Part shown: piece after piece, positions 1 to 48,108 of the stretch | How the letters are laid out: every line of letters starts with the position of its first letter | Numbering within the stretch: position 1 is the first letter of the stretch | IMG/VR virus record: IMGVR_UViG_3300030117_002316 | Span: 1-48,108 of that record | Length of the DNA: 48,108 bases | Origin: a virus | Direction: 5' to 3' (one strand) | Notes under the pieces: generated by a model | Told to the model about the DNA's origin: nothing | The model's database searches: none | The model's input: the letters and a program-made list of their open reading frames with translations, nothing else | Position numbers and translations under genes: made by a program

Positions 1-1
1 G

Positions 2-1159
2 AGAGGTATCATCTGTGGGGATACTAGTTGGCCGATCTCCTCTGCTCAGCTTGAGCAGTGGGGCAGTGATCTTGGTGAAGATCTCGGTCTTGATGACCAC
101 GGTATGGAACGACTGACACAAGGCAAGAACCCTATCAGGTTCCTTGAGAGTGGTGGTGATTGGCTTCTCTTCTGTGAGGCCAAGAAGTACCTTCAAGCAA
201 AGAGGACGGGACGCACCGATGCGTTCTGTTACATCGATGCTGCTGCGTCAGGTATTACCCTGAAGGAGCTGTCTACCGGCTTCCCCAACGCAGTTCTCAA
301 TGCTGACAGTCGTCATCCAGATTGGAATCACCCTTATGCTCGCTACTCCGCTGATCTCTTGGCACGCCATGAGATCAAGCAGGCTATCCGTGGGTATGCT
401 GGTATTCCACTCCCGGTTCTCATCGAACAGGTTCGACAAGCGATGAAGCCGGGTATTGTCGCTGGTGGCTACGGAGCCAGCGGTAACAGGATGGCGATGA
501 GTGTACTCGGAAACCCTGTCGATGACGAGTGTCCTGCTACCCCTGAAGAAGTGACTCTGGCTTTGCCTGAGCCATTCAATCGGTGGGTTCCGAAGGATCC
601 TAAGAAAGACTGGGTGGAACAGTTCAGGAAAGACTTCAGAAAGCCCTTCAAGGCTTCGATGAATAAAGTCTTCCCAGCAGATACGAAGCTGAGTAACCAT
701 CTCCAGAAATTCTGGACTGGTCATGTTGGCAAGGACTACCTGTCCGACCCACCTGCATGGGTGATTGATGGTTTCGTGCATCAACCCAAGAGGATTCGTC
801 GTAACCGTGATGAGCATACTGCTCTTCACTACCCCTGTCCCATCACTGGGAAGACTACGACGATCCAACGGAACGTGCTCGAGATTAACCGGGGAACAGA
901 ACTGCTCCCCAACCTTACCCACGCTATGGATGCGTTGATCATGCAGATCTGCGTACTCCTGATGAAGATGGAAGGCATTCCTGTGATTGCCATTCATGAC
1001 TCCGTGGGCGTTCCTTACCCATTCCTGAGGCGAGCTAACCAGCTCTACGTCGAGGCCGTCAACTATGTGATGTCCTTGAACGTCTGGGCTCAGTTCGGAT
1101 TCAAGGGCTACGGCCCTATCCCAGTGCTCGATCCTGACACTGGCCTCCTGCGTCGTTGA
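2..1159 (+). CDS. Single-subunit (T7-type) RNA polymerase 1, C-terminal part; 5' end outside window
   Basis: The reading frame is open from base 2, so the gene enters from the left; the ATG at 104 is internal. Numbering from that Met, the catalytic landmarks of T7 RNA polymerase are visible: D45 in DAAASG (T7 D537), R111 and K115 followed by Y123-G124 eight residues later (T7 R627, K631, Y639, G640), and H298-D299 in AIHDSVG (T7 H811, D812). The spacing from R111 to G124 equals that of T7. The protein ends in a basic LLRR instead of the aromatic FAFA-like foot of T7, and the stretch between the first Asp and the Lys is shorter. It is clearly different from the second polymerase at 8269-10713. 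GC content is visibly higher than in most of the window. A strong terminator follows the stop. Family assignment is firm; its role (early enzyme, alternative promoter specificity, or other) is unknown. Confidence 0.87.
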   Translation, partial: RGIICGDTSWPISSAQLEQWGSDLGEDLGLDDHGMERLTQGKNPIRFLESGGDWLLFCEAKKYLQAKRTGRTDAFCYIDAAASGITLKELSTGFPNAVLNADSRHPDWNHPYARYSADLLARHEIKQAIRGYAGIPLPVLIEQVRQAMKPGIVAGGYGASGNRMAMSVLGNPVDDECPATPEEVTLALPEPFNRWVPKDPKKDWVEQFRKDFRKPFKASMNKVFPADTKLSNHLQKFWTGHVGKDYLSDPPAWVIDGFVHQPKRIRRNRDEHTALHYPCPITGKTTTIQRNVLEINRGTELLPNLTHAMDALIMQICVLLMKMEGIPVIAIHDSVGVPYPFLRRANQLYVEAVNYVMSLNVWAQFGFKGYGPIPVLDPDTGLLRR

Positions 1160-1178
1160 TTTGTTTGTTACCTCTAAC

Positions 1179-1210
1179 GGAGGGGCTGGCGTAAAGCCTG
1201 CCCCTCCTTT
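1179..1210 (+). terminator. Intrinsic terminator after RNA polymerase 1
   Basis: A stem of 11 pairs with one T-T mismatch (left arm 1179-1190, right arm 1196-1207) encloses the loop GTAAA and is followed by TTT. It sits 20 bases after the polymerase stop codon, where a terminator is expected. The T tract is short, so termination may be partial. Confidence 0.75.
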
Positions 1211-1214
1211 CACC

Positions 1215-1257
1215 GAGAGTCAGGTGACTCTCACACTTGGGGAATGTGTTTATTCCC
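1215..1257 (+). promoter_or_regulatory. Two inverted repeats in the leader of the next gene
   Basis: GAGAGTCA and TGACTCTC (1215-1222 and 1225-1232) form a perfect dyad with a 2-base centre. Directly after it, GGGAAT and ATTCCC (1240-1245 and 1252-1257) form a second hairpin with loop GTGTTT. Both lie between the terminator and the AAGGAG ribosome site at 1271. They could be an operator, an RNA-processing site or a leader structure; the sequence does not decide which. Confidence 0.45.
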
Positions 1258-1283
1258 TGTTACCTCTTTTAAGGAGACTCCAA

Positions 1284-1961
1284 ATGGCAGAGTCTTTCTC
1301 AGTTGTCCAAGGCAGTGTGAACTGCGGACATGTCGTGACGTTGGAAAAGAACGTGCTGACAGCTACGATGTCTGGAATCGAGTACTTGATTCTTCGGATC
1401 AAGAACACGAAGACTGGCATGTACAGCCTTCGGTACTTCCCACACCGAGACCGTGACGACTTCTTCGACAAGGGTATGTGGTTCAACCCACGTATGCATG
1501 CTCGGGAAGTTAAGATCAGGCTCGGTCACTTCTCCGATGTCCAAGCCCTTCCATTTGATCGGCTGAACCCGATGCATCTGGCACGTAACTGGGCTAACAT
1601 GTATGTCCTCGGCGGACCAGAGACTCCTATCTTCCGGGGTGATGACTCCGGCAAGTACTTCCAAGTGCTTGAGCTGTGGGTTCCAGCAACAGGCTGGATC
1701 TTCAAGTGGGAGACACCGAAGTCGGAGACACTGGAACATCTGGCTGAAAAGACACGGAACAGATTCCGTGTTCACTTCAACGGGTGCTTCTACCGCTTCA
1801 ATGACACGGACTCGGAATGCCCTCACAAGGGCAAGGTTCCTTGGCATCTCGCCGAGGGATACTCCGCGTCCCTGCATGAGACGGATCCTTCCGATCCCGG
1901 TCCTCTCACTGATGCCGAAGACCCAGACGACGAAGGAATGAAGGAGGCACTCTTCAGCTGA
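1284..1961 (+). CDS. Unrecognised 225-aa protein
   Basis: The start chosen is the ATG at 1284, preceded by AAGGAG at 1271-1276. An upstream in-frame start at 1161 is rejected because it would translate through the terminator hairpin. The protein has no motif I recognise. It is rich in Trp, Phe and Arg in the middle and ends in an acidic tail of about 30 residues with many Asp, Glu and Pro. There is no signal peptide or membrane segment. It forms its own transcription unit, with a terminator on each side. Codon choice resembles the preceding polymerase fragment (many C-ending codons), unlike the AT-rich late genes. It may be an early host-interaction protein, but only its position supports this. 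Confidence 0.7.
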   Translation: MAESFSVVQGSVNCGHVVTLEKNVLTATMSGIEYLILRIKNTKTGMYSLRYFPHRDRDDFFDKGMWFNPRMHAREVKIRLGHFSDVQALPFDRLNPMHLARNWANMYVLGGPETPIFRGDDSGKYFQVLELWVPATGWIFKWETPKSETLEHLAEKTRNRFRVHFNGCFYRFNDTDSECPHKGKVPWHLAEGYSASLHETDPSDPGPLTDAEDPDDEGMKEALFS

Positions 1962-1973
1962 TCCTTCGCCCCG

Positions 1974-2005
1974 GTCCTTGTGCCGTAAAGGCACAGGGAC
2001 TCTTT
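1974..2005 (+). terminator. Intrinsic terminator after the 225-aa gene
   Basis: An 11-bp stem (1974-1984 with 1990-2000, one G-T pair) has the loop GTAAA and is followed by TCTTT. The loop is identical to that of the terminator at 1179, and both follow a gene stop by 12-20 bases. Confidence 0.8.
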
Positions 2006-2063
2006 ATATGCTGGCCGCATGGCCCACCAACGACTTAACTCGTTGACGGGTGGCAATTATTTC

Positions 2064-2314
2064 GGGGCTGCCGCCCTATATATGATGTATGTAGTATACC
2101 TAGTCATCTACCATATGTAGTATGACGGTATAGTTGGGTTTATAGATATATCCCACCATAGTCTTCCTTAGTCTGTATCCTCTATAGTCTGTCTAACTTG
2201 GGGGTATGGATTTAGGATTTAATCATGATGATTTATAACCAGACTTAAAGACTTATGTCAGACCAGAGGGGGCTACCGCCCCTGTCGAGCCATCGGATGC
2301 TCGGGCTGCCGCCC
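2064..2314. repeat. Three copies of a GGGCTRCCGCCC hairpin motif
   Basis: GGGC-TGCC-GCCC occurs at 2065-2076 and again at 2303-2314. A variant with GGGGGC, loop TACC and GCCCCT occurs at 2268-2283. Each can fold as a short GC-rich hairpin with a 4-base loop. The third copy can also pair with GGAGGGCAGCC just downstream (2326-2336), and CGAGC/GCTCG at 2286-2303 gives a competing stem. No T tract follows, so simple termination is unlikely. The copies bracket an AT-rich patch. Confidence 0.6.
2077..2262. other. AT-rich gene-free patch between GC hairpins; possible origin or promoter region
   Basis: No open frame with a ribosome site lies here. The patch is strongly AT-rich against a GC-richer surrounding. 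It holds short reiterated words: TAGTCT three times at about 2159-2189, and TAGTAT or TATAGT several times. In T7 the primary origin is an AT-rich segment just after the RNA polymerase gene, so the position is suggestive only. No clear -35/-10 pair with 16-18 base spacing was found. Confidence 0.3.
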
Positions 2315-2362
2315 TCGCTCCAATGGAGGGCAGCCGATTCGAACGGCTAACTGGAGGTACGT

Positions 2363-2602
2363 ATGGCGAAATCCACGCCGCCTATCGTGATCGACTGCTC
2401 TGAGATCCCTCAGGGTGGGAAGATCAAGGTCCGGAAGGTGACCTCAGCGTCTATCCGCAAGCGGTTCCTTGCAGAGGGGAAGGAAATTCTCCGTCGAAAG
2501 GGAACCGAGATGCAGTATAGCGATGAGGCCGTCGACCGATTCATCGTACGGGCTAAGGAAGCGGGAGTTTCCTTCTCGGATACTAAGGTATTCCGTGCAT
2601 AG
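2363..2602 (+). CDS. Unrecognised 79-aa basic protein
   Basis: The ATG at 2363 is preceded by GGAGG at 2353-2357. The protein is basic in its first two thirds (several Lys/Arg pairs at residues 20-45) and has no membrane segment, cysteine pattern or family motif I recognise. It stands alone between the AT-rich patch and the hairpin block at 2629. It is GC-richer than the small genes after 3364. It may be a small DNA- or RNA-binding early protein, judged only by size and charge. Confidence 0.6.
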   Translation: MAKSTPPIVIDCSEIPQGGKIKVRKVTSASIRKRFLAEGKEILRRKGTEMQYSDEAVDRFIVRAKEAGVSFSDTKVFRA

Positions 2603-2628
2603 ACCCGTCTGCTCTTTTCCAAGCCCCT

Positions 2629-2719
2629 GAACAGAGGGTGCTACCCCGGTCCCTTATGTAGGACGGGGACACCCCTGTTCGTACTGGGCACACGCATGGT
2701 GTGTGCCTAGTACGAACAG
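2629..2719 (+). promoter_or_regulatory. Competing long hairpins downstream of the 79-aa gene
   Basis: CTGTTC at 2675-2680 can pair with GAACAG at 2629-2634, closing a stem that also joins GGGTG with CACCC and encloses CCCC/GGGG. It can instead pair with GAACAG at 2714-2719, closing an 18-20 bp almost perfect hairpin (2676-2718, one G-T pair in the first 18 bp). The two folds exclude each other. No T run follows. This could be a terminator or attenuator, an RNase III site, or the 5' part of the structured RNA that follows. Confidence 0.5.
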
Positions 2720-2753
2720 ACACTGATGGCTCTAGATTGAGCAATCAAAACTT

Positions 2754-3290
2754 CCGTAGTTGAGCGGCTCTCACTGAGAGTAGGAAAATGCTCTGGGATC
2801 TACGGCATAGACTGACAAATCCCGGGCAGTTAAAGATCTGCCTAAGCAAACTTGGTGGTAGATTGAAACCACCCACCCCCGTGAGCTTCGTTGATGTAGC
2901 TTCATGTCGTAGCGGGATCAGGTGAAGTAGACATGAGATAAGCATCGACCGTGAGTATGTCTGGGAGACGCAGGTGCAAGTCCTGACTGCGATGTATAGC
3001 AGTCCTGTCGGATCCAACGGGCCTGTCCCTGACTGGGGCAGTAGTAGAAGAATAGTATCTACACCCAGACCTCTACTCCACCTGATTGTCCCTACTGAGG
3101 TATCAGGGCTACGCATTCGTCTACGTGTGGATCGCTTCCACCAATGCGTAGTTGTGACTGAATATACCTTGGACTACTAGGGGGTAAAGGTGTTGTGAAG
3201 CAACGTGAGCACCCAGCTAGGGCGGAACAATGCGGATCAGCTGTCAGACGGCAGGTTGAAACCAACTTACTAGCAGGCATAGCCTGTCGT
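2754..3290 (+). ncRNA. Candidate large structured non-coding RNA
   Basis: About 540 bases contain no open frame with a ribosome site but many well-formed stems: CCGTAG/CTACGG (2754/2800), CTCTC/GAGAG (2768/2776), GGCAG/CTGCC (2825/2838), GGTGGT/ACCACC (2854/2868), GACTGC/GCAGTC (2985/2999), GTAGA/TCTAC (3044/3058), CCTGAT/ATCAGG (3081/3102), CTACGCATT/AATGCGTAG (3109/3143) enclosing GTGGA/TCCAC (3127/3137), and a bulged GGTGTTG/CAA..CACC element (3189-3213). A TTGAAACCA word occurs twice (about 2863 and 3255), as a loop or docking motif might. Base composition is balanced, unlike AT-rich intergenic DNA. Size and phage location recall ornate large RNAs such as GOLLD or ROOL, but I cannot assign a family. 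The ends are approximate and the strand is assumed from the neighbours. Confidence 0.55.
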
Positions 3291-3363
3291 TATGGCATGT
3301 AGGAATAGTTTGCCTACCAACCTTGGCTCTGGTATCTCAGTAGTTACACTCAGGAGAACTAAA

Positions 3364-3537
3364 ATGACAGAAGATATGACAATGTACTATGAATTCCTTG
3401 ACAACCTCAGGGAAAGCGGGTATACTAACATGTTCGGAGCTGGTCCCTACCTCATGGACAACTTCGGAATCACCAAGTATGAGGCCAACCGCATCCTGAC
3501 ATCATGGATGCAGACCTATGGAGAACGTCATGGGTAA
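3364..3537 (+). CDS. Small phage protein with NMFGAGPYL motif, 58 aa
   Basis: The start is the ATG at 3364, preceded by AGGAG at 3352-3356. The upstream extension to 3292 runs into the structured RNA region and is not used. The protein carries LRESGYTNMFGAGPYL near residues 15-30, then a helix and a C-terminal SWMQTYG. From memory this pattern recurs in small proteins of unrelated phages, where an amphipathic helical protein of 50-70 aa with LR.SG..NMFGA..YL is common and uncharacterised. It is the first gene of the small-gene cluster. Confidence 0.7.
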   Translation: MTEDMTMYYEFLDNLRESGYTNMFGAGPYLMDNFGITKYEANRILTSWMQTYGERHG

Positions 3538-3739
3538 CTCAAGTGCGGCACGCAAGTCCCGCCGTCAGGCCAGCTGGCAGAGATGCCACGGCCCCAATGG
3601 AAAGAAAGATATGAGGGTATTCAAATCCTCGAATGGTAAGTTCGGCAGCGTAGCCGAGCTTGAGGCACATCGTATTTCCAAAGAGAAGGAAGTGCCTCGA
3701 AAAGAAAAATCCTTCGCTCAACTTTGTAAAGGAAGCTGA
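3530..3739 (+). CDS. Unrecognised basic 69-aa protein
   Basis: It overlaps the previous stop by 8 bases. The ATG at 3530 is preferred over the ATG at 3518 because GGAG lies at 3520-3523, about 6 bases upstream. The protein is rich in Lys, Arg and Ser in the first 40 residues (SAARKSRRQ near the start) and has no recognised domain. Spacing suggests translational coupling with both neighbours. A small nucleic-acid-binding role is possible but unsupported beyond charge. Confidence 0.55.
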   Translation: MGNSSAARKSRRQASWQRCHGPNGKKDMRVFKSSNGKFGSVAELEAHRISKEKEVPRKEKSFAQLCKGS

Positions 3740-3740
3740 C

Positions 3741-4190
3741 ATGGGTATGGACGTATATGGAATTGAACCCCGCAATGCTGACGGGCAATACTTCCGGGCC
3801 AACTGCTGGTCTTGGAGGCCCATCTGTGTGGCACTGGAAAAGAGTGGTGCTATTGACCACATCCCCGCACACCAACAGCAACTGATTGCTGAGAACTCTG
3901 GTGGCGGAGCCCGCAGCCGAACCGCCTGCCTGCTCATGGCCCGTGATCTGGACAGCTGGATCAAGGAAGCCAAGCACGCTAGAGGCAAGCCGGTAAGATA
4001 CTCACCCACTGAGCTGGATGATATCTGTCGCATCGCACAAGAACCCTCTGAACACGGAGGCTATGCCTTTGTTGAGGAAGAGGATTGGGATAATGTCCCC
4101 ACACAATCTGCATATCAGGTTGAATGGGAACACCTCGAAGAGTTTGTTACCTTCCTCCGTAACTGCGGGGATGGCTTCGAGGTCTGGTAA
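3741..4190 (+). CDS. MGMDVYG-type conserved phage protein, 149 aa
   Basis: The start is the ATG at 3741 with AAAGGA at 3727-3732. The reading frame is open further upstream but that part overlaps the previous gene. The N-terminus MGMDVYGIEP followed by YFRAN.W.WRP is a recurrent phage and bacterial signature of unknown function. The rest is soluble and acidic towards the end, with LEEFVTFLRNCGDGFEV at the C-terminus. It lies one base after the preceding stop, so the genes are probably cotranslated. I recognise the family pattern but know no activity for it. Confidence 0.7.
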   Translation: MGMDVYGIEPRNADGQYFRANCWSWRPICVALEKSGAIDHIPAHQQQLIAENSGGGARSRTACLLMARDLDSWIKEAKHARGKPVRYSPTELDDICRIAQEPSEHGGYAFVEEEDWDNVPTQSAYQVEWEHLEEFVTFLRNCGDGFEVW

Positions 4191-4202
4191 ACTAGTTAGA
4201 CA

Positions 4203-4239
4203 ATCCTAGACTGTGGGTAAGGTGTAAGAAGGCTAGGAT
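4203..4239 (+). other. Inverted repeat in the 90-base gap before the next gene
   Basis: ATCCTAG (4203-4209) and CTAGGAT (4233-4239) can form a 7-bp stem with a 23-base purine-rich loop. There is no T tract. The gap 4191-4280 holds no other element I can support. Confidence 0.3.
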
Positions 4240-4292
4240 GAGGCGGTAAGGATAGCCAAGAGTAGAAATCATCCCAACTTATGGAGAATCAA

Positions 4293-4592
4293 ATGCTACA
4301 AGAGTTCTACAAGAACAACCCCAACCCAAATCTTTTGGGTAAAGTTACGGATCCACCCTTGACAGACCTGCAAAAATCTGTTAATGTATACGAACCTATC
4401 GAGGCGTATACAGAAAAGTGGACACACAAAGAGAACAGGAAGACTGGAGAATTCCTTGGTGCTGAACCTGTACCGGGGACACGTAAACGAAATGATTTGC
4501 CACCGCTTTACATCCAATGGAAAGAGGACTGGAAAACTCGATTGGATGCTATGAACAGACGCGGTGGTCCTAATGAGAAACAAGGACAATAA
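4293..4592 (+). CDS. Unrecognised 99-aa protein
   Basis: The ATG at 4293 has GGAG at 4283-4286; an in-frame ATG at 4281 overlaps that site and is less likely. The protein is hydrophilic, rich in Lys, Asn and Pro, with aromatic residues but no recognised motif or membrane segment. It opens a new run of coupled genes after a 90-base gap. The last 20 bases overlap the next small gene. Confidence 0.6.
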   Translation: MLQEFYKNNPNPNLLGKVTDPPLTDLQKSVNVYEPIEAYTEKWTHKENRKTGEFLGAEPVPGTRKRNDLPPLYIQWKEDWKTRLDAMNRRGGPNEKQGQ

Positions 4593-4734
4593 ATACTTGC
4601 AAGCCTTTGCATTGCTAAGAAAGTATTCTGAGAAAAACAAATGGACCACTGATAAAAGACTGAAGTGGATATCTGATAACAACAAGAATGGTATGTTTAT
4701 TTCTAAAGTAAACCAACTGATTGGAGAAATGTAA
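4573..4734 (+). CDS. Unrecognised basic 53-aa protein
   Basis: An open frame from the ATG at 4573 to the TAA at 4732-4734 encodes a Lys/Asn-rich helical peptide beginning MRNKDNKYLQAFALLRKYSE. It overlaps the preceding gene by 20 bases and shares TAATG with the next start. Without it there would be a 140-base hole in an otherwise gapless cluster, and codon use matches its neighbours. The ribosome site (GGTGG) is weak, so translation probably depends on coupling. Confidence 0.55.
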   Translation: MRNKDNKYLQAFALLRKYSEKNKWTTDKRLKWISDNNKNGMFISKVNQLIGEM

Positions 4735-5075
4735 TGGTACAATGTGGATATCATGCTGTATGTGGTAGCTTCAACTTCTACCTTGACAACGACAAGATTT
4801 GTGTTGATGGTAAGGGTGGTGTTGATGGTACTTGCTACTTTGAAAAGTGGACTTGGGAATGCCCCGGCCATGAGGATCATGAGCTGGATGTAGAAACACT
4901 GTGGATTGAAGGCCACGTATCTACAGCAGAGAATGACTTCGAGGATTGTCAGAGGCTTTCCCTCTGTGGTATGGAAGCGTGGAAATTCCTGACTGAGAAC
5001 GGTTGGGATGAAGACGAAATCGAATGGGACGTAGATGATAGTTACGATGAGGAGTATCACGATGACTACGATTGA
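4734..5075 (+). CDS. Acidic Cys-containing protein, 113 aa
   Basis: The ATG at 4734 overlaps the previous stop and is preceded by TTGGAGA at 4721-4727. The N-terminal half has four cysteines (C4, C10, C22, C34) and a WTWECPGHEDHE segment around residues 40-50, which might bind metal through Cys and His. The C-terminal 40 residues are very acidic (runs of Asp/Glu). No family is recognised. Acidic small proteins of this kind in early phage regions often target host enzymes, but that is inference. Confidence 0.6.
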   Translation: MVQCGYHAVCGSFNFYLDNDKICVDGKGGVDGTCYFEKWTWECPGHEDHELDVETLWIEGHVSTAENDFEDCQRLSLCGMEAWKFLTENGWDEDEIEWDVDDSYDEEYHDDYD

Positions 5076-5406
5076 AGCAACCCTAGTTAAAACGAAGGTT
5101 GAAACACAAGAAAAGACACAGCGTCTGTTCAAGATGAGCAGCCCTGTATACTATGAAGATTGGGATTTCGACACGGATGATGTATCTGAAATGTCTACCG
5201 ACTTCATCCTCGTATCCCGAGTTGTTGCAAGGGATCATGGAGATTGGGAAACTCTAATCTTTCCTGCCGATGAGGACGGAGAAGTACTTGATTGGATGGA
5301 ACTCTGGGGTGTCCGTGGATGGGAACACATTGGAACTACCCTTAATAATTTCTTGGAGGCTAGGAATGCCACACGATTACAAGCTAGCATTGATAGCTTG
5401 GACTGA
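5062..5406 (+). CDS. Unrecognised acidic 114-aa protein
   Basis: The start is the ATG at 5062 with GAGGAG at 5049-5054; upstream in-frame codons at 5035 lie inside the previous gene and lack such a site. The protein is acidic and Trp-rich (segments YYEDWDFDTDD and WMELWGVRGWEH) without recognised motifs. It overlaps its neighbours on both sides, so translation is probably coupled. Confidence 0.55.
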   Translation: MTTIEATLVKTKVETQEKTQRLFKMSSPVYYEDWDFDTDDVSEMSTDFILVSRVVARDHGDWETLIFPADEDGEVLDWMELWGVRGWEHIGTTLNNFLEARNATRLQASIDSLD

Positions 5407-5626
5407 TGCCGAAACATATGGCGACAGTTCTTGGATGGGCCTCGAAGAAGCCATAGAACAAGCGAACACTGCCCCACCTACCATGCGTAGCGTGGGCTGG
5501 GTTCTCTATAGAGATGAAAAGTATGTGGCTTTAACTTCTGACCTTGGGCCGGAAGAGTGTGGTCACATTACTAAGATACCTGTGTCAATGATTACTACTA
5601 TGAAATGGATTGACAATGAAACCTGA
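5366..5626 (+). CDS. Small phage protein, W.DA...SW..LEEA type, 86 aa
   Basis: The start is the ATG at 5366, preceded by GGAGG at 5356-5360. A longer frame from 5270 is unlikely because it lies wholly inside the previous gene. The layout (IAWTDAETYGDSSWMGLEEA, then a central VGWVLYRDEKYVALTSDL, then I.KIPVSMI) matches a small protein fold that recurs in many phages and has no known function; the match is from memory. It contains no Cys-pair or membrane segment. Confidence 0.65.
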   Translation: MPHDYKLALIAWTDAETYGDSSWMGLEEAIEQANTAPPTMRSVGWVLYRDEKYVALTSDLGPEECGHITKIPVSMITTMKWIDNET

Positions 5627-5924
5627 TTTCTTTAAAGAGATTGATATGTGGGGCAGGGCAAGTGACAACCCTGACTTTGGTATCATCCCTAATAACGATG
5701 AGTACTGGGTGGCACGCAAGCACCCACACTTTAGAGAAGAGATCTACTGGCTTGAGCGTGAGGCAGAGTTCTGGCACACACTGGCTGATAGCTTCTTCTA
5801 TGGTTGTGAAAACGGTGACACTGAATGGATAGAAATGTGTATCACAAAGTATGGTTCTTATTTTCAGGAAGAAGATAACTTAGGTGTAGATTTCTACAAG
5901 GAGTATGTCGATGGGAAGAGTTAA
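5616..5924 (+). CDS. Unrecognised acidic 102-aa protein
   Basis: The ATG at 5616 lies inside the end of the previous gene; a TTG at 5610 is an alternative. There is no strong ribosome site, so translation is probably coupled. The product is rich in Trp, Phe, Tyr and acidic residues (YWLEREAEFWHTLADSFFYG in the middle) and predicted helical. No family is recognised. Confidence 0.55.
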   Translation: MKPDFFKEIDMWGRASDNPDFGIIPNNDEYWVARKHPHFREEIYWLEREAEFWHTLADSFFYGCENGDTEWIEMCITKYGSYFQEEDNLGVDFYKEYVDGKS

Positions 5925-6093
5925 GAGTACGGCTTACCACTGCTGGGAGCTGGCCCAAGGGGTAGAAGAACCTGATTGGGATTACATCGCAGAAGAGACT
6001 GGCCTACCTGATGGCAAGACTGCCAAGGAATGGGCAGAAGAATGGGATAAACTTGAACAACAGGAGTATTACGGTGGCAAAGAAAGTTTTTGA
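5911..6093 (+). CDS. Unrecognised acidic 60-aa protein
   Basis: The ATG at 5911 is favoured over the ATG at 5905 because AAGGAG lies at 5898-5903, seven bases upstream. The product is helical and acidic, with AEETGLPDGKTAKEWAEEWD near the middle. It overlaps both neighbours by about 15-20 bases. Function unknown. Confidence 0.55.
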   Translation: MGRVKSTAYHCWELAQGVEEPDWDYIAEETGLPDGKTAKEWAEEWDKLEQQEYYGGKESF

Positions 6094-6355
6094 AGTCAGA
6101 GTTAATTATGTCGAGCTAGTCTACGGTAGCTGCTACGTCCACGTAGAGGCTGAGACTAAGGTAGAAGCAGAAGAATTGTTTGGAAGCGATCCCTACGCCT
6201 ATGATTGGGATGGCTGGGAACAGCATGACTCTGAGATGCAAGGCTGGGAAATTGATGATGTAGAGTATGATGAGTTCATGACTAAGAGACTGCAAGAAAA
6301 AGAGCAGTTGGATAACATCACTAACAAAATGACCCACGAGGACATGGATGACTAA
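6074..6355 (+). CDS. Unrecognised acidic 93-aa protein, GTG start
   Basis: The start is a GTG at 6074 with AGGAG at 6062-6066; frames further upstream lie in the previous gene. The N-terminus (KVFEVRVNYVELVYGSCYVHVEAETKVEAEELF) alternates in a beta-strand pattern followed by a helix. This resembles a small ferredoxin-like phage fold often annotated hypothetical. The C-terminal half is very acidic. Confidence 0.55.
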   Translation: MAKKVFEVRVNYVELVYGSCYVHVEAETKVEAEELFGSDPYAYDWDGWEQHDSEMQGWEIDDVEYDEFMTKRLQEKEQLDNITNKMTHEDMDD

Positions 6356-6542
6356 GTATGGTATCTATGTGTCTGGCCCTGACCACAAGGGCACATGGAT
6401 GAGTGACTCTTGGCACAAGAGAAGCAACGGGGACTGGTATGCTAAGCCAGCCCTGTATACTACCATGACTGAGGCAAAGGCTGATGCAAGACTTTTCCAG
6501 AAGGATAGTAAGTATCAGTATGTGGCAAAAAAATACAAATAA
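6348..6542 (+). CDS. Unrecognised 64-aa protein
   Basis: The ATG at 6348 overlaps the previous gene by 8 bases, with GAGGA at 6338-6342. The product is Lys- and Tyr-rich. It has YAKPALYTTMTEAKADARLF in the middle and ends in YVAKKYK, a layout frequent in short phage proteins of unknown role. It is the last gene before a promoter-like sequence. Confidence 0.55.
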   Translation: MTKYGIYVSGPDHKGTWMSDSWHKRSNGDWYAKPALYTTMTEAKADARLFQKDSKYQYVAKKYK

Positions 6543-6546
6543 GTCC

Positions 6547-6575
6547 TTGACACCCAAGGATATTTACGTTACAAT
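6547..6575 (+). promoter_or_regulatory. Host sigma70-type promoter
   Basis: TTGACA at 6547-6552 is a perfect -35 hexamer. Exactly 17 bases later, TACAAT at 6570-6575 matches the -10 consensus in five of six positions. The site lies in the only gap (6543-6590) within the small-gene cluster, upstream of the DUF932 gene and RNA polymerase 2. A start near 6582 would leave a leader of about 9 bases before the ATG at 6591. The likely role is to let host polymerase transcribe the second phage polymerase early. Confidence 0.65.
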
Positions 6576-6590
6576 ACACAGGATGATAAG

Positions 6591-6809
6591 ATGTTTAAAG
6601 CATACGTACCTGCAAAGATCAGCATACAAGCTATGGATGCACTCCTTAACAACAACTACATACAAGACTATACTGACGATGGCACTGTCTACAACAGAGG
6701 TAGCTGGATGCCGGTCGGAGATGTCTTGGAGTATCTAATACTTTCGGAGGATGTTAATGAGGAGAAAACAGAGGGACAAGAAGATCAAGTCAGATCAAGT
6801 ACGTCCTAA
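6591..6809 (+). CDS. Unrecognised acidic 72-aa protein
   Basis: The ATG at 6591 lies just downstream of the promoter-like sequence at 6547-6575. The N-terminal 55 residues form alternating strand and helix segments (MFKAYVPAKISIQAMDALLN, then MPVGDVLEYLI), and the tail is rich in Glu, Gln and Ser. No family is recognised. The upstream AGGATGATAAG gives only a weak ribosome site. Confidence 0.5.
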   Translation: MFKAYVPAKISIQAMDALLNNNYIQDYTDDGTVYNRGSWMPVGDVLEYLILSEDVNEEKTEGQEDQVRSSTS

Positions 6810-6939
6810 AAAGAAAAGACAATACCCAACCCGTCAAAGAGCTAAGGATACCCTGCGTAATTGGGAATCAACGGATTGGGAAGATTTAACTAGTGATAAT
6901 ATAGAAGGAACTTTTGATGCACGAGATGACTCAGAATGA
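6757..6939 (+). CDS. Unrecognised 60-aa protein, basic N-terminus and acidic C-terminus
   Basis: The start is the ATG at 6757, six bases after CGGAGG (6745-6750); the ATG at 6751 is too close to that site. The first 35 residues are strongly basic (MRRKQRDKKIKSDQ, then PKKKRQYPTRQRAK) and the last 20 are acidic. It overlaps the previous gene by 53 bases and the next by 23. The basic half could bind nucleic acid. No family is recognised. Confidence 0.5.
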   Translation: MRRKQRDKKIKSDQVRPKKKRQYPTRQRAKDTLRNWESTDWEDLTSDNIEGTFDARDDSE

Positions 6940-7900
6940 CTCTGCTGCTTATTTCAAAACTCCCGCTTGGCATGGCCTCGGCAATGTCATTGAAGACCCA
7001 ATTGATATTTGGGATGGGATGTATCAGGCCGGTCTCAACTGGACTGTCCGCAAAGAAGAAGGTATTACTGTAGGTAATCCTTACTCAGGTCAGGTGTACT
7101 CACCCGACTACCATGCTATTGTTCGTGATGATACTAAGACTGTACTTGGTGTCGTCAGTAAACAATACAAGATCATTCAGAACGAAGAGATCTTCCGGCT
7201 CGCTGAATGCTTTGGCTCTGATGCCAAGGTAGAAAGTGCTGGCTCTATTCAGGATGGTCGCAAGCTGTACCTGTTGCTGCGAGGCACGCCCTTCGAGGCT
7301 GTGCAAGGTGACACCGTACAACGATACATGGCTTTGATGTGGGGCCACGACGGTACGCTGTCTGGTCACATGTTCCCAACGTCTGTTCGTGTTGTGTGTA
7401 AGAACACTATGGACATGGCACTGGGAGAGTCAGGTAGGAAGGTTGTGATCAAGCACTCAGGAGACATCTACGAGAAGCTTGAGTTCGCTAGAGATGCAAT
7501 CGCTAGGTTCAAGCAGACGGGTAACCTGTTTGCTCAGACCACACAGGATCTCGCTAGAGTTCCTACTGACACTGCTACTATTAATAAGTTCTTCTGGAAC
7601 ATCTTCGAGAGTATGCACGGAGCAATCCCTGTTAATCCTACGAATGAGAAGGAAGAAACACAGAAGGTAAAAGCTGTAACTACTATGTCCAAGTGGGTAG
7701 AAACCCTTGAGGAAGAAGCCAAGGACTTTGGCGTAAACCTTTGGATTGCAGCAAACGCCGTGACGAATGACATCCAACACACAGCTGGATCCCGTGGACG
7801 CAAGAAGACCCCCGCTTCTGCTGCATACGGTAACCTCGCTGGTAAGGGTGCTAAGGATTCGTCCAAGGTGCTTGCCGCAGCTATTCAAATGGCGAAGTAA
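6917..7900 (+). CDS. DUF932-type phage/plasmid protein, 327 aa
   Basis: The ATG at 6917 follows GAAGGA at 6904-6909. The order of features is that of DUF932 (the TIGR03299-like phage/plasmid family): an N-terminal TPAWHGLGNVI segment, a central VVSKQYKIIQNEEIF region, a glycine and charged stretch GSIQDGRKLYLLL, then FPTSVRVVCKNT. The C-terminal third is helical with a basic low-complexity end. The function of the family is not established; it is common on phages, plasmids and defence-linked mobile elements. A strong hairpin follows the stop. The product is probably cytoplasmic and early or middle expressed. Confidence 0.85.
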   Translation: MHEMTQNDSAAYFKTPAWHGLGNVIEDPIDIWDGMYQAGLNWTVRKEEGITVGNPYSGQVYSPDYHAIVRDDTKTVLGVVSKQYKIIQNEEIFRLAECFGSDAKVESAGSIQDGRKLYLLLRGTPFEAVQGDTVQRYMALMWGHDGTLSGHMFPTSVRVVCKNTMDMALGESGRKVVIKHSGDIYEKLEFARDAIARFKQTGNLFAQTTQDLARVPTDTATINKFFWNIFESMHGAIPVNPTNEKEETQKVKAVTTMSKWVETLEEEAKDFGVNLWIAANAVTNDIQHTAGSRGRKKTPASAAYGNLAGKGAKDSSKVLAAAIQMAK

Positions 7901-7918
7901 ACAACAGCTAATCGAACG

Positions 7919-7949
7919 GGGGGTGGGACGCTGAGCTGCTCCCACCCCC
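7919..7949 (+). terminator. GC-rich hairpin after the DUF932 gene
   Basis: GGGGGTGGGA (7919-7928) and TCCCACCCCC (7940-7949) form a perfect 10-bp stem with an 11-base loop, 18 bases after the stop codon. Only TT follows, so it may attenuate or protect the 3' end of the RNA rather than stop transcription fully. Confidence 0.6.
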
Positions 7950-7970
7950 TTAGTAGATAAAGGAGGAACT

Positions 7971-8285
7971 ATGGCTAAGAAGAAACCCAGCCTATCTATT
8001 GACGGACATGATCAAGGATACGGCGGAACTTTTAACGCACACAAACATTGGAAGAAACTCCGAGAGAAACATAGACGCGATGATGCACACCGAGCAAGAG
8101 GTGGCAGTAGAATATGGAAGCCTGAAGTATATAGATCAAAGGGTGCTGGTAAGGGTGATCAGGAACGTCAATCACAAGTACCAAAAGAACTGTACGATTT
8201 AAACTTTGACCTTGCCTTTGGTAATATTACAAAGGAAGAGTACGAAATAAAACTAAAGGAACTCACTAGTGAAGACTTGGAATAG
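7971..8285 (+). CDS. Unrecognised 104-aa basic protein upstream of RNA polymerase 2
   Basis: The ATG at 7971 is preceded by AAGGAGG at 7960-7966. The N-terminal 75 residues are very basic and Gly/His-rich (HKHWKKLREKHRRDDAHRA near residues 24-43). The C-terminal 30 residues form an acidic helix. The gene overlaps the start of the polymerase by 17 bases, so the two are probably cotranslated. No family is recognised. Confidence 0.6.
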   Translation: MAKKKPSLSIDGHDQGYGGTFNAHKHWKKLREKHRRDDAHRARGGSRIWKPEVYRSKGAGKGDQERQSQVPKELYDLNFDLAFGNITKEEYEIKLKELTSEDLE

Positions 8286-10713
8286 TTTATCTGACCAGCA
8301 GCAGCTGGCCCGAAGAGAAACACAATACGACTACGAACGTCAGATGTTAGACTACGGGCGTGAGCGTTACTGGAAAGATTACAACCGAGCACCAGACGAG
8401 GGCATACCTGAACAGGAGCTAATCGATTCTTCTGTTGTTGAACTTGAATCTGTGTACCAAGAGTGGATTGATAATGTGTGTCAGTCTACCAAGTCACCGC
8501 AGTGGTTGTATCCTTTGCTTGAGCTAGGTGCTCGCAAGATGGCGGACATAACCATGCGTGCTGTCGTTCGCAGCTGGTTCTCTAGTGGATTCTGGGGATA
8601 CAGGTGGAACGAAGAACAACACACCCCACCGCTCGCTCAGTCTGTTGCTACTCAGATAGCACAAGATGCTTGTGACATCATGGGATTCCAACGTGCTAAA
8701 GAAAACAAACGAGAAGACTGGATGCGTCAGTCCAAGTTCATAAAGAACTGGACTACCAAAAGATGTAAAGCATTTGCATTAAAGATGGGTGAGAATATTA
8801 ACCTGTCTATTAAACAGAAGCATGACTTCGGACACCACATGCTACGCATTGCTGCGTGCTCTAACATTATCTTACTTAATCCTAAAACAATTAAGAAGGG
8901 TAGGATGTTTAAGAAGTACACCTTTGTAGAGATACATACAACTGTACTTAAAGAGTTACATAAACGCCATCACTTACTCGAGACATCTTCATTGGTTTAC
9001 AGGCCAATGCTTGCGCCGCCTGAGCCTCATACTCTTGTTGAGTCTGGTGGCTACCAAACAATAACTATCCGTAAACCTGTAGTTCAGGGATACCGATCCA
9101 ACTTCTTTGGTGAGTACCCAAAGTCACAAAAGTTTTCCGAGCCCTCTCAATTAGTTCTCGATGGGCTCAACGCAAAGATGAAAACCGAGTGGTCCATCAA
9201 TGAGCAGGTGCTTGAGGTGATGGAGACCATGTTCGAAAACAACAGCGGACTCGCTAACCTACCCTATTATTCCTTTGATGAGTTCATGTTTAACGAGCCC
9301 TACCCTAAAGATGGGTCAAAAGAAGAGCAGGCTATCTGGTGCCAGAAACGTGAGGAGGCATGGGGGGAATGGTACAAGCAAGAGCAGGGCCGTGGCCGTA
9401 TGCTGGTCAGGCTCAAGCTAGCCAAGGATCTAATACCTCACAAATTCTTTTACCAAGTCTACACCCTAGACTTTAGAGGTAGATCATATACAGCATGTGA
9501 ACTTCTGTCCCCTCAGTCTTCTGATTTAGATAGAGGATTAATCATGTTAAGGAACGGACAGAAGCTAACTGATCGTGGCCGTTACTGGCAGATGGTTAAC
9601 CTAGCTAATCTGTTTGATCAAGATAAACTTCCGTTTGATAAACGTGTTGCTTGGGTAGAAGATAATTGGTGCATGATTCAAAGGGTAGCTAGAGATCCAT
9701 ATAGAAACAAGGAGTGGATAGATGACGCAAAGAAAAAGAACAAATCTTTTCAGCGCCTTGCTGCTATCTTTGACATATGTAGGGACGACGGCTATAGCTA
9801 TATCCCTACTAACTTAGACGGTAAGTGTAACGGAAACCAACATCTCAGTGCAATCATGGGTGACCCTGTTATTGCCAAGCTGACTGGTGTTACGCCTTCA
9901 GACAACCCTGAAGATCTGTATCAGTATGTTGCTGATGTCACTACCTTATACTGCACTGAGCATCAAGAAGAAAATGATTGGCATAAAGAATTCCTCAGTC
10001 ATTGGGAGGAAGAGATTCCTCGTAAGGTAACTAAAAGATCTACTATGTGTGACGCATATGGACTTACGTTCTACGGCATACAGAAATACCTAAAGATAGA
10101 AGGACATCTTGATTGGGTTGAAAGAGAAAGAGCTGGTGGTGCTATTGTAGAATTGTCTAGAGCAATACAAGCCAGCCTCAATAGATCTTTGGTTGAACCC
10201 AACAAAGCCAAGGCTTACCTTAAAGAAGTTACAGGCAAGGCTAACGAATTAAACAAGCACCTGTCTTGGACTACACCTAGTGGCTTCAAAGTTGTACACT
10301 ACTATAACCAAGTACAGACAAGAAGATCACTAGCTAAATTGTTTAACAACAAAGAGTTAACCTTCTTTGTCAGGACATCAGACGTAGACTCAAGAGGTGC
10401 AGTTCAGGCTATCTCACCCAACTATGTGCACTCACTAGATGCCGCACATATGTTTCTAACAATTAACAGAATGGCCTTGACAGGCATCGAAGATTTTTGT
10501 ATGATACACGATTCATTCGGCTGTCATCCTAACCAAGTAGATGATATGCTGATAATAATCAAAGAAGAATTCCTAAGGATACACAAGGACAACCAGCTGG
10601 AGAAGTTTAAGATAGAGATAGAACGTCAGCTAGGAGTCCAGCTGCCCCCAATCCCTGAGAGGGGAGATTTAGATTTGTCAGGGGTTTTAGAATCCCAATA
10701 CTTCTTCGCATAA
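8269..10713 (+). CDS. DNA-directed RNA polymerase 2, single-subunit T7 type, 814 aa
   Basis: This is a complete enzyme from a GTG start (AAAGGA at 8255-8260). Key residues in T7 order are DFRGR (401-405), D517 in DGKCNG (T7 D537), R585-K589 followed by Y597-G598 (T7 R627, K631, Y639, G640), and H747-D748 in IHDSFG (T7 H811, D812). The C-terminus ends YFFA, like the aromatic foot of T7 RNAP. The length is close to the 883 of T7, with a shorter N-terminal domain. It transcribes phage genes from phage promoters without host subunits. The gene follows a basic 104-aa gene with overlap and is followed 10 bases later by a small-gene pair. Its compositional style fits the rest of the window. It is not a copy of the first polymerase. 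Confidence 0.97.
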   Translation: MKTWNSLSDQQQLARRETQYDYERQMLDYGRERYWKDYNRAPDEGIPEQELIDSSVVELESVYQEWIDNVCQSTKSPQWLYPLLELGARKMADITMRAVVRSWFSSGFWGYRWNEEQHTPPLAQSVATQIAQDACDIMGFQRAKENKREDWMRQSKFIKNWTTKRCKAFALKMGENINLSIKQKHDFGHHMLRIAACSNIILLNPKTIKKGRMFKKYTFVEIHTTVLKELHKRHHLLETSSLVYRPMLAPPEPHTLVESGGYQTITIRKPVVQGYRSNFFGEYPKSQKFSEPSQLVLDGLNAKMKTEWSINEQVLEVMETMFENNSGLANLPYYSFDEFMFNEPYPKDGSKEEQAIWCQKREEAWGEWYKQEQGRGRMLVRLKLAKDLIPHKFFYQVYTLDFRGRSYTACELLSPQSSDLDRGLIMLRNGQKLTDRGRYWQMVNLANLFDQDKLPFDKRVAWVEDNWCMIQRVARDPYRNKEWIDDAKKKNKSFQRLAAIFDICRDDGYSYIPTNLDGKCNGNQHLSAIMGDPVIAKLTGVTPSDNPEDLYQYVADVTTLYCTEHQEENDWHKEFLSHWEEEIPRKVTKRSTMCDAYGLTFYGIQKYLKIEGHLDWVERERAGGAIVELSRAIQASLNRSLVEPNKAKAYLKEVTGKANELNKHLSWTTPSGFKVVHYYNQVQTRRSLAKLFNNKELTFFVRTSDVDSRGAVQAISPNYVHSLDAAHMFLTINRMALTGIEDFCMIHDSFGCHPNQVDDMLIIIKEEFLRIHKDNQLEKFKIEIERQLGVQLPPIPERGDLDLSGVLESQYFFA

Positions 10714-10723
10714 GGAGAAAGAC

Positions 10724-10957
10724 ATGACGCATTTGATTGTAGATAGTGAAGGCGAACTTGAATTAGGAATAGGTATAGCAGTAGAGTTAGCACAAACAAG
10801 TGAAGACCCTATAGAATTAGAATTAACTTTCCCTAGTGTTGGGCTGATGAAAATCTTCTCAACTAATTTAGTAAGATCTTTTGTAAATAACAACGTACCA
10901 AAAGAGAACAAGTTACAGCTTGTCTTTAATGTACCGGAAGAGGATGATGAATACTGA
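10724..10957 (+). CDS. Small acidic protein, paralog A, 77 aa
   Basis: The ATG at 10724 is preceded by AAGGAG at 10712-10717. The product is acidic and has a beta-alpha pattern: VDSEGELELGIGIAVELAQ, ELTFPSVGLMKIFSTNL, then LQLVFNVPE. The same pattern recurs in the gene at 11017, so the two are tandem paralogs. No outside family is recognised. It probably comes from the polymerase transcript. Confidence 0.65.
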   Translation: MTHLIVDSEGELELGIGIAVELAQTSEDPIELELTFPSVGLMKIFSTNLVRSFVNNNVPKENKLQLVFNVPEEDDEY

Positions 10958-11042
10958 TCCTGAATATATTTATGTAGAGATAGAAATAGGAGACGGTATC
11001 TTAATAGATAGACCAGATGAATATGATGAAGATGGGAATTAA
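10947..11042 (+). CDS. Possible 31-aa acidic peptide
   Basis: The ATG at 10947 overlaps the end of paralog A. The frame runs to the TAA at 11040-11042, overlapping the start of paralog B, and encodes an acidic Ile/Asp/Glu peptide. It fills the gap between the two paralogs, with AGAGG at 10939-10943 just upstream. At this size it could be chance; coupling through overlaps is the only support. Confidence 0.35.
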   Translation: MNTDPEYIYVEIEIGDGILIDRPDEYDEDGN

Positions 11043-11238
11043 TAGTGAAGGTGACTTAGAGCTTGGTATAAAAACCATGCTTAAGCTTGCTGCAATGGAC
11101 GGCAGGAAAACTATTATGATATCCTTCCCTAGTAAAACCATGTGTGACATATTCTTTGAGAATCTTTTGTATACCTTTGAGTATATGAATATACAAGAGC
11201 CCGTAAACATAGACGCTATTCTGGTACTGCCAGAATGA
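11017..11238 (+). CDS. Small protein, paralog B, 73 aa
   Basis: Several in-frame ATGs exist (11017, 11023, 11026, 11032), and none has a strong ribosome site. The matched region with paralog A begins at NSEGDLELGI, continues through ISFPSKTMCDIFFENLLY, and ends in ILVLPE. Glycine, proline and acidic positions align one to one with paralog A along most of the length. Function unknown. Confidence 0.6.
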   Translation: MNMMKMGINSEGDLELGIKTMLKLAAMDGRKTIMISFPSKTMCDIFFENLLYTFEYMNIQEPVNIDAILVLPE

Positions 11239-11248
11239 GGAGTTAATA

Positions 11249-11911
11249 ATGAGTAAAGTGTTAGTAATAGGTGACCTCCACCTACCAGCAGAACTTCCAA
11301 ACTATCTTGAGTTCTGTAAGAGTGTTAAGAAGAAGTACAAAACTAATGAAGTAGTATTCATTGGTGATGTGTTTGACTTCCATGCAATCTCATTCCACCA
11401 AAAGAATCCTGAGGCTGACTCAGCTGTTGCAGAGTACCACAGATCTATGGAAAGAATGAAGGATTGGAAGAAGGCATTCCCAAATGCAAAGGTATGTATT
11501 GGAAACCACGACGAAAGAGTGCAAAGACTTTCTGCCAATGCAGGAATACCAGCCATGTATCTTAAGGATTATGCTGATGTATTCGACACACCTAATTGGG
11601 AGTGGAAATATGAGTGGGAGATAGATGATGTAGCCTATACGCACGGTACTGGTACTTCATCTGGCGTTACACCTGCGTTTAACGCAGCCAAGTGCAGAGC
11701 ACAGAGCACAGTTAGTGGACACGTTCACTCTAGTGCTGGCATCAATTGGATGAGTGGCCCAAAGGGACAAAAGATTTTTGGATTTAATGTACCCTGTGGG
11801 GTTGACATGCATCACCAACTGATGTATTATAGTAAGAACTTTCTAAAGAAGCCAGTCAACGGGGCTGGCGTAGTAATTGATGGGCATCCTTATATGGAGA
11901 TAATGGACTGA
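11249..11911 (+). CDS. Calcineurin-like metallophosphoesterase, 220 aa
   Basis: The metal-binding motifs occur in the canonical order: GDLH (8-11), GDVFDF (39-44), GNHDE (85-89) and GHVH (157-160). The ATG at 11249 lies 10 bases after the preceding stop with GAGG at 11238-11241. Such enzymes hydrolyse phosphoesters using two metals, and in phages they may act on nucleotides, RNA or protein phosphates. The sequence does not fix the substrate. The position between RNA polymerase 2 and the SSB suggests a nucleotide or nucleic-acid role. Cytoplasmic, no signal peptide. Confidence 0.88.
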   Translation: MSKVLVIGDLHLPAELPNYLEFCKSVKKKYKTNEVVFIGDVFDFHAISFHQKNPEADSAVAEYHRSMERMKDWKKAFPNAKVCIGNHDERVQRLSANAGIPAMYLKDYADVFDTPNWEWKYEWEIDDVAYTHGTGTSSGVTPAFNAAKCRAQSTVSGHVHSSAGINWMSGPKGQKIFGFNVPCGVDMHHQLMYYSKNFLKKPVNGAGVVIDGHPYMEIMD

Positions 11912-11912
11912 T

Positions 11913-12101
11913 ATGGATGAAACCAACACACAAGTTGCGGACCCGAACGCTGTTTGGATTCCGCTCGAAGAAGTAGAGAAGTTTGTTGCACACATTCGCA
12001 ACATGCTTGTAATGACAATCGAAAGTATTGATGGCTCAATGGAAGCCGTAAAGAATCATGTCAACAATGAAGGAGAAAACAATGATGACAACCAAGATTA
12101 A
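11913..12101 (+). CDS. Unrecognised acidic 62-aa protein
   Basis: The ATG at 11913 starts one base after the phosphoesterase stop. It is an acidic, helical protein ending in an Asn/Asp-rich tail (NNEGENNDDNQD) and overlaps the SSB start. There is no recognised motif. Translation is probably coupled to its neighbours. Confidence 0.5.
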   Translation: MDETNTQVADPNAVWIPLEEVEKFVAHIRNMLVMTIESIDGSMEAVKNHVNNEGENNDDNQD

Positions 12102-12600
12102 TCCCTTTACTACAGATACTGTACAAGTTAAGTGGGCTCACCTCCACGCTCCGGACGATAAGTTCGGTGCAGATTCCGCTAATCACAACATCACTATTGT
12201 TGTTGATGATGAGCTTCAGAAGAAGCTGGATCAGCTGGTTCAGGAGAACGGAGCAACCAAGGTCAACGGTCTTCGTACTGACGAAGATGGCTTGACTACA
12301 CTCAAGGCAAAGTCAAAGACCTTTGTCAAGAAGGACGTTCGCGTCTTTCCTTGCCGGGATGCTGGTGCTAATCGTACCGAAGCTGTCCCGTTCGGAGGTG
12401 ATGAAGTTCGTCTTCGTCTCGCTCCTGCTGTACTGACTCGTGATAACTCCATGAGTCTGTATCTCAACGGTGTTCAGATCATTACGAAGAATGCCTATGA
12501 TGAGAGTGGCTTTGAAGCAACAGAAGGCTTCGACGGATCTAACTTCATTCCTCCTACTGAGAAGAACGAAGAAGCATCCGAAGATGACATGCCGTTCTGA
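12082..12600 (+). CDS. Single-stranded DNA-binding protein, T7 gp2.5-like, 172 aa
   Basis: The start is the ATG at 12082, eight bases after AAGGAG (12068-12073); the upstream codon at 12058 lies in the previous gene. The product has a beta-rich N-terminal region that opens with KINPF.TDTVQVKWAHL. It ends in a strongly acidic tail finishing EDDMPF. Such an acidic tail with a final aromatic residue is the hallmark of gp2.5 and bacterial SSBs and contacts polymerase and helicase. It coats ssDNA during replication and recombination. It is cotranslated with the resolvase that starts in its stop codon (TGATG). Confidence 0.82.
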   Translation: MMTTKINPFTTDTVQVKWAHLHAPDDKFGADSANHNITIVVDDELQKKLDQLVQENGATKVNGLRTDEDGLTTLKAKSKTFVKKDVRVFPCRDAGANRTEAVPFGGDEVRLRLAPAVLTRDNSMSLYLNGVQIITKNAYDESGFEATEGFDGSNFIPPTEKNEEASEDDMPF

Positions 12601-12983
12601 TGCCTGAATGGTTATTCCCCATTAGTCCTGTAGCTGCAAGTAGGCCCCGTGTTTCACGGCACGGGGCTTACTTCGCAGGCCCATATAAAAACTTCAGGTC
12701 TGAATGTGCGGAAGTTATTTCTATGGTTCTTGGGAATTCATTTGAACCATATGATGAACCTATCAAGGTTGATGTAGAAATATTTGTCAAGCAACCCAAG
12801 AAAACTAAACTACTCGCTCCCAAAGCAGACATAGATAACTATCTTAAAGCTATCTTTGATTGTCTTAATGGTAAGTTATGGAGGGATGATACTATTATCC
12901 ACGAAGTATATGCTATTAAAAGCTGGGCCGAAAAGGGAAACGATGGTTACTTCACGGTTGGCGTTGACTGTCTAGGCCAGTAG
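12600..12983 (+). CDS. RusA-family Holliday junction resolvase, 127 aa
   Basis: The product has the RusA layout: an N-terminal PVAASRPRVSRHG..F segment, a central strand, then PKADIDNYLKAIFDCLNG and a WRDDTII motif. Acidic residues D77, D79 and D96/D97 match the catalytic aspartates of RusA, and K83 matches the conserved lysine. It would cut branched DNA made during replication, the job done in T7 by the unrelated endonuclease I, which also follows the SSB gene. The stop codon (12981-12983) lies inside the first tRNA gene, so message and tRNA overlap by 10 bases. Confidence 0.85.
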   Translation: MPEWLFPISPVAASRPRVSRHGAYFAGPYKNFRSECAEVISMVLGNSFEPYDEPIKVDVEIFVKQPKKTKLLAPKADIDNYLKAIFDCLNGKLWRDDTIIHEVYAIKSWAEKGNDGYFTVGVDCLGQ

Positions 12984-13046
12984 CTCAGCGGTCAGAGCAA
13001 GCGGCTCATAATCGCTTGGTCCCCGGTTCGAATCCGGGCTGGCCTA
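12974..13046 (+). tRNA. tRNA with CAT anticodon (Met, or Ile2 if modified)
   Basis: A full cloverleaf is visible. Acceptor AGGCCAG pairs with CTGGCCT (7 bp), the D stem is GCTC/GAGC, anticodon loop CTCATAA gives CAT, and the T arm is CCCGG-TTCGAAT-CCGGG. It is 73 nt long, has discriminator A, and CCA is not encoded. CAT can mean elongator Met, initiator Met, or Ile when lysidine-modified; an initiator would normally have a mismatched first pair, absent here. Confidence 0.93.
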
Positions 13047-13049
13047 TCT

Positions 13050-13122
<73 letters not shown>

Positions 13123-13126
13123 CGTT

Positions 13127-13199
13127 GGCTCCGTAGCCCAACGGCAGAGGCAGTGGACTTAAAATCCATACAGTGTGGGTTCGAATCCCACCGGAGCTA
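13127..13199 (+). tRNA. tRNA with TAA anticodon (Leu) but short variable loop
   Basis: Acceptor GGCTCCG pairs with CGGAGCT (terminal G-T). Anticodon stem GTGGA/TCCAT holds loop CTTAAAA, anticodon TAA (reads UUA). The variable region is only 5 nt (ACAGT), then T arm GTGGG-TTCGAAT-CCCAC and discriminator A. The total is 73 nt. Bacterial leucine tRNAs normally carry a long variable arm (type II). The D arm pairs weakly (GCC/GGC). Confidence 0.88.
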
Positions 13200-13212
13200 T
13201 TAAGGAGAAAAG

Positions 13213-13611
13213 ATGATTAAGTACTTGACAACCATGCTTATGTGTGGTACACTACACGGATGCATGAGCAGCCCGAAAATAATGAACACTTCCGCAACAG
13301 ACGGAGTAATCACAAGCATGACCGCCGCAACAACAGAGGGAGATTGCTCTCCGATGTTAAGTTGGTTAGGTGGAATATGCATTCTAGCAGGGATGGCTCT
13401 GTTAGTTATTTCGCGGGGAACGATGGGTTGGAGGCCGCTTGTTGGAGGAATAGTATTCCTTCTGATTAACTATGCGATATCTCTATATGCGCATTGGTTC
13501 TTCTTACCAGTTGCAATAAGTACTGGGGCATTGAGCCTCGCTTGGGCTGGTAAGGTTGTATGGAAAATTGTCAATGATGACGATATTAAACTTAAGGAGT
13601 TTAAGGTATGA
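13213..13611 (+). CDS. Predicted lipoprotein with several membrane segments, 132 aa
   Basis: The ATG at 13213 follows AAGGAG at 13202-13207. Residues 1-17 form a signal-like segment ending in LHGC, a plausible lipobox with Cys17. Hydrophobic stretches follow at about 49-67, 74-91 and 95-115, with a charged C-terminal tail. No enzyme motif is seen. Its size and membrane content would fit a holin, spanin-like or superinfection-related protein, and the next gene is also a small membrane protein. The assignment is open. Confidence 0.6.
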   Translation: MIKYLTTMLMCGTLHGCMSSPKIMNTSATDGVITSMTAATTEGDCSPMLSWLGGICILAGMALLVISRGTMGWRPLVGGIVFLLINYAISLYAHWFFLPVAISTGALSLAWAGKVVWKIVNDDDIKLKEFKV

Positions 13612-13745
13612 TTGAATGGATGGATTCAGCTTTGGGTACTACGTTTTATAGTATTGTAGTATTCATGGCAGGTGCTATGATTGGTCCCCACCTCTGGTGC
13701 TGGGCAAAGAAGAAGTGTCCCTTTATGTGCAAGGATTGTAACTAG
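13608..13745 (+). CDS. Small membrane protein with C-terminal cysteine cluster, 45 aa
   Basis: The ATG overlaps the previous stop (ATGA), with AAGGAG at 13594-13599. Residues 9-30 are hydrophobic and can span the membrane. The tail carries four cysteines (C31, C37, C41, C44), a spacing that could bind metal or form disulfides. Overlap with the putative lipoprotein gene suggests they act together. Function unknown. Confidence 0.55.
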   Translation: MIEWMDSALGTTFYSIVVFMAGAMIGPHLWCWAKKKCPFMCKDCN

Positions 13746-13753
13746 GAGTTGTA

Positions 13754-15475
13754 ATGTCAAATGTAATCGACCGAGAACAGTGTCCTGTCTGCGCATCCCG
13801 TGGACAGGACACTTCTCGTGATAACCTAGCTGTATATGACGATGGTCATAAATATTGTTATTCATGTAGTCACTATGAACATGGGAAAACTAAACAAATG
13901 ATTGATGAGAAACCGCAAACAACAAGTAATGGTCTTCGTTTCCTGTCGGGAAGTATCTCGGCTATCGGAGAACGCAAGATCAACGAGAAGACCGCTCGGT
14001 TCTATGATTACCAAGTGCTTTCTTCTAACGGTAAACGAGTAGAGATTGCTTCGTTCTATCGAGATGGTAGTATTGTTTCACAGAAACTGCGAGGACCGAA
14101 CAAGGTATTCCAGTGGCGTGGCGAAACTTCCAAGAGTCCTCTGTGGGGACAACATAAATGGAAGAGTAGGAAAGGTAAGCGTCTTGTTATTACTGAAGGT
14201 GAGTATGATTGCATGACAGTCAGTCAGCTTCTCGATAACAAGTGGCCTGTAGTTAGCTTGCCTAACGGTGCGGCTGGTGCTGAACGTGCCATCCGTGACA
14301 ACTTGGAGTTCGTCAGTAGCTATGAAGAAGTAGTTCTGATGTTCGATGAAGATGATGCTGGTCAGGATGCAGCCAAGAAGGTTGCAGAGTTGCTGCCTCC
14401 GGGCAAGTGCAAGATCGCTTCGCTGCCCTACAAGGATGCTAACGAATGCTTGCTTAAGAATGATGGCAAGTCTGTTGTGCAAGCCATGTGGGAAGCACAG
14501 CAATACTCTCCTGATGAAATTCTTCATGTATCCAAGGTAACTAATACTGAAGCAATGGATAATGTACAGGTGTATCCATTCCCATTCGACAACCTCTCAA
14601 ACTTCCTGCTCGGTCAGCGTAGTGGAGAGATCACATTATGGGCTTCAGGCACAGGTAGTGGTAAGTCTACTATCTTGCGTGAGATTATCCACCACCACCT
14701 TGAAGAAGGTCGTAGTGTTGGTGCTATCATGCTTGAGGAATCACCACAAGAAACTGTCGATGATATTGTATCATTGATCCTGAACAAACCTGTTCGTGCT
14801 ATCAGAGCTAAGAAGATTATGAATGATCTTCGAGTGAAGCTTGGTAAGGATCCGATTGAGATTGATGTTATTGACGACCTAACTGATGAAGAATATGCAG
14901 ATGCTAGGAAACAGCTTGAGCGTTCCTCGCTGTATGTATATGATCACCTCGGTAACAATGGACTACAGAATCTATGTGCTCGTATCGAGTTCATGGCTGT
15001 ATCTCTTGGTGTAGATGTTATTGTCATTGACCACATCACAGCTGCGGCTGCTGGTCTACTCACTACAGACAATGACTTCGATGGTGGATCGTCTGAGCGA
15101 TTGCTGATTGACAACATTATGAAAGAACTGAGAGCATTGGTATCTCGTACTGGTGTTCGTATTGATGTTGTGTCTCAGCTCAAGAAAACCAACAAGGCTT
15201 ATGAAGAAGGAGATAGGATTACCCTACAAGATCTTCGTGGCTCTGGTTCTCTTGCTTCTGTACCTAACACTGTCATTGCTCTTGAGCGTGACAGACAGAA
15301 CCCCGACCCCCGAATCTCTAATACAACAACGGTTCGTGTTCTAAAGAACAGACTAACAGGCAAGTCAGGTATTGCTACATGTCTGTTCTTCGATCACGGT
15401 ACTGGTCGTATGCGAGAACTTGACTTCGCCATTGATGACGAGGGCAAAGTCGTAAACGATTGGTCGCAACCGTGA
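13754..15475 (+). CDS. Primase-helicase, T7 gp4-like, 573 aa
   Basis: The N-terminal zinc-binding motif has C10-x2-C13 and C35-x2-C38, as in the T7 primase. A TOPRIM domain follows, with E148 in VITEGEYD and DEDD at 198-201. The helicase domain carries Walker A GTGSGKS (299-305) and Walker B VIVIDH (422-427). Length is close to T7 gp4 (566). The hexamer unwinds DNA and makes primers at the fork. The C-terminus lacks the very acidic tail that T7 gp4 uses to bind polymerase, as far as I can judge by eye. The gene overlaps the sulfotransferase-like gene by 4 bases. Confidence 0.95.
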   Translation: MSNVIDREQCPVCASRGQDTSRDNLAVYDDGHKYCYSCSHYEHGKTKQMIDEKPQTTSNGLRFLSGSISAIGERKINEKTARFYDYQVLSSNGKRVEIASFYRDGSIVSQKLRGPNKVFQWRGETSKSPLWGQHKWKSRKGKRLVITEGEYDCMTVSQLLDNKWPVVSLPNGAAGAERAIRDNLEFVSSYEEVVLMFDEDDAGQDAAKKVAELLPPGKCKIASLPYKDANECLLKNDGKSVVQAMWEAQQYSPDEILHVSKVTNTEAMDNVQVYPFPFDNLSNFLLGQRSGEITLWASGTGSGKSTILREIIHHHLEEGRSVGAIMLEESPQETVDDIVSLILNKPVRAIRAKKIMNDLRVKLGKDPIEIDVIDDLTDEEYADARKQLERSSLYVYDHLGNNGLQNLCARIEFMAVSLGVDVIVIDHITAAAAGLLTTDNDFDGGSSERLLIDNIMKELRALVSRTGVRIDVVSQLKKTNKAYEEGDRITLQDLRGSGSLASVPNTVIALERDRQNPDPRISNTTTVRVLKNRLTGKSGIATCLFFDHGTGRMRELDFAIDDEGKVVNDWSQP

Positions 15476-16119
15476 TCGTTGTAACTGGAGCAGGCAGGTG
15501 CGGGTCTAGCCTTATGATGCAGACCCTGCACCTGCTTGGGGTTCCTATGATTGAAGATCCAGAGAATGACAGAGGTAGAAATACTTTGATGGATGCTGAT
15601 GACACCGGAAAAATTGCTGAAAAAATTATTGCTGCTAATCCTAAAGGGTATTGGGAACTCCCTATCAAAGATGTATATCATAAAATAAATCATGGGTTTG
15701 GTGAACATAACGGTAGAGCTATAAAAATAATTGGCTCTATCTTTACTGAGGTAGCACCAGCAAAGGTTGAGAAGGTTATTCTTTGCTTAAGGAAAAGTTC
15801 TTACGAACAGGCCGAAGGATTACTGAACCTAGCTAAGCTTGACTTAGAGATTAGGGATAAGAACCCCAACACCATGCCGTATATAGAATGGTTTCGTGGT
15901 AGAGATGTGAACGATGTACTAATGCTACAACGCACTCAACTAAACCACATATACAATAACGTAACAGAAAACAAAATACCTTTGTTAGAAATTATGTTTG
16001 ATGATATTGTAACCAATCCCCAACCGGAGATTGAAAAGGTAGTCCGCTTCCTTGGATTGGATGTGGATATTTCAAAGGCTGTAGAAAATGTGGATGTAAG
16101 AAATGAGACTAGCGTTTGA
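15472..16119 (+). CDS. Sulfotransferase-family protein, 215 aa
   Basis: The start chosen is the GTG at 15472, overlapping the helicase stop (GTGA); a TTG at 15460 is possible. The N-terminus IVVTGAGRCGSSLMMQTLHL has the P-loop-like 5'-phosphosulfate site typical of sulfotransferases (strand, G.GRCGSS, helix). The C-terminal FDDIVTNPQPEIEKVVRFLG matches the usual 'yedl..P...l..i..FLGl' signature. These enzymes move sulfate from PAPS to sugars, lipids or proteins. Its place between helicase and DNA polymerase is unusual and suggests an insertion. The substrate is unknown. Confidence 0.75.
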   Translation: MIVVTGAGRCGSSLMMQTLHLLGVPMIEDPENDRGRNTLMDADDTGKIAEKIIAANPKGYWELPIKDVYHKINHGFGEHNGRAIKIIGSIFTEVAPAKVEKVILCLRKSSYEQAEGLLNLAKLDLEIRDKNPNTMPYIEWFRGRDVNDVLMLQRTQLNHIYNNVTENKIPLLEIMFDDIVTNPQPEIEKVVRFLGLDVDISKAVENVDVRNETSV

Positions 16120-17800
16120 TATTGAATCTAATGGATTGAGCGAAGTTACGATTGATAAGAAGGGTAATGCAGTGCCTGAAGGTACTAAGGTCTGGTGTCT
16201 TGTTGCCCAAGACATTGACACAGGAAACGTCTGGGCGTTTACTGAAAACGATATTGCTATGGGTGTAGAACTCCTACGAACTGCAAGTCTTATCGTTGGA
16301 CATAACATTGTCATGTTTGATATCCCCTTTCTTGAAAGACTTTATGGACCTATCAATACTCCGGTAATGGATACACTGATTGTATCTAAGCTGATGTATC
16401 CTGATAGACAAGACCATCCACTGGGTGGCAACTCTCTTGAGTGCTGGGGCAAGCACCTTGGCGTAGAAAAGATAGACTTCTCTGATGGTTGGGATATCTT
16501 TACTGAAGACATGCTTACTTACTGCAAGCAGGATGTCAAAGTTAATGTAGATATCTTTAAGGCACAAGAAGAATTTGTAGAGAAGTATCCTAAGTCGGTA
16601 AAGCTGGAGCATATGGTATCACGTATCATCTCAGATCAAATCTGCAATGGTATTGGGTTTGATATAGAAGCTGCTGACAAACTCGAACAAGATCTCTTTA
16701 TGGAAAAGGTGTTAATTGAAGATGAGATGTCACAGATATTTCCGCCTATTGTTGAAGAGCGGTGGTCGGAGAAGACTGGAAAGAAACTTAAGGACAAGGT
16801 TACTCACTTCAACCCTTCTTCACGACAGCAGATTGCCAGCAGGCTTAAGGCAAAGTATAGTTGGAATCCTCCAAGAACCGAAAAGGGAAACCCTAAAGTC
16901 GATGCTGCTGTCCTTAAAGAACTTCCGTATCCAGAAGCTAAATCTCTGGTTAGATACTTTGATATACAAAAGCTTCTGGGTATGGTTTCAGATTGGATTA
17001 ATCGTGCTCGTACTTCTCGCGACGGCAGAATACATGGCTCAGTAAATCCTCAAGGTACTGTCACTGGTAGGATGACCGCATCCCAACCCAACCTACAACA
17101 AGTAAGCAGCGATCCCAGATCTCGTGAACTATTTGTACCTCGTGAGGGATGGGTTCAGGTAGGGATTGATGCTTCAGGTCTCGAGGCTAGGCTACTAGCT
17201 AATCGTATGGCCCCGTGGGACGAAGGTGCTTATGGAAAGGCTGTTGTCGAAGGAGATATCCATGCAACAAACATGGAAGCTACAGGTATTGAAGAACGTG
17301 CTGTAGTTAAAACATTCTTCTACGGGTTTATCTATGGTGCTGGAGATGCCAAGGTCGGTAAGATCATTGGCAAGAACGCTAAAGCAGGTAAAGAACTAAA
17401 GGAAAAGTTCTTGACTAGTATGCCTGCCCTTAAAGAATTGATTGAGAATGTAAAGTTTCAAGTAGCTAAGAAAGGAACTATCACTTTGTTGGACCAACGT
17501 GAAGTTCCCTGTCGTGCTGCTCACAAAGCTTTGAATGTTCAACTGCAAGGTGACGGAGCAATCTTAATGAAGCTTGCACAATGCCTATTCAATTCTGAAT
17601 TAAACAAAAGGTTTAAGGGAAGGTTTGCTTTTATGGCTACGGTTCACGATGAGTGGCAAGTAGAGTGTGATCCTACTATTGCAAAAGAAGTAGGAGAACT
17701 AGGCAAACAATGTATTACTGAATCAGGTAAAAGACTTAGCTGTCTTGTACCAATGGACGGGGATTATAGAATAGGAAGGAACTGGTCAGAATGTCATTAG
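16103..17800 (+). CDS. DNA polymerase, family A (T7 gp5-like), 565 aa
   Basis: The proofreading domain has D6/E8 (FDIES), H67-N68..D73 and Y140..D144. The polymerase domain shows TVTGRM (319-324), motif A D356 in DASGLEARLLA, motif B with K403 and Y407/Y411 (KTFFYGFIYGAG), and motif C H515-D516 (TVHDEWQ). It matches T7 gp5 closely in the palm and fingers. It is about 140 residues shorter than T7 (704): the segment just before FNPSSR is only about 15-20 residues, where T7 has its thioredoxin-binding insertion of about 75. It overlaps the previous gene by 17 bases. Confidence 0.96.
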   Translation: MRLAFDIESNGLSEVTIDKKGNAVPEGTKVWCLVAQDIDTGNVWAFTENDIAMGVELLRTASLIVGHNIVMFDIPFLERLYGPINTPVMDTLIVSKLMYPDRQDHPLGGNSLECWGKHLGVEKIDFSDGWDIFTEDMLTYCKQDVKVNVDIFKAQEEFVEKYPKSVKLEHMVSRIISDQICNGIGFDIEAADKLEQDLFMEKVLIEDEMSQIFPPIVEERWSEKTGKKLKDKVTHFNPSSRQQIASRLKAKYSWNPPRTEKGNPKVDAAVLKELPYPEAKSLVRYFDIQKLLGMVSDWINRARTSRDGRIHGSVNPQGTVTGRMTASQPNLQQVSSDPRSRELFVPREGWVQVGIDASGLEARLLANRMAPWDEGAYGKAVVEGDIHATNMEATGIEERAVVKTFFYGFIYGAGDAKVGKIIGKNAKAGKELKEKFLTSMPALKELIENVKFQVAKKGTITLLDQREVPCRAAHKALNVQLQGDGAILMKLAQCLFNSELNKRFKGRFAFMATVHDEWQVECDPTIAKEVGELGKQCITESGKRLSCLVPMDGDYRIGRNWSECH

Positions 17801-18126
17801 TAAAGAGAACACTGAGAGTATATATCGCTGGTCCCATGAGAGGATATGAAAATAATAATCACGCAGCTTTTGATGAGGCTGAGAAATCTTTATTGGCTAA
17901 GAAATTCTGGGATCCTGTCAATCCTGCCCGAGTAGATCGACAAGCAGGTGTGGATCCTTCAGACGATATGTCTAAGTTAGAACTCAAAGAAGCACTGAAG
18001 AGGGATGTAGATCTTATCTTTGGTTGTGATTGTATCTATATGTTAAGAGGATGGGAAAAGAGTGAAGGAGCTAGGATGGAGCATGCACTTGCTACATCTT
18101 TAGGTTTGGGTATCCATTATCAATGA
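17791..18126 (+). CDS. DUF4406-type nucleoside deoxyribosyltransferase-like protein, 111 aa
   Basis: The ATG at 17791 overlaps the polymerase by 10 bases, with AGGAAGGAA at 17774-17782. The motif RVYIAGPMRGYE..N..AFDEAE at residues 9-31 and a C-terminal GWEKSEGARMEHALA are diagnostic of the DUF4406 and nucleoside 2-deoxyribosyltransferase-like fold. In this group a Glu near the C-terminus (here in the SEGAR or RMEH segment) is the usual catalytic residue. A nucleotide-salvage role beside kinase and RNR genes would fit. Confidence 0.82.
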   Translation: MSLVKRTLRVYIAGPMRGYENNNHAAFDEAEKSLLAKKFWDPVNPARVDRQAGVDPSDDMSKLELKEALKRDVDLIFGCDCIYMLRGWEKSEGARMEHALATSLGLGIHYQ

Positions 18127-18662
18127 TAAAAAATACTTCAAAAAAATATATCTTTCAAGAGACTGAAGTGTCTGTTGTGTTTTACAATATGTCGGAGTAC
18201 AATAGATCTCCTGATGCAATCAAGGAACCGTTATGGATTCGTATAGGATATTACATAATTTCCATAGTTAACTTGACAAGGATGCATCACTGTGGTATAA
18301 TTTTCTCTAGGGGAAACGAGTCTATTGCATCGGTAACTCCTAAAACACGACGAGCAAAATTTATAGATGAAAACATTCTTCATAAAATATATTACAAGCC
18401 AAGTAAAACAATTAATTTAGGTAAGGCATATGTTTCTTTACAACAAATGAATGACTATATTAAAACGCCCTATGTGGGGAACTTACCCAGTGTAATGTTA
18501 TGGTATTTTATTACCAAACCTTTCTTGGTTTTTAAACCATTACAACCAAAGACTTGTTCTTTGTTAATTTCAAATATGTTAAGACTATGTGGTTATAATG
18601 TAACCGACTGTGTTACACCAAAGAGACTACATAAGGAGTTAAATAAATTATGCAGATCATAG
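18123..18662 (+). CDS. Possible permuted NlpC/P60 (papain-fold) protein, 179 aa
   Basis: The ATG at 18123 overlaps the preceding stop (ATGA). The product has MHHCGIIF at about residues 55-62 (a His before a beta strand) and later KTCSLLISNMLRLCG followed by VTPKRLHKEL near residues 143-173. In permuted papain-like families (YiiX/LRAT-related) the His precedes the Cys, and the helix C(S)..(L)(I)S..L...G is followed by TP..L...L, as seen here. The gene is clearly more AT-rich and uses more A/T-ending codons than its neighbours, suggesting recent gain. It could be a hydrolase acting on lipids or peptides; the match is moderate. Confidence 0.45.
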   Translation: MIKNTSKKYIFQETEVSVVFYNMSEYNRSPDAIKEPLWIRIGYYIISIVNLTRMHHCGIIFSRGNESIASVTPKTRRAKFIDENILHKIYYKPSKTINLGKAYVSLQQMNDYIKTPYVGNLPSVMLWYFITKPFLVFKPLQPKTCSLLISNMLRLCGYNVTDCVTPKRLHKELNKLCRS

Positions 18663-19375
18663 TAATTGCTGGACAGGCTGGAGTAGGGAAGACAACACTC
18701 GCAAACTACATTGCTGAGTATGCTTTCAACTTTGGACTGATACCTAAGATAATGTCGTTTGCTGGTCCCCTTAAGGAAGAGGCTGCCGCAAAGGGATACG
18801 ATAAAGAAACCCACCCAAAAGAATACAGAGAGTATTGTCAAACAGTAGGATTGCAGAAGAGGGAGGATGACCCTGATTACTGGGTAGAAAAATTTGAAGA
18901 TCAGTTAGAAGAACTGGCGATCCAAGAAACAAAAGATCTTAGAGCTGGTAAATCTTATTGGGAAAAGTGTGTCATCGTAGATGATTGTAGGTTTTTAAAC
19001 GAACTAAACATGGGCTGTAAGTGGAACGCTAGGCTTATATTCATGTGCTATGGTGAGCGAGAGATGCAAGATCCTAATGGTGAATGGAGAACTCACGAGT
19101 CAGAGCAGCTTGCAAATAAGGTTGTTGAAGGTGACGAAGAGTATAGAAATAAGTTTACACATATTCTAATCAATAATAAAACCGAAAAGGAACTTAGGGA
19201 AAAGACTGAGTTTATGGCTCCAATTTGGTGTGGTGTTGAGCATGAGTCAGGTACAGATGAAAAGCCAACGCTCTCCGATTACATAGAGGAAATACTTGAT
19301 GTACTTATGATGGAGGACATAGATGAAGAAGCGGAAGAAGAAGCCAGCGAAGATCAGCAGTACGATTCCGACTAA
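18650..19375 (+). CDS. Deoxynucleoside monophosphate kinase, 241 aa
   Basis: A Walker A motif GQAGVGKTT lies at residues 8-16, followed by FAGPLKEEAAA and a later VDDCRFLNEL with Walker-B-like acidic residues and the Arg used for phosphate transfer. This is the layout of T4 gp1-like dNMP kinases that turn dNMPs into dNDPs. The C-terminal 25 residues are very acidic low complexity and overlap the exonuclease gene by 53 bases. It would feed nucleotides released from host DNA, together with the exonuclease and RNR, into phage DNA synthesis. Confidence 0.8.
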   Translation: MQIIVIAGQAGVGKTTLANYIAEYAFNFGLIPKIMSFAGPLKEEAAAKGYDKETHPKEYREYCQTVGLQKREDDPDYWVEKFEDQLEELAIQETKDLRAGKSYWEKCVIVDDCRFLNELNMGCKWNARLIFMCYGEREMQDPNGEWRTHESEQLANKVVEGDEEYRNKFTHILINNKTEKELREKTEFMAPIWCGVEHESGTDEKPTLSDYIEEILDVLMMEDIDEEAEEEASEDQQYDSD

Positions 19376-20108
19376 GGCTTATCTCGATGGAGATATATTA
19401 CTATACAAAGCAGCGTTCTGGGCTGACTCAGAGGATCCTGATAGAATACCAGAGAAGGTTGCTAAGGATATAAAGAAGTGGACACCTGATGGAACATCTG
19501 ATATTTATATTATGCTGTCTTGTAGCCGCGACAATAACTTTAGACGAACTATTTGGCCTAAGTACAAACTGTTTAGGGACGATCTCTATAGGCCTGAGTA
19601 TCTTGATACTGTTCGTGAGCATATACTGGACAATTACAAATGCAAGCAATATGATACTATTGAAGCTGATGATCTTATGGGAGTATATGCGTCTTCTGGA
19701 AGAGGTATTGCAGTAACTATTGATAAAGATTTGAAGGGTGTGACAGGCTGGCATTACAATCCAGACAAGGACTCCAAGCCAAGATATGTTTCCCCCGAAG
19801 AGGCTGAAAGATTCTTCTGTCAGCAGTGGCTTACTGGCGACAGCACTGATGGCATCCCCGGACTATGGCGAGTCGGCCCGAAAAAGGCAGACAAGTTCTT
19901 AGATGAGTGGGAAGAAGAAGGACTAGATTGGCATGAGCAGATTATGGCTATGTATGAGATAGAGAAGTATCAGCCCAAGGATACCTGTGGATTGGATCCC
20001 AAAGAGCTGGCGGTGGTCATGGGGCAGTGTGTTAGAATACTGTCAAATGAAAATTTCAATTTAAAAACAAAGGAATTAACCCTTTGGACCCCTAAAGTTG
20101 GGGTATAA
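19323..20108 (+). CDS. 5'-3' exonuclease, T7 gp6-like, 261 aa
   Basis: The ATG at 19323 follows GGAGG at 19312-19316. FEN/PIN-type metal-binding motifs occur in order: YLDGDILLYKAAF (20-32), EADDLMGVYA, TIDKDLKGV, and GDSTDGIPGLWRVGPKKA in the helix-hairpin region. These are diagnostic of the polA-N/FEN superfamily. In T7 the enzyme removes RNA primers and degrades host DNA to supply nucleotides. It lies between the kinase and RNR, as expected for a recycling pathway. The N-terminal 12 residues are basic. Confidence 0.93.
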   Translation: MKKRKKKPAKISSTIPTKAYLDGDILLYKAAFWADSEDPDRIPEKVAKDIKKWTPDGTSDIYIMLSCSRDNNFRRTIWPKYKLFRDDLYRPEYLDTVREHILDNYKCKQYDTIEADDLMGVYASSGRGIAVTIDKDLKGVTGWHYNPDKDSKPRYVSPEEAERFFCQQWLTGDSTDGIPGLWRVGPKKADKFLDEWEEEGLDWHEQIMAMYEIEKYQPKDTCGLDPKELAVVMGQCVRILSNENFNLKTKELTLWTPKVGV

Positions 20109-20129
20109 AGTATAAAGGAGAGAGGTTAC

Positions 20130-22040
20130 ATGGATAACTTCGAGCAGTTTATTGTAAAGAGTAGGTATTGTAAGTGGCTTCCTGAGCATAATAGACGGGA
20201 AGACTGGTCTGAAACGGTAAGTAGATACATGAGATATATGATGAACCGTTTTAGTCTCGACTGCACTGACAACGATATCCTAGATATCTGGAGTGCTGTT
20301 GAAAACAGAGAGGTTTTCCCCTCTATGAGAGCCTTGATGACCGCTGGTCCTGCTGCTGACGTTGATGATGTGTGTTTGTATAACTGCTCTTATGTTGCTG
20401 TAAACGAGATCCGTTCTTTTAGCGACATCATGTATATCCTGTGCTGTGGTACGGGCGTAGGCTTCTCTTGTGAATCTGAAAATACAGACCAGCTTCCAGA
20501 AATCCCAGATGAAATTGTCAGGGATATGGGTACTACTATTGAAGTACCTGATTCTAGAGTTGGGTGGGCTGATTCTTTTAAGGAGTTGATTACTTTACTC
20601 TACGAAGGGACTCACCCAACGTGGGATACCTCAAAGATACGCCCTGCTGGAGCTAGGCTCAAGACCTTTGGCGGCAGGGCTAGTGGACCAGAGCCACTGG
20701 AACGTCTCTTCAGGTACACAGTCAAGGCTTTCATGAATGCCCGAGGCCGTAAGCTTACCTCTCTTGAAGTACACGATATCGTATGCTTGACTGGTGAGAT
20801 TGTTATTGCTGGTGCTGTTAGACGGTCGGCTTTGATTTCTCTTAGCGATCTTCACGACAGAGACATGGCAACTGCCAAGTCTGGTCCGTGGTGGGAAGCA
20901 TCCGGTCATCGTAGTCTTGCAAATAACTCTGCCGTCTACGATAAGAAGCCATCACTTAGTGAGTTCATGAACGAGTGGGCTACCATGTATGAATCTCGAA
21001 GTGGAGAGCGTGGTATTTGTAACCGACAATCATTGTCTTGGCTTGCTGAAAGAAGTGGAAGACGTACTGAAGATATTAGCTTTGGTACTAATCCGTGTAG
21101 TGAGATTATCTTACGGCCCAAGCAATTCTGTAATCTTACTGAAGTAGTTGTTAAGCCAGAAGATACACTAGAAACTCTCTCAGAGAAGGTTAGATATGCT
21201 ACAGTTCTTGGTACAATCCAGTCTGGATGTACTAAGTTCTCATATCTTGATAATGACTGGAAAGAAAACTGTGAGGAAGAGCGTCTACTAGGTGTGTCTT
21301 TTACCGGCATCTTTGATAACAAGCTCATGTCAGGTCAGCGTGGTTATCCAAAGCTTAGGTATGCACTGAAGAAGCTTAAAGAAGTTGCTGAGGAAACCAA
21401 TTTAATATGGGCTGATCGCCTTGGTATTACGCCAAGCAAGGCTATTACTTGCTGTAAGCCAAGCGGAACTACCTCCTGCGTGGCCGGTACTTCCTCAGGT
21501 ATGCATCCAAGATACAGCGAATTCTATATTCGTAGAGTTAGAGTAGATACCAAGGATCCTATCTGTCAGTTTATGATGGATCGTGGTATTCCACATGAGC
21601 CTTGTTCTGCAAGAGCTGAAGCTACTATGGTATTCAGCTTCCCAATGCAGTCACCAACTGGCTCAATTACTCAAGGTGACTTGGATCCTATTGATCATTT
21701 GGAGTTGTGGTTGGAGTACCAAAAGAACTGGTGCGATCACAAACCATCTATTACTGTATCGTATACCGATGACTCCTTCCTTAAGGTAGGTCAGTGGGTA
21801 TGGGAAAACTGGGACTATGTAAGTGGGATCTCTTTCCTTCCTTATAGCGATCATGTTTATGAGCAAGCTCCGTTTGAACCTATTGGTGCTCGAGATTTTA
21901 ATATGATGAAGAGTGAAATGCCAAAGGATATTGATTGGTCAGAGCTTACAACTTATGAAACAGAAGATACAACAATTCAAACCCAGACTTTAGCTTGTAC
22001 CGGGGGCTCATGCGAAGTCGTAGATTTAGTGGAGTCTTAA
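20130..22040 (+). CDS. Class II (adenosylcobalamin-dependent) ribonucleotide reductase, 636 aa
   Basis: The ATG at 20130 has AAGGAG at 20115-20120. C86 (LYNCSY), C323 and E325 in NPCSEI, and C334 in FCNLTEV match the active-site cysteines and glutamate of the monomeric B12 enzyme of Lactobacillus (C119, C408, E410, C419), with the same spacing of 11 residues. The C-terminal pair C623-x4-C628 matches its redox shuttle. CKPSGTTS is also present. It reduces ribonucleotides to deoxyribonucleotides in one chain without a radical subunit. Length is about 100 below the Lactobacillus enzyme. Related genes occur in cyanophage and other marine podoviruses. Confidence 0.93.
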   Translation: MDNFEQFIVKSRYCKWLPEHNRREDWSETVSRYMRYMMNRFSLDCTDNDILDIWSAVENREVFPSMRALMTAGPAADVDDVCLYNCSYVAVNEIRSFSDIMYILCCGTGVGFSCESENTDQLPEIPDEIVRDMGTTIEVPDSRVGWADSFKELITLLYEGTHPTWDTSKIRPAGARLKTFGGRASGPEPLERLFRYTVKAFMNARGRKLTSLEVHDIVCLTGEIVIAGAVRRSALISLSDLHDRDMATAKSGPWWEASGHRSLANNSAVYDKKPSLSEFMNEWATMYESRSGERGICNRQSLSWLAERSGRRTEDISFGTNPCSEIILRPKQFCNLTEVVVKPEDTLETLSEKVRYATVLGTIQSGCTKFSYLDNDWKENCEEERLLGVSFTGIFDNKLMSGQRGYPKLRYALKKLKEVAEETNLIWADRLGITPSKAITCCKPSGTTSCVAGTSSGMHPRYSEFYIRRVRVDTKDPICQFMMDRGIPHEPCSARAEATMVFSFPMQSPTGSITQGDLDPIDHLELWLEYQKNWCDHKPSITVSYTDDSFLKVGQWVWENWDYVSGISFLPYSDHVYEQAPFEPIGARDFNMMKSEMPKDIDWSELTTYETEDTTIQTQTLACTGGSCEVVDLVES

Positions 22041-22271
22041 ATGCAACACACAGTACAAACTATTCAAAGAAAACTTCATCTTAATGCCCAGATAAGTCCT
22101 TCAGAAGTTCTTATTGTTCTTAAGGATATTATCAGTAGGATTGATAAGTTAGAAAAGGAAATAACTAGTGAAGAAACTAGAACAGAGACAACTAAGCCTC
22201 ATAGACGAAAATCTAGTAAGGTATCTGAGGGAGAAGTATCCCCCGATAGTTTACCGACAGGATCAGAATAG
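22041..22271 (+). CDS. Unrecognised 76-aa protein
   Basis: The ATG directly follows the RNR stop codon with no gap. The first 45 residues form a helix with a Leu/Ile heptad feel (LIVLKDIISRIDKLEKEI), and the rest is Ser, Lys and Glu rich and probably disordered. No family is recognised. It overlaps the next gene by more than 100 bases in another frame, so one of the two may be dispensable or misread. Confidence 0.5.
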   Translation: MQHTVQTIQRKLHLNAQISPSEVLIVLKDIISRIDKLEKEITSEETRTETTKPHRRKSSKVSEGEVSPDSLPTGSE

Positions 22272-22365
22272 CTCTGACTTCTTGAACGAGTCCATCTTCC
22301 GTGCTGGACAGATTGATGTCATAGAAAAAATAGAGGCAATTTATAAGTCACAACGAAAGGGGTAA
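22168..22365 (+). CDS. Unrecognised 65-aa protein, GTG start
   Basis: The start is a GTG at 22168, about 8 bases after AAAGGA, the same arrangement as at the RNA polymerase 2 start. The product is helical and charged (KKLEQRQLSLIDENLVRYL, then RAGQIDVIEKIEAIYK). The long overlap with the preceding gene is unusual here, but the final 94 bases are otherwise unassigned and its stop abuts the next gene by 3 bases. Function unknown. Confidence 0.5.
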   Translation: MKKLEQRQLSLIDENLVRYLREKYPPIVYRQDQNSSDFLNESIFRAGQIDVIEKIEAIYKSQRKG

Positions 22366-22368
22366 CAC

Positions 22369-22908
22369 ATGGGATTTTTCAGTGATTTATTTGGTGGAAG
22401 CAAGAGAAAGAGTAAAGAAAGAGACTATTGGAAGGCAGAAGCTACTCGAATGACGACATATGCTCATGGTCTTGCTGCTGAAAACCAAGCTAGAATAAAG
22501 ATGGCTGATGCAAATGCTAGAGCTAGAGCAGCCGAAAGAAGAAATTATGAGACGCAGGCTAGGAAATCTAATCAACAGCTGCAAAGAATGAGAGCACAAC
22601 ATAATGCTACAGTTAGGCGAGCTAACCAAAGAATGGAACAACAAAGAGCTACCTTTACAAGACAAGCTAAAGAAGCAAGAATTGCTAGAGAGAAATTTGC
22701 TTTTGCTCAATCAGCAGTAGAAGACCGTAAGGTTAAAACAGCTAAACTTCAATCTAAAAGAGAACAGGTCGTTACACCCAGTGTTACTGGACAACAAAGA
22801 AAGCAACAAGGTTCTCTTTTAGCACAAAGGACAAAGCCTCGTAGAAGAGTAGTTGGAAGTAAAAGAAAGAGGGGATACGGCGGTACTAATACTCGCCGTC
22901 CTCGTTAG
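22369..22908 (+). CDS. Very basic, coiled-coil putative virion protein, 179 aa
   Basis: The ATG at 22369 follows AAAGGGG. The protein begins MGFFSDLFGG, then residues 15-130 are rich in Ala, Arg, Lys and Gln with no Gly or Pro, as in a long helix. The tail is Arg/Lys-rich. Its place just upstream of the portal corresponds to T7 gp6.7/gp7.3 (virion and tail-assembly proteins), but I see no sequence match. High positive charge suggests contact with DNA or with the acidic partner encoded next. Confidence 0.6.
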   Translation: MGFFSDLFGGSKRKSKERDYWKAEATRMTTYAHGLAAENQARIKMADANARARAAERRNYETQARKSNQQLQRMRAQHNATVRRANQRMEQQRATFTRQAKEARIAREKFAFAQSAVEDRKVKTAKLQSKREQVVTPSVTGQQRKQQGSLLAQRTKPRRRVVGSKRKRGYGGTNTRRPR

Positions 22909-22919
22909 GAGATACCGGT

Positions 22920-23321
22920 ATGGGAACAAAAGTAGGAGGAGGAATGCCTGCCCCTCAAGCATCAGAAGATAAATATGGGTATGAACCAATGACCTTTGAG
23001 CAACACTCTTTGTTGTTAGAAAAAGAAGCAGAACTTGCAGCTGCTCGAGATGAAAGTCAAAGAGAGTTTATGTTAGAGCAAGAAGAGATGAGAATACAAT
23101 TAGAGGAAACTGAAAGACTTCAAGTGGTTCAAGAAGAGCAGGCTATTGAGCGTGAGCAAATGAGACAGGAACAAGAGGCTGCTGGAGAACCTGTTACTGC
23201 TGACACCATACAAGAAATAGAAGGTGACGTTGACGATGTTGTTGCTAATATGTTCGAAGCTCTTCTGGGTGGTGTCGAAGCCAGTGGTGAAGAGGACTAT
23301 TCAGAGCCTCAACCTGAATAA
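22920..23321 (+). CDS. Acidic coiled-coil protein, 133 aa
   Basis: The ATG at 22920 lies 11 bases after the basic gene, with AGGAGA at 22907-22912. Residues 25-90 are almost entirely Glu, Gln, Arg, Met and Leu, strongly predicting a coiled coil, and both ends are Gly/Pro/acidic. It carries opposite charge to its upstream neighbour and abuts the portal gene. It may be a head-assembly or portal-associated protein; no family is recognised. Confidence 0.6.
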   Translation: MGTKVGGGMPAPQASEDKYGYEPMTFEQHSLLLEKEAELAAARDESQREFMLEQEEMRIQLEETERLQVVQEEQAIEREQMRQEQEAAGEPVTADTIQEIEGDVDDVVANMFEALLGGVEASGEEDYSEPQPE

Positions 23322-23332
23322 GGGAAAATCAA

Positions 23333-24928
23333 ATGGAAAATATTGCAGACAGATTTAAGATACTTGATTCTTTGAGAGATAGTAAACTCCAAAGAGCAAG
23401 ATACTGTGCATCCTTGACAGTACCCTCAATTTTACCGCCAGAAAATTGGACAGAACAGGACCAGTTACCCCAACCTTTCAGTTCAGTTTCTGCAAGAGGA
23501 GTCACTGCAATGGCTAGTCGAATGCTATCTGCATTACTTCCTTTAAACGACATGCCTTTCTTTAAGTTTGATTTAGCTTCGGGTGTTACAGCTGAGCCTG
23601 AGATTAATGACTACTTAGAAAACCTTAGTTTTCAAGTATACAATAAACTATCAAGCAACAACATTAGAGAATCTATTTATCAAGCACTTCAGCATTTAAT
23701 TGTTGTTGGTGATGTCATGTTAATCATGGGCGATGATATGTCCTTTAGATTAATTAGATTAGATAGATTTGTTTGTCGCCGGGATGTATACGGAAACTTA
23801 GAAGAAGTAATCTATATTGAATATGAAACTCTTCCTGAAGTTGTAAACGATAACATGACTCTACATACAGGCCAATCAATAGGCGAGCATGATCGTAAAG
23901 GTTACCGTGCAATTTATACTGCTGCATGGAAAGAAGGGGATGTCTGGAAAGTTCTAAAGCAGGATGGAGATAACAACACTATAGAGACAGGGGAGTACAC
24001 TGTTCCTCCGTTTGTTGTTCTTAGGTGGTCTGGAATACCCGGTGAAAACTATGGTCGCTCTCATTGTGAAGATGTGATTGGAGATATCAAAACACTGGAA
24101 GGATTTACTGAGGGACTGATACAAGGTATTACCGCCTCCTCTATATTCTGGATAGGTGTTGACCCTACGGGCATGGCTGAGATAGATGACATAGCTCACT
24201 CTGCTACAGGTAATTTTGTTTCTGCACGGCCTAACGAAATACATACAGTATCTCCTGCGACTACTATGAATCCTCAAATTGGATCGGTTCAAACTGGCGT
24301 TGAGATTCTTAGGGGAGAAATAGGTAGGGCTTTCCTACTTAACTCTTCTTCCATGCCTCAAGGAGAAAGGGTTACAGCTACCGCTGTCAGAATGATTGGA
24401 CAAGAATTGGAAAACGTTCTTGGTGGTGCTTTCTCTGCCATCGCTAGAGATCTAATGAAGCCAGTCGTTGCTCGTACTGTCTTTATTATGACTACTAATG
24501 GAGACATAGATGCGAGAGTTAGAGAATTATTTATGACTGAAGAGGGAGTCTTAAACGTAGAAATCGTTACAGGTCTTCAGGCATTGAGTAGAGACAGCGA
24601 TCTCCAAAAGCTTATGCAAATGGGAGAGATGGTTAGGAACTTGCCTGAGCCAGCCGTCGCTACGTTTAGGTGGGATGCTTATGGTAAAGCTTTAATCACA
24701 TCTCTTGGGTTTGATTCAAGTCATTGGATTAAATCAGAAGAGGATGTACAAGCAGAGCAAATGAAAGCTGCACAGCAGCGTGCTCAGATTGAAGGACACC
24801 AGCAGTCTCAAGCTATGGGGCAGCAGGCTGTTACTCAGTTTATGCAGGCTGCGGCTATGAAAGACTTAGATGAAACTGGTGGAGAAGAAGTAGCTGCTGC
24901 TATACAACAGATGGGAGGCATGGCATGA
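23333..24928 (+). CDS. Head-to-tail connector (portal) protein, T7 gp8-like, 531 aa
   Basis: The length equals the T7 portal (536 aa). The start MENIADRFKILDSLRDSKLQ and the following WTEQDQLPQPFSSVSARGVTAMASRMLSALLPL segment is the typical N-terminal region of podovirus connector proteins, followed by the wing and stem regions and a Gln/Ala-rich C-terminus. Twelve copies form the ring through which DNA enters and leaves the capsid. It precedes the scaffold and capsid genes, though four additional genes intervene. ATGA overlap couples it to the next gene. Confidence 0.93.
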   Translation: MENIADRFKILDSLRDSKLQRARYCASLTVPSILPPENWTEQDQLPQPFSSVSARGVTAMASRMLSALLPLNDMPFFKFDLASGVTAEPEINDYLENLSFQVYNKLSSNNIRESIYQALQHLIVVGDVMLIMGDDMSFRLIRLDRFVCRRDVYGNLEEVIYIEYETLPEVVNDNMTLHTGQSIGEHDRKGYRAIYTAAWKEGDVWKVLKQDGDNNTIETGEYTVPPFVVLRWSGIPGENYGRSHCEDVIGDIKTLEGFTEGLIQGITASSIFWIGVDPTGMAEIDDIAHSATGNFVSARPNEIHTVSPATTMNPQIGSVQTGVEILRGEIGRAFLLNSSSMPQGERVTATAVRMIGQELENVLGGAFSAIARDLMKPVVARTVFIMTTNGDIDARVRELFMTEEGVLNVEIVTGLQALSRDSDLQKLMQMGEMVRNLPEPAVATFRWDAYGKALITSLGFDSSHWIKSEEDVQAEQMKAAQQRAQIEGHQQSQAMGQQAVTQFMQAAAMKDLDETGGEEVAAAIQQMGGMA

Positions 24929-25350
24929 GTATTGAAAAACAACCCAATCAGTTTGTAACAAGATCCCAAGGAGCAATAGCAGCTGTAAGCTCTACCAATA
25001 CCTCGTCCGCATTAGCGGGAGCTACCAACAGCATTAGAAGTAATACAATAACAGATAATTTAAATGGTAAGACTTTACATCTGTGTGTTGATATTACTAC
25101 AGCTTTCAACTCTGCTTCAAATGTTGCAGTATCTGTAGAAGGATCTTTAAACGATGAGGATTATGTAGTTCTTGCTACGCCAGAAACTAACATTGGACCT
25201 AATGTTGTTGGTCCGAGATTCTATAGTATAGATCTAACAAAAATAAATGGAATACCTTACTTCACTGTACATTTCAATGGTGGTGTAGGTATCTCTTCAG
25301 CATCAATTGGAACATCGGGAAAGCTTACTATCTCGTATTACACTACTTAA
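24925..25350 (+). CDS. Putative virion decoration protein, paralog 1, 141 aa
   Basis: The ATG overlaps the portal stop, with GGAGG upstream. The protein is rich in Ser, Thr, Asn, Val and beta-strand patterns, with no helix-forming stretch. It shares with the next gene the pattern: NSI.SNTITDNLNGK, a central VSVEGSLNDEDYVVL..PE, then IPYFTVHFNGG. The fold looks like a small beta-sandwich. The location between portal and scaffold and the tandem duplication suggest a capsid decoration or head-fibre protein. Confidence 0.6.
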   Translation: MSIEKQPNQFVTRSQGAIAAVSSTNTSSALAGATNSIRSNTITDNLNGKTLHLCVDITTAFNSASNVAVSVEGSLNDEDYVVLATPETNIGPNVVGPRFYSIDLTKINGIPYFTVHFNGGVGISSASIGTSGKLTISYYTT

Positions 25351-25361
25351 GGAGCTAGATA

Positions 25362-25775
25362 ATGGCAGTCGTGCAAATTTCAGATACTACTTGGACTAGT
25401 AGTACAGTCAATAGTCAAACATTATATACGTCGGCAACGTCTCAGGCTGTAACTAGTACTAATAGTCTCGTGTCTGGAAATATTACTAGCAATTTATCAG
25501 GTAAGAAAGTTCTTATTTCTCATACAATTGCTACTGGGTATGCTGATGTTGCTGCTACTTTAACTTTAGAGGGCTCTTTTGACGGAACTAACTGGGGAAC
25601 TTTAGTTACTCTAGATTCTGATACCCAGCCTAATGTTGCAGCCACAGAAGTATATGTAGCAGACTTAACAGACTACACTTCTATTCCTTATTTCAGGATT
25701 CATTTTAATGCAGGTGCTGCTAACTTAGGTAGTACTAGTGCAACTTCAACATTTAAGTACGCATACACTGCTTGA
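25362..25775 (+). CDS. Putative virion decoration protein, paralog 2, 137 aa
   Basis: The ATG at 25362 follows AGGAG at 25351-25355. It aligns with the preceding gene through SLVSGNITSNLSGKKV, LEGSFDGTNWGTL, and IPYFRIHFNAG, so the pair arose by duplication. The LEGSxDG.NWGTL and IPYFRIHF elements are frequent in phage virion beta-sandwich proteins of unknown position. There are no cysteines or membrane segments. It is probably exposed on the virion. Confidence 0.6.
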   Translation: MAVVQISDTTWTSSTVNSQTLYTSATSQAVTSTNSLVSGNITSNLSGKKVLISHTIATGYADVAATLTLEGSFDGTNWGTLVTLDSDTQPNVAATEVYVADLTDYTSIPYFRIHFNAGAANLGSTSATSTFKYAYTA

Positions 25776-25785
25776 TAGGTGACCT

Positions 25786-27372
25786 ATGGGTACATATACT
25801 CCTACTAAACAACTGGCTTCTACCGCAGCAGTAAGAGCAAAGGAATGGACTTTAGATGATCCTTTAGTTAGGTTGGAGATTTCTGGAAGTATTCCCGATC
25901 CTATTACATATACTGAGGACAATACAACACATACTGTAACAGCCGGAAACTCTGCCACTACTACTTCAGTTGGAAATGGTTGGATTGAATCGGGTAAAAC
26001 TTATTTGTTATTAGTTACTCTAAGGTATCAAATCAATGATATTAATGATACAATTAAAATAAGGATGTTAGAACGAAGTACAGGTAGTAATGTTGAAATG
26101 AGTGGTAGTATGTTAGTACATCAAAGAAGAGCTTCTGCTCCAGACGCAAACCATTATATGACATATAACTATGTTACAAAGTTTACTGCCAGTTCTAGTA
26201 GTACAAACGGTCCCATTGCTGAGTTAGAACAAGCAAGCGGAACCGCTGATGTTACTCAAGGATATGCTCAGATGATTCTATTTGATTTAACTAATCTAAA
26301 AGAAGGTAATGACTACTTCTTTGAAGAAGACGCGACAGACAGTGAGAACGGGACATCAGCTGCGCTTAAGGAATCCTGTACTCTCAACCTTACCGCAGAC
26401 AATAAAGGTGCTTGGTTATTAGGATCTAGCTTACAATACAAAGCTGGTCATTCTACTTGCGGCAGCTATAACTTTTCAACAATTATTTCTGACCAAGACG
26501 GGAATGTTTTTAATTCAGAAGCCATTCTTCACGATCCCAGATGGCCTGATGAAGAAAATGTTTTAAACTTTATGACTGTTGTAAATAATGATTTAAGCGA
26601 TTCCTCTTGGACAATAAACATGTATTCGTCAGATGAAAATACTGCTATTGGAAGAGGAGCAAGTCAAAACATTACCCAACACAGCAAGGCTTGGGGTATT
26701 CGTTTAGATAGGTTTGTTAGTACTACTTTTAGTTCAGACATTTCTGCAAATACAAGCACTGCTAATGATACAAAGACTACTGCTATTGAACTTACTTCTG
26801 TTCCTGTTAAGTATGCTTCTCCTAAGTTTTTAGTTTTTCAGGGAGGGGTTGCAAATCTTCCGGACACGGGTACTTGGAGAGACAAGCAACGACTTCTTAC
26901 TGATGTCCAGTGGAAGATAAACGGTGGAACTTATGCTCGGTTTGGAGACGCAGACCAGTACAATATCAGTACTATGAGGTGGAAGGGTGATACAACCTTA
27001 AGTGCTGACTTTGATAATAACGTTGGTTGGTATTCTTTTGTTCCCCCTCCTACGTTAAGTAGTGTTTCTGCTGGAGATACTCTTAGTTTTAAATTAGAAC
27101 TAGCTAAGACAGACGTAACTGCTGACGAAGAAGAAGCTGTCGAATGTACTGATATGTTTTTAGCTGTTGTAGAGTTACCTACTAATACAAATAGAGAAGC
27201 CGATCAACTAGACCAATATAGTTTAAAGGCCAATCACGAAGAACTTATTGTCGGTCCCACTACCTTGCAAAGATGTATTGATACTAGAAATAAAATGCTG
27301 AACGTTCGGGGCTTTCGTTTTCCAGAGAGGTGGGACACACTCTGGACTATAGATACCTCAGAAAAATTATAG
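25786..27372 (+). CDS. Large beta-rich putative virion protein, 528 aa
   Basis: The ATG at 25786 has AGGTGA at 25777-25782. The product is Ser/Thr/Asn-rich with alternating beta strands throughout and few helices. It starts MGTYTPTKQLASTAAVRAKE and ends with a Trp-rich segment WDTLWTIDTSEKL. Size and style resemble structural fibre-like or head-spike proteins, and it shares the portal-scaffold interval with the two decoration candidates. No recognised family, so the role rests on context and composition only. Confidence 0.6.
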   Translation: MGTYTPTKQLASTAAVRAKEWTLDDPLVRLEISGSIPDPITYTEDNTTHTVTAGNSATTTSVGNGWIESGKTYLLLVTLRYQINDINDTIKIRMLERSTGSNVEMSGSMLVHQRRASAPDANHYMTYNYVTKFTASSSSTNGPIAELEQASGTADVTQGYAQMILFDLTNLKEGNDYFFEEDATDSENGTSAALKESCTLNLTADNKGAWLLGSSLQYKAGHSTCGSYNFSTIISDQDGNVFNSEAILHDPRWPDEENVLNFMTVVNNDLSDSSWTINMYSSDENTAIGRGASQNITQHSKAWGIRLDRFVSTTFSSDISANTSTANDTKTTAIELTSVPVKYASPKFLVFQGGVANLPDTGTWRDKQRLLTDVQWKINGGTYARFGDADQYNISTMRWKGDTTLSADFDNNVGWYSFVPPPTLSSVSAGDTLSFKLELAKTDVTADEEEAVECTDMFLAVVELPTNTNREADQLDQYSLKANHEELIVGPTTLQRCIDTRNKMLNVRGFRFPERWDTLWTIDTSEKL

Positions 27373-27382
27373 GGAGGGGAGA

Positions 27383-27586
27383 ATGGACGCCAACGGTTGG
27401 GATCAATATAAAAAGCTGGTTATCCACGAGCTAGAACGTAACAATAATAGACTAGAAAAACTTGACCAAAGGTTAGCGAGTATTGAACACAGGCTCGCCG
27501 TACTACATACGAAGATGTATGTCGCTGCCTTTGCGGCAAGTTGTATTTTAACCGCAGGATTAAACTTTATCTTTGCGGCACTTTAG
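27383..27586 (+). CDS. Small membrane-anchored coiled-coil protein, 67 aa
   Basis: The ATG at 27383 follows GGAGGGGAG at 27372-27380. Residues 8-42 form an amphipathic helix with heptad leucines (HELERNNNRLEKLDQRLASI), and residues 46-66 are a single hydrophobic span. This order matches XhlA/holin-associated and other phage small membrane proteins. It may take part in lysis or anchor assembly to the membrane. Its place between a virion gene and the scaffold is unusual for lysis. Confidence 0.55.
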   Translation: MDANGWDQYKKLVIHELERNNNRLEKLDQRLASIEHRLAVLHTKMYVAAFAASCILTAGLNFIFAAL

Positions 27587-27587
27587 A

Positions 27588-27617
27588 AATCAGACTCTCG
27601 ACGGGGGAATAATCTGA
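27588..27617 (+). other. Hairpin before the scaffold gene
   Basis: ATCAGA and TCTGAT (27590-27595 and 27611-27616) can form a 6-bp stem around CTCTCGACGGGGGAATAA, just before the AGGAG ribosome site of the scaffold gene. It may tune scaffold translation or mark an RNA end. Confidence 0.3.
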
Positions 27618-27629
27618 TAGGAGATTTTA

Positions 27630-28589
27630 ATGACCGAACAAACAAACGACTACGTGACTCCTCATTCCGAGGCTCAACCTGATCAATTACAGGAACAGAT
27701 TAACGAACAGGAACAATCACTAATTAACAATCCTGAAGACCTAGCTCAGCTGAAGGAGAGACAAGCCTTTGAAACATATGTTCAATCGTCTGGTAATAAG
27801 ATTCCGGAAAACTTTAAGGATGCTGGGGCATGGTTCGACAGCCTCAAGGAAGCGCAGAAGCAGTATACACAATCTCGACAGGAGATTGCGGACCTTAAGT
27901 CGCAGTATGCTCAGAACGGAATCCAGAATCCTGCTTACACAGAACAACCTCAACAGGAAGCACCTGCCCCCAAGGCAGAAGAAGCTCCTGTCACTGATGA
28001 ACTACGCATCCCCCCCGAGGTTCAGCAGGCTGCGGAAGAAGGAGCCAAGGTCAAGGGCGTCCCAGAAGAAGAGTATATGAGGTGGGGACGGGAGCTTGCT
28101 ACTACTGGTAGTTTGTCACCTGAAACAAGAACATCAATTAAACAATATACTGGCTTTACTGACGGTATGATTAATGATTATGAGAACGCCCAACATGCGA
28201 GGCTAAAGGCTAGATTTGATGAAGCCTCTACTGTTGTGGGTGGTCGAAAAGAATTAGATAAGATATTCAAGTGGGCAACCACTAGTTTAAGTAGAGAAGA
28301 AAGAGATTCGATTAATGCTGGATTGTCCTCTGCTCAGTATGATATTACTCTGAGAGGATTGGCTGCTAAGTATAACGAAGCGGTTGGGGCTCCAAAGGCC
28401 AAGGAACCCACCACAACCCCTAAGAACTTAGCATCTGTACCGGCCAGTGAAGCTGGCTATATTGGGTACAAAACTCAACGAGAGTTTAAGGCTGACAGAA
28501 ACAATCCGAGATATGCTACTGATATGAAATTCCGTGCTGCGGTTGAAGAACGAATGGTTCGAACCGACTGGAATACTCTACCTCAGTAG
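27630..28589 (+). CDS. Capsid assembly scaffolding protein, T7 gp9-like, 319 aa
   Basis: The ATG at 27630 follows AGGAG at 27618-27622. The product is acidic and almost wholly helical, with an N-terminal Glu/Gln-rich disordered part, a Pro/Ala-rich linker near residues 105-125 and a basic C-terminus (KTQREFKADRNNPRY). It lies directly upstream of the capsid gene, the universal scaffold position. It would guide procapsid assembly and then leave. Confidence 0.85.
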   Translation: MTEQTNDYVTPHSEAQPDQLQEQINEQEQSLINNPEDLAQLKERQAFETYVQSSGNKIPENFKDAGAWFDSLKEAQKQYTQSRQEIADLKSQYAQNGIQNPAYTEQPQQEAPAPKAEEAPVTDELRIPPEVQQAAEEGAKVKGVPEEEYMRWGRELATTGSLSPETRTSIKQYTGFTDGMINDYENAQHARLKARFDEASTVVGGRKELDKIFKWATTSLSREERDSINAGLSSAQYDITLRGLAAKYNEAVGAPKAKEPTTTPKNLASVPASEAGYIGYKTQREFKADRNNPRYATDMKFRAAVEERMVRTDWNTLPQ

Positions 28590-28778
28590 TAGGGGAAGAC
28601 GGACCCCAATTTGGAGATTGTGTTAACAGGTTGTAATCCCTCCTAGTGGATACTGGGACAATGGATGCTACCGCTCTATGCAAATCCGCCTCAGAGAAGG
28701 ACTCCTTTGGAAAAATCCTAACTGTTGAATCGTAATCCGTGACAATAGTTTTATTTTATTTTAAAAAGGAGAACAGCA
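28590..28778 (+). other. 189-base leader of the capsid gene, no gene seen
   Basis: No open frame with a ribosome site is present until AAGGAG at 28766. Short pairings (GGGG/CCCC at about 28592-28607, GGAT/ATCC, AGGA/TCCT) suggest some structure. A T-rich run (TTTTATTTTATTTT) lies just before the ribosome site. A late phage promoter or processing site is expected here, because capsid is the most expressed gene, but I cannot identify a consensus. Confidence 0.35.
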
Positions 28779-30041
28779 ATGACTACACCTGCTGATCTTG
28801 TACAAAATCAATTAGCCTACAGAGAAAATGTAGGCGCAGCCACCTCTGGTGCTGCATATAGTGACGGCGTAACCGCCGGTAAGCTTTGGCTTCCGATTTG
28901 GTCGGGAGAAGTCATCAATGCGTATGACGAATTTAATATGTTTGAGCAGTTGGTTACTTCCAGAGTTATTCCTAGCGGAACAACGATGGAATTCCCCATC
29001 ACAGGAACCGTGGCTTTAGAGCCTAGCTGGGATGCTGGTCAGGAACTGATCGGTGGATCCGATGCTAAAACCTCGACGTTCGCAGTCAGCTTAGATAAGC
29101 GACCAATGGCCGCTCACTTCGAAATTGACAACGTTGACCTTATGCTGACTCAGTGGGAGTTCCGTAACGAGCTGGCAAGACAGGCCGCTATGACTCTGGC
29201 TAACACCAGAGACAAGCAGCTCTATTCTTACCTTGTTCGTGCGGCTGTTACTAGTCAGATCGCTAACGATCCTCGTCCTGCTTTGAACTTGGATAGTGCG
29301 TTATATGGCGATGATGGCACTGGTTCATTAAAGCTTTCTTCATGGGGTACTGCTGGAGCAACTGCTGCTCACCGAGCAACTGGTGCTCTTTCAGCTCTTG
29401 AGAAGGTTGAGAAGTACATCGTATTCCTTCAGGAAAACAACATCCCATACGATCAGTTATTCATGGCTGTGAGCCCACAGTGCTTCATGGATATCCGTTC
29501 ACTGGGTGTTGCTAGAACTAATGATAACTTAAGTTCTGGTGGCCGTCAGCTGTACTTCGGTGGCAACACTGAGGGTGGTTACGGTACTGGTCTTGGTAAC
29601 CATCTGACTGATAGCTATGGTCAGCTCCATGATACTCTTGAGTATATGGGTTGTACTATTATCAAGACGAACCACGGTGCGGATCAGCTCAGAGATATCT
29701 CTGGTGCTACTACGATTGGCGAAGCTAAGTACAATCTTGACTTCTTGATGGGTATGACAGACACCAGTACAGAAACTACTGGTGTTCGTGCTGTCATGTT
29801 CACGCCTGATGCAGTTGCTTCCCTTAGACTTCAGGGTCTTAAGGTTGACACTGTTGATGACGTTCGTCGAAACACGACCTTCACGGTCGCTTCGATGATG
29901 CAGGGTACGGGCGTTCTTCGTCCCGAGTGTGCTGCAATTATCCACGCGGGTAATGCGTCGCACGCCGACAACGACACAAGGTTAGATCTTCGAGGAGCTG
30001 CTAAGCTTGATGTTGATGCTGACGGTTACGTTCAGCAGTGA
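28779..30041 (+). CDS. Major capsid protein, T7 gp10-like, 420 aa
   Basis: The ATG at 28779 follows AAGGAG at 28766-28771. The product shows the HK97-fold podovirus pattern: an N-terminal region, E-loop-like SRVIPSGTTMEFPITG near 68-83, the AALxxxxD/KQLYSYL helix near 140-155, a VSPQCFMDI element, and a C-terminal VASMMQGTGVLRPECAA domain. Position after scaffold and before tail tubes is exactly that of T7 gene 10. Codon use is more balanced than in neighbouring genes, as expected for high expression. No slippery sequence for a 10B-like frameshift product is evident near the stop. Confidence 0.94.
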   Translation: MTTPADLVQNQLAYRENVGAATSGAAYSDGVTAGKLWLPIWSGEVINAYDEFNMFEQLVTSRVIPSGTTMEFPITGTVALEPSWDAGQELIGGSDAKTSTFAVSLDKRPMAAHFEIDNVDLMLTQWEFRNELARQAAMTLANTRDKQLYSYLVRAAVTSQIANDPRPALNLDSALYGDDGTGSLKLSSWGTAGATAAHRATGALSALEKVEKYIVFLQENNIPYDQLFMAVSPQCFMDIRSLGVARTNDNLSSGGRQLYFGGNTEGGYGTGLGNHLTDSYGQLHDTLEYMGCTIIKTNHGADQLRDISGATTIGEAKYNLDFLMGMTDTSTETTGVRAVMFTPDAVASLRLQGLKVDTVDDVRRNTTFTVASMMQGTGVLRPECAAIIHAGNASHADNDTRLDLRGAAKLDVDADGYVQQ

Positions 30042-30048
30042 TTGAACT

Positions 30049-30068
30049 AGTGTAACATTAGTTACGCT
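30049..30068. repeat. Inverted repeat between capsid stop and terminator
   Basis: AGTGTAAC and GTTACGCT (30049-30056 and 30061-30068) pair over 8 bp around ATTA, with one G-T pair. It precedes the terminator by 12 bases and may be part of the capsid mRNA end structure. Confidence 0.4.
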
Positions 30069-30079
30069 ATTTGATACAT

Positions 30080-30117
30080 CCCCCGCTGCCCCACGTTGGG
30101 TGGCGGGGGACTTTTTT
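30080..30117 (+). terminator. Intrinsic terminator after the capsid gene
   Basis: A 12-bp stem (30080-30091 with 30098-30109, two wobble pairs) is followed by A, C and six T (30112-30117). It is the best canonical Rho-independent terminator in the window and sits where T7 has its T-phi terminator, just after gene 10, so late transcripts would drop in abundance for the tail genes. Confidence 0.92.
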
Positions 30118-30131
30118 ATAAGGAGATTCTC

Positions 30132-30788
30132 ATGGGTGTTATATCTAGACTTGATGCTGTAAATCATATGTTGTTGATGGCAGGAGAATCTCTTGTGTCC
30201 GACCTAGAGGGCAACAGCGGTATGGATACTGAGGTAGCTGAGTTTGTATTAGATCAGTTTGTTCAGGACTTCCAACTCCGTGGGATTGCAAACAATAGTT
30301 TTCTTAGAAAGGAAAACTTAACCGAAGACGGGAGAATTAGACTCCCGGCTAATACTTTATCTGCTGAGCTAACCTCATACCATACTAACGATGATGGATG
30401 GAAGATAGTAGGATTAGCGAAGGGAGATCCTGATAAGTATTTATTTAATGTTACTGAACAAACATATGAATGGGATAAGAATAAAGATTACTACATTGAA
30501 ATAATCCACTCAATTACATGGAACGATATGGATACTCCTGTACAACGAGGTATATTATCTGCTGCTGCAAGACAGTATCAAATGGTAACTCAAGGTGACG
30601 GGGATGCAGACATTTACTTACAGGGACTTGAAGAACTCTATGTCACAGGAGCTAAGGCTTCTATTCTCGATGACAAGAGAAGAAATATATTTAATTCTGG
30701 TACTGGAAAACTTCAGGCTATTCTTAACAGAAGACTTGGAACTAATGATCCAGCAAGATTTAGATTCTGGCGAACAGTAGGAGACTGA
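30132..30788 (+). CDS. Tail tubular protein A, T7 gp11-like, 218 aa
   Basis: The start is the ATG at 30132 with AAGGAG at 30120-30125; an in-frame codon at 30096 falls inside the terminator and is rejected. The product opens with MGVISRLDAVNHMLLMAGES and includes FQLRGIANNSFLRKEN. These are the conserved segments of podovirus gatekeeper/tube A proteins, which start with a helix of the type 'A.N..L...GE.P'. Length is a little above T7 gp11 (196). It joins portal to nozzle. Confidence 0.9.
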   Translation: MGVISRLDAVNHMLLMAGESLVSDLEGNSGMDTEVAEFVLDQFVQDFQLRGIANNSFLRKENLTEDGRIRLPANTLSAELTSYHTNDDGWKIVGLAKGDPDKYLFNVTEQTYEWDKNKDYYIEIIHSITWNDMDTPVQRGILSAAARQYQMVTQGDGDADIYLQGLEELYVTGAKASILDDKRRNIFNSGTGKLQAILNRRLGTNDPARFRFWRTVGD

Positions 30789-30791
30789 TGA

Positions 30792-33524
30792 ATGGCTCAA
30801 TCACCGCAACCGGGTAGAAATAAAAGATCGTCATACTTCCCAGTAAAACTACCAGTCAATACTCTTAGTGGGGGAGTAGGAAGACAGGCTCCAAGTAAAA
30901 GACTTCCGTCAGAAGCAGAAGAGCTTGAGAATCTATTCTGCACTAACGAAAGATCAATAGATAAGAGATCTGGGTTTAGACCTTTAGCTGATAATTTTTA
31001 TAGTTTTTTAAACATTGAGGATCCCGCTGCAAAAGACTTATGGTACTATTGGTTTGAGGTAAATGAGGATGCTAATTATTTAATTGTTATAGATTACAAA
31101 GCAAGAGAAATTGATTCAAAGTTGATGTGGGTTTTTAAAGTAAGTAATACTTCTTTTAATACTCAAGCTGTTGAGACAGGTGCTGATATAAATGAAGACT
31201 GCCGTAAGTATATAACATACGGTTCGGAGTTAGCACAAAATAGGGCTAAGGATGTTCTTCGAGCGGTAAGTATTGGTTCTACTATTGTTATCTTAAATAC
31301 TTTAGTTAAAGCTGGATTTAGTTCTGATGGTAAAGAAAGACAAGTAGGTGGGGAAAGCGGACATTGGTTACATAATCTAGATGGCACTGTCTCTACCACT
31401 TCTTCAGACATAGACTGGAAGGGCCGACCTGTTGAGTATCAGACAGCCGCTCCTGTAGATCCAAATGGAGTTGCAGAGTACTGGACAACTGCGGACAATT
31501 ATGTTTGGGGGGAAGAAGTTATAGATGGTACTGACGCTGGTAATGATAGGATATTTGAAGTAAAGCCGGGCGTTGCCAATAATGAGTTACCGGGACCATA
31601 CAATACCGATACTACTGCACCTAGTGGTAATGGAACTGATTGGCAATTAGTCGATCCTCCTCGAAGTGCTAAATATATACCCGTTGAAGAGTTCCTTTAC
31701 CCCGATCCAGATAAACAATATCTCGGACAGTCTGTAGCGAGGTTCAGTGACCTTAGGTTTCCTCCTGAAGGAGACGGTACAGTTGCGTCCTTAGGTGACA
31801 GCTATAAACATAACGGAGACGTACATGTTAGAAACATGTTAAAACTGTTATATCCTTTAGATGGTCCTCTTGAAGATGAGTATAGAGGGAAGGGGAAAAT
31901 ATACTACTTATCACAAGCATATCTTTCAAGTTCTCCGGGTTGGTATAGAGTCATTAATGAAGTATCAAAACCATATTTAAAAAAGGTAAGAACCCCTGAC
32001 AAGATGTCTTTGTTGGATGACAGACGAATGCCAATGCAGGTATACATTTCAGGAATACCTTCTGATAACTTACCAAACGGCGGGTGGCGGATAAGGAAAA
32101 TTGGTTGGGATCCAAGAACATCTGGCACAGGTAATAGTAACCCCGGTCCTTCTCCTTTTAAAGACGAGAACGGAAACGCGGTACAAAAGGCTCTTAAGGC
32201 AATTGCGTTTTATAGGGATAGGCTTTTCCTTTCTACTGATGACACCCTGTTTTCTAGTAGGCTAGGAGATTTTGATAACTTTTTTATTTCCGATCCAGCT
32301 ACCGTAGAGTTTAGAGACCCAATTGATTTGAAAGTATCGTCTAATAAATACACACCCATTACTTATCTACTCCCATATAGAGACTTCCTATTCTTAGCTA
32401 CATCAGGTGAAACACAGTATGAGTTGATGGGTTCTGAGAACCAGATCTCTCCACTATCAGCAGAGATTGCTCCTACTTCCTTTTATCCAATGAGTTCAAA
32501 AATAGCTCCTATTGTTTTGAATAACAACTTATTCTTTTACGCAAACAATAGGCTGTATATTTATTTCGGTAGTACGACCGACTCACCTCAGCAGGCGTAT
32601 GAGGTATCTAGACCTGCTCCTAATTACCTACCGACTGAGTTTTATGATGTGACTGCTTCTGCTGCACACAATACTCTGTTTGTTGTAGAGGAAAGAGACG
32701 AAAAGCCTACGAATAATATATTCTGTTTTAGAAATGTTATTTCACAGGAGTCGATTCTCCAAAACGCTTTCTTTAAATATACTACATCAACCGGAGATAT
32801 TGAATCTATAAACGCAATAGGAGACTATTTATTTATAGTGACACAGGAAGAAGAAAATGGGGAGTTCAAATTAGCCGTACAAAAAATGTATCTATATCCA
32901 GATGAAAAAGAAATCCCTAGATTAGACAGACTACAGTTAAAATCATTTGAGTGCTCTTTTGATAATGAATTAAACGAGAGTATTTTTACTTTTGACTCGG
33001 GAGTACCAGACTGGAATCAAGGTGTAATATATTCTGGAAACAGAAAGGGAGATATTGTATCTTTAGATTTTGCAGGATACAAAGAAGGAACTGGCAGTCC
33101 TCAGTTTAAAGGTAAAGGAGACTGGACTAACACCTCGTCTATGTGGATAGGAACTTCGTACACAGCTAAGGCTGTTCTATCTCCTTTATACCTCAGAGAT
33201 GAACAAAACAATGTTATACCGGGATCCTTTAACTTAAGATATGGAGTATTTAGGCACTTTAATACTGGAAAATATGATGTAAGTATTGTAAGAAAGAAGA
33301 GAGATCCTGTTATATATACTTTTAACCCAAGAATTTTAGGCTCTGTTGACGCAGAATACGGTTCCCCTGTTACCGAGGAAAACGGGACATTTAAGTTTAG
33401 TATATTAGGATTCACAGATGATATTAAAATTGAATTATTATCTGATTATCCGCATGCAATGAACATTACCAATATGGAATTTACTGGAAAGTTTAAGAGG
33501 ACTCCGCACTTCTTAACTTCATAG
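30792..33524 (+). CDS. Tail tubular protein B (nozzle), T7 gp12-like, 910 aa
   Basis: The ATG at 30792 lies 3 bases after the previous stop. The product contains SYFPVKLPVNTLSGGVGRQAPSKRLPSEAEELENLFCT near the N-terminus, DRLFLSTDDTLFSSRLGDFDNFF in the middle, and SGETQYEL nearby, the recurring signature of nozzle proteins. Length is somewhat above T7 gp12 (794). It makes the conical nozzle of the tail and is the docking site for the fibres encoded next. Confidence 0.92.
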   Translation: MAQSPQPGRNKRSSYFPVKLPVNTLSGGVGRQAPSKRLPSEAEELENLFCTNERSIDKRSGFRPLADNFYSFLNIEDPAAKDLWYYWFEVNEDANYLIVIDYKAREIDSKLMWVFKVSNTSFNTQAVETGADINEDCRKYITYGSELAQNRAKDVLRAVSIGSTIVILNTLVKAGFSSDGKERQVGGESGHWLHNLDGTVSTTSSDIDWKGRPVEYQTAAPVDPNGVAEYWTTADNYVWGEEVIDGTDAGNDRIFEVKPGVANNELPGPYNTDTTAPSGNGTDWQLVDPPRSAKYIPVEEFLYPDPDKQYLGQSVARFSDLRFPPEGDGTVASLGDSYKHNGDVHVRNMLKLLYPLDGPLEDEYRGKGKIYYLSQAYLSSSPGWYRVINEVSKPYLKKVRTPDKMSLLDDRRMPMQVYISGIPSDNLPNGGWRIRKIGWDPRTSGTGNSNPGPSPFKDENGNAVQKALKAIAFYRDRLFLSTDDTLFSSRLGDFDNFFISDPATVEFRDPIDLKVSSNKYTPITYLLPYRDFLFLATSGETQYELMGSENQISPLSAEIAPTSFYPMSSKIAPIVLNNNLFFYANNRLYIYFGSTTDSPQQAYEVSRPAPNYLPTEFYDVTASAAHNTLFVVEERDEKPTNNIFCFRNVISQESILQNAFFKYTTSTGDIESINAIGDYLFIVTQEEENGEFKLAVQKMYLYPDEKEIPRLDRLQLKSFECSFDNELNESIFTFDSGVPDWNQGVIYSGNRKGDIVSLDFAGYKEGTGSPQFKGKGDWTNTSSMWIGTSYTAKAVLSPLYLRDEQNNVIPGSFNLRYGVFRHFNTGKYDVSIVRKKRDPVIYTFNPRILGSVDAEYGSPVTEENGTFKFSILGFTDDIKIELLSDYPHAMNITNMEFTGKFKRTPHFLTS

Positions 33525-33537
33525 AGGAGATCAACTC

Positions 33538-36500
33538 GTGGCGTACAATAATAACTCAAATAAGTCTACCTTTATAAAATTAACTGGTCAGGCTGTAATA
33601 GACAATAGTTATAAAATAGATTACAGTAGCTTAATAGATCCAACTGATAGACTAAGCTCTTCTATTAATGACCAAGATGAGTTGGTAGTCGTTAGAAAGT
33701 TTGATGCAAGCACAATAGATGATAGTGATTATACTCATGCTTCCAGTCCTATTCTTGCAAGCGAGGCTTGGTCAGCTTGGACATTACCAAATTCGAATGA
33801 CAGTGGTAGTTCTATGTACACAGTTGATAGTGTGTCAAAAGAAATTGTGTTTAAAACAACAACTGCTTCTGGAGAGTATGATTGGACTACGCCACAAAGC
33901 GGAAGGACCGCTACAATTTCTCTTCCAACTATATCCTCCTCTGATACAATATATGTTTTGCGGAAAACATACGGACTTACAAAACTTGTAGAGTTTACCA
34001 GTGGCTCTAGAATAAACGCCGACAACCTAAATTACATCATAGACCAGTTGCTTTTCCTTGTTCAAGAAGGAACGGACATGATGTACAATCTCCAAGAGTG
34101 GAGCCCAATGATTGGTCAGCCAAACGGTTTGGTTACGTTAGATGCTACCGGAGCTATTCCAAATTCATATACAAACGTATCAACCGAAGATGGTGTTCAG
34201 GGTACAGGAGTTACTGGAGACAAGGTTAGACTAAACCTGTCTGATGATTCCTTAGTAATTTCAGGAGAAGCTGTTAAAGTAAATACTGTGGATAGTCTTG
34301 TTAGTGAATCCACAACTCAGCCTTTATCTGCAAAACAAGGCAAAGAACTTAAAACTAGTGTTGATGCTCTTAGTGCTGGTGTTGTATATAGGGGAACTAT
34401 TGATTTACATCCTAACGGAGCAAGTACAGCAGCTCCTACTAGCCCAGCTGCTGGTGATACCTATGATATTATTAGATCAAGTGGTAGCGGTGCATTTACT
34501 ATGACCAACTTCAATAACCTAAGCTTAGAAGCTGGGGATATTATTAGATACTCTGGGTCTGCTTGGGTTGAAACGGCACAAGCTTCTACTCTTAGATCTG
34601 ACGGTAGTGTTGGATTATCGGCTGACTGGAACGCTGGCACACACTCTATCACAGCTAAGACAGAAGCAGCTACAGATAATAGTACTAAGCTAGCTAGTAC
34701 AGCTTTTGTTAAGAGTGTGGATCTTGCTGACTTTGCTGATGTTACTGATTATGGAGCAGGTACAAATAATCATGTACTGAAAAGAGTATCAGGTGCATGG
34801 GTAAGCGTTAGTCCCGGTGATTCAACTAACGGCTTCTCCCTTCACGATCTTAAAGATGTACACACTGCCGCTTCTGATGGACAGTTCCTTAAATGGAACG
34901 GTACAGATAGTAGATGGGAAGGAGCGTCGACAGGTGCTTCTGCTAAGATTGCAGAACCCGCAACGGGAAATGCTGATGGTACAACAGATGATCAATCTAC
35001 TCTTTCTGATTTACTTACAGGAGTAGGTATAGCAGGTGGAGCAGTATCTACAGCTAGTGTATACGGCTCCGCAGATTTATTAGGAAGGCATTTCGGTGTT
35101 AACAGTAAAATAGAAATGTTTACTAAGAATGATGTTCAAGTAAGACATGGTAAATTAAACTGGACAAAAAAAGATTCAGACGGAACTACTGCTAATGGTA
35201 CTATGATAACGTGTCCTACAGAAACTAATGTTTCTACTTTCTTATCCTCGGCAAGTGTGTCAACGGGAGACCAGACAATAGAAGTAGACAGTGGTACAAA
35301 CCTACTTGCAGGCGATCTGATTCAAATATATACTACAAGTGACAGCAGTAGTAATAACATTTTAGGTATTAGGGAAGGTAACGTGCATCAGTTTGAGTTA
35401 CACTATATTGAAAGTATAACAGGAGGCTCGATAAGATTAAGGGATCCTCTTCTCCATGACTATGTTCATGGAAGCGATGCTACACACACTACGGTTAAAA
35501 AGCTAGGAAGTACTACAAACGCAGCACAACAACCCCATGATATTATTTTTGAAGACATGGTTTTTGAAGATACCTTACATGCTTGGGATACTATAGCTAA
35601 TAGTGCTGTTACTTTTAATCAAGCTACTTATGGTAATCAAGTTCTCAGAATAGGTTGGTCAGATACTGGGCTAAATGACGACGCAAAGGCAACGTTCTCA
35701 GGTCTTATGATAGATGCTTCTCCAGCAGACGCAAATAACAAATGGGCTACAGCACCATCCTATGGATGGATAAATAACAAGACTATGCCCGTATCTTTCG
35801 ATCAAGCTACGGTTAATTTAACATGTACTGATGGAGATGGAAACGTTACAACAGGTGCTGTAGGAACTACTTCTGATCAAATTACTCTTATTTCCACAGA
35901 CGGAACAGAAAAAGTTTACTTCATTACCGATACCGCCGCTAGTGGTGCTGCTACGGGTACAATACTGGCTGCGGATACAGTTATAGGTGGTGGAACTACT
36001 CAGGCTGGAGCAGGTAACGTAGGTAAGATTGCTGTAGGTATTAATACTACTGGTACGCCAGCAAACCAGAATGCTTTATTGGTTCAGCTTAAGGCTGCAA
36101 TTGAACACACAAACGGTCATAACGGTAAGATTGCAGTTGGAAGTGTTCCTGTCGCAGCAGATGGTAACCAGTCGATTACCCTTACTCAAGTTGAAGGAGG
36201 ATCCGCAGGCAATACTTCTATTACTGAAACCTTGGATGATGTTGCCCCATCTGCTGGTGCTTTTAGTGGTGGTAGTGCAAGTACGTTTAATGTTAGCTTT
36301 GCTGGAGATGGTGCGGGTAATTTTGAATCTGGAACATCCGGATCTGCCGACAGTACCGACACAATTCTAGGAATGATAGGTGGTAGTGTTGGAATCCATA
36401 TTGAAAATGGTTATCGTATAGTATTTAGAAGATGTAGGTTTAAGGGGTTTAGTTTCGGACAAGTTAAACTTACTGGATGTAGAGATGTTACGTTTGATGA

Positions 36501-38427
36501 TTGTATGTTTGAAGACATGAAGTGGACGGGCTCTGAAGGAAATGCGGTTGTTTTAAAGAAATGTTCAGACATTACTTTTAGAGGATGTACCTTTAGAAAC
36601 GTAAGTCATGGCATTGCTTATGACGGAGCAGGAGGATACACCGCAGTATCTGGGCTGACTATTGAAAACTGTAAGTTTAAGAGCGTGACATCTGGTGTAA
36701 GAGATATTAATAATGGAGTTGCTTGGGATGTGAATGTAAGTAACACTACTGTAGATTGCGTCTCCTTTAACCCATACCGTAACTACCCAATAGCTGATGA
36801 AACTATTTCGTATCCTTCTACAGGAATGAAGTTAGTTGGTCTAAACTTTAATATAGATAACTTTAGATGTAATAATCATAGCAAGTGGACAGAAGTAACT
36901 CCTACAGAAACCAGTGCATCGGAACAGCTTACAGACTATTACGGCACAGGAAAGGGATGGTCTACGAGATGGACCTCAAACAGTTATAACAACTTTGCAG
37001 GAAACTCTATCTCAGGACGAAGACATCCTATAGCGGCGTTTGGTTTAAAGATTGTAACCTTTGGTAGATTTGATTTGATCACTAAAGAAGGCGAAGAAAA
37101 GTGGTCAAATTGGGATGATGTAAGCCCAGAATTAAATGCTTGTCAGGCGTTGAAAATAACAAACAGTGTTATAGATGCTTGGCTGTGCGGTATTCATATA
37201 AGTACAGAGATAGGTAAGGGGGCTAGTGCTACTGATTATGCTAATCAGAACATTACGCAAGGTATTCAAATCTCCGATAATAAAATACAAAGTATGTGTA
37301 ACGGTCTGACTATATATGGAGGAAAGAATAATAACGCTGGCATGGAAAACGTACATGTTTCTTCCAATGTTATTGAAATGTGTAAATCAGGTACTTTAGC
37401 TCGGTTCCCCGGTGTAAGAAAATTACAGGCATTAACAGGAACCAGTAGAGATGGGCTAGTAGTTAATTGCGACAGTGCTTCTGAGTTTGCAGAAGGACCG
37501 GCTTTACCTCAATTTGCACATTGTGTAAGAGTATGGTGTGATATTAAAGGTAATTTTAACGAACCTACTCAAGGGGATGCTAGGTTAGTTAGAAACCAGA
37601 ACATACGTTTTGATAATAATACAATGTCGTCTTGGGGTATTAATGCTCATACAATGAGAACGGCGGGGTATGAAACTGGTTTTGTACATATGCATGAGCT
37701 TCCTTATACTTCTACTAGTATCACTAATACTAGAGAGCTATTGGACTCGCAGCAAGGTTTGTTTATTATCTGGGGATGTAAAACAGGAGGTGAAATATGG
37801 GCCAGAGGTAAGGAATTCCCGGCCGCACCCCAGTGGACTAGTCATCGAAAGAAAACACAAAACACAAATAACCTACAAATTGAGGGTAATACATTTAATG
37901 CAAAGGGTTGGGGATTACAACGACATATTACCAGCTGTATTCTCCAACAATACGGCCCTCATATCATTGGAATGACTATGAATAGAGACGATTGGCAAAT
38001 TAATACATCCTATAGGCAGTCTACACACTATGTTGCTATAGGTAACTCTCTTATCTATCACAATACTACGTTGGGTTATAAGTGTTATTATGGCAATGAC
38101 GCGGTTGATGGTTATTACTCGGGTAACGAAGTTGTACTGTCAATTGGCGCTGGTAAAACTGTTTATCTAAACACCTTCGGACAGGTAAACTCTGCAAATC
38201 CTCAAGATGGTGGGTATGCTGCTCAGGCTGTTGGATGGGCGTACACCAGAGGAGGAGACGGCAGTACTTCGTATAACGGATACTACGGTTCTTATACAGG
38301 AGCGAAGGATTATTATCATCACAATTGGTGTGGAAGCAATAATGTAGTAACAACAGAAGCATATCTCAGTTATCACTCAGAAAATGCGTATTACCACGCT
38401 CACGATAAGCAGGTTCCAATAGATTAG
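33538..38427 (+). CDS. Tail fibre / tailspike with beta-helix, 1629 aa
   Basis: The start is a GTG at 33538 with GAGGAG at 33524-33529. Residues 1-190 include TKLVEFTSGSRINADNLNYI and a QLLFLVQEG motif typical of T7 gp17-like virion-binding N-termini. Then come modules found in other phage fibres: PLSAKQGKELK near 262-272, a GDTYDIIRSSGSGAF module, and GQFLKWNG. Residues about 755-920 form a separate inserted beta domain. Residues about 950-1100 are a right-handed beta-helix pattern with repeated CRF, CMF, CTF and CKF rungs (pectate-lyase-like). The last 400 residues are Gly/Tyr-rich. It binds, and may degrade, host surface polysaccharide. It is about three times T7 gp17. Confidence 0.88.
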   Translation: MAYNNNSNKSTFIKLTGQAVIDNSYKIDYSSLIDPTDRLSSSINDQDELVVVRKFDASTIDDSDYTHASSPILASEAWSAWTLPNSNDSGSSMYTVDSVSKEIVFKTTTASGEYDWTTPQSGRTATISLPTISSSDTIYVLRKTYGLTKLVEFTSGSRINADNLNYIIDQLLFLVQEGTDMMYNLQEWSPMIGQPNGLVTLDATGAIPNSYTNVSTEDGVQGTGVTGDKVRLNLSDDSLVISGEAVKVNTVDSLVSESTTQPLSAKQGKELKTSVDALSAGVVYRGTIDLHPNGASTAAPTSPAAGDTYDIIRSSGSGAFTMTNFNNLSLEAGDIIRYSGSAWVETAQASTLRSDGSVGLSADWNAGTHSITAKTEAATDNSTKLASTAFVKSVDLADFADVTDYGAGTNNHVLKRVSGAWVSVSPGDSTNGFSLHDLKDVHTAASDGQFLKWNGTDSRWEGASTGASAKIAEPATGNADGTTDDQSTLSDLLTGVGIAGGAVSTASVYGSADLLGRHFGVNSKIEMFTKNDVQVRHGKLNWTKKDSDGTTANGTMITCPTETNVSTFLSSASVSTGDQTIEVDSGTNLLAGDLIQIYTTSDSSSNNILGIREGNVHQFELHYIESITGGSIRLRDPLLHDYVHGSDATHTTVKKLGSTTNAAQQPHDIIFEDMVFEDTLHAWDTIANSAVTFNQATYGNQVLRIGWSDTGLNDDAKATFSGLMIDASPADANNKWATAPSYGWINNKTMPVSFDQATVNLTCTDGDGNVTTGAVGTTSDQITLISTDGTEKVYFITDTAASGAATGTILAADTVIGGGTTQAGAGNVGKIAVGINTTGTPANQNALLVQLKAAIEHTNGHNGKIAVGSVPVAADGNQSITLTQVEGGSAGNTSITETLDDVAPSAGAFSGGSASTFNVSFAGDGAGNFESGTSGSADSTDTILGMIGGSVGIHIENGYRIVFRRCRFKGFSFGQVKLTGCRDVTFDDCMFEDMKWTGSEGNAVVLKKCSDITFRGCTFRNVSHGIAYDGAGGYTAVSGLTIENCKFKSVTSGVRDINNGVAWDVNVSNTTVDCVSFNPYRNYPIADETISYPSTGMKLVGLNFNIDNFRCNNHSKWTEVTPTETSASEQLTDYYGTGKGWSTRWTSNSYNNFAGNSISGRRHPIAAFGLKIVTFGRFDLITKEGEEKWSNWDDVSPELNACQALKITNSVIDAWLCGIHISTEIGKGASATDYANQNITQGIQISDNKIQSMCNGLTIYGGKNNNAGMENVHVSSNVIEMCKSGTLARFPGVRKLQALTGTSRDGLVVNCDSASEFAEGPALPQFAHCVRVWCDIKGNFNEPTQGDARLVRNQNIRFDNNTMSSWGINAHTMRTAGYETGFVHMHELPYTSTSITNTRELLDSQQGLFIIWGCKTGGEIWARGKEFPAAPQWTSHRKKTQNTNNLQIEGNTFNAKGWGLQRHITSCILQQYGPHIIGMTMNRDDWQINTSYRQSTHYVAIGNSLIYHNTTLGYKCYYGNDAVDGYYSGNEVVLSIGAGKTVYLNTFGQVNSANPQDGGYAAQAVGWAYTRGGDGSTSYNGYYGSYTGAKDYYHHNWCGSNNVVTTEAYLSYHSENAYYHAHDKQVPID

Positions 38428-38443
38428 AAAGTGAATTCATACA

Positions 38444-38662
38444 ATGAACGAAACAAAACTAAACAAACTAAACGAGTTTCTGTTAGACTCTTTATTAGCA
38501 GATCTCAACGACCCCCAGAAATGCACGCCCGGATTATACCAAGTAATCCGTGGTTATTTAAATGATAACATTGGATTACTAGACACTATTCCTAAAGAAA
38601 CTTTAGATTCTTTAGAGTATAAATTAGCGGACAGTATTCCCTTTAAGAAGGAGGCCTCATAG
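38444..38662 (+). CDS. Candidate small terminase subunit, T7 gp18-like, 72 aa
   Basis: The ATG at 38444 lies 16 bases after the fibre stop, with a weak ribosome site. The product has LLADLNDPQKCTPGLYQVIRGYLND, which resembles the T7 gp18 region of type 'LADLSD..RRSP.LYN.I..LLD', and ends SIPFKKEAS. The position between fibre and large terminase is the same as in T7. It would help select and cut concatemer DNA at packaging start. The similarity is short, so the call is moderate. Confidence 0.6.
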   Translation: MNETKLNKLNEFLLDSLLADLNDPQKCTPGLYQVIRGYLNDNIGLLDTIPKETLDSLEYKLADSIPFKKEAS

Positions 38663-38778
38663 TGGCTGCAAATAAACGATATGCAAACGAATCGAAGAAG
38701 GCCTTTAACGATAGAAAGGCTAAAAAGGGAGCAGCACGTAAGGCTGCTAATAAAAGAGCAAAGAAAAAATATAAGTAA
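38662..38778 (+). CDS. Tiny, extremely basic 38-aa protein
   Basis: A GTG at 38662 shares a base with the previous stop (TAGTG) and is preceded by AAGGAGG at 38648-38654, an ideal ribosome site at 7 bases. The product is nearly half Lys and Arg (about 17 of 38) with the rest mostly Ala and Asn, and no hydrophobic core. It looks like a histone-tail-like DNA-binding peptide. It is the first of a set of basic small proteins up to 39615. Confidence 0.6.
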   Translation: MAANKRYANESKKAFNDRKAKKGAARKAANKRAKKKYK

Positions 38779-38799
38779 ACCTGAAAGGTGGTGATCATT

Positions 38800-39042
38800 A
38801 TGGCTAAAGGAAAAGGAAGCGGCGGAGCTGGAGTAGGCGGTAAGTATAATGGTAAGAAGAAGGGTTCTGGCTCCGGAGGAGGAGGCTCTCGTGGTGGAGG
38901 CGGCGCTAAGATTTCTCGTCGTAAGATGAGTGGTCACAGCTGCCCTCCTTCCCATGCAAGCAGAAGTGGCGGAGGTAGTGGCGGTGCTACTACAAAGCCG
39001 GGTAAGAAGGTAGTAAAGCCAAAGACTAGGCGACCCAAATGA
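38800..39042 (+). CDS. Gly/Ser/Lys-rich low-complexity basic protein, 80 aa
   Basis: The start is the ATG at 38800 with AAAGGTGGTGATC at 38784-38796, which matches the 16S rRNA 3' end complement over 13 positions with one mismatch. About half the residues are Gly or Ser, arranged in runs with Lys/Arg (GGAGVGGKYNGKKKGSG; GGGSRGGGGAK), and the tail is KPGKKVVKPKTRRPK. A single Cys-containing island (SGHSCPPSH) is in the middle. It is probably disordered and nucleic-acid binding. Confidence 0.6.
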   Translation: MAKGKGSGGAGVGGKYNGKKKGSGSGGGGSRGGGGAKISRRKMSGHSCPPSHASRSGGGSGGATTKPGKKVVKPKTRRPK

Positions 39043-39236
39043 GTTATCGCAACCAACAAACTTACACAAACAACGATAATCTGAGGCCTGCAAATAGACA
39101 AGAGCAGTTTAGTAAACAACAGTTTAATCAAAGCTATCTTAGTCAGGTTCCTAGACCTATGCAATACAGCACTACGCAGCCCAATAATTTAAACCCAACA
39201 AGAATAGGAGTAAGTAACAATGGCTTACAGCGTTAA
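39039..39236 (+). CDS. Asn/Gln-rich low-complexity protein, 65 aa
   Basis: The ATG overlaps the previous stop (ATGA). The product is rich in Asn, Gln, Ser, Tyr and Pro without Lys clusters, so it differs from its basic neighbours. It overlaps the next gene by 17 bases. Composition resembles prion-like disordered linkers. Function unknown. Confidence 0.5.
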   Translation: MSYRNQQTYTNNDNLRPANRQEQFSKQQFNQSYLSQVPRPMQYSTTQPNNLNPTRIGVSNNGLQR

Positions 39237-39615
39237 TAGAATGGGGATGGGAGGCCGTCGGTTTCCGTGGATGAGACCCAGAGGTGGAGTAGCAAATCGT
39301 AGAAGAACCCCAACCCATCAAGCTTGGAAAACCAGAACAGGTGCTCGGATGGGTCCACGGAGGGCTGCTAAAATAGCTGCTCGTAGAGATGCTAAAAGAG
39401 CCACTGGCCTTGTTGCTAGAAATGCCCGTGCATTCGCTGCATCGAAGGGGCAAAGAACTGGTTCGCGAGTTATGCGGCACTTTGGTCCGAATAAAAGTGC
39501 TCCTGTAAGTACCATGAAACACTGGGGAAACAGGAAATATACAAACCCCCGTGTAAAATCAGGCATCCGCCGACCCGGTGAAACAAACTATTACTGGTTA
39601 AAGACCAGAAGATAG
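39220..39615 (+). CDS. Arg-rich basic protein, 131 aa
   Basis: The ATG at 39220 follows AGGAG at 39206-39210. The product has many Arg and Lys, with RRAAKIAARRDAKRATGL in the middle and a KYTNPRVKSGIRRPGETNYYW tail. No fold is recognised, and basic charge is far above that of any other gene here. It may condense DNA in the capsid or bind terminase, given its place between the terminase subunits. Confidence 0.6.
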   Translation: MAYSVNRMGMGGRRFPWMRPRGGVANRRRTPTHQAWKTRTGARMGPRRAAKIAARRDAKRATGLVARNARAFAASKGQRTGSRVMRHFGPNKSAPVSTMKHWGNRKYTNPRVKSGIRRPGETNYYWLKTRR

Positions 39616-39653
39616 GGGCTCTGGATTAATTTAGTTACGTAAGGGGGAATTAA

Positions 39654-39941
39654 ATGGAGGATGTTAATCAGGTTTTTCATATGATAGAAACTTTAGGATT
39701 CCCTATTTTTATGAGCGGGTTATTGGTAGGGGTTCTATATCTAATGCTTCGTTGGATGATGAATGTTCTCTTGCACAAAATACAAGCGTTGTGGGATATG
39801 GTTGTTAAATTAATTGATAGAGTACGAGCTTTAGATAACAGTTTGGTTAGATTAGAAACTATGATACGCCTTATGAAGGAGATCGATCCAGACTGGGAAA
39901 GACTTGGTAAACTAGATCCTGAAGATAGGAGAAAAGATTAG
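39654..39941 (+). CDS. Holin-like membrane protein with coiled coil, 95 aa
   Basis: The ATG at 39654 follows AAGGGGG at 39641-39647. Residues 13-32 are a clear hydrophobic span, possibly continued to 41 (VLYLMLRWMMNVLL). Then comes an amphipathic helix with heptad leucines (residues 45-75) and a charged tail. In T7 the holin gp17.5 and spanin genes sit in this interval. Compared with the 67-aa membrane gene at 27383 the order is reversed (membrane span first). It is a holin candidate. Confidence 0.55.
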   Translation: MEDVNQVFHMIETLGFPIFMSGLLVGVLYLMLRWMMNVLLHKIQALWDMVVKLIDRVRALDNSLVRLETMIRLMKEIDPDWERLGKLDPEDRRKD

Positions 39942-39942
39942 T

Positions 39943-41637
39943 ATGAATATACCCCAAGAAATGGTTGATGATTTTCGTAATCATCTATGGGCTTGTTTCA
40001 AGTACCTTGGTTTGGGGGAACCAACTGCTGCTCAATATGCAATGGCAGAAGCTCTTCAGGACGGTCCTACAGATATGCAGCTACAGGCTGGACGAGGTTT
40101 TGGTAAGTCTGTTATTACAGCCTGCCTTGCTTCATGGTTTTTACTTAAGGATCCGAATACAACTATCATGGTTGTTTCGGCTACAGGCAACAAAGCAACA
40201 GAGTTTATCTCCATGACTAGAAAAATCCTTGACTTAGTACCTTATTGTGAGCACCTCCGACCGGGAGATCACACAACAGATAATGCCTTTGCATTTAATG
40301 TCGAAGCTAGGACTAAAATAGGTCAGGATAAATCTTGCTATGCCCGAGGCATTACTTCACAGATAACTGGGTCGCACGCTGATTATGTAATAGGTGATGA
40401 TATAGAGATTGAAGGTAACTGCGAAACTGCAAATGCTAGGGATAAGCTTATGAGCAAAGTTGCAGAGTTTGAACAGATACGAAACGTTGGTGGTCGTGTT
40501 ATCTTTTTAGGTACACCACAAATTAAAGACTCTATTTACAACCAACTAAAGTCGGGTTATAAAGTAACAAAGTTTCCCGCAGTAATACCAGACAAAACTG
40601 TTGCTTCTGAATGTGAGGATGTAAATGAGTGGGTGTTACAATTAACGGGAGAGCCGGGAGAGCCTACACAACCAGAAAGATTTCCAATGGAAGTTTTAAT
40701 GGAACGTATGGCTAAGATTGGTCCTAAACTATTTGCACTTCACTATAAACTGGATACTTCCCTTGCTGACTTTGAAAAGTTCCCATTAAGATTGTCAGAT
40801 TTAATTGTCATGGATATTCATCCAGACATATGTCCCGAGAAAATTGTTTGGGCACAGTCACAACCTATGAAAGGTATTCCTTTGTTTGGATTATCTGGGG
40901 ATTTAATCTATAATCCTATGTGGATATCTGAAGAGTATACTCCTTACAAGGGTAGGGTGATGTACATAGATCCATCGGGGCGAGGTGAAGATGAAACGGC
41001 TGTCTGTATTGCCTCTTTCGCTAATGGGTATGTTTTTATTCATGAATTGATTGGATATCCCGGCGGCTATGAAAAGGGTGTGCTAAAAAAGATTGCTAGA
41101 ATGGCACGGGAATACGATGTAAACCATATAAGAGTTGAAAGTAACTTCGGTGATGCTATGTATTGCCAGCTTTTAGCTCCTGTTGTATATGATATGTGTG
41201 GTAAAGTATTGATAGAAGACTATAGAGTAAGCGGACGCAAGGAAGCAAGGATGATCGAAGCCTTGGAACCTGTAATGTCTTCGCATAGGTTAGTTTTTGA
41301 TCGTCGAGCTATATCGCAAGAACAAACTCAGAAGCAAATTACCAGATTATTTGATAAACGAGGAGCCCTGCCTCACGATGACCGTGTAGATGTACTGTCT
41401 GCCGCTGTAAGTCATTGGGAAGACCTTCTTTCTACAGATGTAGATCAAGTTATAGCCAGTAACAGGGAAGCAGAAAGACAAGAATTAGTTAAAACATGGT
41501 TACAAGACGACCGAAGGATGGGACTCTGGTCCAACATGACCTCGGGAGCTTGTGTAAATATATCAAACCACAAACCACCAGACCCGCATAAGTCAAAGTG
41601 GGGTGTAAAGAAGTCTAGCAAGAGGCATTGGGGCTGA
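39943..41637 (+). CDS. Terminase large subunit, T7 gp19-like, 564 aa
   Basis: The ATG at 39943 starts one base after the previous stop. The ATPase domain has Walker A GRGFGKS (50-56) in the LQAGRGFGKSVITACLASWF region, coupling residues in VVSATGNKA, and Walker B YVIGDDIE (148-155). The nuclease part shows YIDPSGRGEDETA and HDDRVDVLSAA, the usual acidic metal-binding sites. Length is close to T7 gp19 (586). It packages and cuts DNA at the portal. An extra C-terminal basic tail (KSKWGVKKSSKRHWG) is present. Confidence 0.94.
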   Translation: MNIPQEMVDDFRNHLWACFKYLGLGEPTAAQYAMAEALQDGPTDMQLQAGRGFGKSVITACLASWFLLKDPNTTIMVVSATGNKATEFISMTRKILDLVPYCEHLRPGDHTTDNAFAFNVEARTKIGQDKSCYARGITSQITGSHADYVIGDDIEIEGNCETANARDKLMSKVAEFEQIRNVGGRVIFLGTPQIKDSIYNQLKSGYKVTKFPAVIPDKTVASECEDVNEWVLQLTGEPGEPTQPERFPMEVLMERMAKIGPKLFALHYKLDTSLADFEKFPLRLSDLIVMDIHPDICPEKIVWAQSQPMKGIPLFGLSGDLIYNPMWISEEYTPYKGRVMYIDPSGRGEDETAVCIASFANGYVFIHELIGYPGGYEKGVLKKIARMAREYDVNHIRVESNFGDAMYCQLLAPVVYDMCGKVLIEDYRVSGRKEARMIEALEPVMSSHRLVFDRRAISQEQTQKQITRLFDKRGALPHDDRVDVLSAAVSHWEDLLSTDVDQVIASNREAERQELVKTWLQDDRRMGLWSNMTSGACVNISNHKPPDPHKSKWGVKKSSKRHWG

Positions 41638-41653
41638 GAGGCCCTAGGATCCC

Positions 41654-41682
41654 TTGTAAGGGCGTTGTATTTTTAGTATAGT
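41654..41682 (+). promoter_or_regulatory. Possible sigma70-like promoter upstream of the internal virion genes
   Basis: TTGTAA (41654-41659) and TATAGT (41677-41682) are separated by exactly 17 bases and match the consensus in 4/6 and 5/6 positions. The site lies in a 97-base gap after the terminase. The CCCTTGTAAGGG dyad around the -35 could also be a weak hairpin. A host-type promoter this late in the genome would be unusual, so chance is possible. Confidence 0.35.
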
Positions 41683-41734
41683 AGGGTACTTGTAAACCCT
41701 TAGAGTGGCTCAGACGGGCTGTAAGGAGGCTTAA

Positions 41735-42472
41735 ATGCCAGCATTATGGTTAGGTTTAGGAATGGGAGCTTTGCAGGGAGGTATGGCCTTATTTGGTGGG
41801 TCAAACGAAGCAGAAGCAAATGCAGCAGCAGCCTTTCAACAAGCCGAAGCAGCAAACCACGAAGCGTGGAAGAATAAACGACAGTGGGAGCACGGCGAAT
41901 TCTTAAGCAAAATGCAGAATCAGATCAAGAATAGAGAAACTTCTAAGGTAAATGCTCAGAGGTGGATGAAGAATCAAAAGATTGCTGAGGCAGCAAACCA
42001 AAATAGAGCCGAAGAAGAGTTCTGGATTCGTTGGAATTTCGATAACGATGCAGAACGTATCTCTAAAAAGCATCAACAGGTAAATAATGAGTTGGTAAAA
42101 TCTCTCGATAAAAGAAATATAAACATGAGAAGCGGTAACGCAAGAGCTTTACTTAGAGCGACGTTGGATACGAGTACGGATCAGATGGCTCAACGTAGGG
42201 TGTCAGCTAAGAATCAATTACGAAGTGCTGAAAGAAAACAACTTGCCGCACTCTCTCAAAGAGATTTTGGATACAATTCACATACCGTACATATCCCCGG
42301 ACTGTATCTTGCCGGTGCTCCAGTAGATGCCCAAGCTGCTTATGATAGTGCTTACTCTACTGGAATGACTAGTGCTTTAGTTAGTGGAATAAGTGGAGCT
42401 GCTCAAGGTGCGTTTCAGGGTGTACAAATGGGTCATTCATTAAAAAAAATGTATCCCGAAACATTTAAATAG
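41735..42472 (+). CDS. Internal virion protein, T7 gp14-like, 245 aa
   Basis: The ATG at 41735 follows AAGGAGG at 41723-41729. The product opens with a Gly/Ala-rich amphipathic or membrane-active segment (LWLGLGMGALQGGMALFGG) and continues as long Lys/Glu/Gln helices. The tail has a second Gly/Ser/Ala segment (SALVSGISGAAQGAFQG). This layout fits the small ejection protein of T7-like phages that inserts into the outer membrane. It is placed after the terminase, unlike in T7. Confidence 0.75.
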   Translation: MPALWLGLGMGALQGGMALFGGSNEAEANAAAAFQQAEAANHEAWKNKRQWEHGEFLSKMQNQIKNRETSKVNAQRWMKNQKIAEAANQNRAEEEFWIRWNFDNDAERISKKHQQVNNELVKSLDKRNINMRSGNARALLRATLDTSTDQMAQRRVSAKNQLRSAERKQLAALSQRDFGYNSHTVHIPGLYLAGAPVDAQAAYDSAYSTGMTSALVSGISGAAQGAFQGVQMGHSLKKMYPETFK

Positions 42473-42483
42473 AAAGGAGTATT

Positions 42484-43524
42484 ATGAGCTATCAACCACC
42501 AGACTTAAGTCTATTACGTGAAATTGTAGGCAGTCAAAATGCTCCTATCGAAGTTAGAGGAGACCCTAAGGATGCTGTCGGAGAGGGTGCTATTACTCTT
42601 TCTGAATTATGGTTAGAGGAAAATAAACACCTTACTCCAGTCGCAAAGTACAGTAGATGGAAAACAGAAGTAAGAGCAGGCGCAAGAGTTACTCCTAATA
42701 ATAAAGATTATATGTGGGAAACAGAAGCTAAGCTTCATCCAAAGGGAGCTAAGTTTGCTACTGAAGATAAACTAAATATAATTAGGGAAAGACTGACGGG
42801 ATTAGACGATACCCAAAAAGAAAACTACTTACAAGACATAGCTAGAGAAGCACCTCCCCCTATTCTGAATGCTTTGCTTTTAGATAAAACCATACTAAGT
42901 TCTAGGTCAGCATCTAAAACACAAGAAAGAAGTAGGTTAGCAAACATTCATTCGTTTGATAAGAAGGCTAGGGAATTAGGACAGCAGATTTTTGCTGGGA
43001 ATTCTTCGGGACTTAATCCAGAAGTATCTATTAACTCGCATGCAGAAGACTTTGTTAAGGCGTGGAGTTTTAATAGAGATGATGTTTTTGTAGATGGCGA
43101 TGGTAGAATTGCTGTAACTTCTGAAGAGGGAGAAATAGTTCCGGTATGGTCTTTGGAAGACTCCGCTCTTACTTGGGAAGAACAGGCGATAAATTACCAT
43201 GATCTTACCCCGGTTGCAAAACGAGGTCTTAAACCTATGTTAAACTATAGTCGTCAAAACGCAAGACTTATAGATCGAACAGCTACTTTAGAATTAGGTA
43301 AGAGTGTTGAGATGCAGCCAAGAGAATTTCAATCAAGTATTATTGTAGATGCTGCTTTGTTAGCCGAAGATCCTATGAACTACACCAAGGAGGCAGTCTA
43401 CAAAACAGTCAATGCTAGTATTGAGAGAGGTGAGAAAAGATCTTTGCGAGATGTCACTAGAGACTTTACTTCTAGATGGGAAGATATAAGAAAAACAACT
43501 GCCGACCGAGCCGGAGGCAATTGA
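42484..43524 (+). CDS. Putative internal virion protein, gp15-position, 346 aa
   Basis: The ATG at 42484 follows AAAGGAG at 42473-42479. The product is a mostly helical soluble protein with no motif I recognise (for example DDTQKENYLQDIAREAPPP near residues 102-120). It sits between the gp14-like protein and a 213-aa gene upstream of the giant open frame, so a role in the ejection complex is inferred from order. It is shorter than T7 gp15 (747 aa). Confidence 0.55.
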   Translation: MSYQPPDLSLLREIVGSQNAPIEVRGDPKDAVGEGAITLSELWLEENKHLTPVAKYSRWKTEVRAGARVTPNNKDYMWETEAKLHPKGAKFATEDKLNIIRERLTGLDDTQKENYLQDIAREAPPPILNALLLDKTILSSRSASKTQERSRLANIHSFDKKARELGQQIFAGNSSGLNPEVSINSHAEDFVKAWSFNRDDVFVDGDGRIAVTSEEGEIVPVWSLEDSALTWEEQAINYHDLTPVAKRGLKPMLNYSRQNARLIDRTATLELGKSVEMQPREFQSSIIVDAALLAEDPMNYTKEAVYKTVNASIERGEKRSLRDVTRDFTSRWEDIRKTTADRAGGN

Positions 43525-43547
43525 TGTTAAATAAAAGGAGCCTATGA

Positions 43548-44189
43548 ATGTCCAGTGGAATGAGTTTCCCTACAAACATATCGGTTAATACCCCTAACAC
43601 CATGATCCAAGAAGGTGGGATTTCTGCTGGGGCTATGTCGATACAGAGTTTAAATACTACAGCCATAATGCAGATGTATGAGAATACTGCTGATATGTGG
43701 AGAAACATTACCCGCTTTGGTCAGGAGATGCTTGATCTTTCCCATAAATGGGTTATGTGGGAGTATAAAATGCATAGGCAAGAAGAAGAAGATAAACTTC
43801 GCGGATTAGGTAATTGGGCCTCGCAACCGGGTTCTAGAGAAAAGTTAGTAGAAGAGGTTATAGAAGAAGCTGATAAAAGGCTAAGGGCCTCAGGAAGACA
43901 AGAACCACCAGTAGACGATGGTACTGAAATAAGTAGTCACCAATCTAGAGAAGATGATTCATCAGAGGGCTCATGGTCTATAGATAAGGGAGGCATATGG
44001 CGTTCAGATAAAAATCTGTGGAAAGATGGTGTAAGAAACCCGAACGCAGATTATCGAGGCGGGGCAACAAGTCCTAAACCTGATTGGGTAAAAACCGAAG
44101 AGGTTATGGAAGAACATCAGGAGTATGACGTAGATCCCGATCTTGAGCGGCACGACTACGATATGGAAATGCAGATAGGAGGTAGGTGA
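43548..44189 (+). CDS. Unrecognised 213-aa protein, probably virion-associated
   Basis: The ATG at 43548 follows AAAGGAG at 43534-43540. The N-terminal 45 residues are Ser/Thr/Asn/Met-rich, the middle helical with WKW-like aromatic residues (LDLSHKWVMWEYKMHRQEEE), and the C-terminal half very acidic and disordered (runs of Asp, Glu and Ser). It is placed just before the giant ejection protein, with which it shares an ATGA overlap. No family match. Confidence 0.55.
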   Translation: MSSGMSFPTNISVNTPNTMIQEGGISAGAMSIQSLNTTAIMQMYENTADMWRNITRFGQEMLDLSHKWVMWEYKMHRQEEEDKLRGLGNWASQPGSREKLVEEVIEEADKRLRASGRQEPPVDDGTEISSHQSREDDSSEGSWSIDKGGIWRSDKNLWKDGVRNPNADYRGGATSPKPDWVKTEEVMEEHQEYDVDPDLERHDYDMEMQIGGR

Positions 44190-47100
44190 TGACTAGTAAT
44201 TCTGATTTCTGGGAAATAGCTGAAAGAGTTTCTCAACCTGCTATCGATCAAAGACTACAAGAAGGGATGAGTGGGATTGCTAAAAACTCAGAGCTTCTTA
44301 AAAGAGTAAAAGAAAGCGAAACAGTACAGGCAATTGATCAGAGTATAAAAGACGCTGGTTCTGCTGTAGTAGGAGCATTTGAGACAGGTCTTCCAGATCC
44401 TGAAATAGATTATACCTTAGATATAAAAACAAAGATGAGTAAAATTGTTGATAGACCCGGAGGTATTTTATGGAGGGCCAAGCAAAATCGATTACAAAGA
44501 GAGGCAGAAGCTAAGAAACAAGCCCAAGAACAAGACCGACAAGAGGAGCTTACTCAATCTACCTTGATGGGTAGGGAAGGTAAAAAGCTAGCACAAGAAA
44601 GAGAAAAACAAGAGCCACTAAATAAAAAAATAGCAGAGTATCAAAGGATCGTAGAGAACTCTATATCTCCTCACCGTAGAGAATGGGCAAGAGGGAAAAT
44701 AGAAGAACTAACTTCAGAGGTCAAAGGTTTTGTTGGGCCTCCTCAGACTATTGTGCTTAGTGCAGACCTAGATCCTGATAAACAAAACTATCAGGCAGGA
44801 TTTCCAGACCATTGGAGAGAAGAAGGGCTATTAGGCCTTGTAACAAATCCAAGCATGTGGGATGTTATAGGTGAATCCTATGATAAGTTTATGGTGTGGG
44901 CTAGCAATAAAAAGGCAGCCGTAGAAACAAAGGCAGGAGAAGCTGCTTTCAATGAACTTGTTTCTAGAGTAGGCGAAATAGGGAAACAGTTTAAGGGAAT
45001 GTTTGAATTCAATATCGAGAGTCCCTCCTTTTTAGAAGCTGTAGCAGAATCTTTCCCTGCACCTGTAGTCGATCTTGTTTCTGTAATTATGGAGCGCGGT
45101 CCTGAAAATCCAGAAGAAGAAGACCTTATGAATCTTATTATGAATTGGGGTCAGATAGAGCATGACGGCGTTAGTCCAGAACTTATGGAAAATACCAGAA
45201 GAGAAGCACAGATTAGAACACAGAATGTATCTCGTTCTAATGCACGAAGAAAGATTGACGAATGGAAGGGATCTTTCCAGACCAGAACCATCCTGAATGA
45301 AGATGGGAGTATAGACAGAAGAGCACTTAGAAATGCGTCTATGGATTTACTGAAAGGTTTTGTAGATGTTTTACAGGAAGATCAGCTTGAAGATGGATTT
45401 GCCCCACTTTTGGAGTGGGCTTTTAGTAATACCGAAGAATGGGTAAACCAATATGGAAGAGCTTTGGCAAACATAGATCCGGAATTAGCTGAAAATGCGA
45501 TAGTAGAAATAATAGCAAGACAGTTTGCTGAAAGTGTTGAAGGATCCTTCAATGAGCAAGTTGAACGCAGGAATGGATTAATCAGCGCAGAAGCACAACC
45601 GGCTCCTGATATTTACAGAGTAATGGAAACGATGTTTAATGAAATCTATGGGGGGACTTACGAAGGAGAGTTAGTACAAACTCCATTCGATGATACAACT
45701 ATACCCTATAAACCAAATGGATGGGAATTGTTATCCGAAGAGGCTCAATCTTCTATTACAGCTCAAGTTATAAGAGAGAAGGCCCCACAGCCAGCTCTCC
45801 CTATGTGGGGATTAAAGGGTCTACAGGCTAGAGATCTTCAAAGGGAAGGGTTAGATAAGTTATTAGATGCTTATGACAGACGAAGACAAATAGCTGGAAC
45901 AGGTGTGGAAAGAATAACGAATGAGTACTTCCTAACAGACCAAACTAAAAATGTAGTTGATCAAGCTTTGGCTGAACTAAAGTCAGGAGAGCTTTCTCCA
46001 GAAACGGATTATCAATACATAGCATTAGTATTAAATAAAATGGGGTTAGCAAATATAGATACTACCGTTCCTTTTGGTGCAGGAGATGTGGAAGGATATA
46101 TTACCGCCCTCACTAAGGCACAAAGCGTTCTTGATAAAGAGTTTAGTATACTGGAAGATACCTACTATAATTTAGTCGACCCTAGATTTATGTACAATAA
46201 ATTAATGATGGATGCTATGGGTGACAAGTTAAGAATGAAGTTTAATAATATTGAAGAGGTTAATGCTTTAGTCTACGATGTTATAAAAAACCCAGATAAC
46301 TATGATCGAGGTTCGAGAATGGGGATCCTTACAACTTATAACCTAGCCAATAATCTTTTTTCAGATCTCGAAACAGAAGAGGAAGAAGACACGAAATGGA
46401 GAATAGAATTAGGGGACTTAAGAACCAGTGCTTTAGGTACTAAGGGTAACTTAACAAAACTAGGTAGGACTCCAATGGGTGTTTTGTTTGATTCAAGTGC
46501 TGAGTTAAGAAGAGCGGTAATGGATGACGAACATCCGGTAGCTGTACAAATGCAAGAAGAAGCGTTTATGTATTTTGAAGAAAAGTTTGCTGAAAATTAC
46601 GCAGGCATAATGGAAGCAACCGATCCCGAGTGGACTCCTGAGAAAAACGGGATGCCTACTTTCAGGCAGGTATTAGGTCCAAATTTTGTTATTGGAGGTA
46701 CTGTAAACTGGCAGGGAATGCCTCAACATACAAGAGCTGCATTAGCTTCTACTTTTATAAAATCACACGTAGATACAAGTCCAGATAAAATGTCTTCTGC
46801 TCTTAAGGGATTGCAAGCTCATATGATAAAAAACATAGGCAGGGTACAAAGCGGAGACGAGTTAGTAAACATGCCAAAAGAAGACCAAGTAGAAGCTTTT
46901 GCTACGTTTAATATGGCACATTGGTTACTGCAAGATACAAAACGATTTGGTTTAAATACTAAATCTAGAGCACTTATTAAAGAACTTCTCGTAGGAGAAG
47001 GACCAAACAAGCACCAAAAATTCTTAGCTATGAAAGCTTGGTCTACTGTTGCAAGTAAGTTAGCTGGTCCAGATACATTAGTAGAACTTATAGATGTCGG

Positions 47101-48108
47101 TGCATTAATGGCAGCAGAAGATCCTGCTGAAATGCAGCTTATACTAAACGATAGATTAAACCTTCCAAAAAGAACTGCAAATATTTTATATAATTATATC
47201 GGCAAAACTTACACTGCTCCAGAGGAGACCGCAAATCTTGCATCAGGCGCGAATTCTTTCTATAACGTAAATAGAAAAACTTTAGACATCACGAAATGGG
47301 ATGATGAATTAAAAAGATGTAATCTTGCAATTCCTTCGGAAGATGATGATAATGCAGAAGAAGATATTAGAAATATGTATTATGAGTTAAAGGCTATATG
47401 TAGACTTCCTGAAGACGTTGCTAAGGAGATTGAAGAAACCACTTGGATGTGGATAAGTGTTGACCCCGGATATAATGAATATAAAGAGGGGATTAGGAAA
47501 ATCATCTATCAGCAAACAGAAAATGCAGCAACTCGTAGATTACTAGGAACCCTTAACTCTGCTTGGGTTACTTCAATGCCGCCAAGTATGAAATTAAGTC
47601 CTGTTGAGTTATTTGAGTTAGCTGATGTGCATACTACCAATGAGGGATATGTCCCAACAAACAAAGGACATTACATTACAGCTGGAAGAAACGGAGACCA
47701 AGACGGCTTAATTGACGCAATGGAGAGGTCTGATACTATTCCGCGTCCCGCTACTATTACTCCAAAACAGTGGGAAGATACAGACCCCTCAGAAAGACTA
47801 ACCATGTCTTTTAATAATTTTGCAGGAAATACAGATCCTACCAAAAGACCAATACATTGGGAAAAGTCTTTAGGTCAGGCGAATGAAGCAATGTGGAGAG
47901 CGACTTTTCCTGATGAAGAGTATACTTACTCAGAAGCTAGGAATTCAGAATTTGCATCTATCCGAAATAAAGCAATTGCTTTTGAAAAGAATGTAGCAAA
48001 AGACAGCGGGTATACGATAATGGATAATTCGTGGATGAAATCCCCTCAAGTAAGGGCTACTTTAAAAACTAATTTTAATCCCACTCAGTTAAAGCATATT
48101 CAAGCGGC
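44189..48108 (+). CDS. Giant internal virion protein (gp16-position), 5' part, more than 1306 aa
   Basis: The ATG at 44189 overlaps the previous stop and has AGGAGG at 44177-44182. Beginning and end were translated by hand in one frame, with no stop reaching the window edge. The N-terminus (MTSNSDFWEIAERVSQPAID) is helical and charged, rich in Lys, Glu and Gln. It does not show the lysozyme-like transglycosylase motif found at the start of T7 gp16. Length and position match the large ejection-channel protein. Whether an enzyme domain lies elsewhere in it cannot be seen because the 3' part is outside the window. Confidence 0.75.
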   Translation, partial: MTSNSDFWEIAERVSQPAIDQRLQEGMSGIAKNSELLKRVKESETVQAIDQSIKDAGSAVVGAFETGLPDPEIDYTLDIKTKMSKIVDRPGGILWRAKQNRLQREAEAKKQAQEQDRQEELTQSTLMGREGKKLAQEREKQEPLNKKIAEYQRIVENSISPHRREWARGKIEELTSEVKGFVGPPQTIVLSADLDPDKQNYQAGFPDHWREEGLLGLVTNPSMWDVIGESYDKFMVWASNKKAAVETKAGEAAFNELVSRVGEIGKQFKGMFEFNIESPSFLEAVAESFPAPVVDLVSVIMERGPENPEEEDLMNLIMNWGQIEHDGVSPELMENTRREAQIRTQNVSRSNARRKIDEWKGSFQTRTILNEDGSIDRRALRNASMDLLKGFVDVLQEDQLEDGFAPLLEWAFSNTEEWVNQYGRALANIDPELAENAIVEIIARQFAESVEGSFNEQVERRNGLISAEAQPAPDIYRVMETMFNEIYGGTYEGELVQTPFDDTTIPYKPNGWELLSEEAQSSITAQVIREKAPQPALPMWGLKGLQARDLQREGLDKLLDAYDRRRQIAGTGVERITNEYFLTDQTKNVVDQALAELKSGELSPETDYQYIALVLNKMGLANIDTTVPFGAGDVEGYITALTKAQSVLDKEFSILEDTYYNLVDPRFMYNKLMMDAMGDKLRMKFNNIEEVNALVYDVIKNPDNYDRGSRMGILTTYNLANNLFSDLETEEEEDTKWRIELGDLRTSALGTKGNLTKLGRTPMGVLFDSSAELRRAVMDDEHPVAVQMQEEAFMYFEEKFAENYAGIMEATDPEWTPEKNGMPTFRQVLGPNFVIGGTVNWQGMPQHTRAALASTFIKSHVDTSPDKMSSALKGLQAHMIKNIGRVQSGDELVNMPKEDQVEAFATFNMAHWLLQDTKRFGLNTKSRALIKELLVGEGPNKHQKFLAMKAWSTVASKLAGPDTLVELIDVGALMAAEDPAEMQLILNDRLNLPKRTANILYNYIGKTYTAPEETANLASGANSFYNVNRKTLDITKWDDELKRCNLAIPSEDDDNAEEDIRNMYYELKAICRLPEDVAKEIEETTWMWISVDPGYNEYKEGIRKIIYQQTENAATRRLLGTLNSAWVTSMPPSMKLSPVELFELADVHTTNEGYVPTNKGHYITAGRNGDQDGLIDAMERSDTIPRPATITPKQWEDTDPSERLTMSFNNFAGNTDPTKRPIHWEKSLGQANEAMWRATFPDEEYTYSEARNSEFASIRNKAIAFEKNVAKDSGYTIMDNSWMKSPQVRATLKTNFNPTQLKHIQA

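Follow-up and report, generated by a model that had tools for sequence, protein, structure and literature searches.

The analysed window, 48,108 nt long, covers the initial 48 kb of an IMG/VR record of 65 kb (IMGVR_UViG_3300030117_002316). Its gene set identifies it as a T7-like podovirus: it encodes a T7-type RNA polymerase, a primase-helicase, a family A DNA polymerase and a class II ribonucleotide reductase, as well as a head-tail connector, which we used to collect relatives of the phage, and a T7-type terminase. There is also a second RNA polymerase gene of the T7 type; it is divergent (phrog_414, E 6.8e-6) and spans the record ends (window 1–1159 and L198 4276–5013), just upstream of the region described here. 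Both ends of this gene give the same peptide on translation, so the record appears to represent a whole genome that is circularly permuted and whose ends overlap briefly. At the gathering level, the only Rfam families in the window are three tRNAs at about 13 kb.

Between two small ORFs near the start of the window lies an RNA island of about 760 nt (Table 1). At the matching place, sister phages carry islands of varying make-up. The initial annotation had described 2754–3290 as gene-free and stem-rich, and this description was borne out. Its statement that the stretch lacks a translatable frame comes close to the truth: two frames exist, of 68 aa (+ strand) and 123 aa (− strand), but their lengths are those expected by chance, the longer being reached by 7% of shuffled sequences. 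We ruled out coding frames in the island, since none of them has a PHROG match and the 123-aa frame is disrupted by a 5-nt deletion in the sister phage G023. A blastn search of the region against named phages returned no match.

Table 1. Features of the RNA island and its borders (window coordinates)
Feature	Position	Strand	Evidence or remark
79-aa ORF, upstream border	2363–2602		
Gene-free RNA island	2603–3363	+	ORF list; no frame inside with a PHROG match
Block E1, two strong hairpins	2629–2719	+	z −7.6; 83% conserved in G023
5′ segment, small hairpins only	2720–2950	+	z −0.8; 40 of 200 shuffles fold equally well
Middle module, closed RNA with five hairpins, 131 nt	2951–3081	+	near-identity in G023
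3′ module, divergent manA-type RNA, full extent, 252 nt	3092–3343	+	manA match, reciprocal matches, covariation
Outer helix P0, 5′ strand	3092–3106	+	partner 3329–3343; paired in 97.5% of cells, two-sided changes in 3 pairs
P1, perfect 9-bp helix (3109–3117/3143–3151) and inner hairpin	3109–3151	+	3 pairs changed on both sides
Conserved core, GTTGTGACTGAATA – hairpin – TAAAGGTG	3151–3192	+	invariant in relatives; aligned to canonical manA in both directions
16-bp helix, 3242–3257 with 3281–3297	3242–3297	+	paired in 100% of cells, two-sided changes in 4 pairs
3′ hairpin (3299–3303/3313–3317), then CAAC (3318–3321)	3299–3321	+	two-sided changes in 3 of 5 hairpin pairs
Outer helix P0, 3′ strand	3329–3343	+	partner 3092–3106
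57-aa ORF, downstream border, own ribosome-binding site, directly downstream of 3′ module	3364–3537	+	kept in G023 without the manA module there

The + strand of the region folds better than shuffled sequences, with z-scores of −3.6 for 2720–3360 and −3.0 for 2754–3290. In this respect the proposal of a structured region of about 540 bases holds, but the stability excess is not spread across all of it. When domains were scored separately (200 dinucleotide shuffles each), z-scores were −7.6 for 2625–2718, −0.8 for 2740–2946, −1.8 for 2947–3081 and −3.6 for 3092–3343, the antisense of the last giving −1.7. The excess of 2754–3290 stems from 3092–3343, with the middle being modest, and the strongest folding outlier, 2625–2718, lies outside that interval. 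The 3′ limit at 3290 is also misplaced, as it omits the last 53 bases of a real domain that closes at 3343. The word TTGAAACCA, whose repetition (2863 and 3256) had been singled out, is repeated at the level that chance predicts, shuffles containing 0.49 repeated 9-mers on average. It is absent as a conserved word in the relatives, and we dropped it as a functional element.

The 3′ module (3092–3343) is a real structured non-coding RNA. The same module, 82–88% identical, is present in G005, at two places in G025 and in contigs G048–G050. A pattern search with the core recovered six viral contigs, and three additional matches in genome_contigs were rejected as homologues. Covariation among homologues, for which the initial annotation had asked as a check, was indeed found: in an alignment (A2) with 61 named pairs, 96.7% standard, 15 pairs have changed on both sides (0 of 500 shuffles), and in controls with slid partners the number of such pairs falls to 0–3. 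As A2 consists of five distinct but mutually related rows, this evidence is strong, yet below R-scape grade. The outer helix P0 (15–16 bp) is an addition in the divergent clade; CTACTGAG/CTCAGTAG in the window is replaced by CCAAGGGA/TCCCTTGG in relatives with pairing retained. The perfect 9-bp helix closing a nested hairpin, already noticed in the initial annotation, is real and belongs to P1, in which pairing is conserved and sequence is variable.

What kind of RNA is this? In a permissive Rfam search (671 bases, all families), manA (RF01745) was the only full-length significant match, with 21.3 bits and E 0.0029; when RF01745 alone was run against the window's own genome, the E-value was 6.8e-5. 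The match is co-linear over the entire model (positions 1–192 of 192 at 3133–3327), although its score lies below the Rfam gathering cut-off for the family (55.2 bits), and nothing else in the island reaches gathering level either. Scores are lower in the relatives, with 14.8 bits in G005 and none in G025. The likeness was also examined in the opposite direction, using a model (R1) built from the divergent rows only, with no manA sequence, and run unfiltered on nine 3-kb canonical manA loci. The best R1 scores fell exactly on manA: 24.6 bits (E 6.7e-6), 22.0 (E 3.7e-5), 12.9, 11.3 and 9.2. Two more manA copies, at 8.3 and 6.8 bits, were near background. The five copies ranking after the first two have R1 E-values of 0.015–0.9, and the named copies L153 and L156 were not separated from background.

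The correspondence extends to structure and genomic position. Both RNAs have the 5′ hairpin P1, the 3′ hairpin with the closing strand after it, and the same order of elements, and the segment most clearly common to them is the core (GTGrCTGAATA – hairpin – AAGG in manA). As in manA, CAAC (3318–3321) pairs with GTTG (3151–3154); the pairing is present in all rows, with one consistent one-sided change. Moreover, canonical manA scoring above the cut-off is present in five sister phages, and in two of them (L097 and L099) it lies 0.4 kb upstream of a homologue of window ORF 4281–4592. In G005 and G025/G050, this ORF likewise comes after the divergent module. The differences concern the extra P0, which the Rfam model lacks, the loop of the 3′ hairpin, the lack of a visible dedicated sigma-70 promoter and the interior: the closing helix and 3′ hairpin of the Rfam model are kept, but its middle, made up of several hairpins, is replaced by the single 16-bp helix with four covarying pairs.

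These differences invite the suggestion that the module is unrelated to manA and that a short core has converged. Indeed, clear matches are limited to GTGACTGAATA – hairpin – AAGG together with the 3′ hairpin and closing helix, and the remainder of the manA alignment requires large insertions and deletions. We nevertheless find convergence very improbable: the reciprocal model matches rank first, in the right places and in register, the order of helices is identical, and canonical manA occupies the corresponding place in sister phages. We treat the 3′ module as a remote, divergent sister of manA and, because the gathering cut-off was tested and missed, do not count it as a member by the Rfam rule. 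The family itself is well established as structured: in the ZWD alignment, 48 of its pairs are significant (PMC7779021). The open-access literature that we searched mentions neither the outer helix nor an occurrence of manA in T7-like phages.

The remaining parts of the island differ in their support. In block E1, hairpins 2629–2680 and 2675–2719 compete for the strand CTGTTC (2675–2680), and GAACAG/CTGTTC/GAACAG of the window has become AAACAG/CTGTTT/AAACAG in G023, the three segments having changed together. Islands of other relatives also begin with comparable double-hairpin blocks. For the 5′ segment that follows, 2720–2950, no homologue was found, including by a pattern search of viral contigs, and there is no support for it as a conserved RNA.

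The middle module is an undescribed multi-hairpin RNA, separate from the manA-type module. It is closed by GTCTGGG (2959–2965) and CCCAGAC (3064–3070), plus an outer extension, and its predicted structure is derived from two sequences, those of the window and G023. The two are identical at 128 of 130 aligned bases (98.5%), while two neighbouring genes are 90.2% and 89.3% identical and the G023 connector 88%; in this comparison the module is more conserved than the neighbouring genes. The lone stem substitution turns an A-U pair into G-U with pairing kept, and a 5-nt deletion falls within a hairpin loop. No further copies were found in the records searched, in which a pattern for the module recovered one viral contig. 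A 17-base pattern, CAGGTGCAAGTCCTGAC, matched mostly coding DNA or tRNAs, G023 being the sole homologue. By eye, the module resembles YrlA, a bacterial Y RNA (RF02553), in having T-arm-like, acceptor-like and D-arm-like (GG loop) hairpins in the same order, the T-arm likeness being that of its first hairpin (CAGG-TGCAAGT-CCTG, 2971–2985). However, it has two extra hairpins, and the YrlA covariance model gave no match in 2700–3370 even at E ≤ 10.

Could all these parts belong to one large RNA? The initial annotation had pointed to a known ornate class, GOLLD or ROOL, or a new one. The island shares with these classes its phage origin, large size and gene-free, stem-rich character, and its variable 5′ and conserved 3′ parts are reminiscent of GOLLD, described as having a conserved 3′ region and a less conserved 5′ region and as located near tRNA islands (PMC12286853). 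The G048 and G049 islands also have long 5′ parts. A single RNA of this kind, extending over the whole island and having a 3′ domain that is conserved and a 5′ domain that varies, is nonetheless scarcely credible. In the Rfam covariance-model search, neither GOLLD nor ROOL matched even at E ≤ 10, the 5′ part folds no better than shuffles, and 10 kb separate the island from the tRNA genes of the window. Each module has its own closing helix and occurs without the other: G023 has the middle module without the manA-type module, and the reverse is true of three related phage lineages, G005, G025/G050 and G049 (the G048 contig is truncated inside the 3′ module). Instead of one RNA of 600–800 nt or more, the window has two modules of 131 and 252 nt. 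The island thus consists of separable modules, and the choice between a known class and a new one is answered differently for each part: the 3′ module is a likely divergent manA sister, the middle module is undescribed and the 5′ part is unsupported.

As to function, canonical manA in named phages is informative. It is present over the cut-off in 9 of 21 named T4-like cyanophages. Eight of the nine copies (L153, L154, L155 and L186–L190) begin 5–10 nt past a sigma-70 promoter of the form TTGACA-16/17-TATAAT, matching 11–12 of 12 consensus positions. The ninth, in S-CREM1, sits between tRNA-Leu and tRNA-Asn at spacings of 1 and 0 nt, and the S-SSM7 copy abuts tRNA-Gly; the spacing to tRNAs in these two copies is 0–1 nt. 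Flanking genes vary (regA, ferredoxin, pstS, gp23, NAD synthetase), and in P-TIM68 the gene after manA is on the opposite strand. A free-standing RNA gene fits these loci better than a riboswitch because of the RNAs' own promoters, their abutment on tRNAs, the unrelated neighbours and the opposite-strand gene. In particular, the sigma-70 promoters speak against a gene-specific riboswitch, and the loci together suggest that manA RNAs may be free-standing phage RNAs. These promoter observations belong to canonical manA of T4-like phages and bear on the window only via homology. Canonical podovirus manA loci match only 7–8 of 12 promoter positions. Upstream of the module in the window there is no promoter of the sigma-70 type; the only strong + strand match (3398–3426) is inside the 57-aa ORF. 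From this we infer that podovirus copies would be made from longer transcripts and trimmed.

The explanation that we favor, and consider probable, is that the island holds at least two independent self-closed RNAs that are cut from a long transcript and act as free RNAs, not as switches. Both modules would be copied within a long polycistronic transcript coming from upstream and then excised or trimmed at the helices that close them. The free RNAs would act during infection, most likely by binding the host RNA-handling or translation machinery; judging from their context, they would not be switches for the next gene. Several points weigh against this explanation: the interior helices differ from the Rfam model, the manA score is far under the cut-off, and the expression argument relies on T4-like phages. 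In addition, the module ends about 12–20 nt before a start codon in the window and in G049, as a 5′ UTR element would.

The last point agrees with the published view of manA as cis-regulatory and a probable riboswitch (PMC2864571), under which it has been listed since 2010 with no ligand. According to this view, the manA-type module would act in cis from the 5′ UTR of the next gene, possibly as a riboswitch; P0 ends 20 nt ahead of the start codon at 3364, and the spacing in G049 is similar. We regard this as rather unlikely. The downstream gene varies, being the 57-aa ORF in the window, an ORF starting MGMDVFG in G005 and one starting MDMRVLI in G049, while the G025b module is followed by a YrlA-like RNA. 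The 57-aa ORF holds its place in G023 without the module, its ribosome-binding site (3352–3356) is outside P0, and canonical manA can abut tRNAs or precede an opposite-strand gene. Across manA and manA-type loci there is no conserved type of downstream gene, as a riboswitch would need. The published placement in 5′ UTRs of mannose, nucleotide and photosynthesis genes does not apply to the window either, where the neighbors are uncharacterized small ORFs, none of them matching a PHROG.

Islands of the sister phages contain other elements. A closed multi-hairpin module of about 137 nt (L096 1354–1490, L097 1142–1278) is 94% identical between two phages and lies at differing distances from manA, which suggests that modules may be shuffled. 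Downstream of manA-type RNAs in sister phages there are YrlA-like RNAs (37–40 bits, below the cut-off), as in G025, and short tmRNA-like tRNA domains without the message part (41–51 bits); these pieces are located at L093 212–320 and 589–670, L084 ~2049–2110 and L095 1808–1889. G025 (L093, L084) has two slightly different manA-type copies at the two ends of its record, with different sequences after each. Because tRNA halves follow manA in sister islands, we considered whether a permuted tRNA or a permuted intron might surround the module. We rejected this: those halves match YrlA-like RNAs, and none occur in the window. A 73-nt non-coding element is repeated at 90% identity in L095 (1423–1495 and 2188–2259), one copy directly before manA and the other before tRNA-half-like sequence. 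Finally, in a T7-like phage, a Pistol self-cleaving ribozyme (L099 460–526) scores 66.1 bits, which exceeds the cut-off; a manA RNA follows about 1 kb downstream of it.

Taken together, the locus is a real structured RNA region. Its main part is a known RNA in a new, divergent form, and one undescribed module accompanies it. A broader idea, which we put forward tentatively, is that this T7-like phage lineage might maintain a fast-changing island of interchangeable self-closed RNA modules of about 130–250 nt (manA-type, middle module, L096/L097 module, YrlA-like and tmRNA-like pieces), which would move independently and act in trans on host machinery; manA would then be one of them and no riboswitch. 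The findings extend the manA family to podoviruses and add a second, strongly conserved unnamed RNA module; divergent manA copies lie in the RNA islands of T7-like phages. For manA itself, the evidence points to a free-standing phage RNA that may have a bound partner rather than a ligand.
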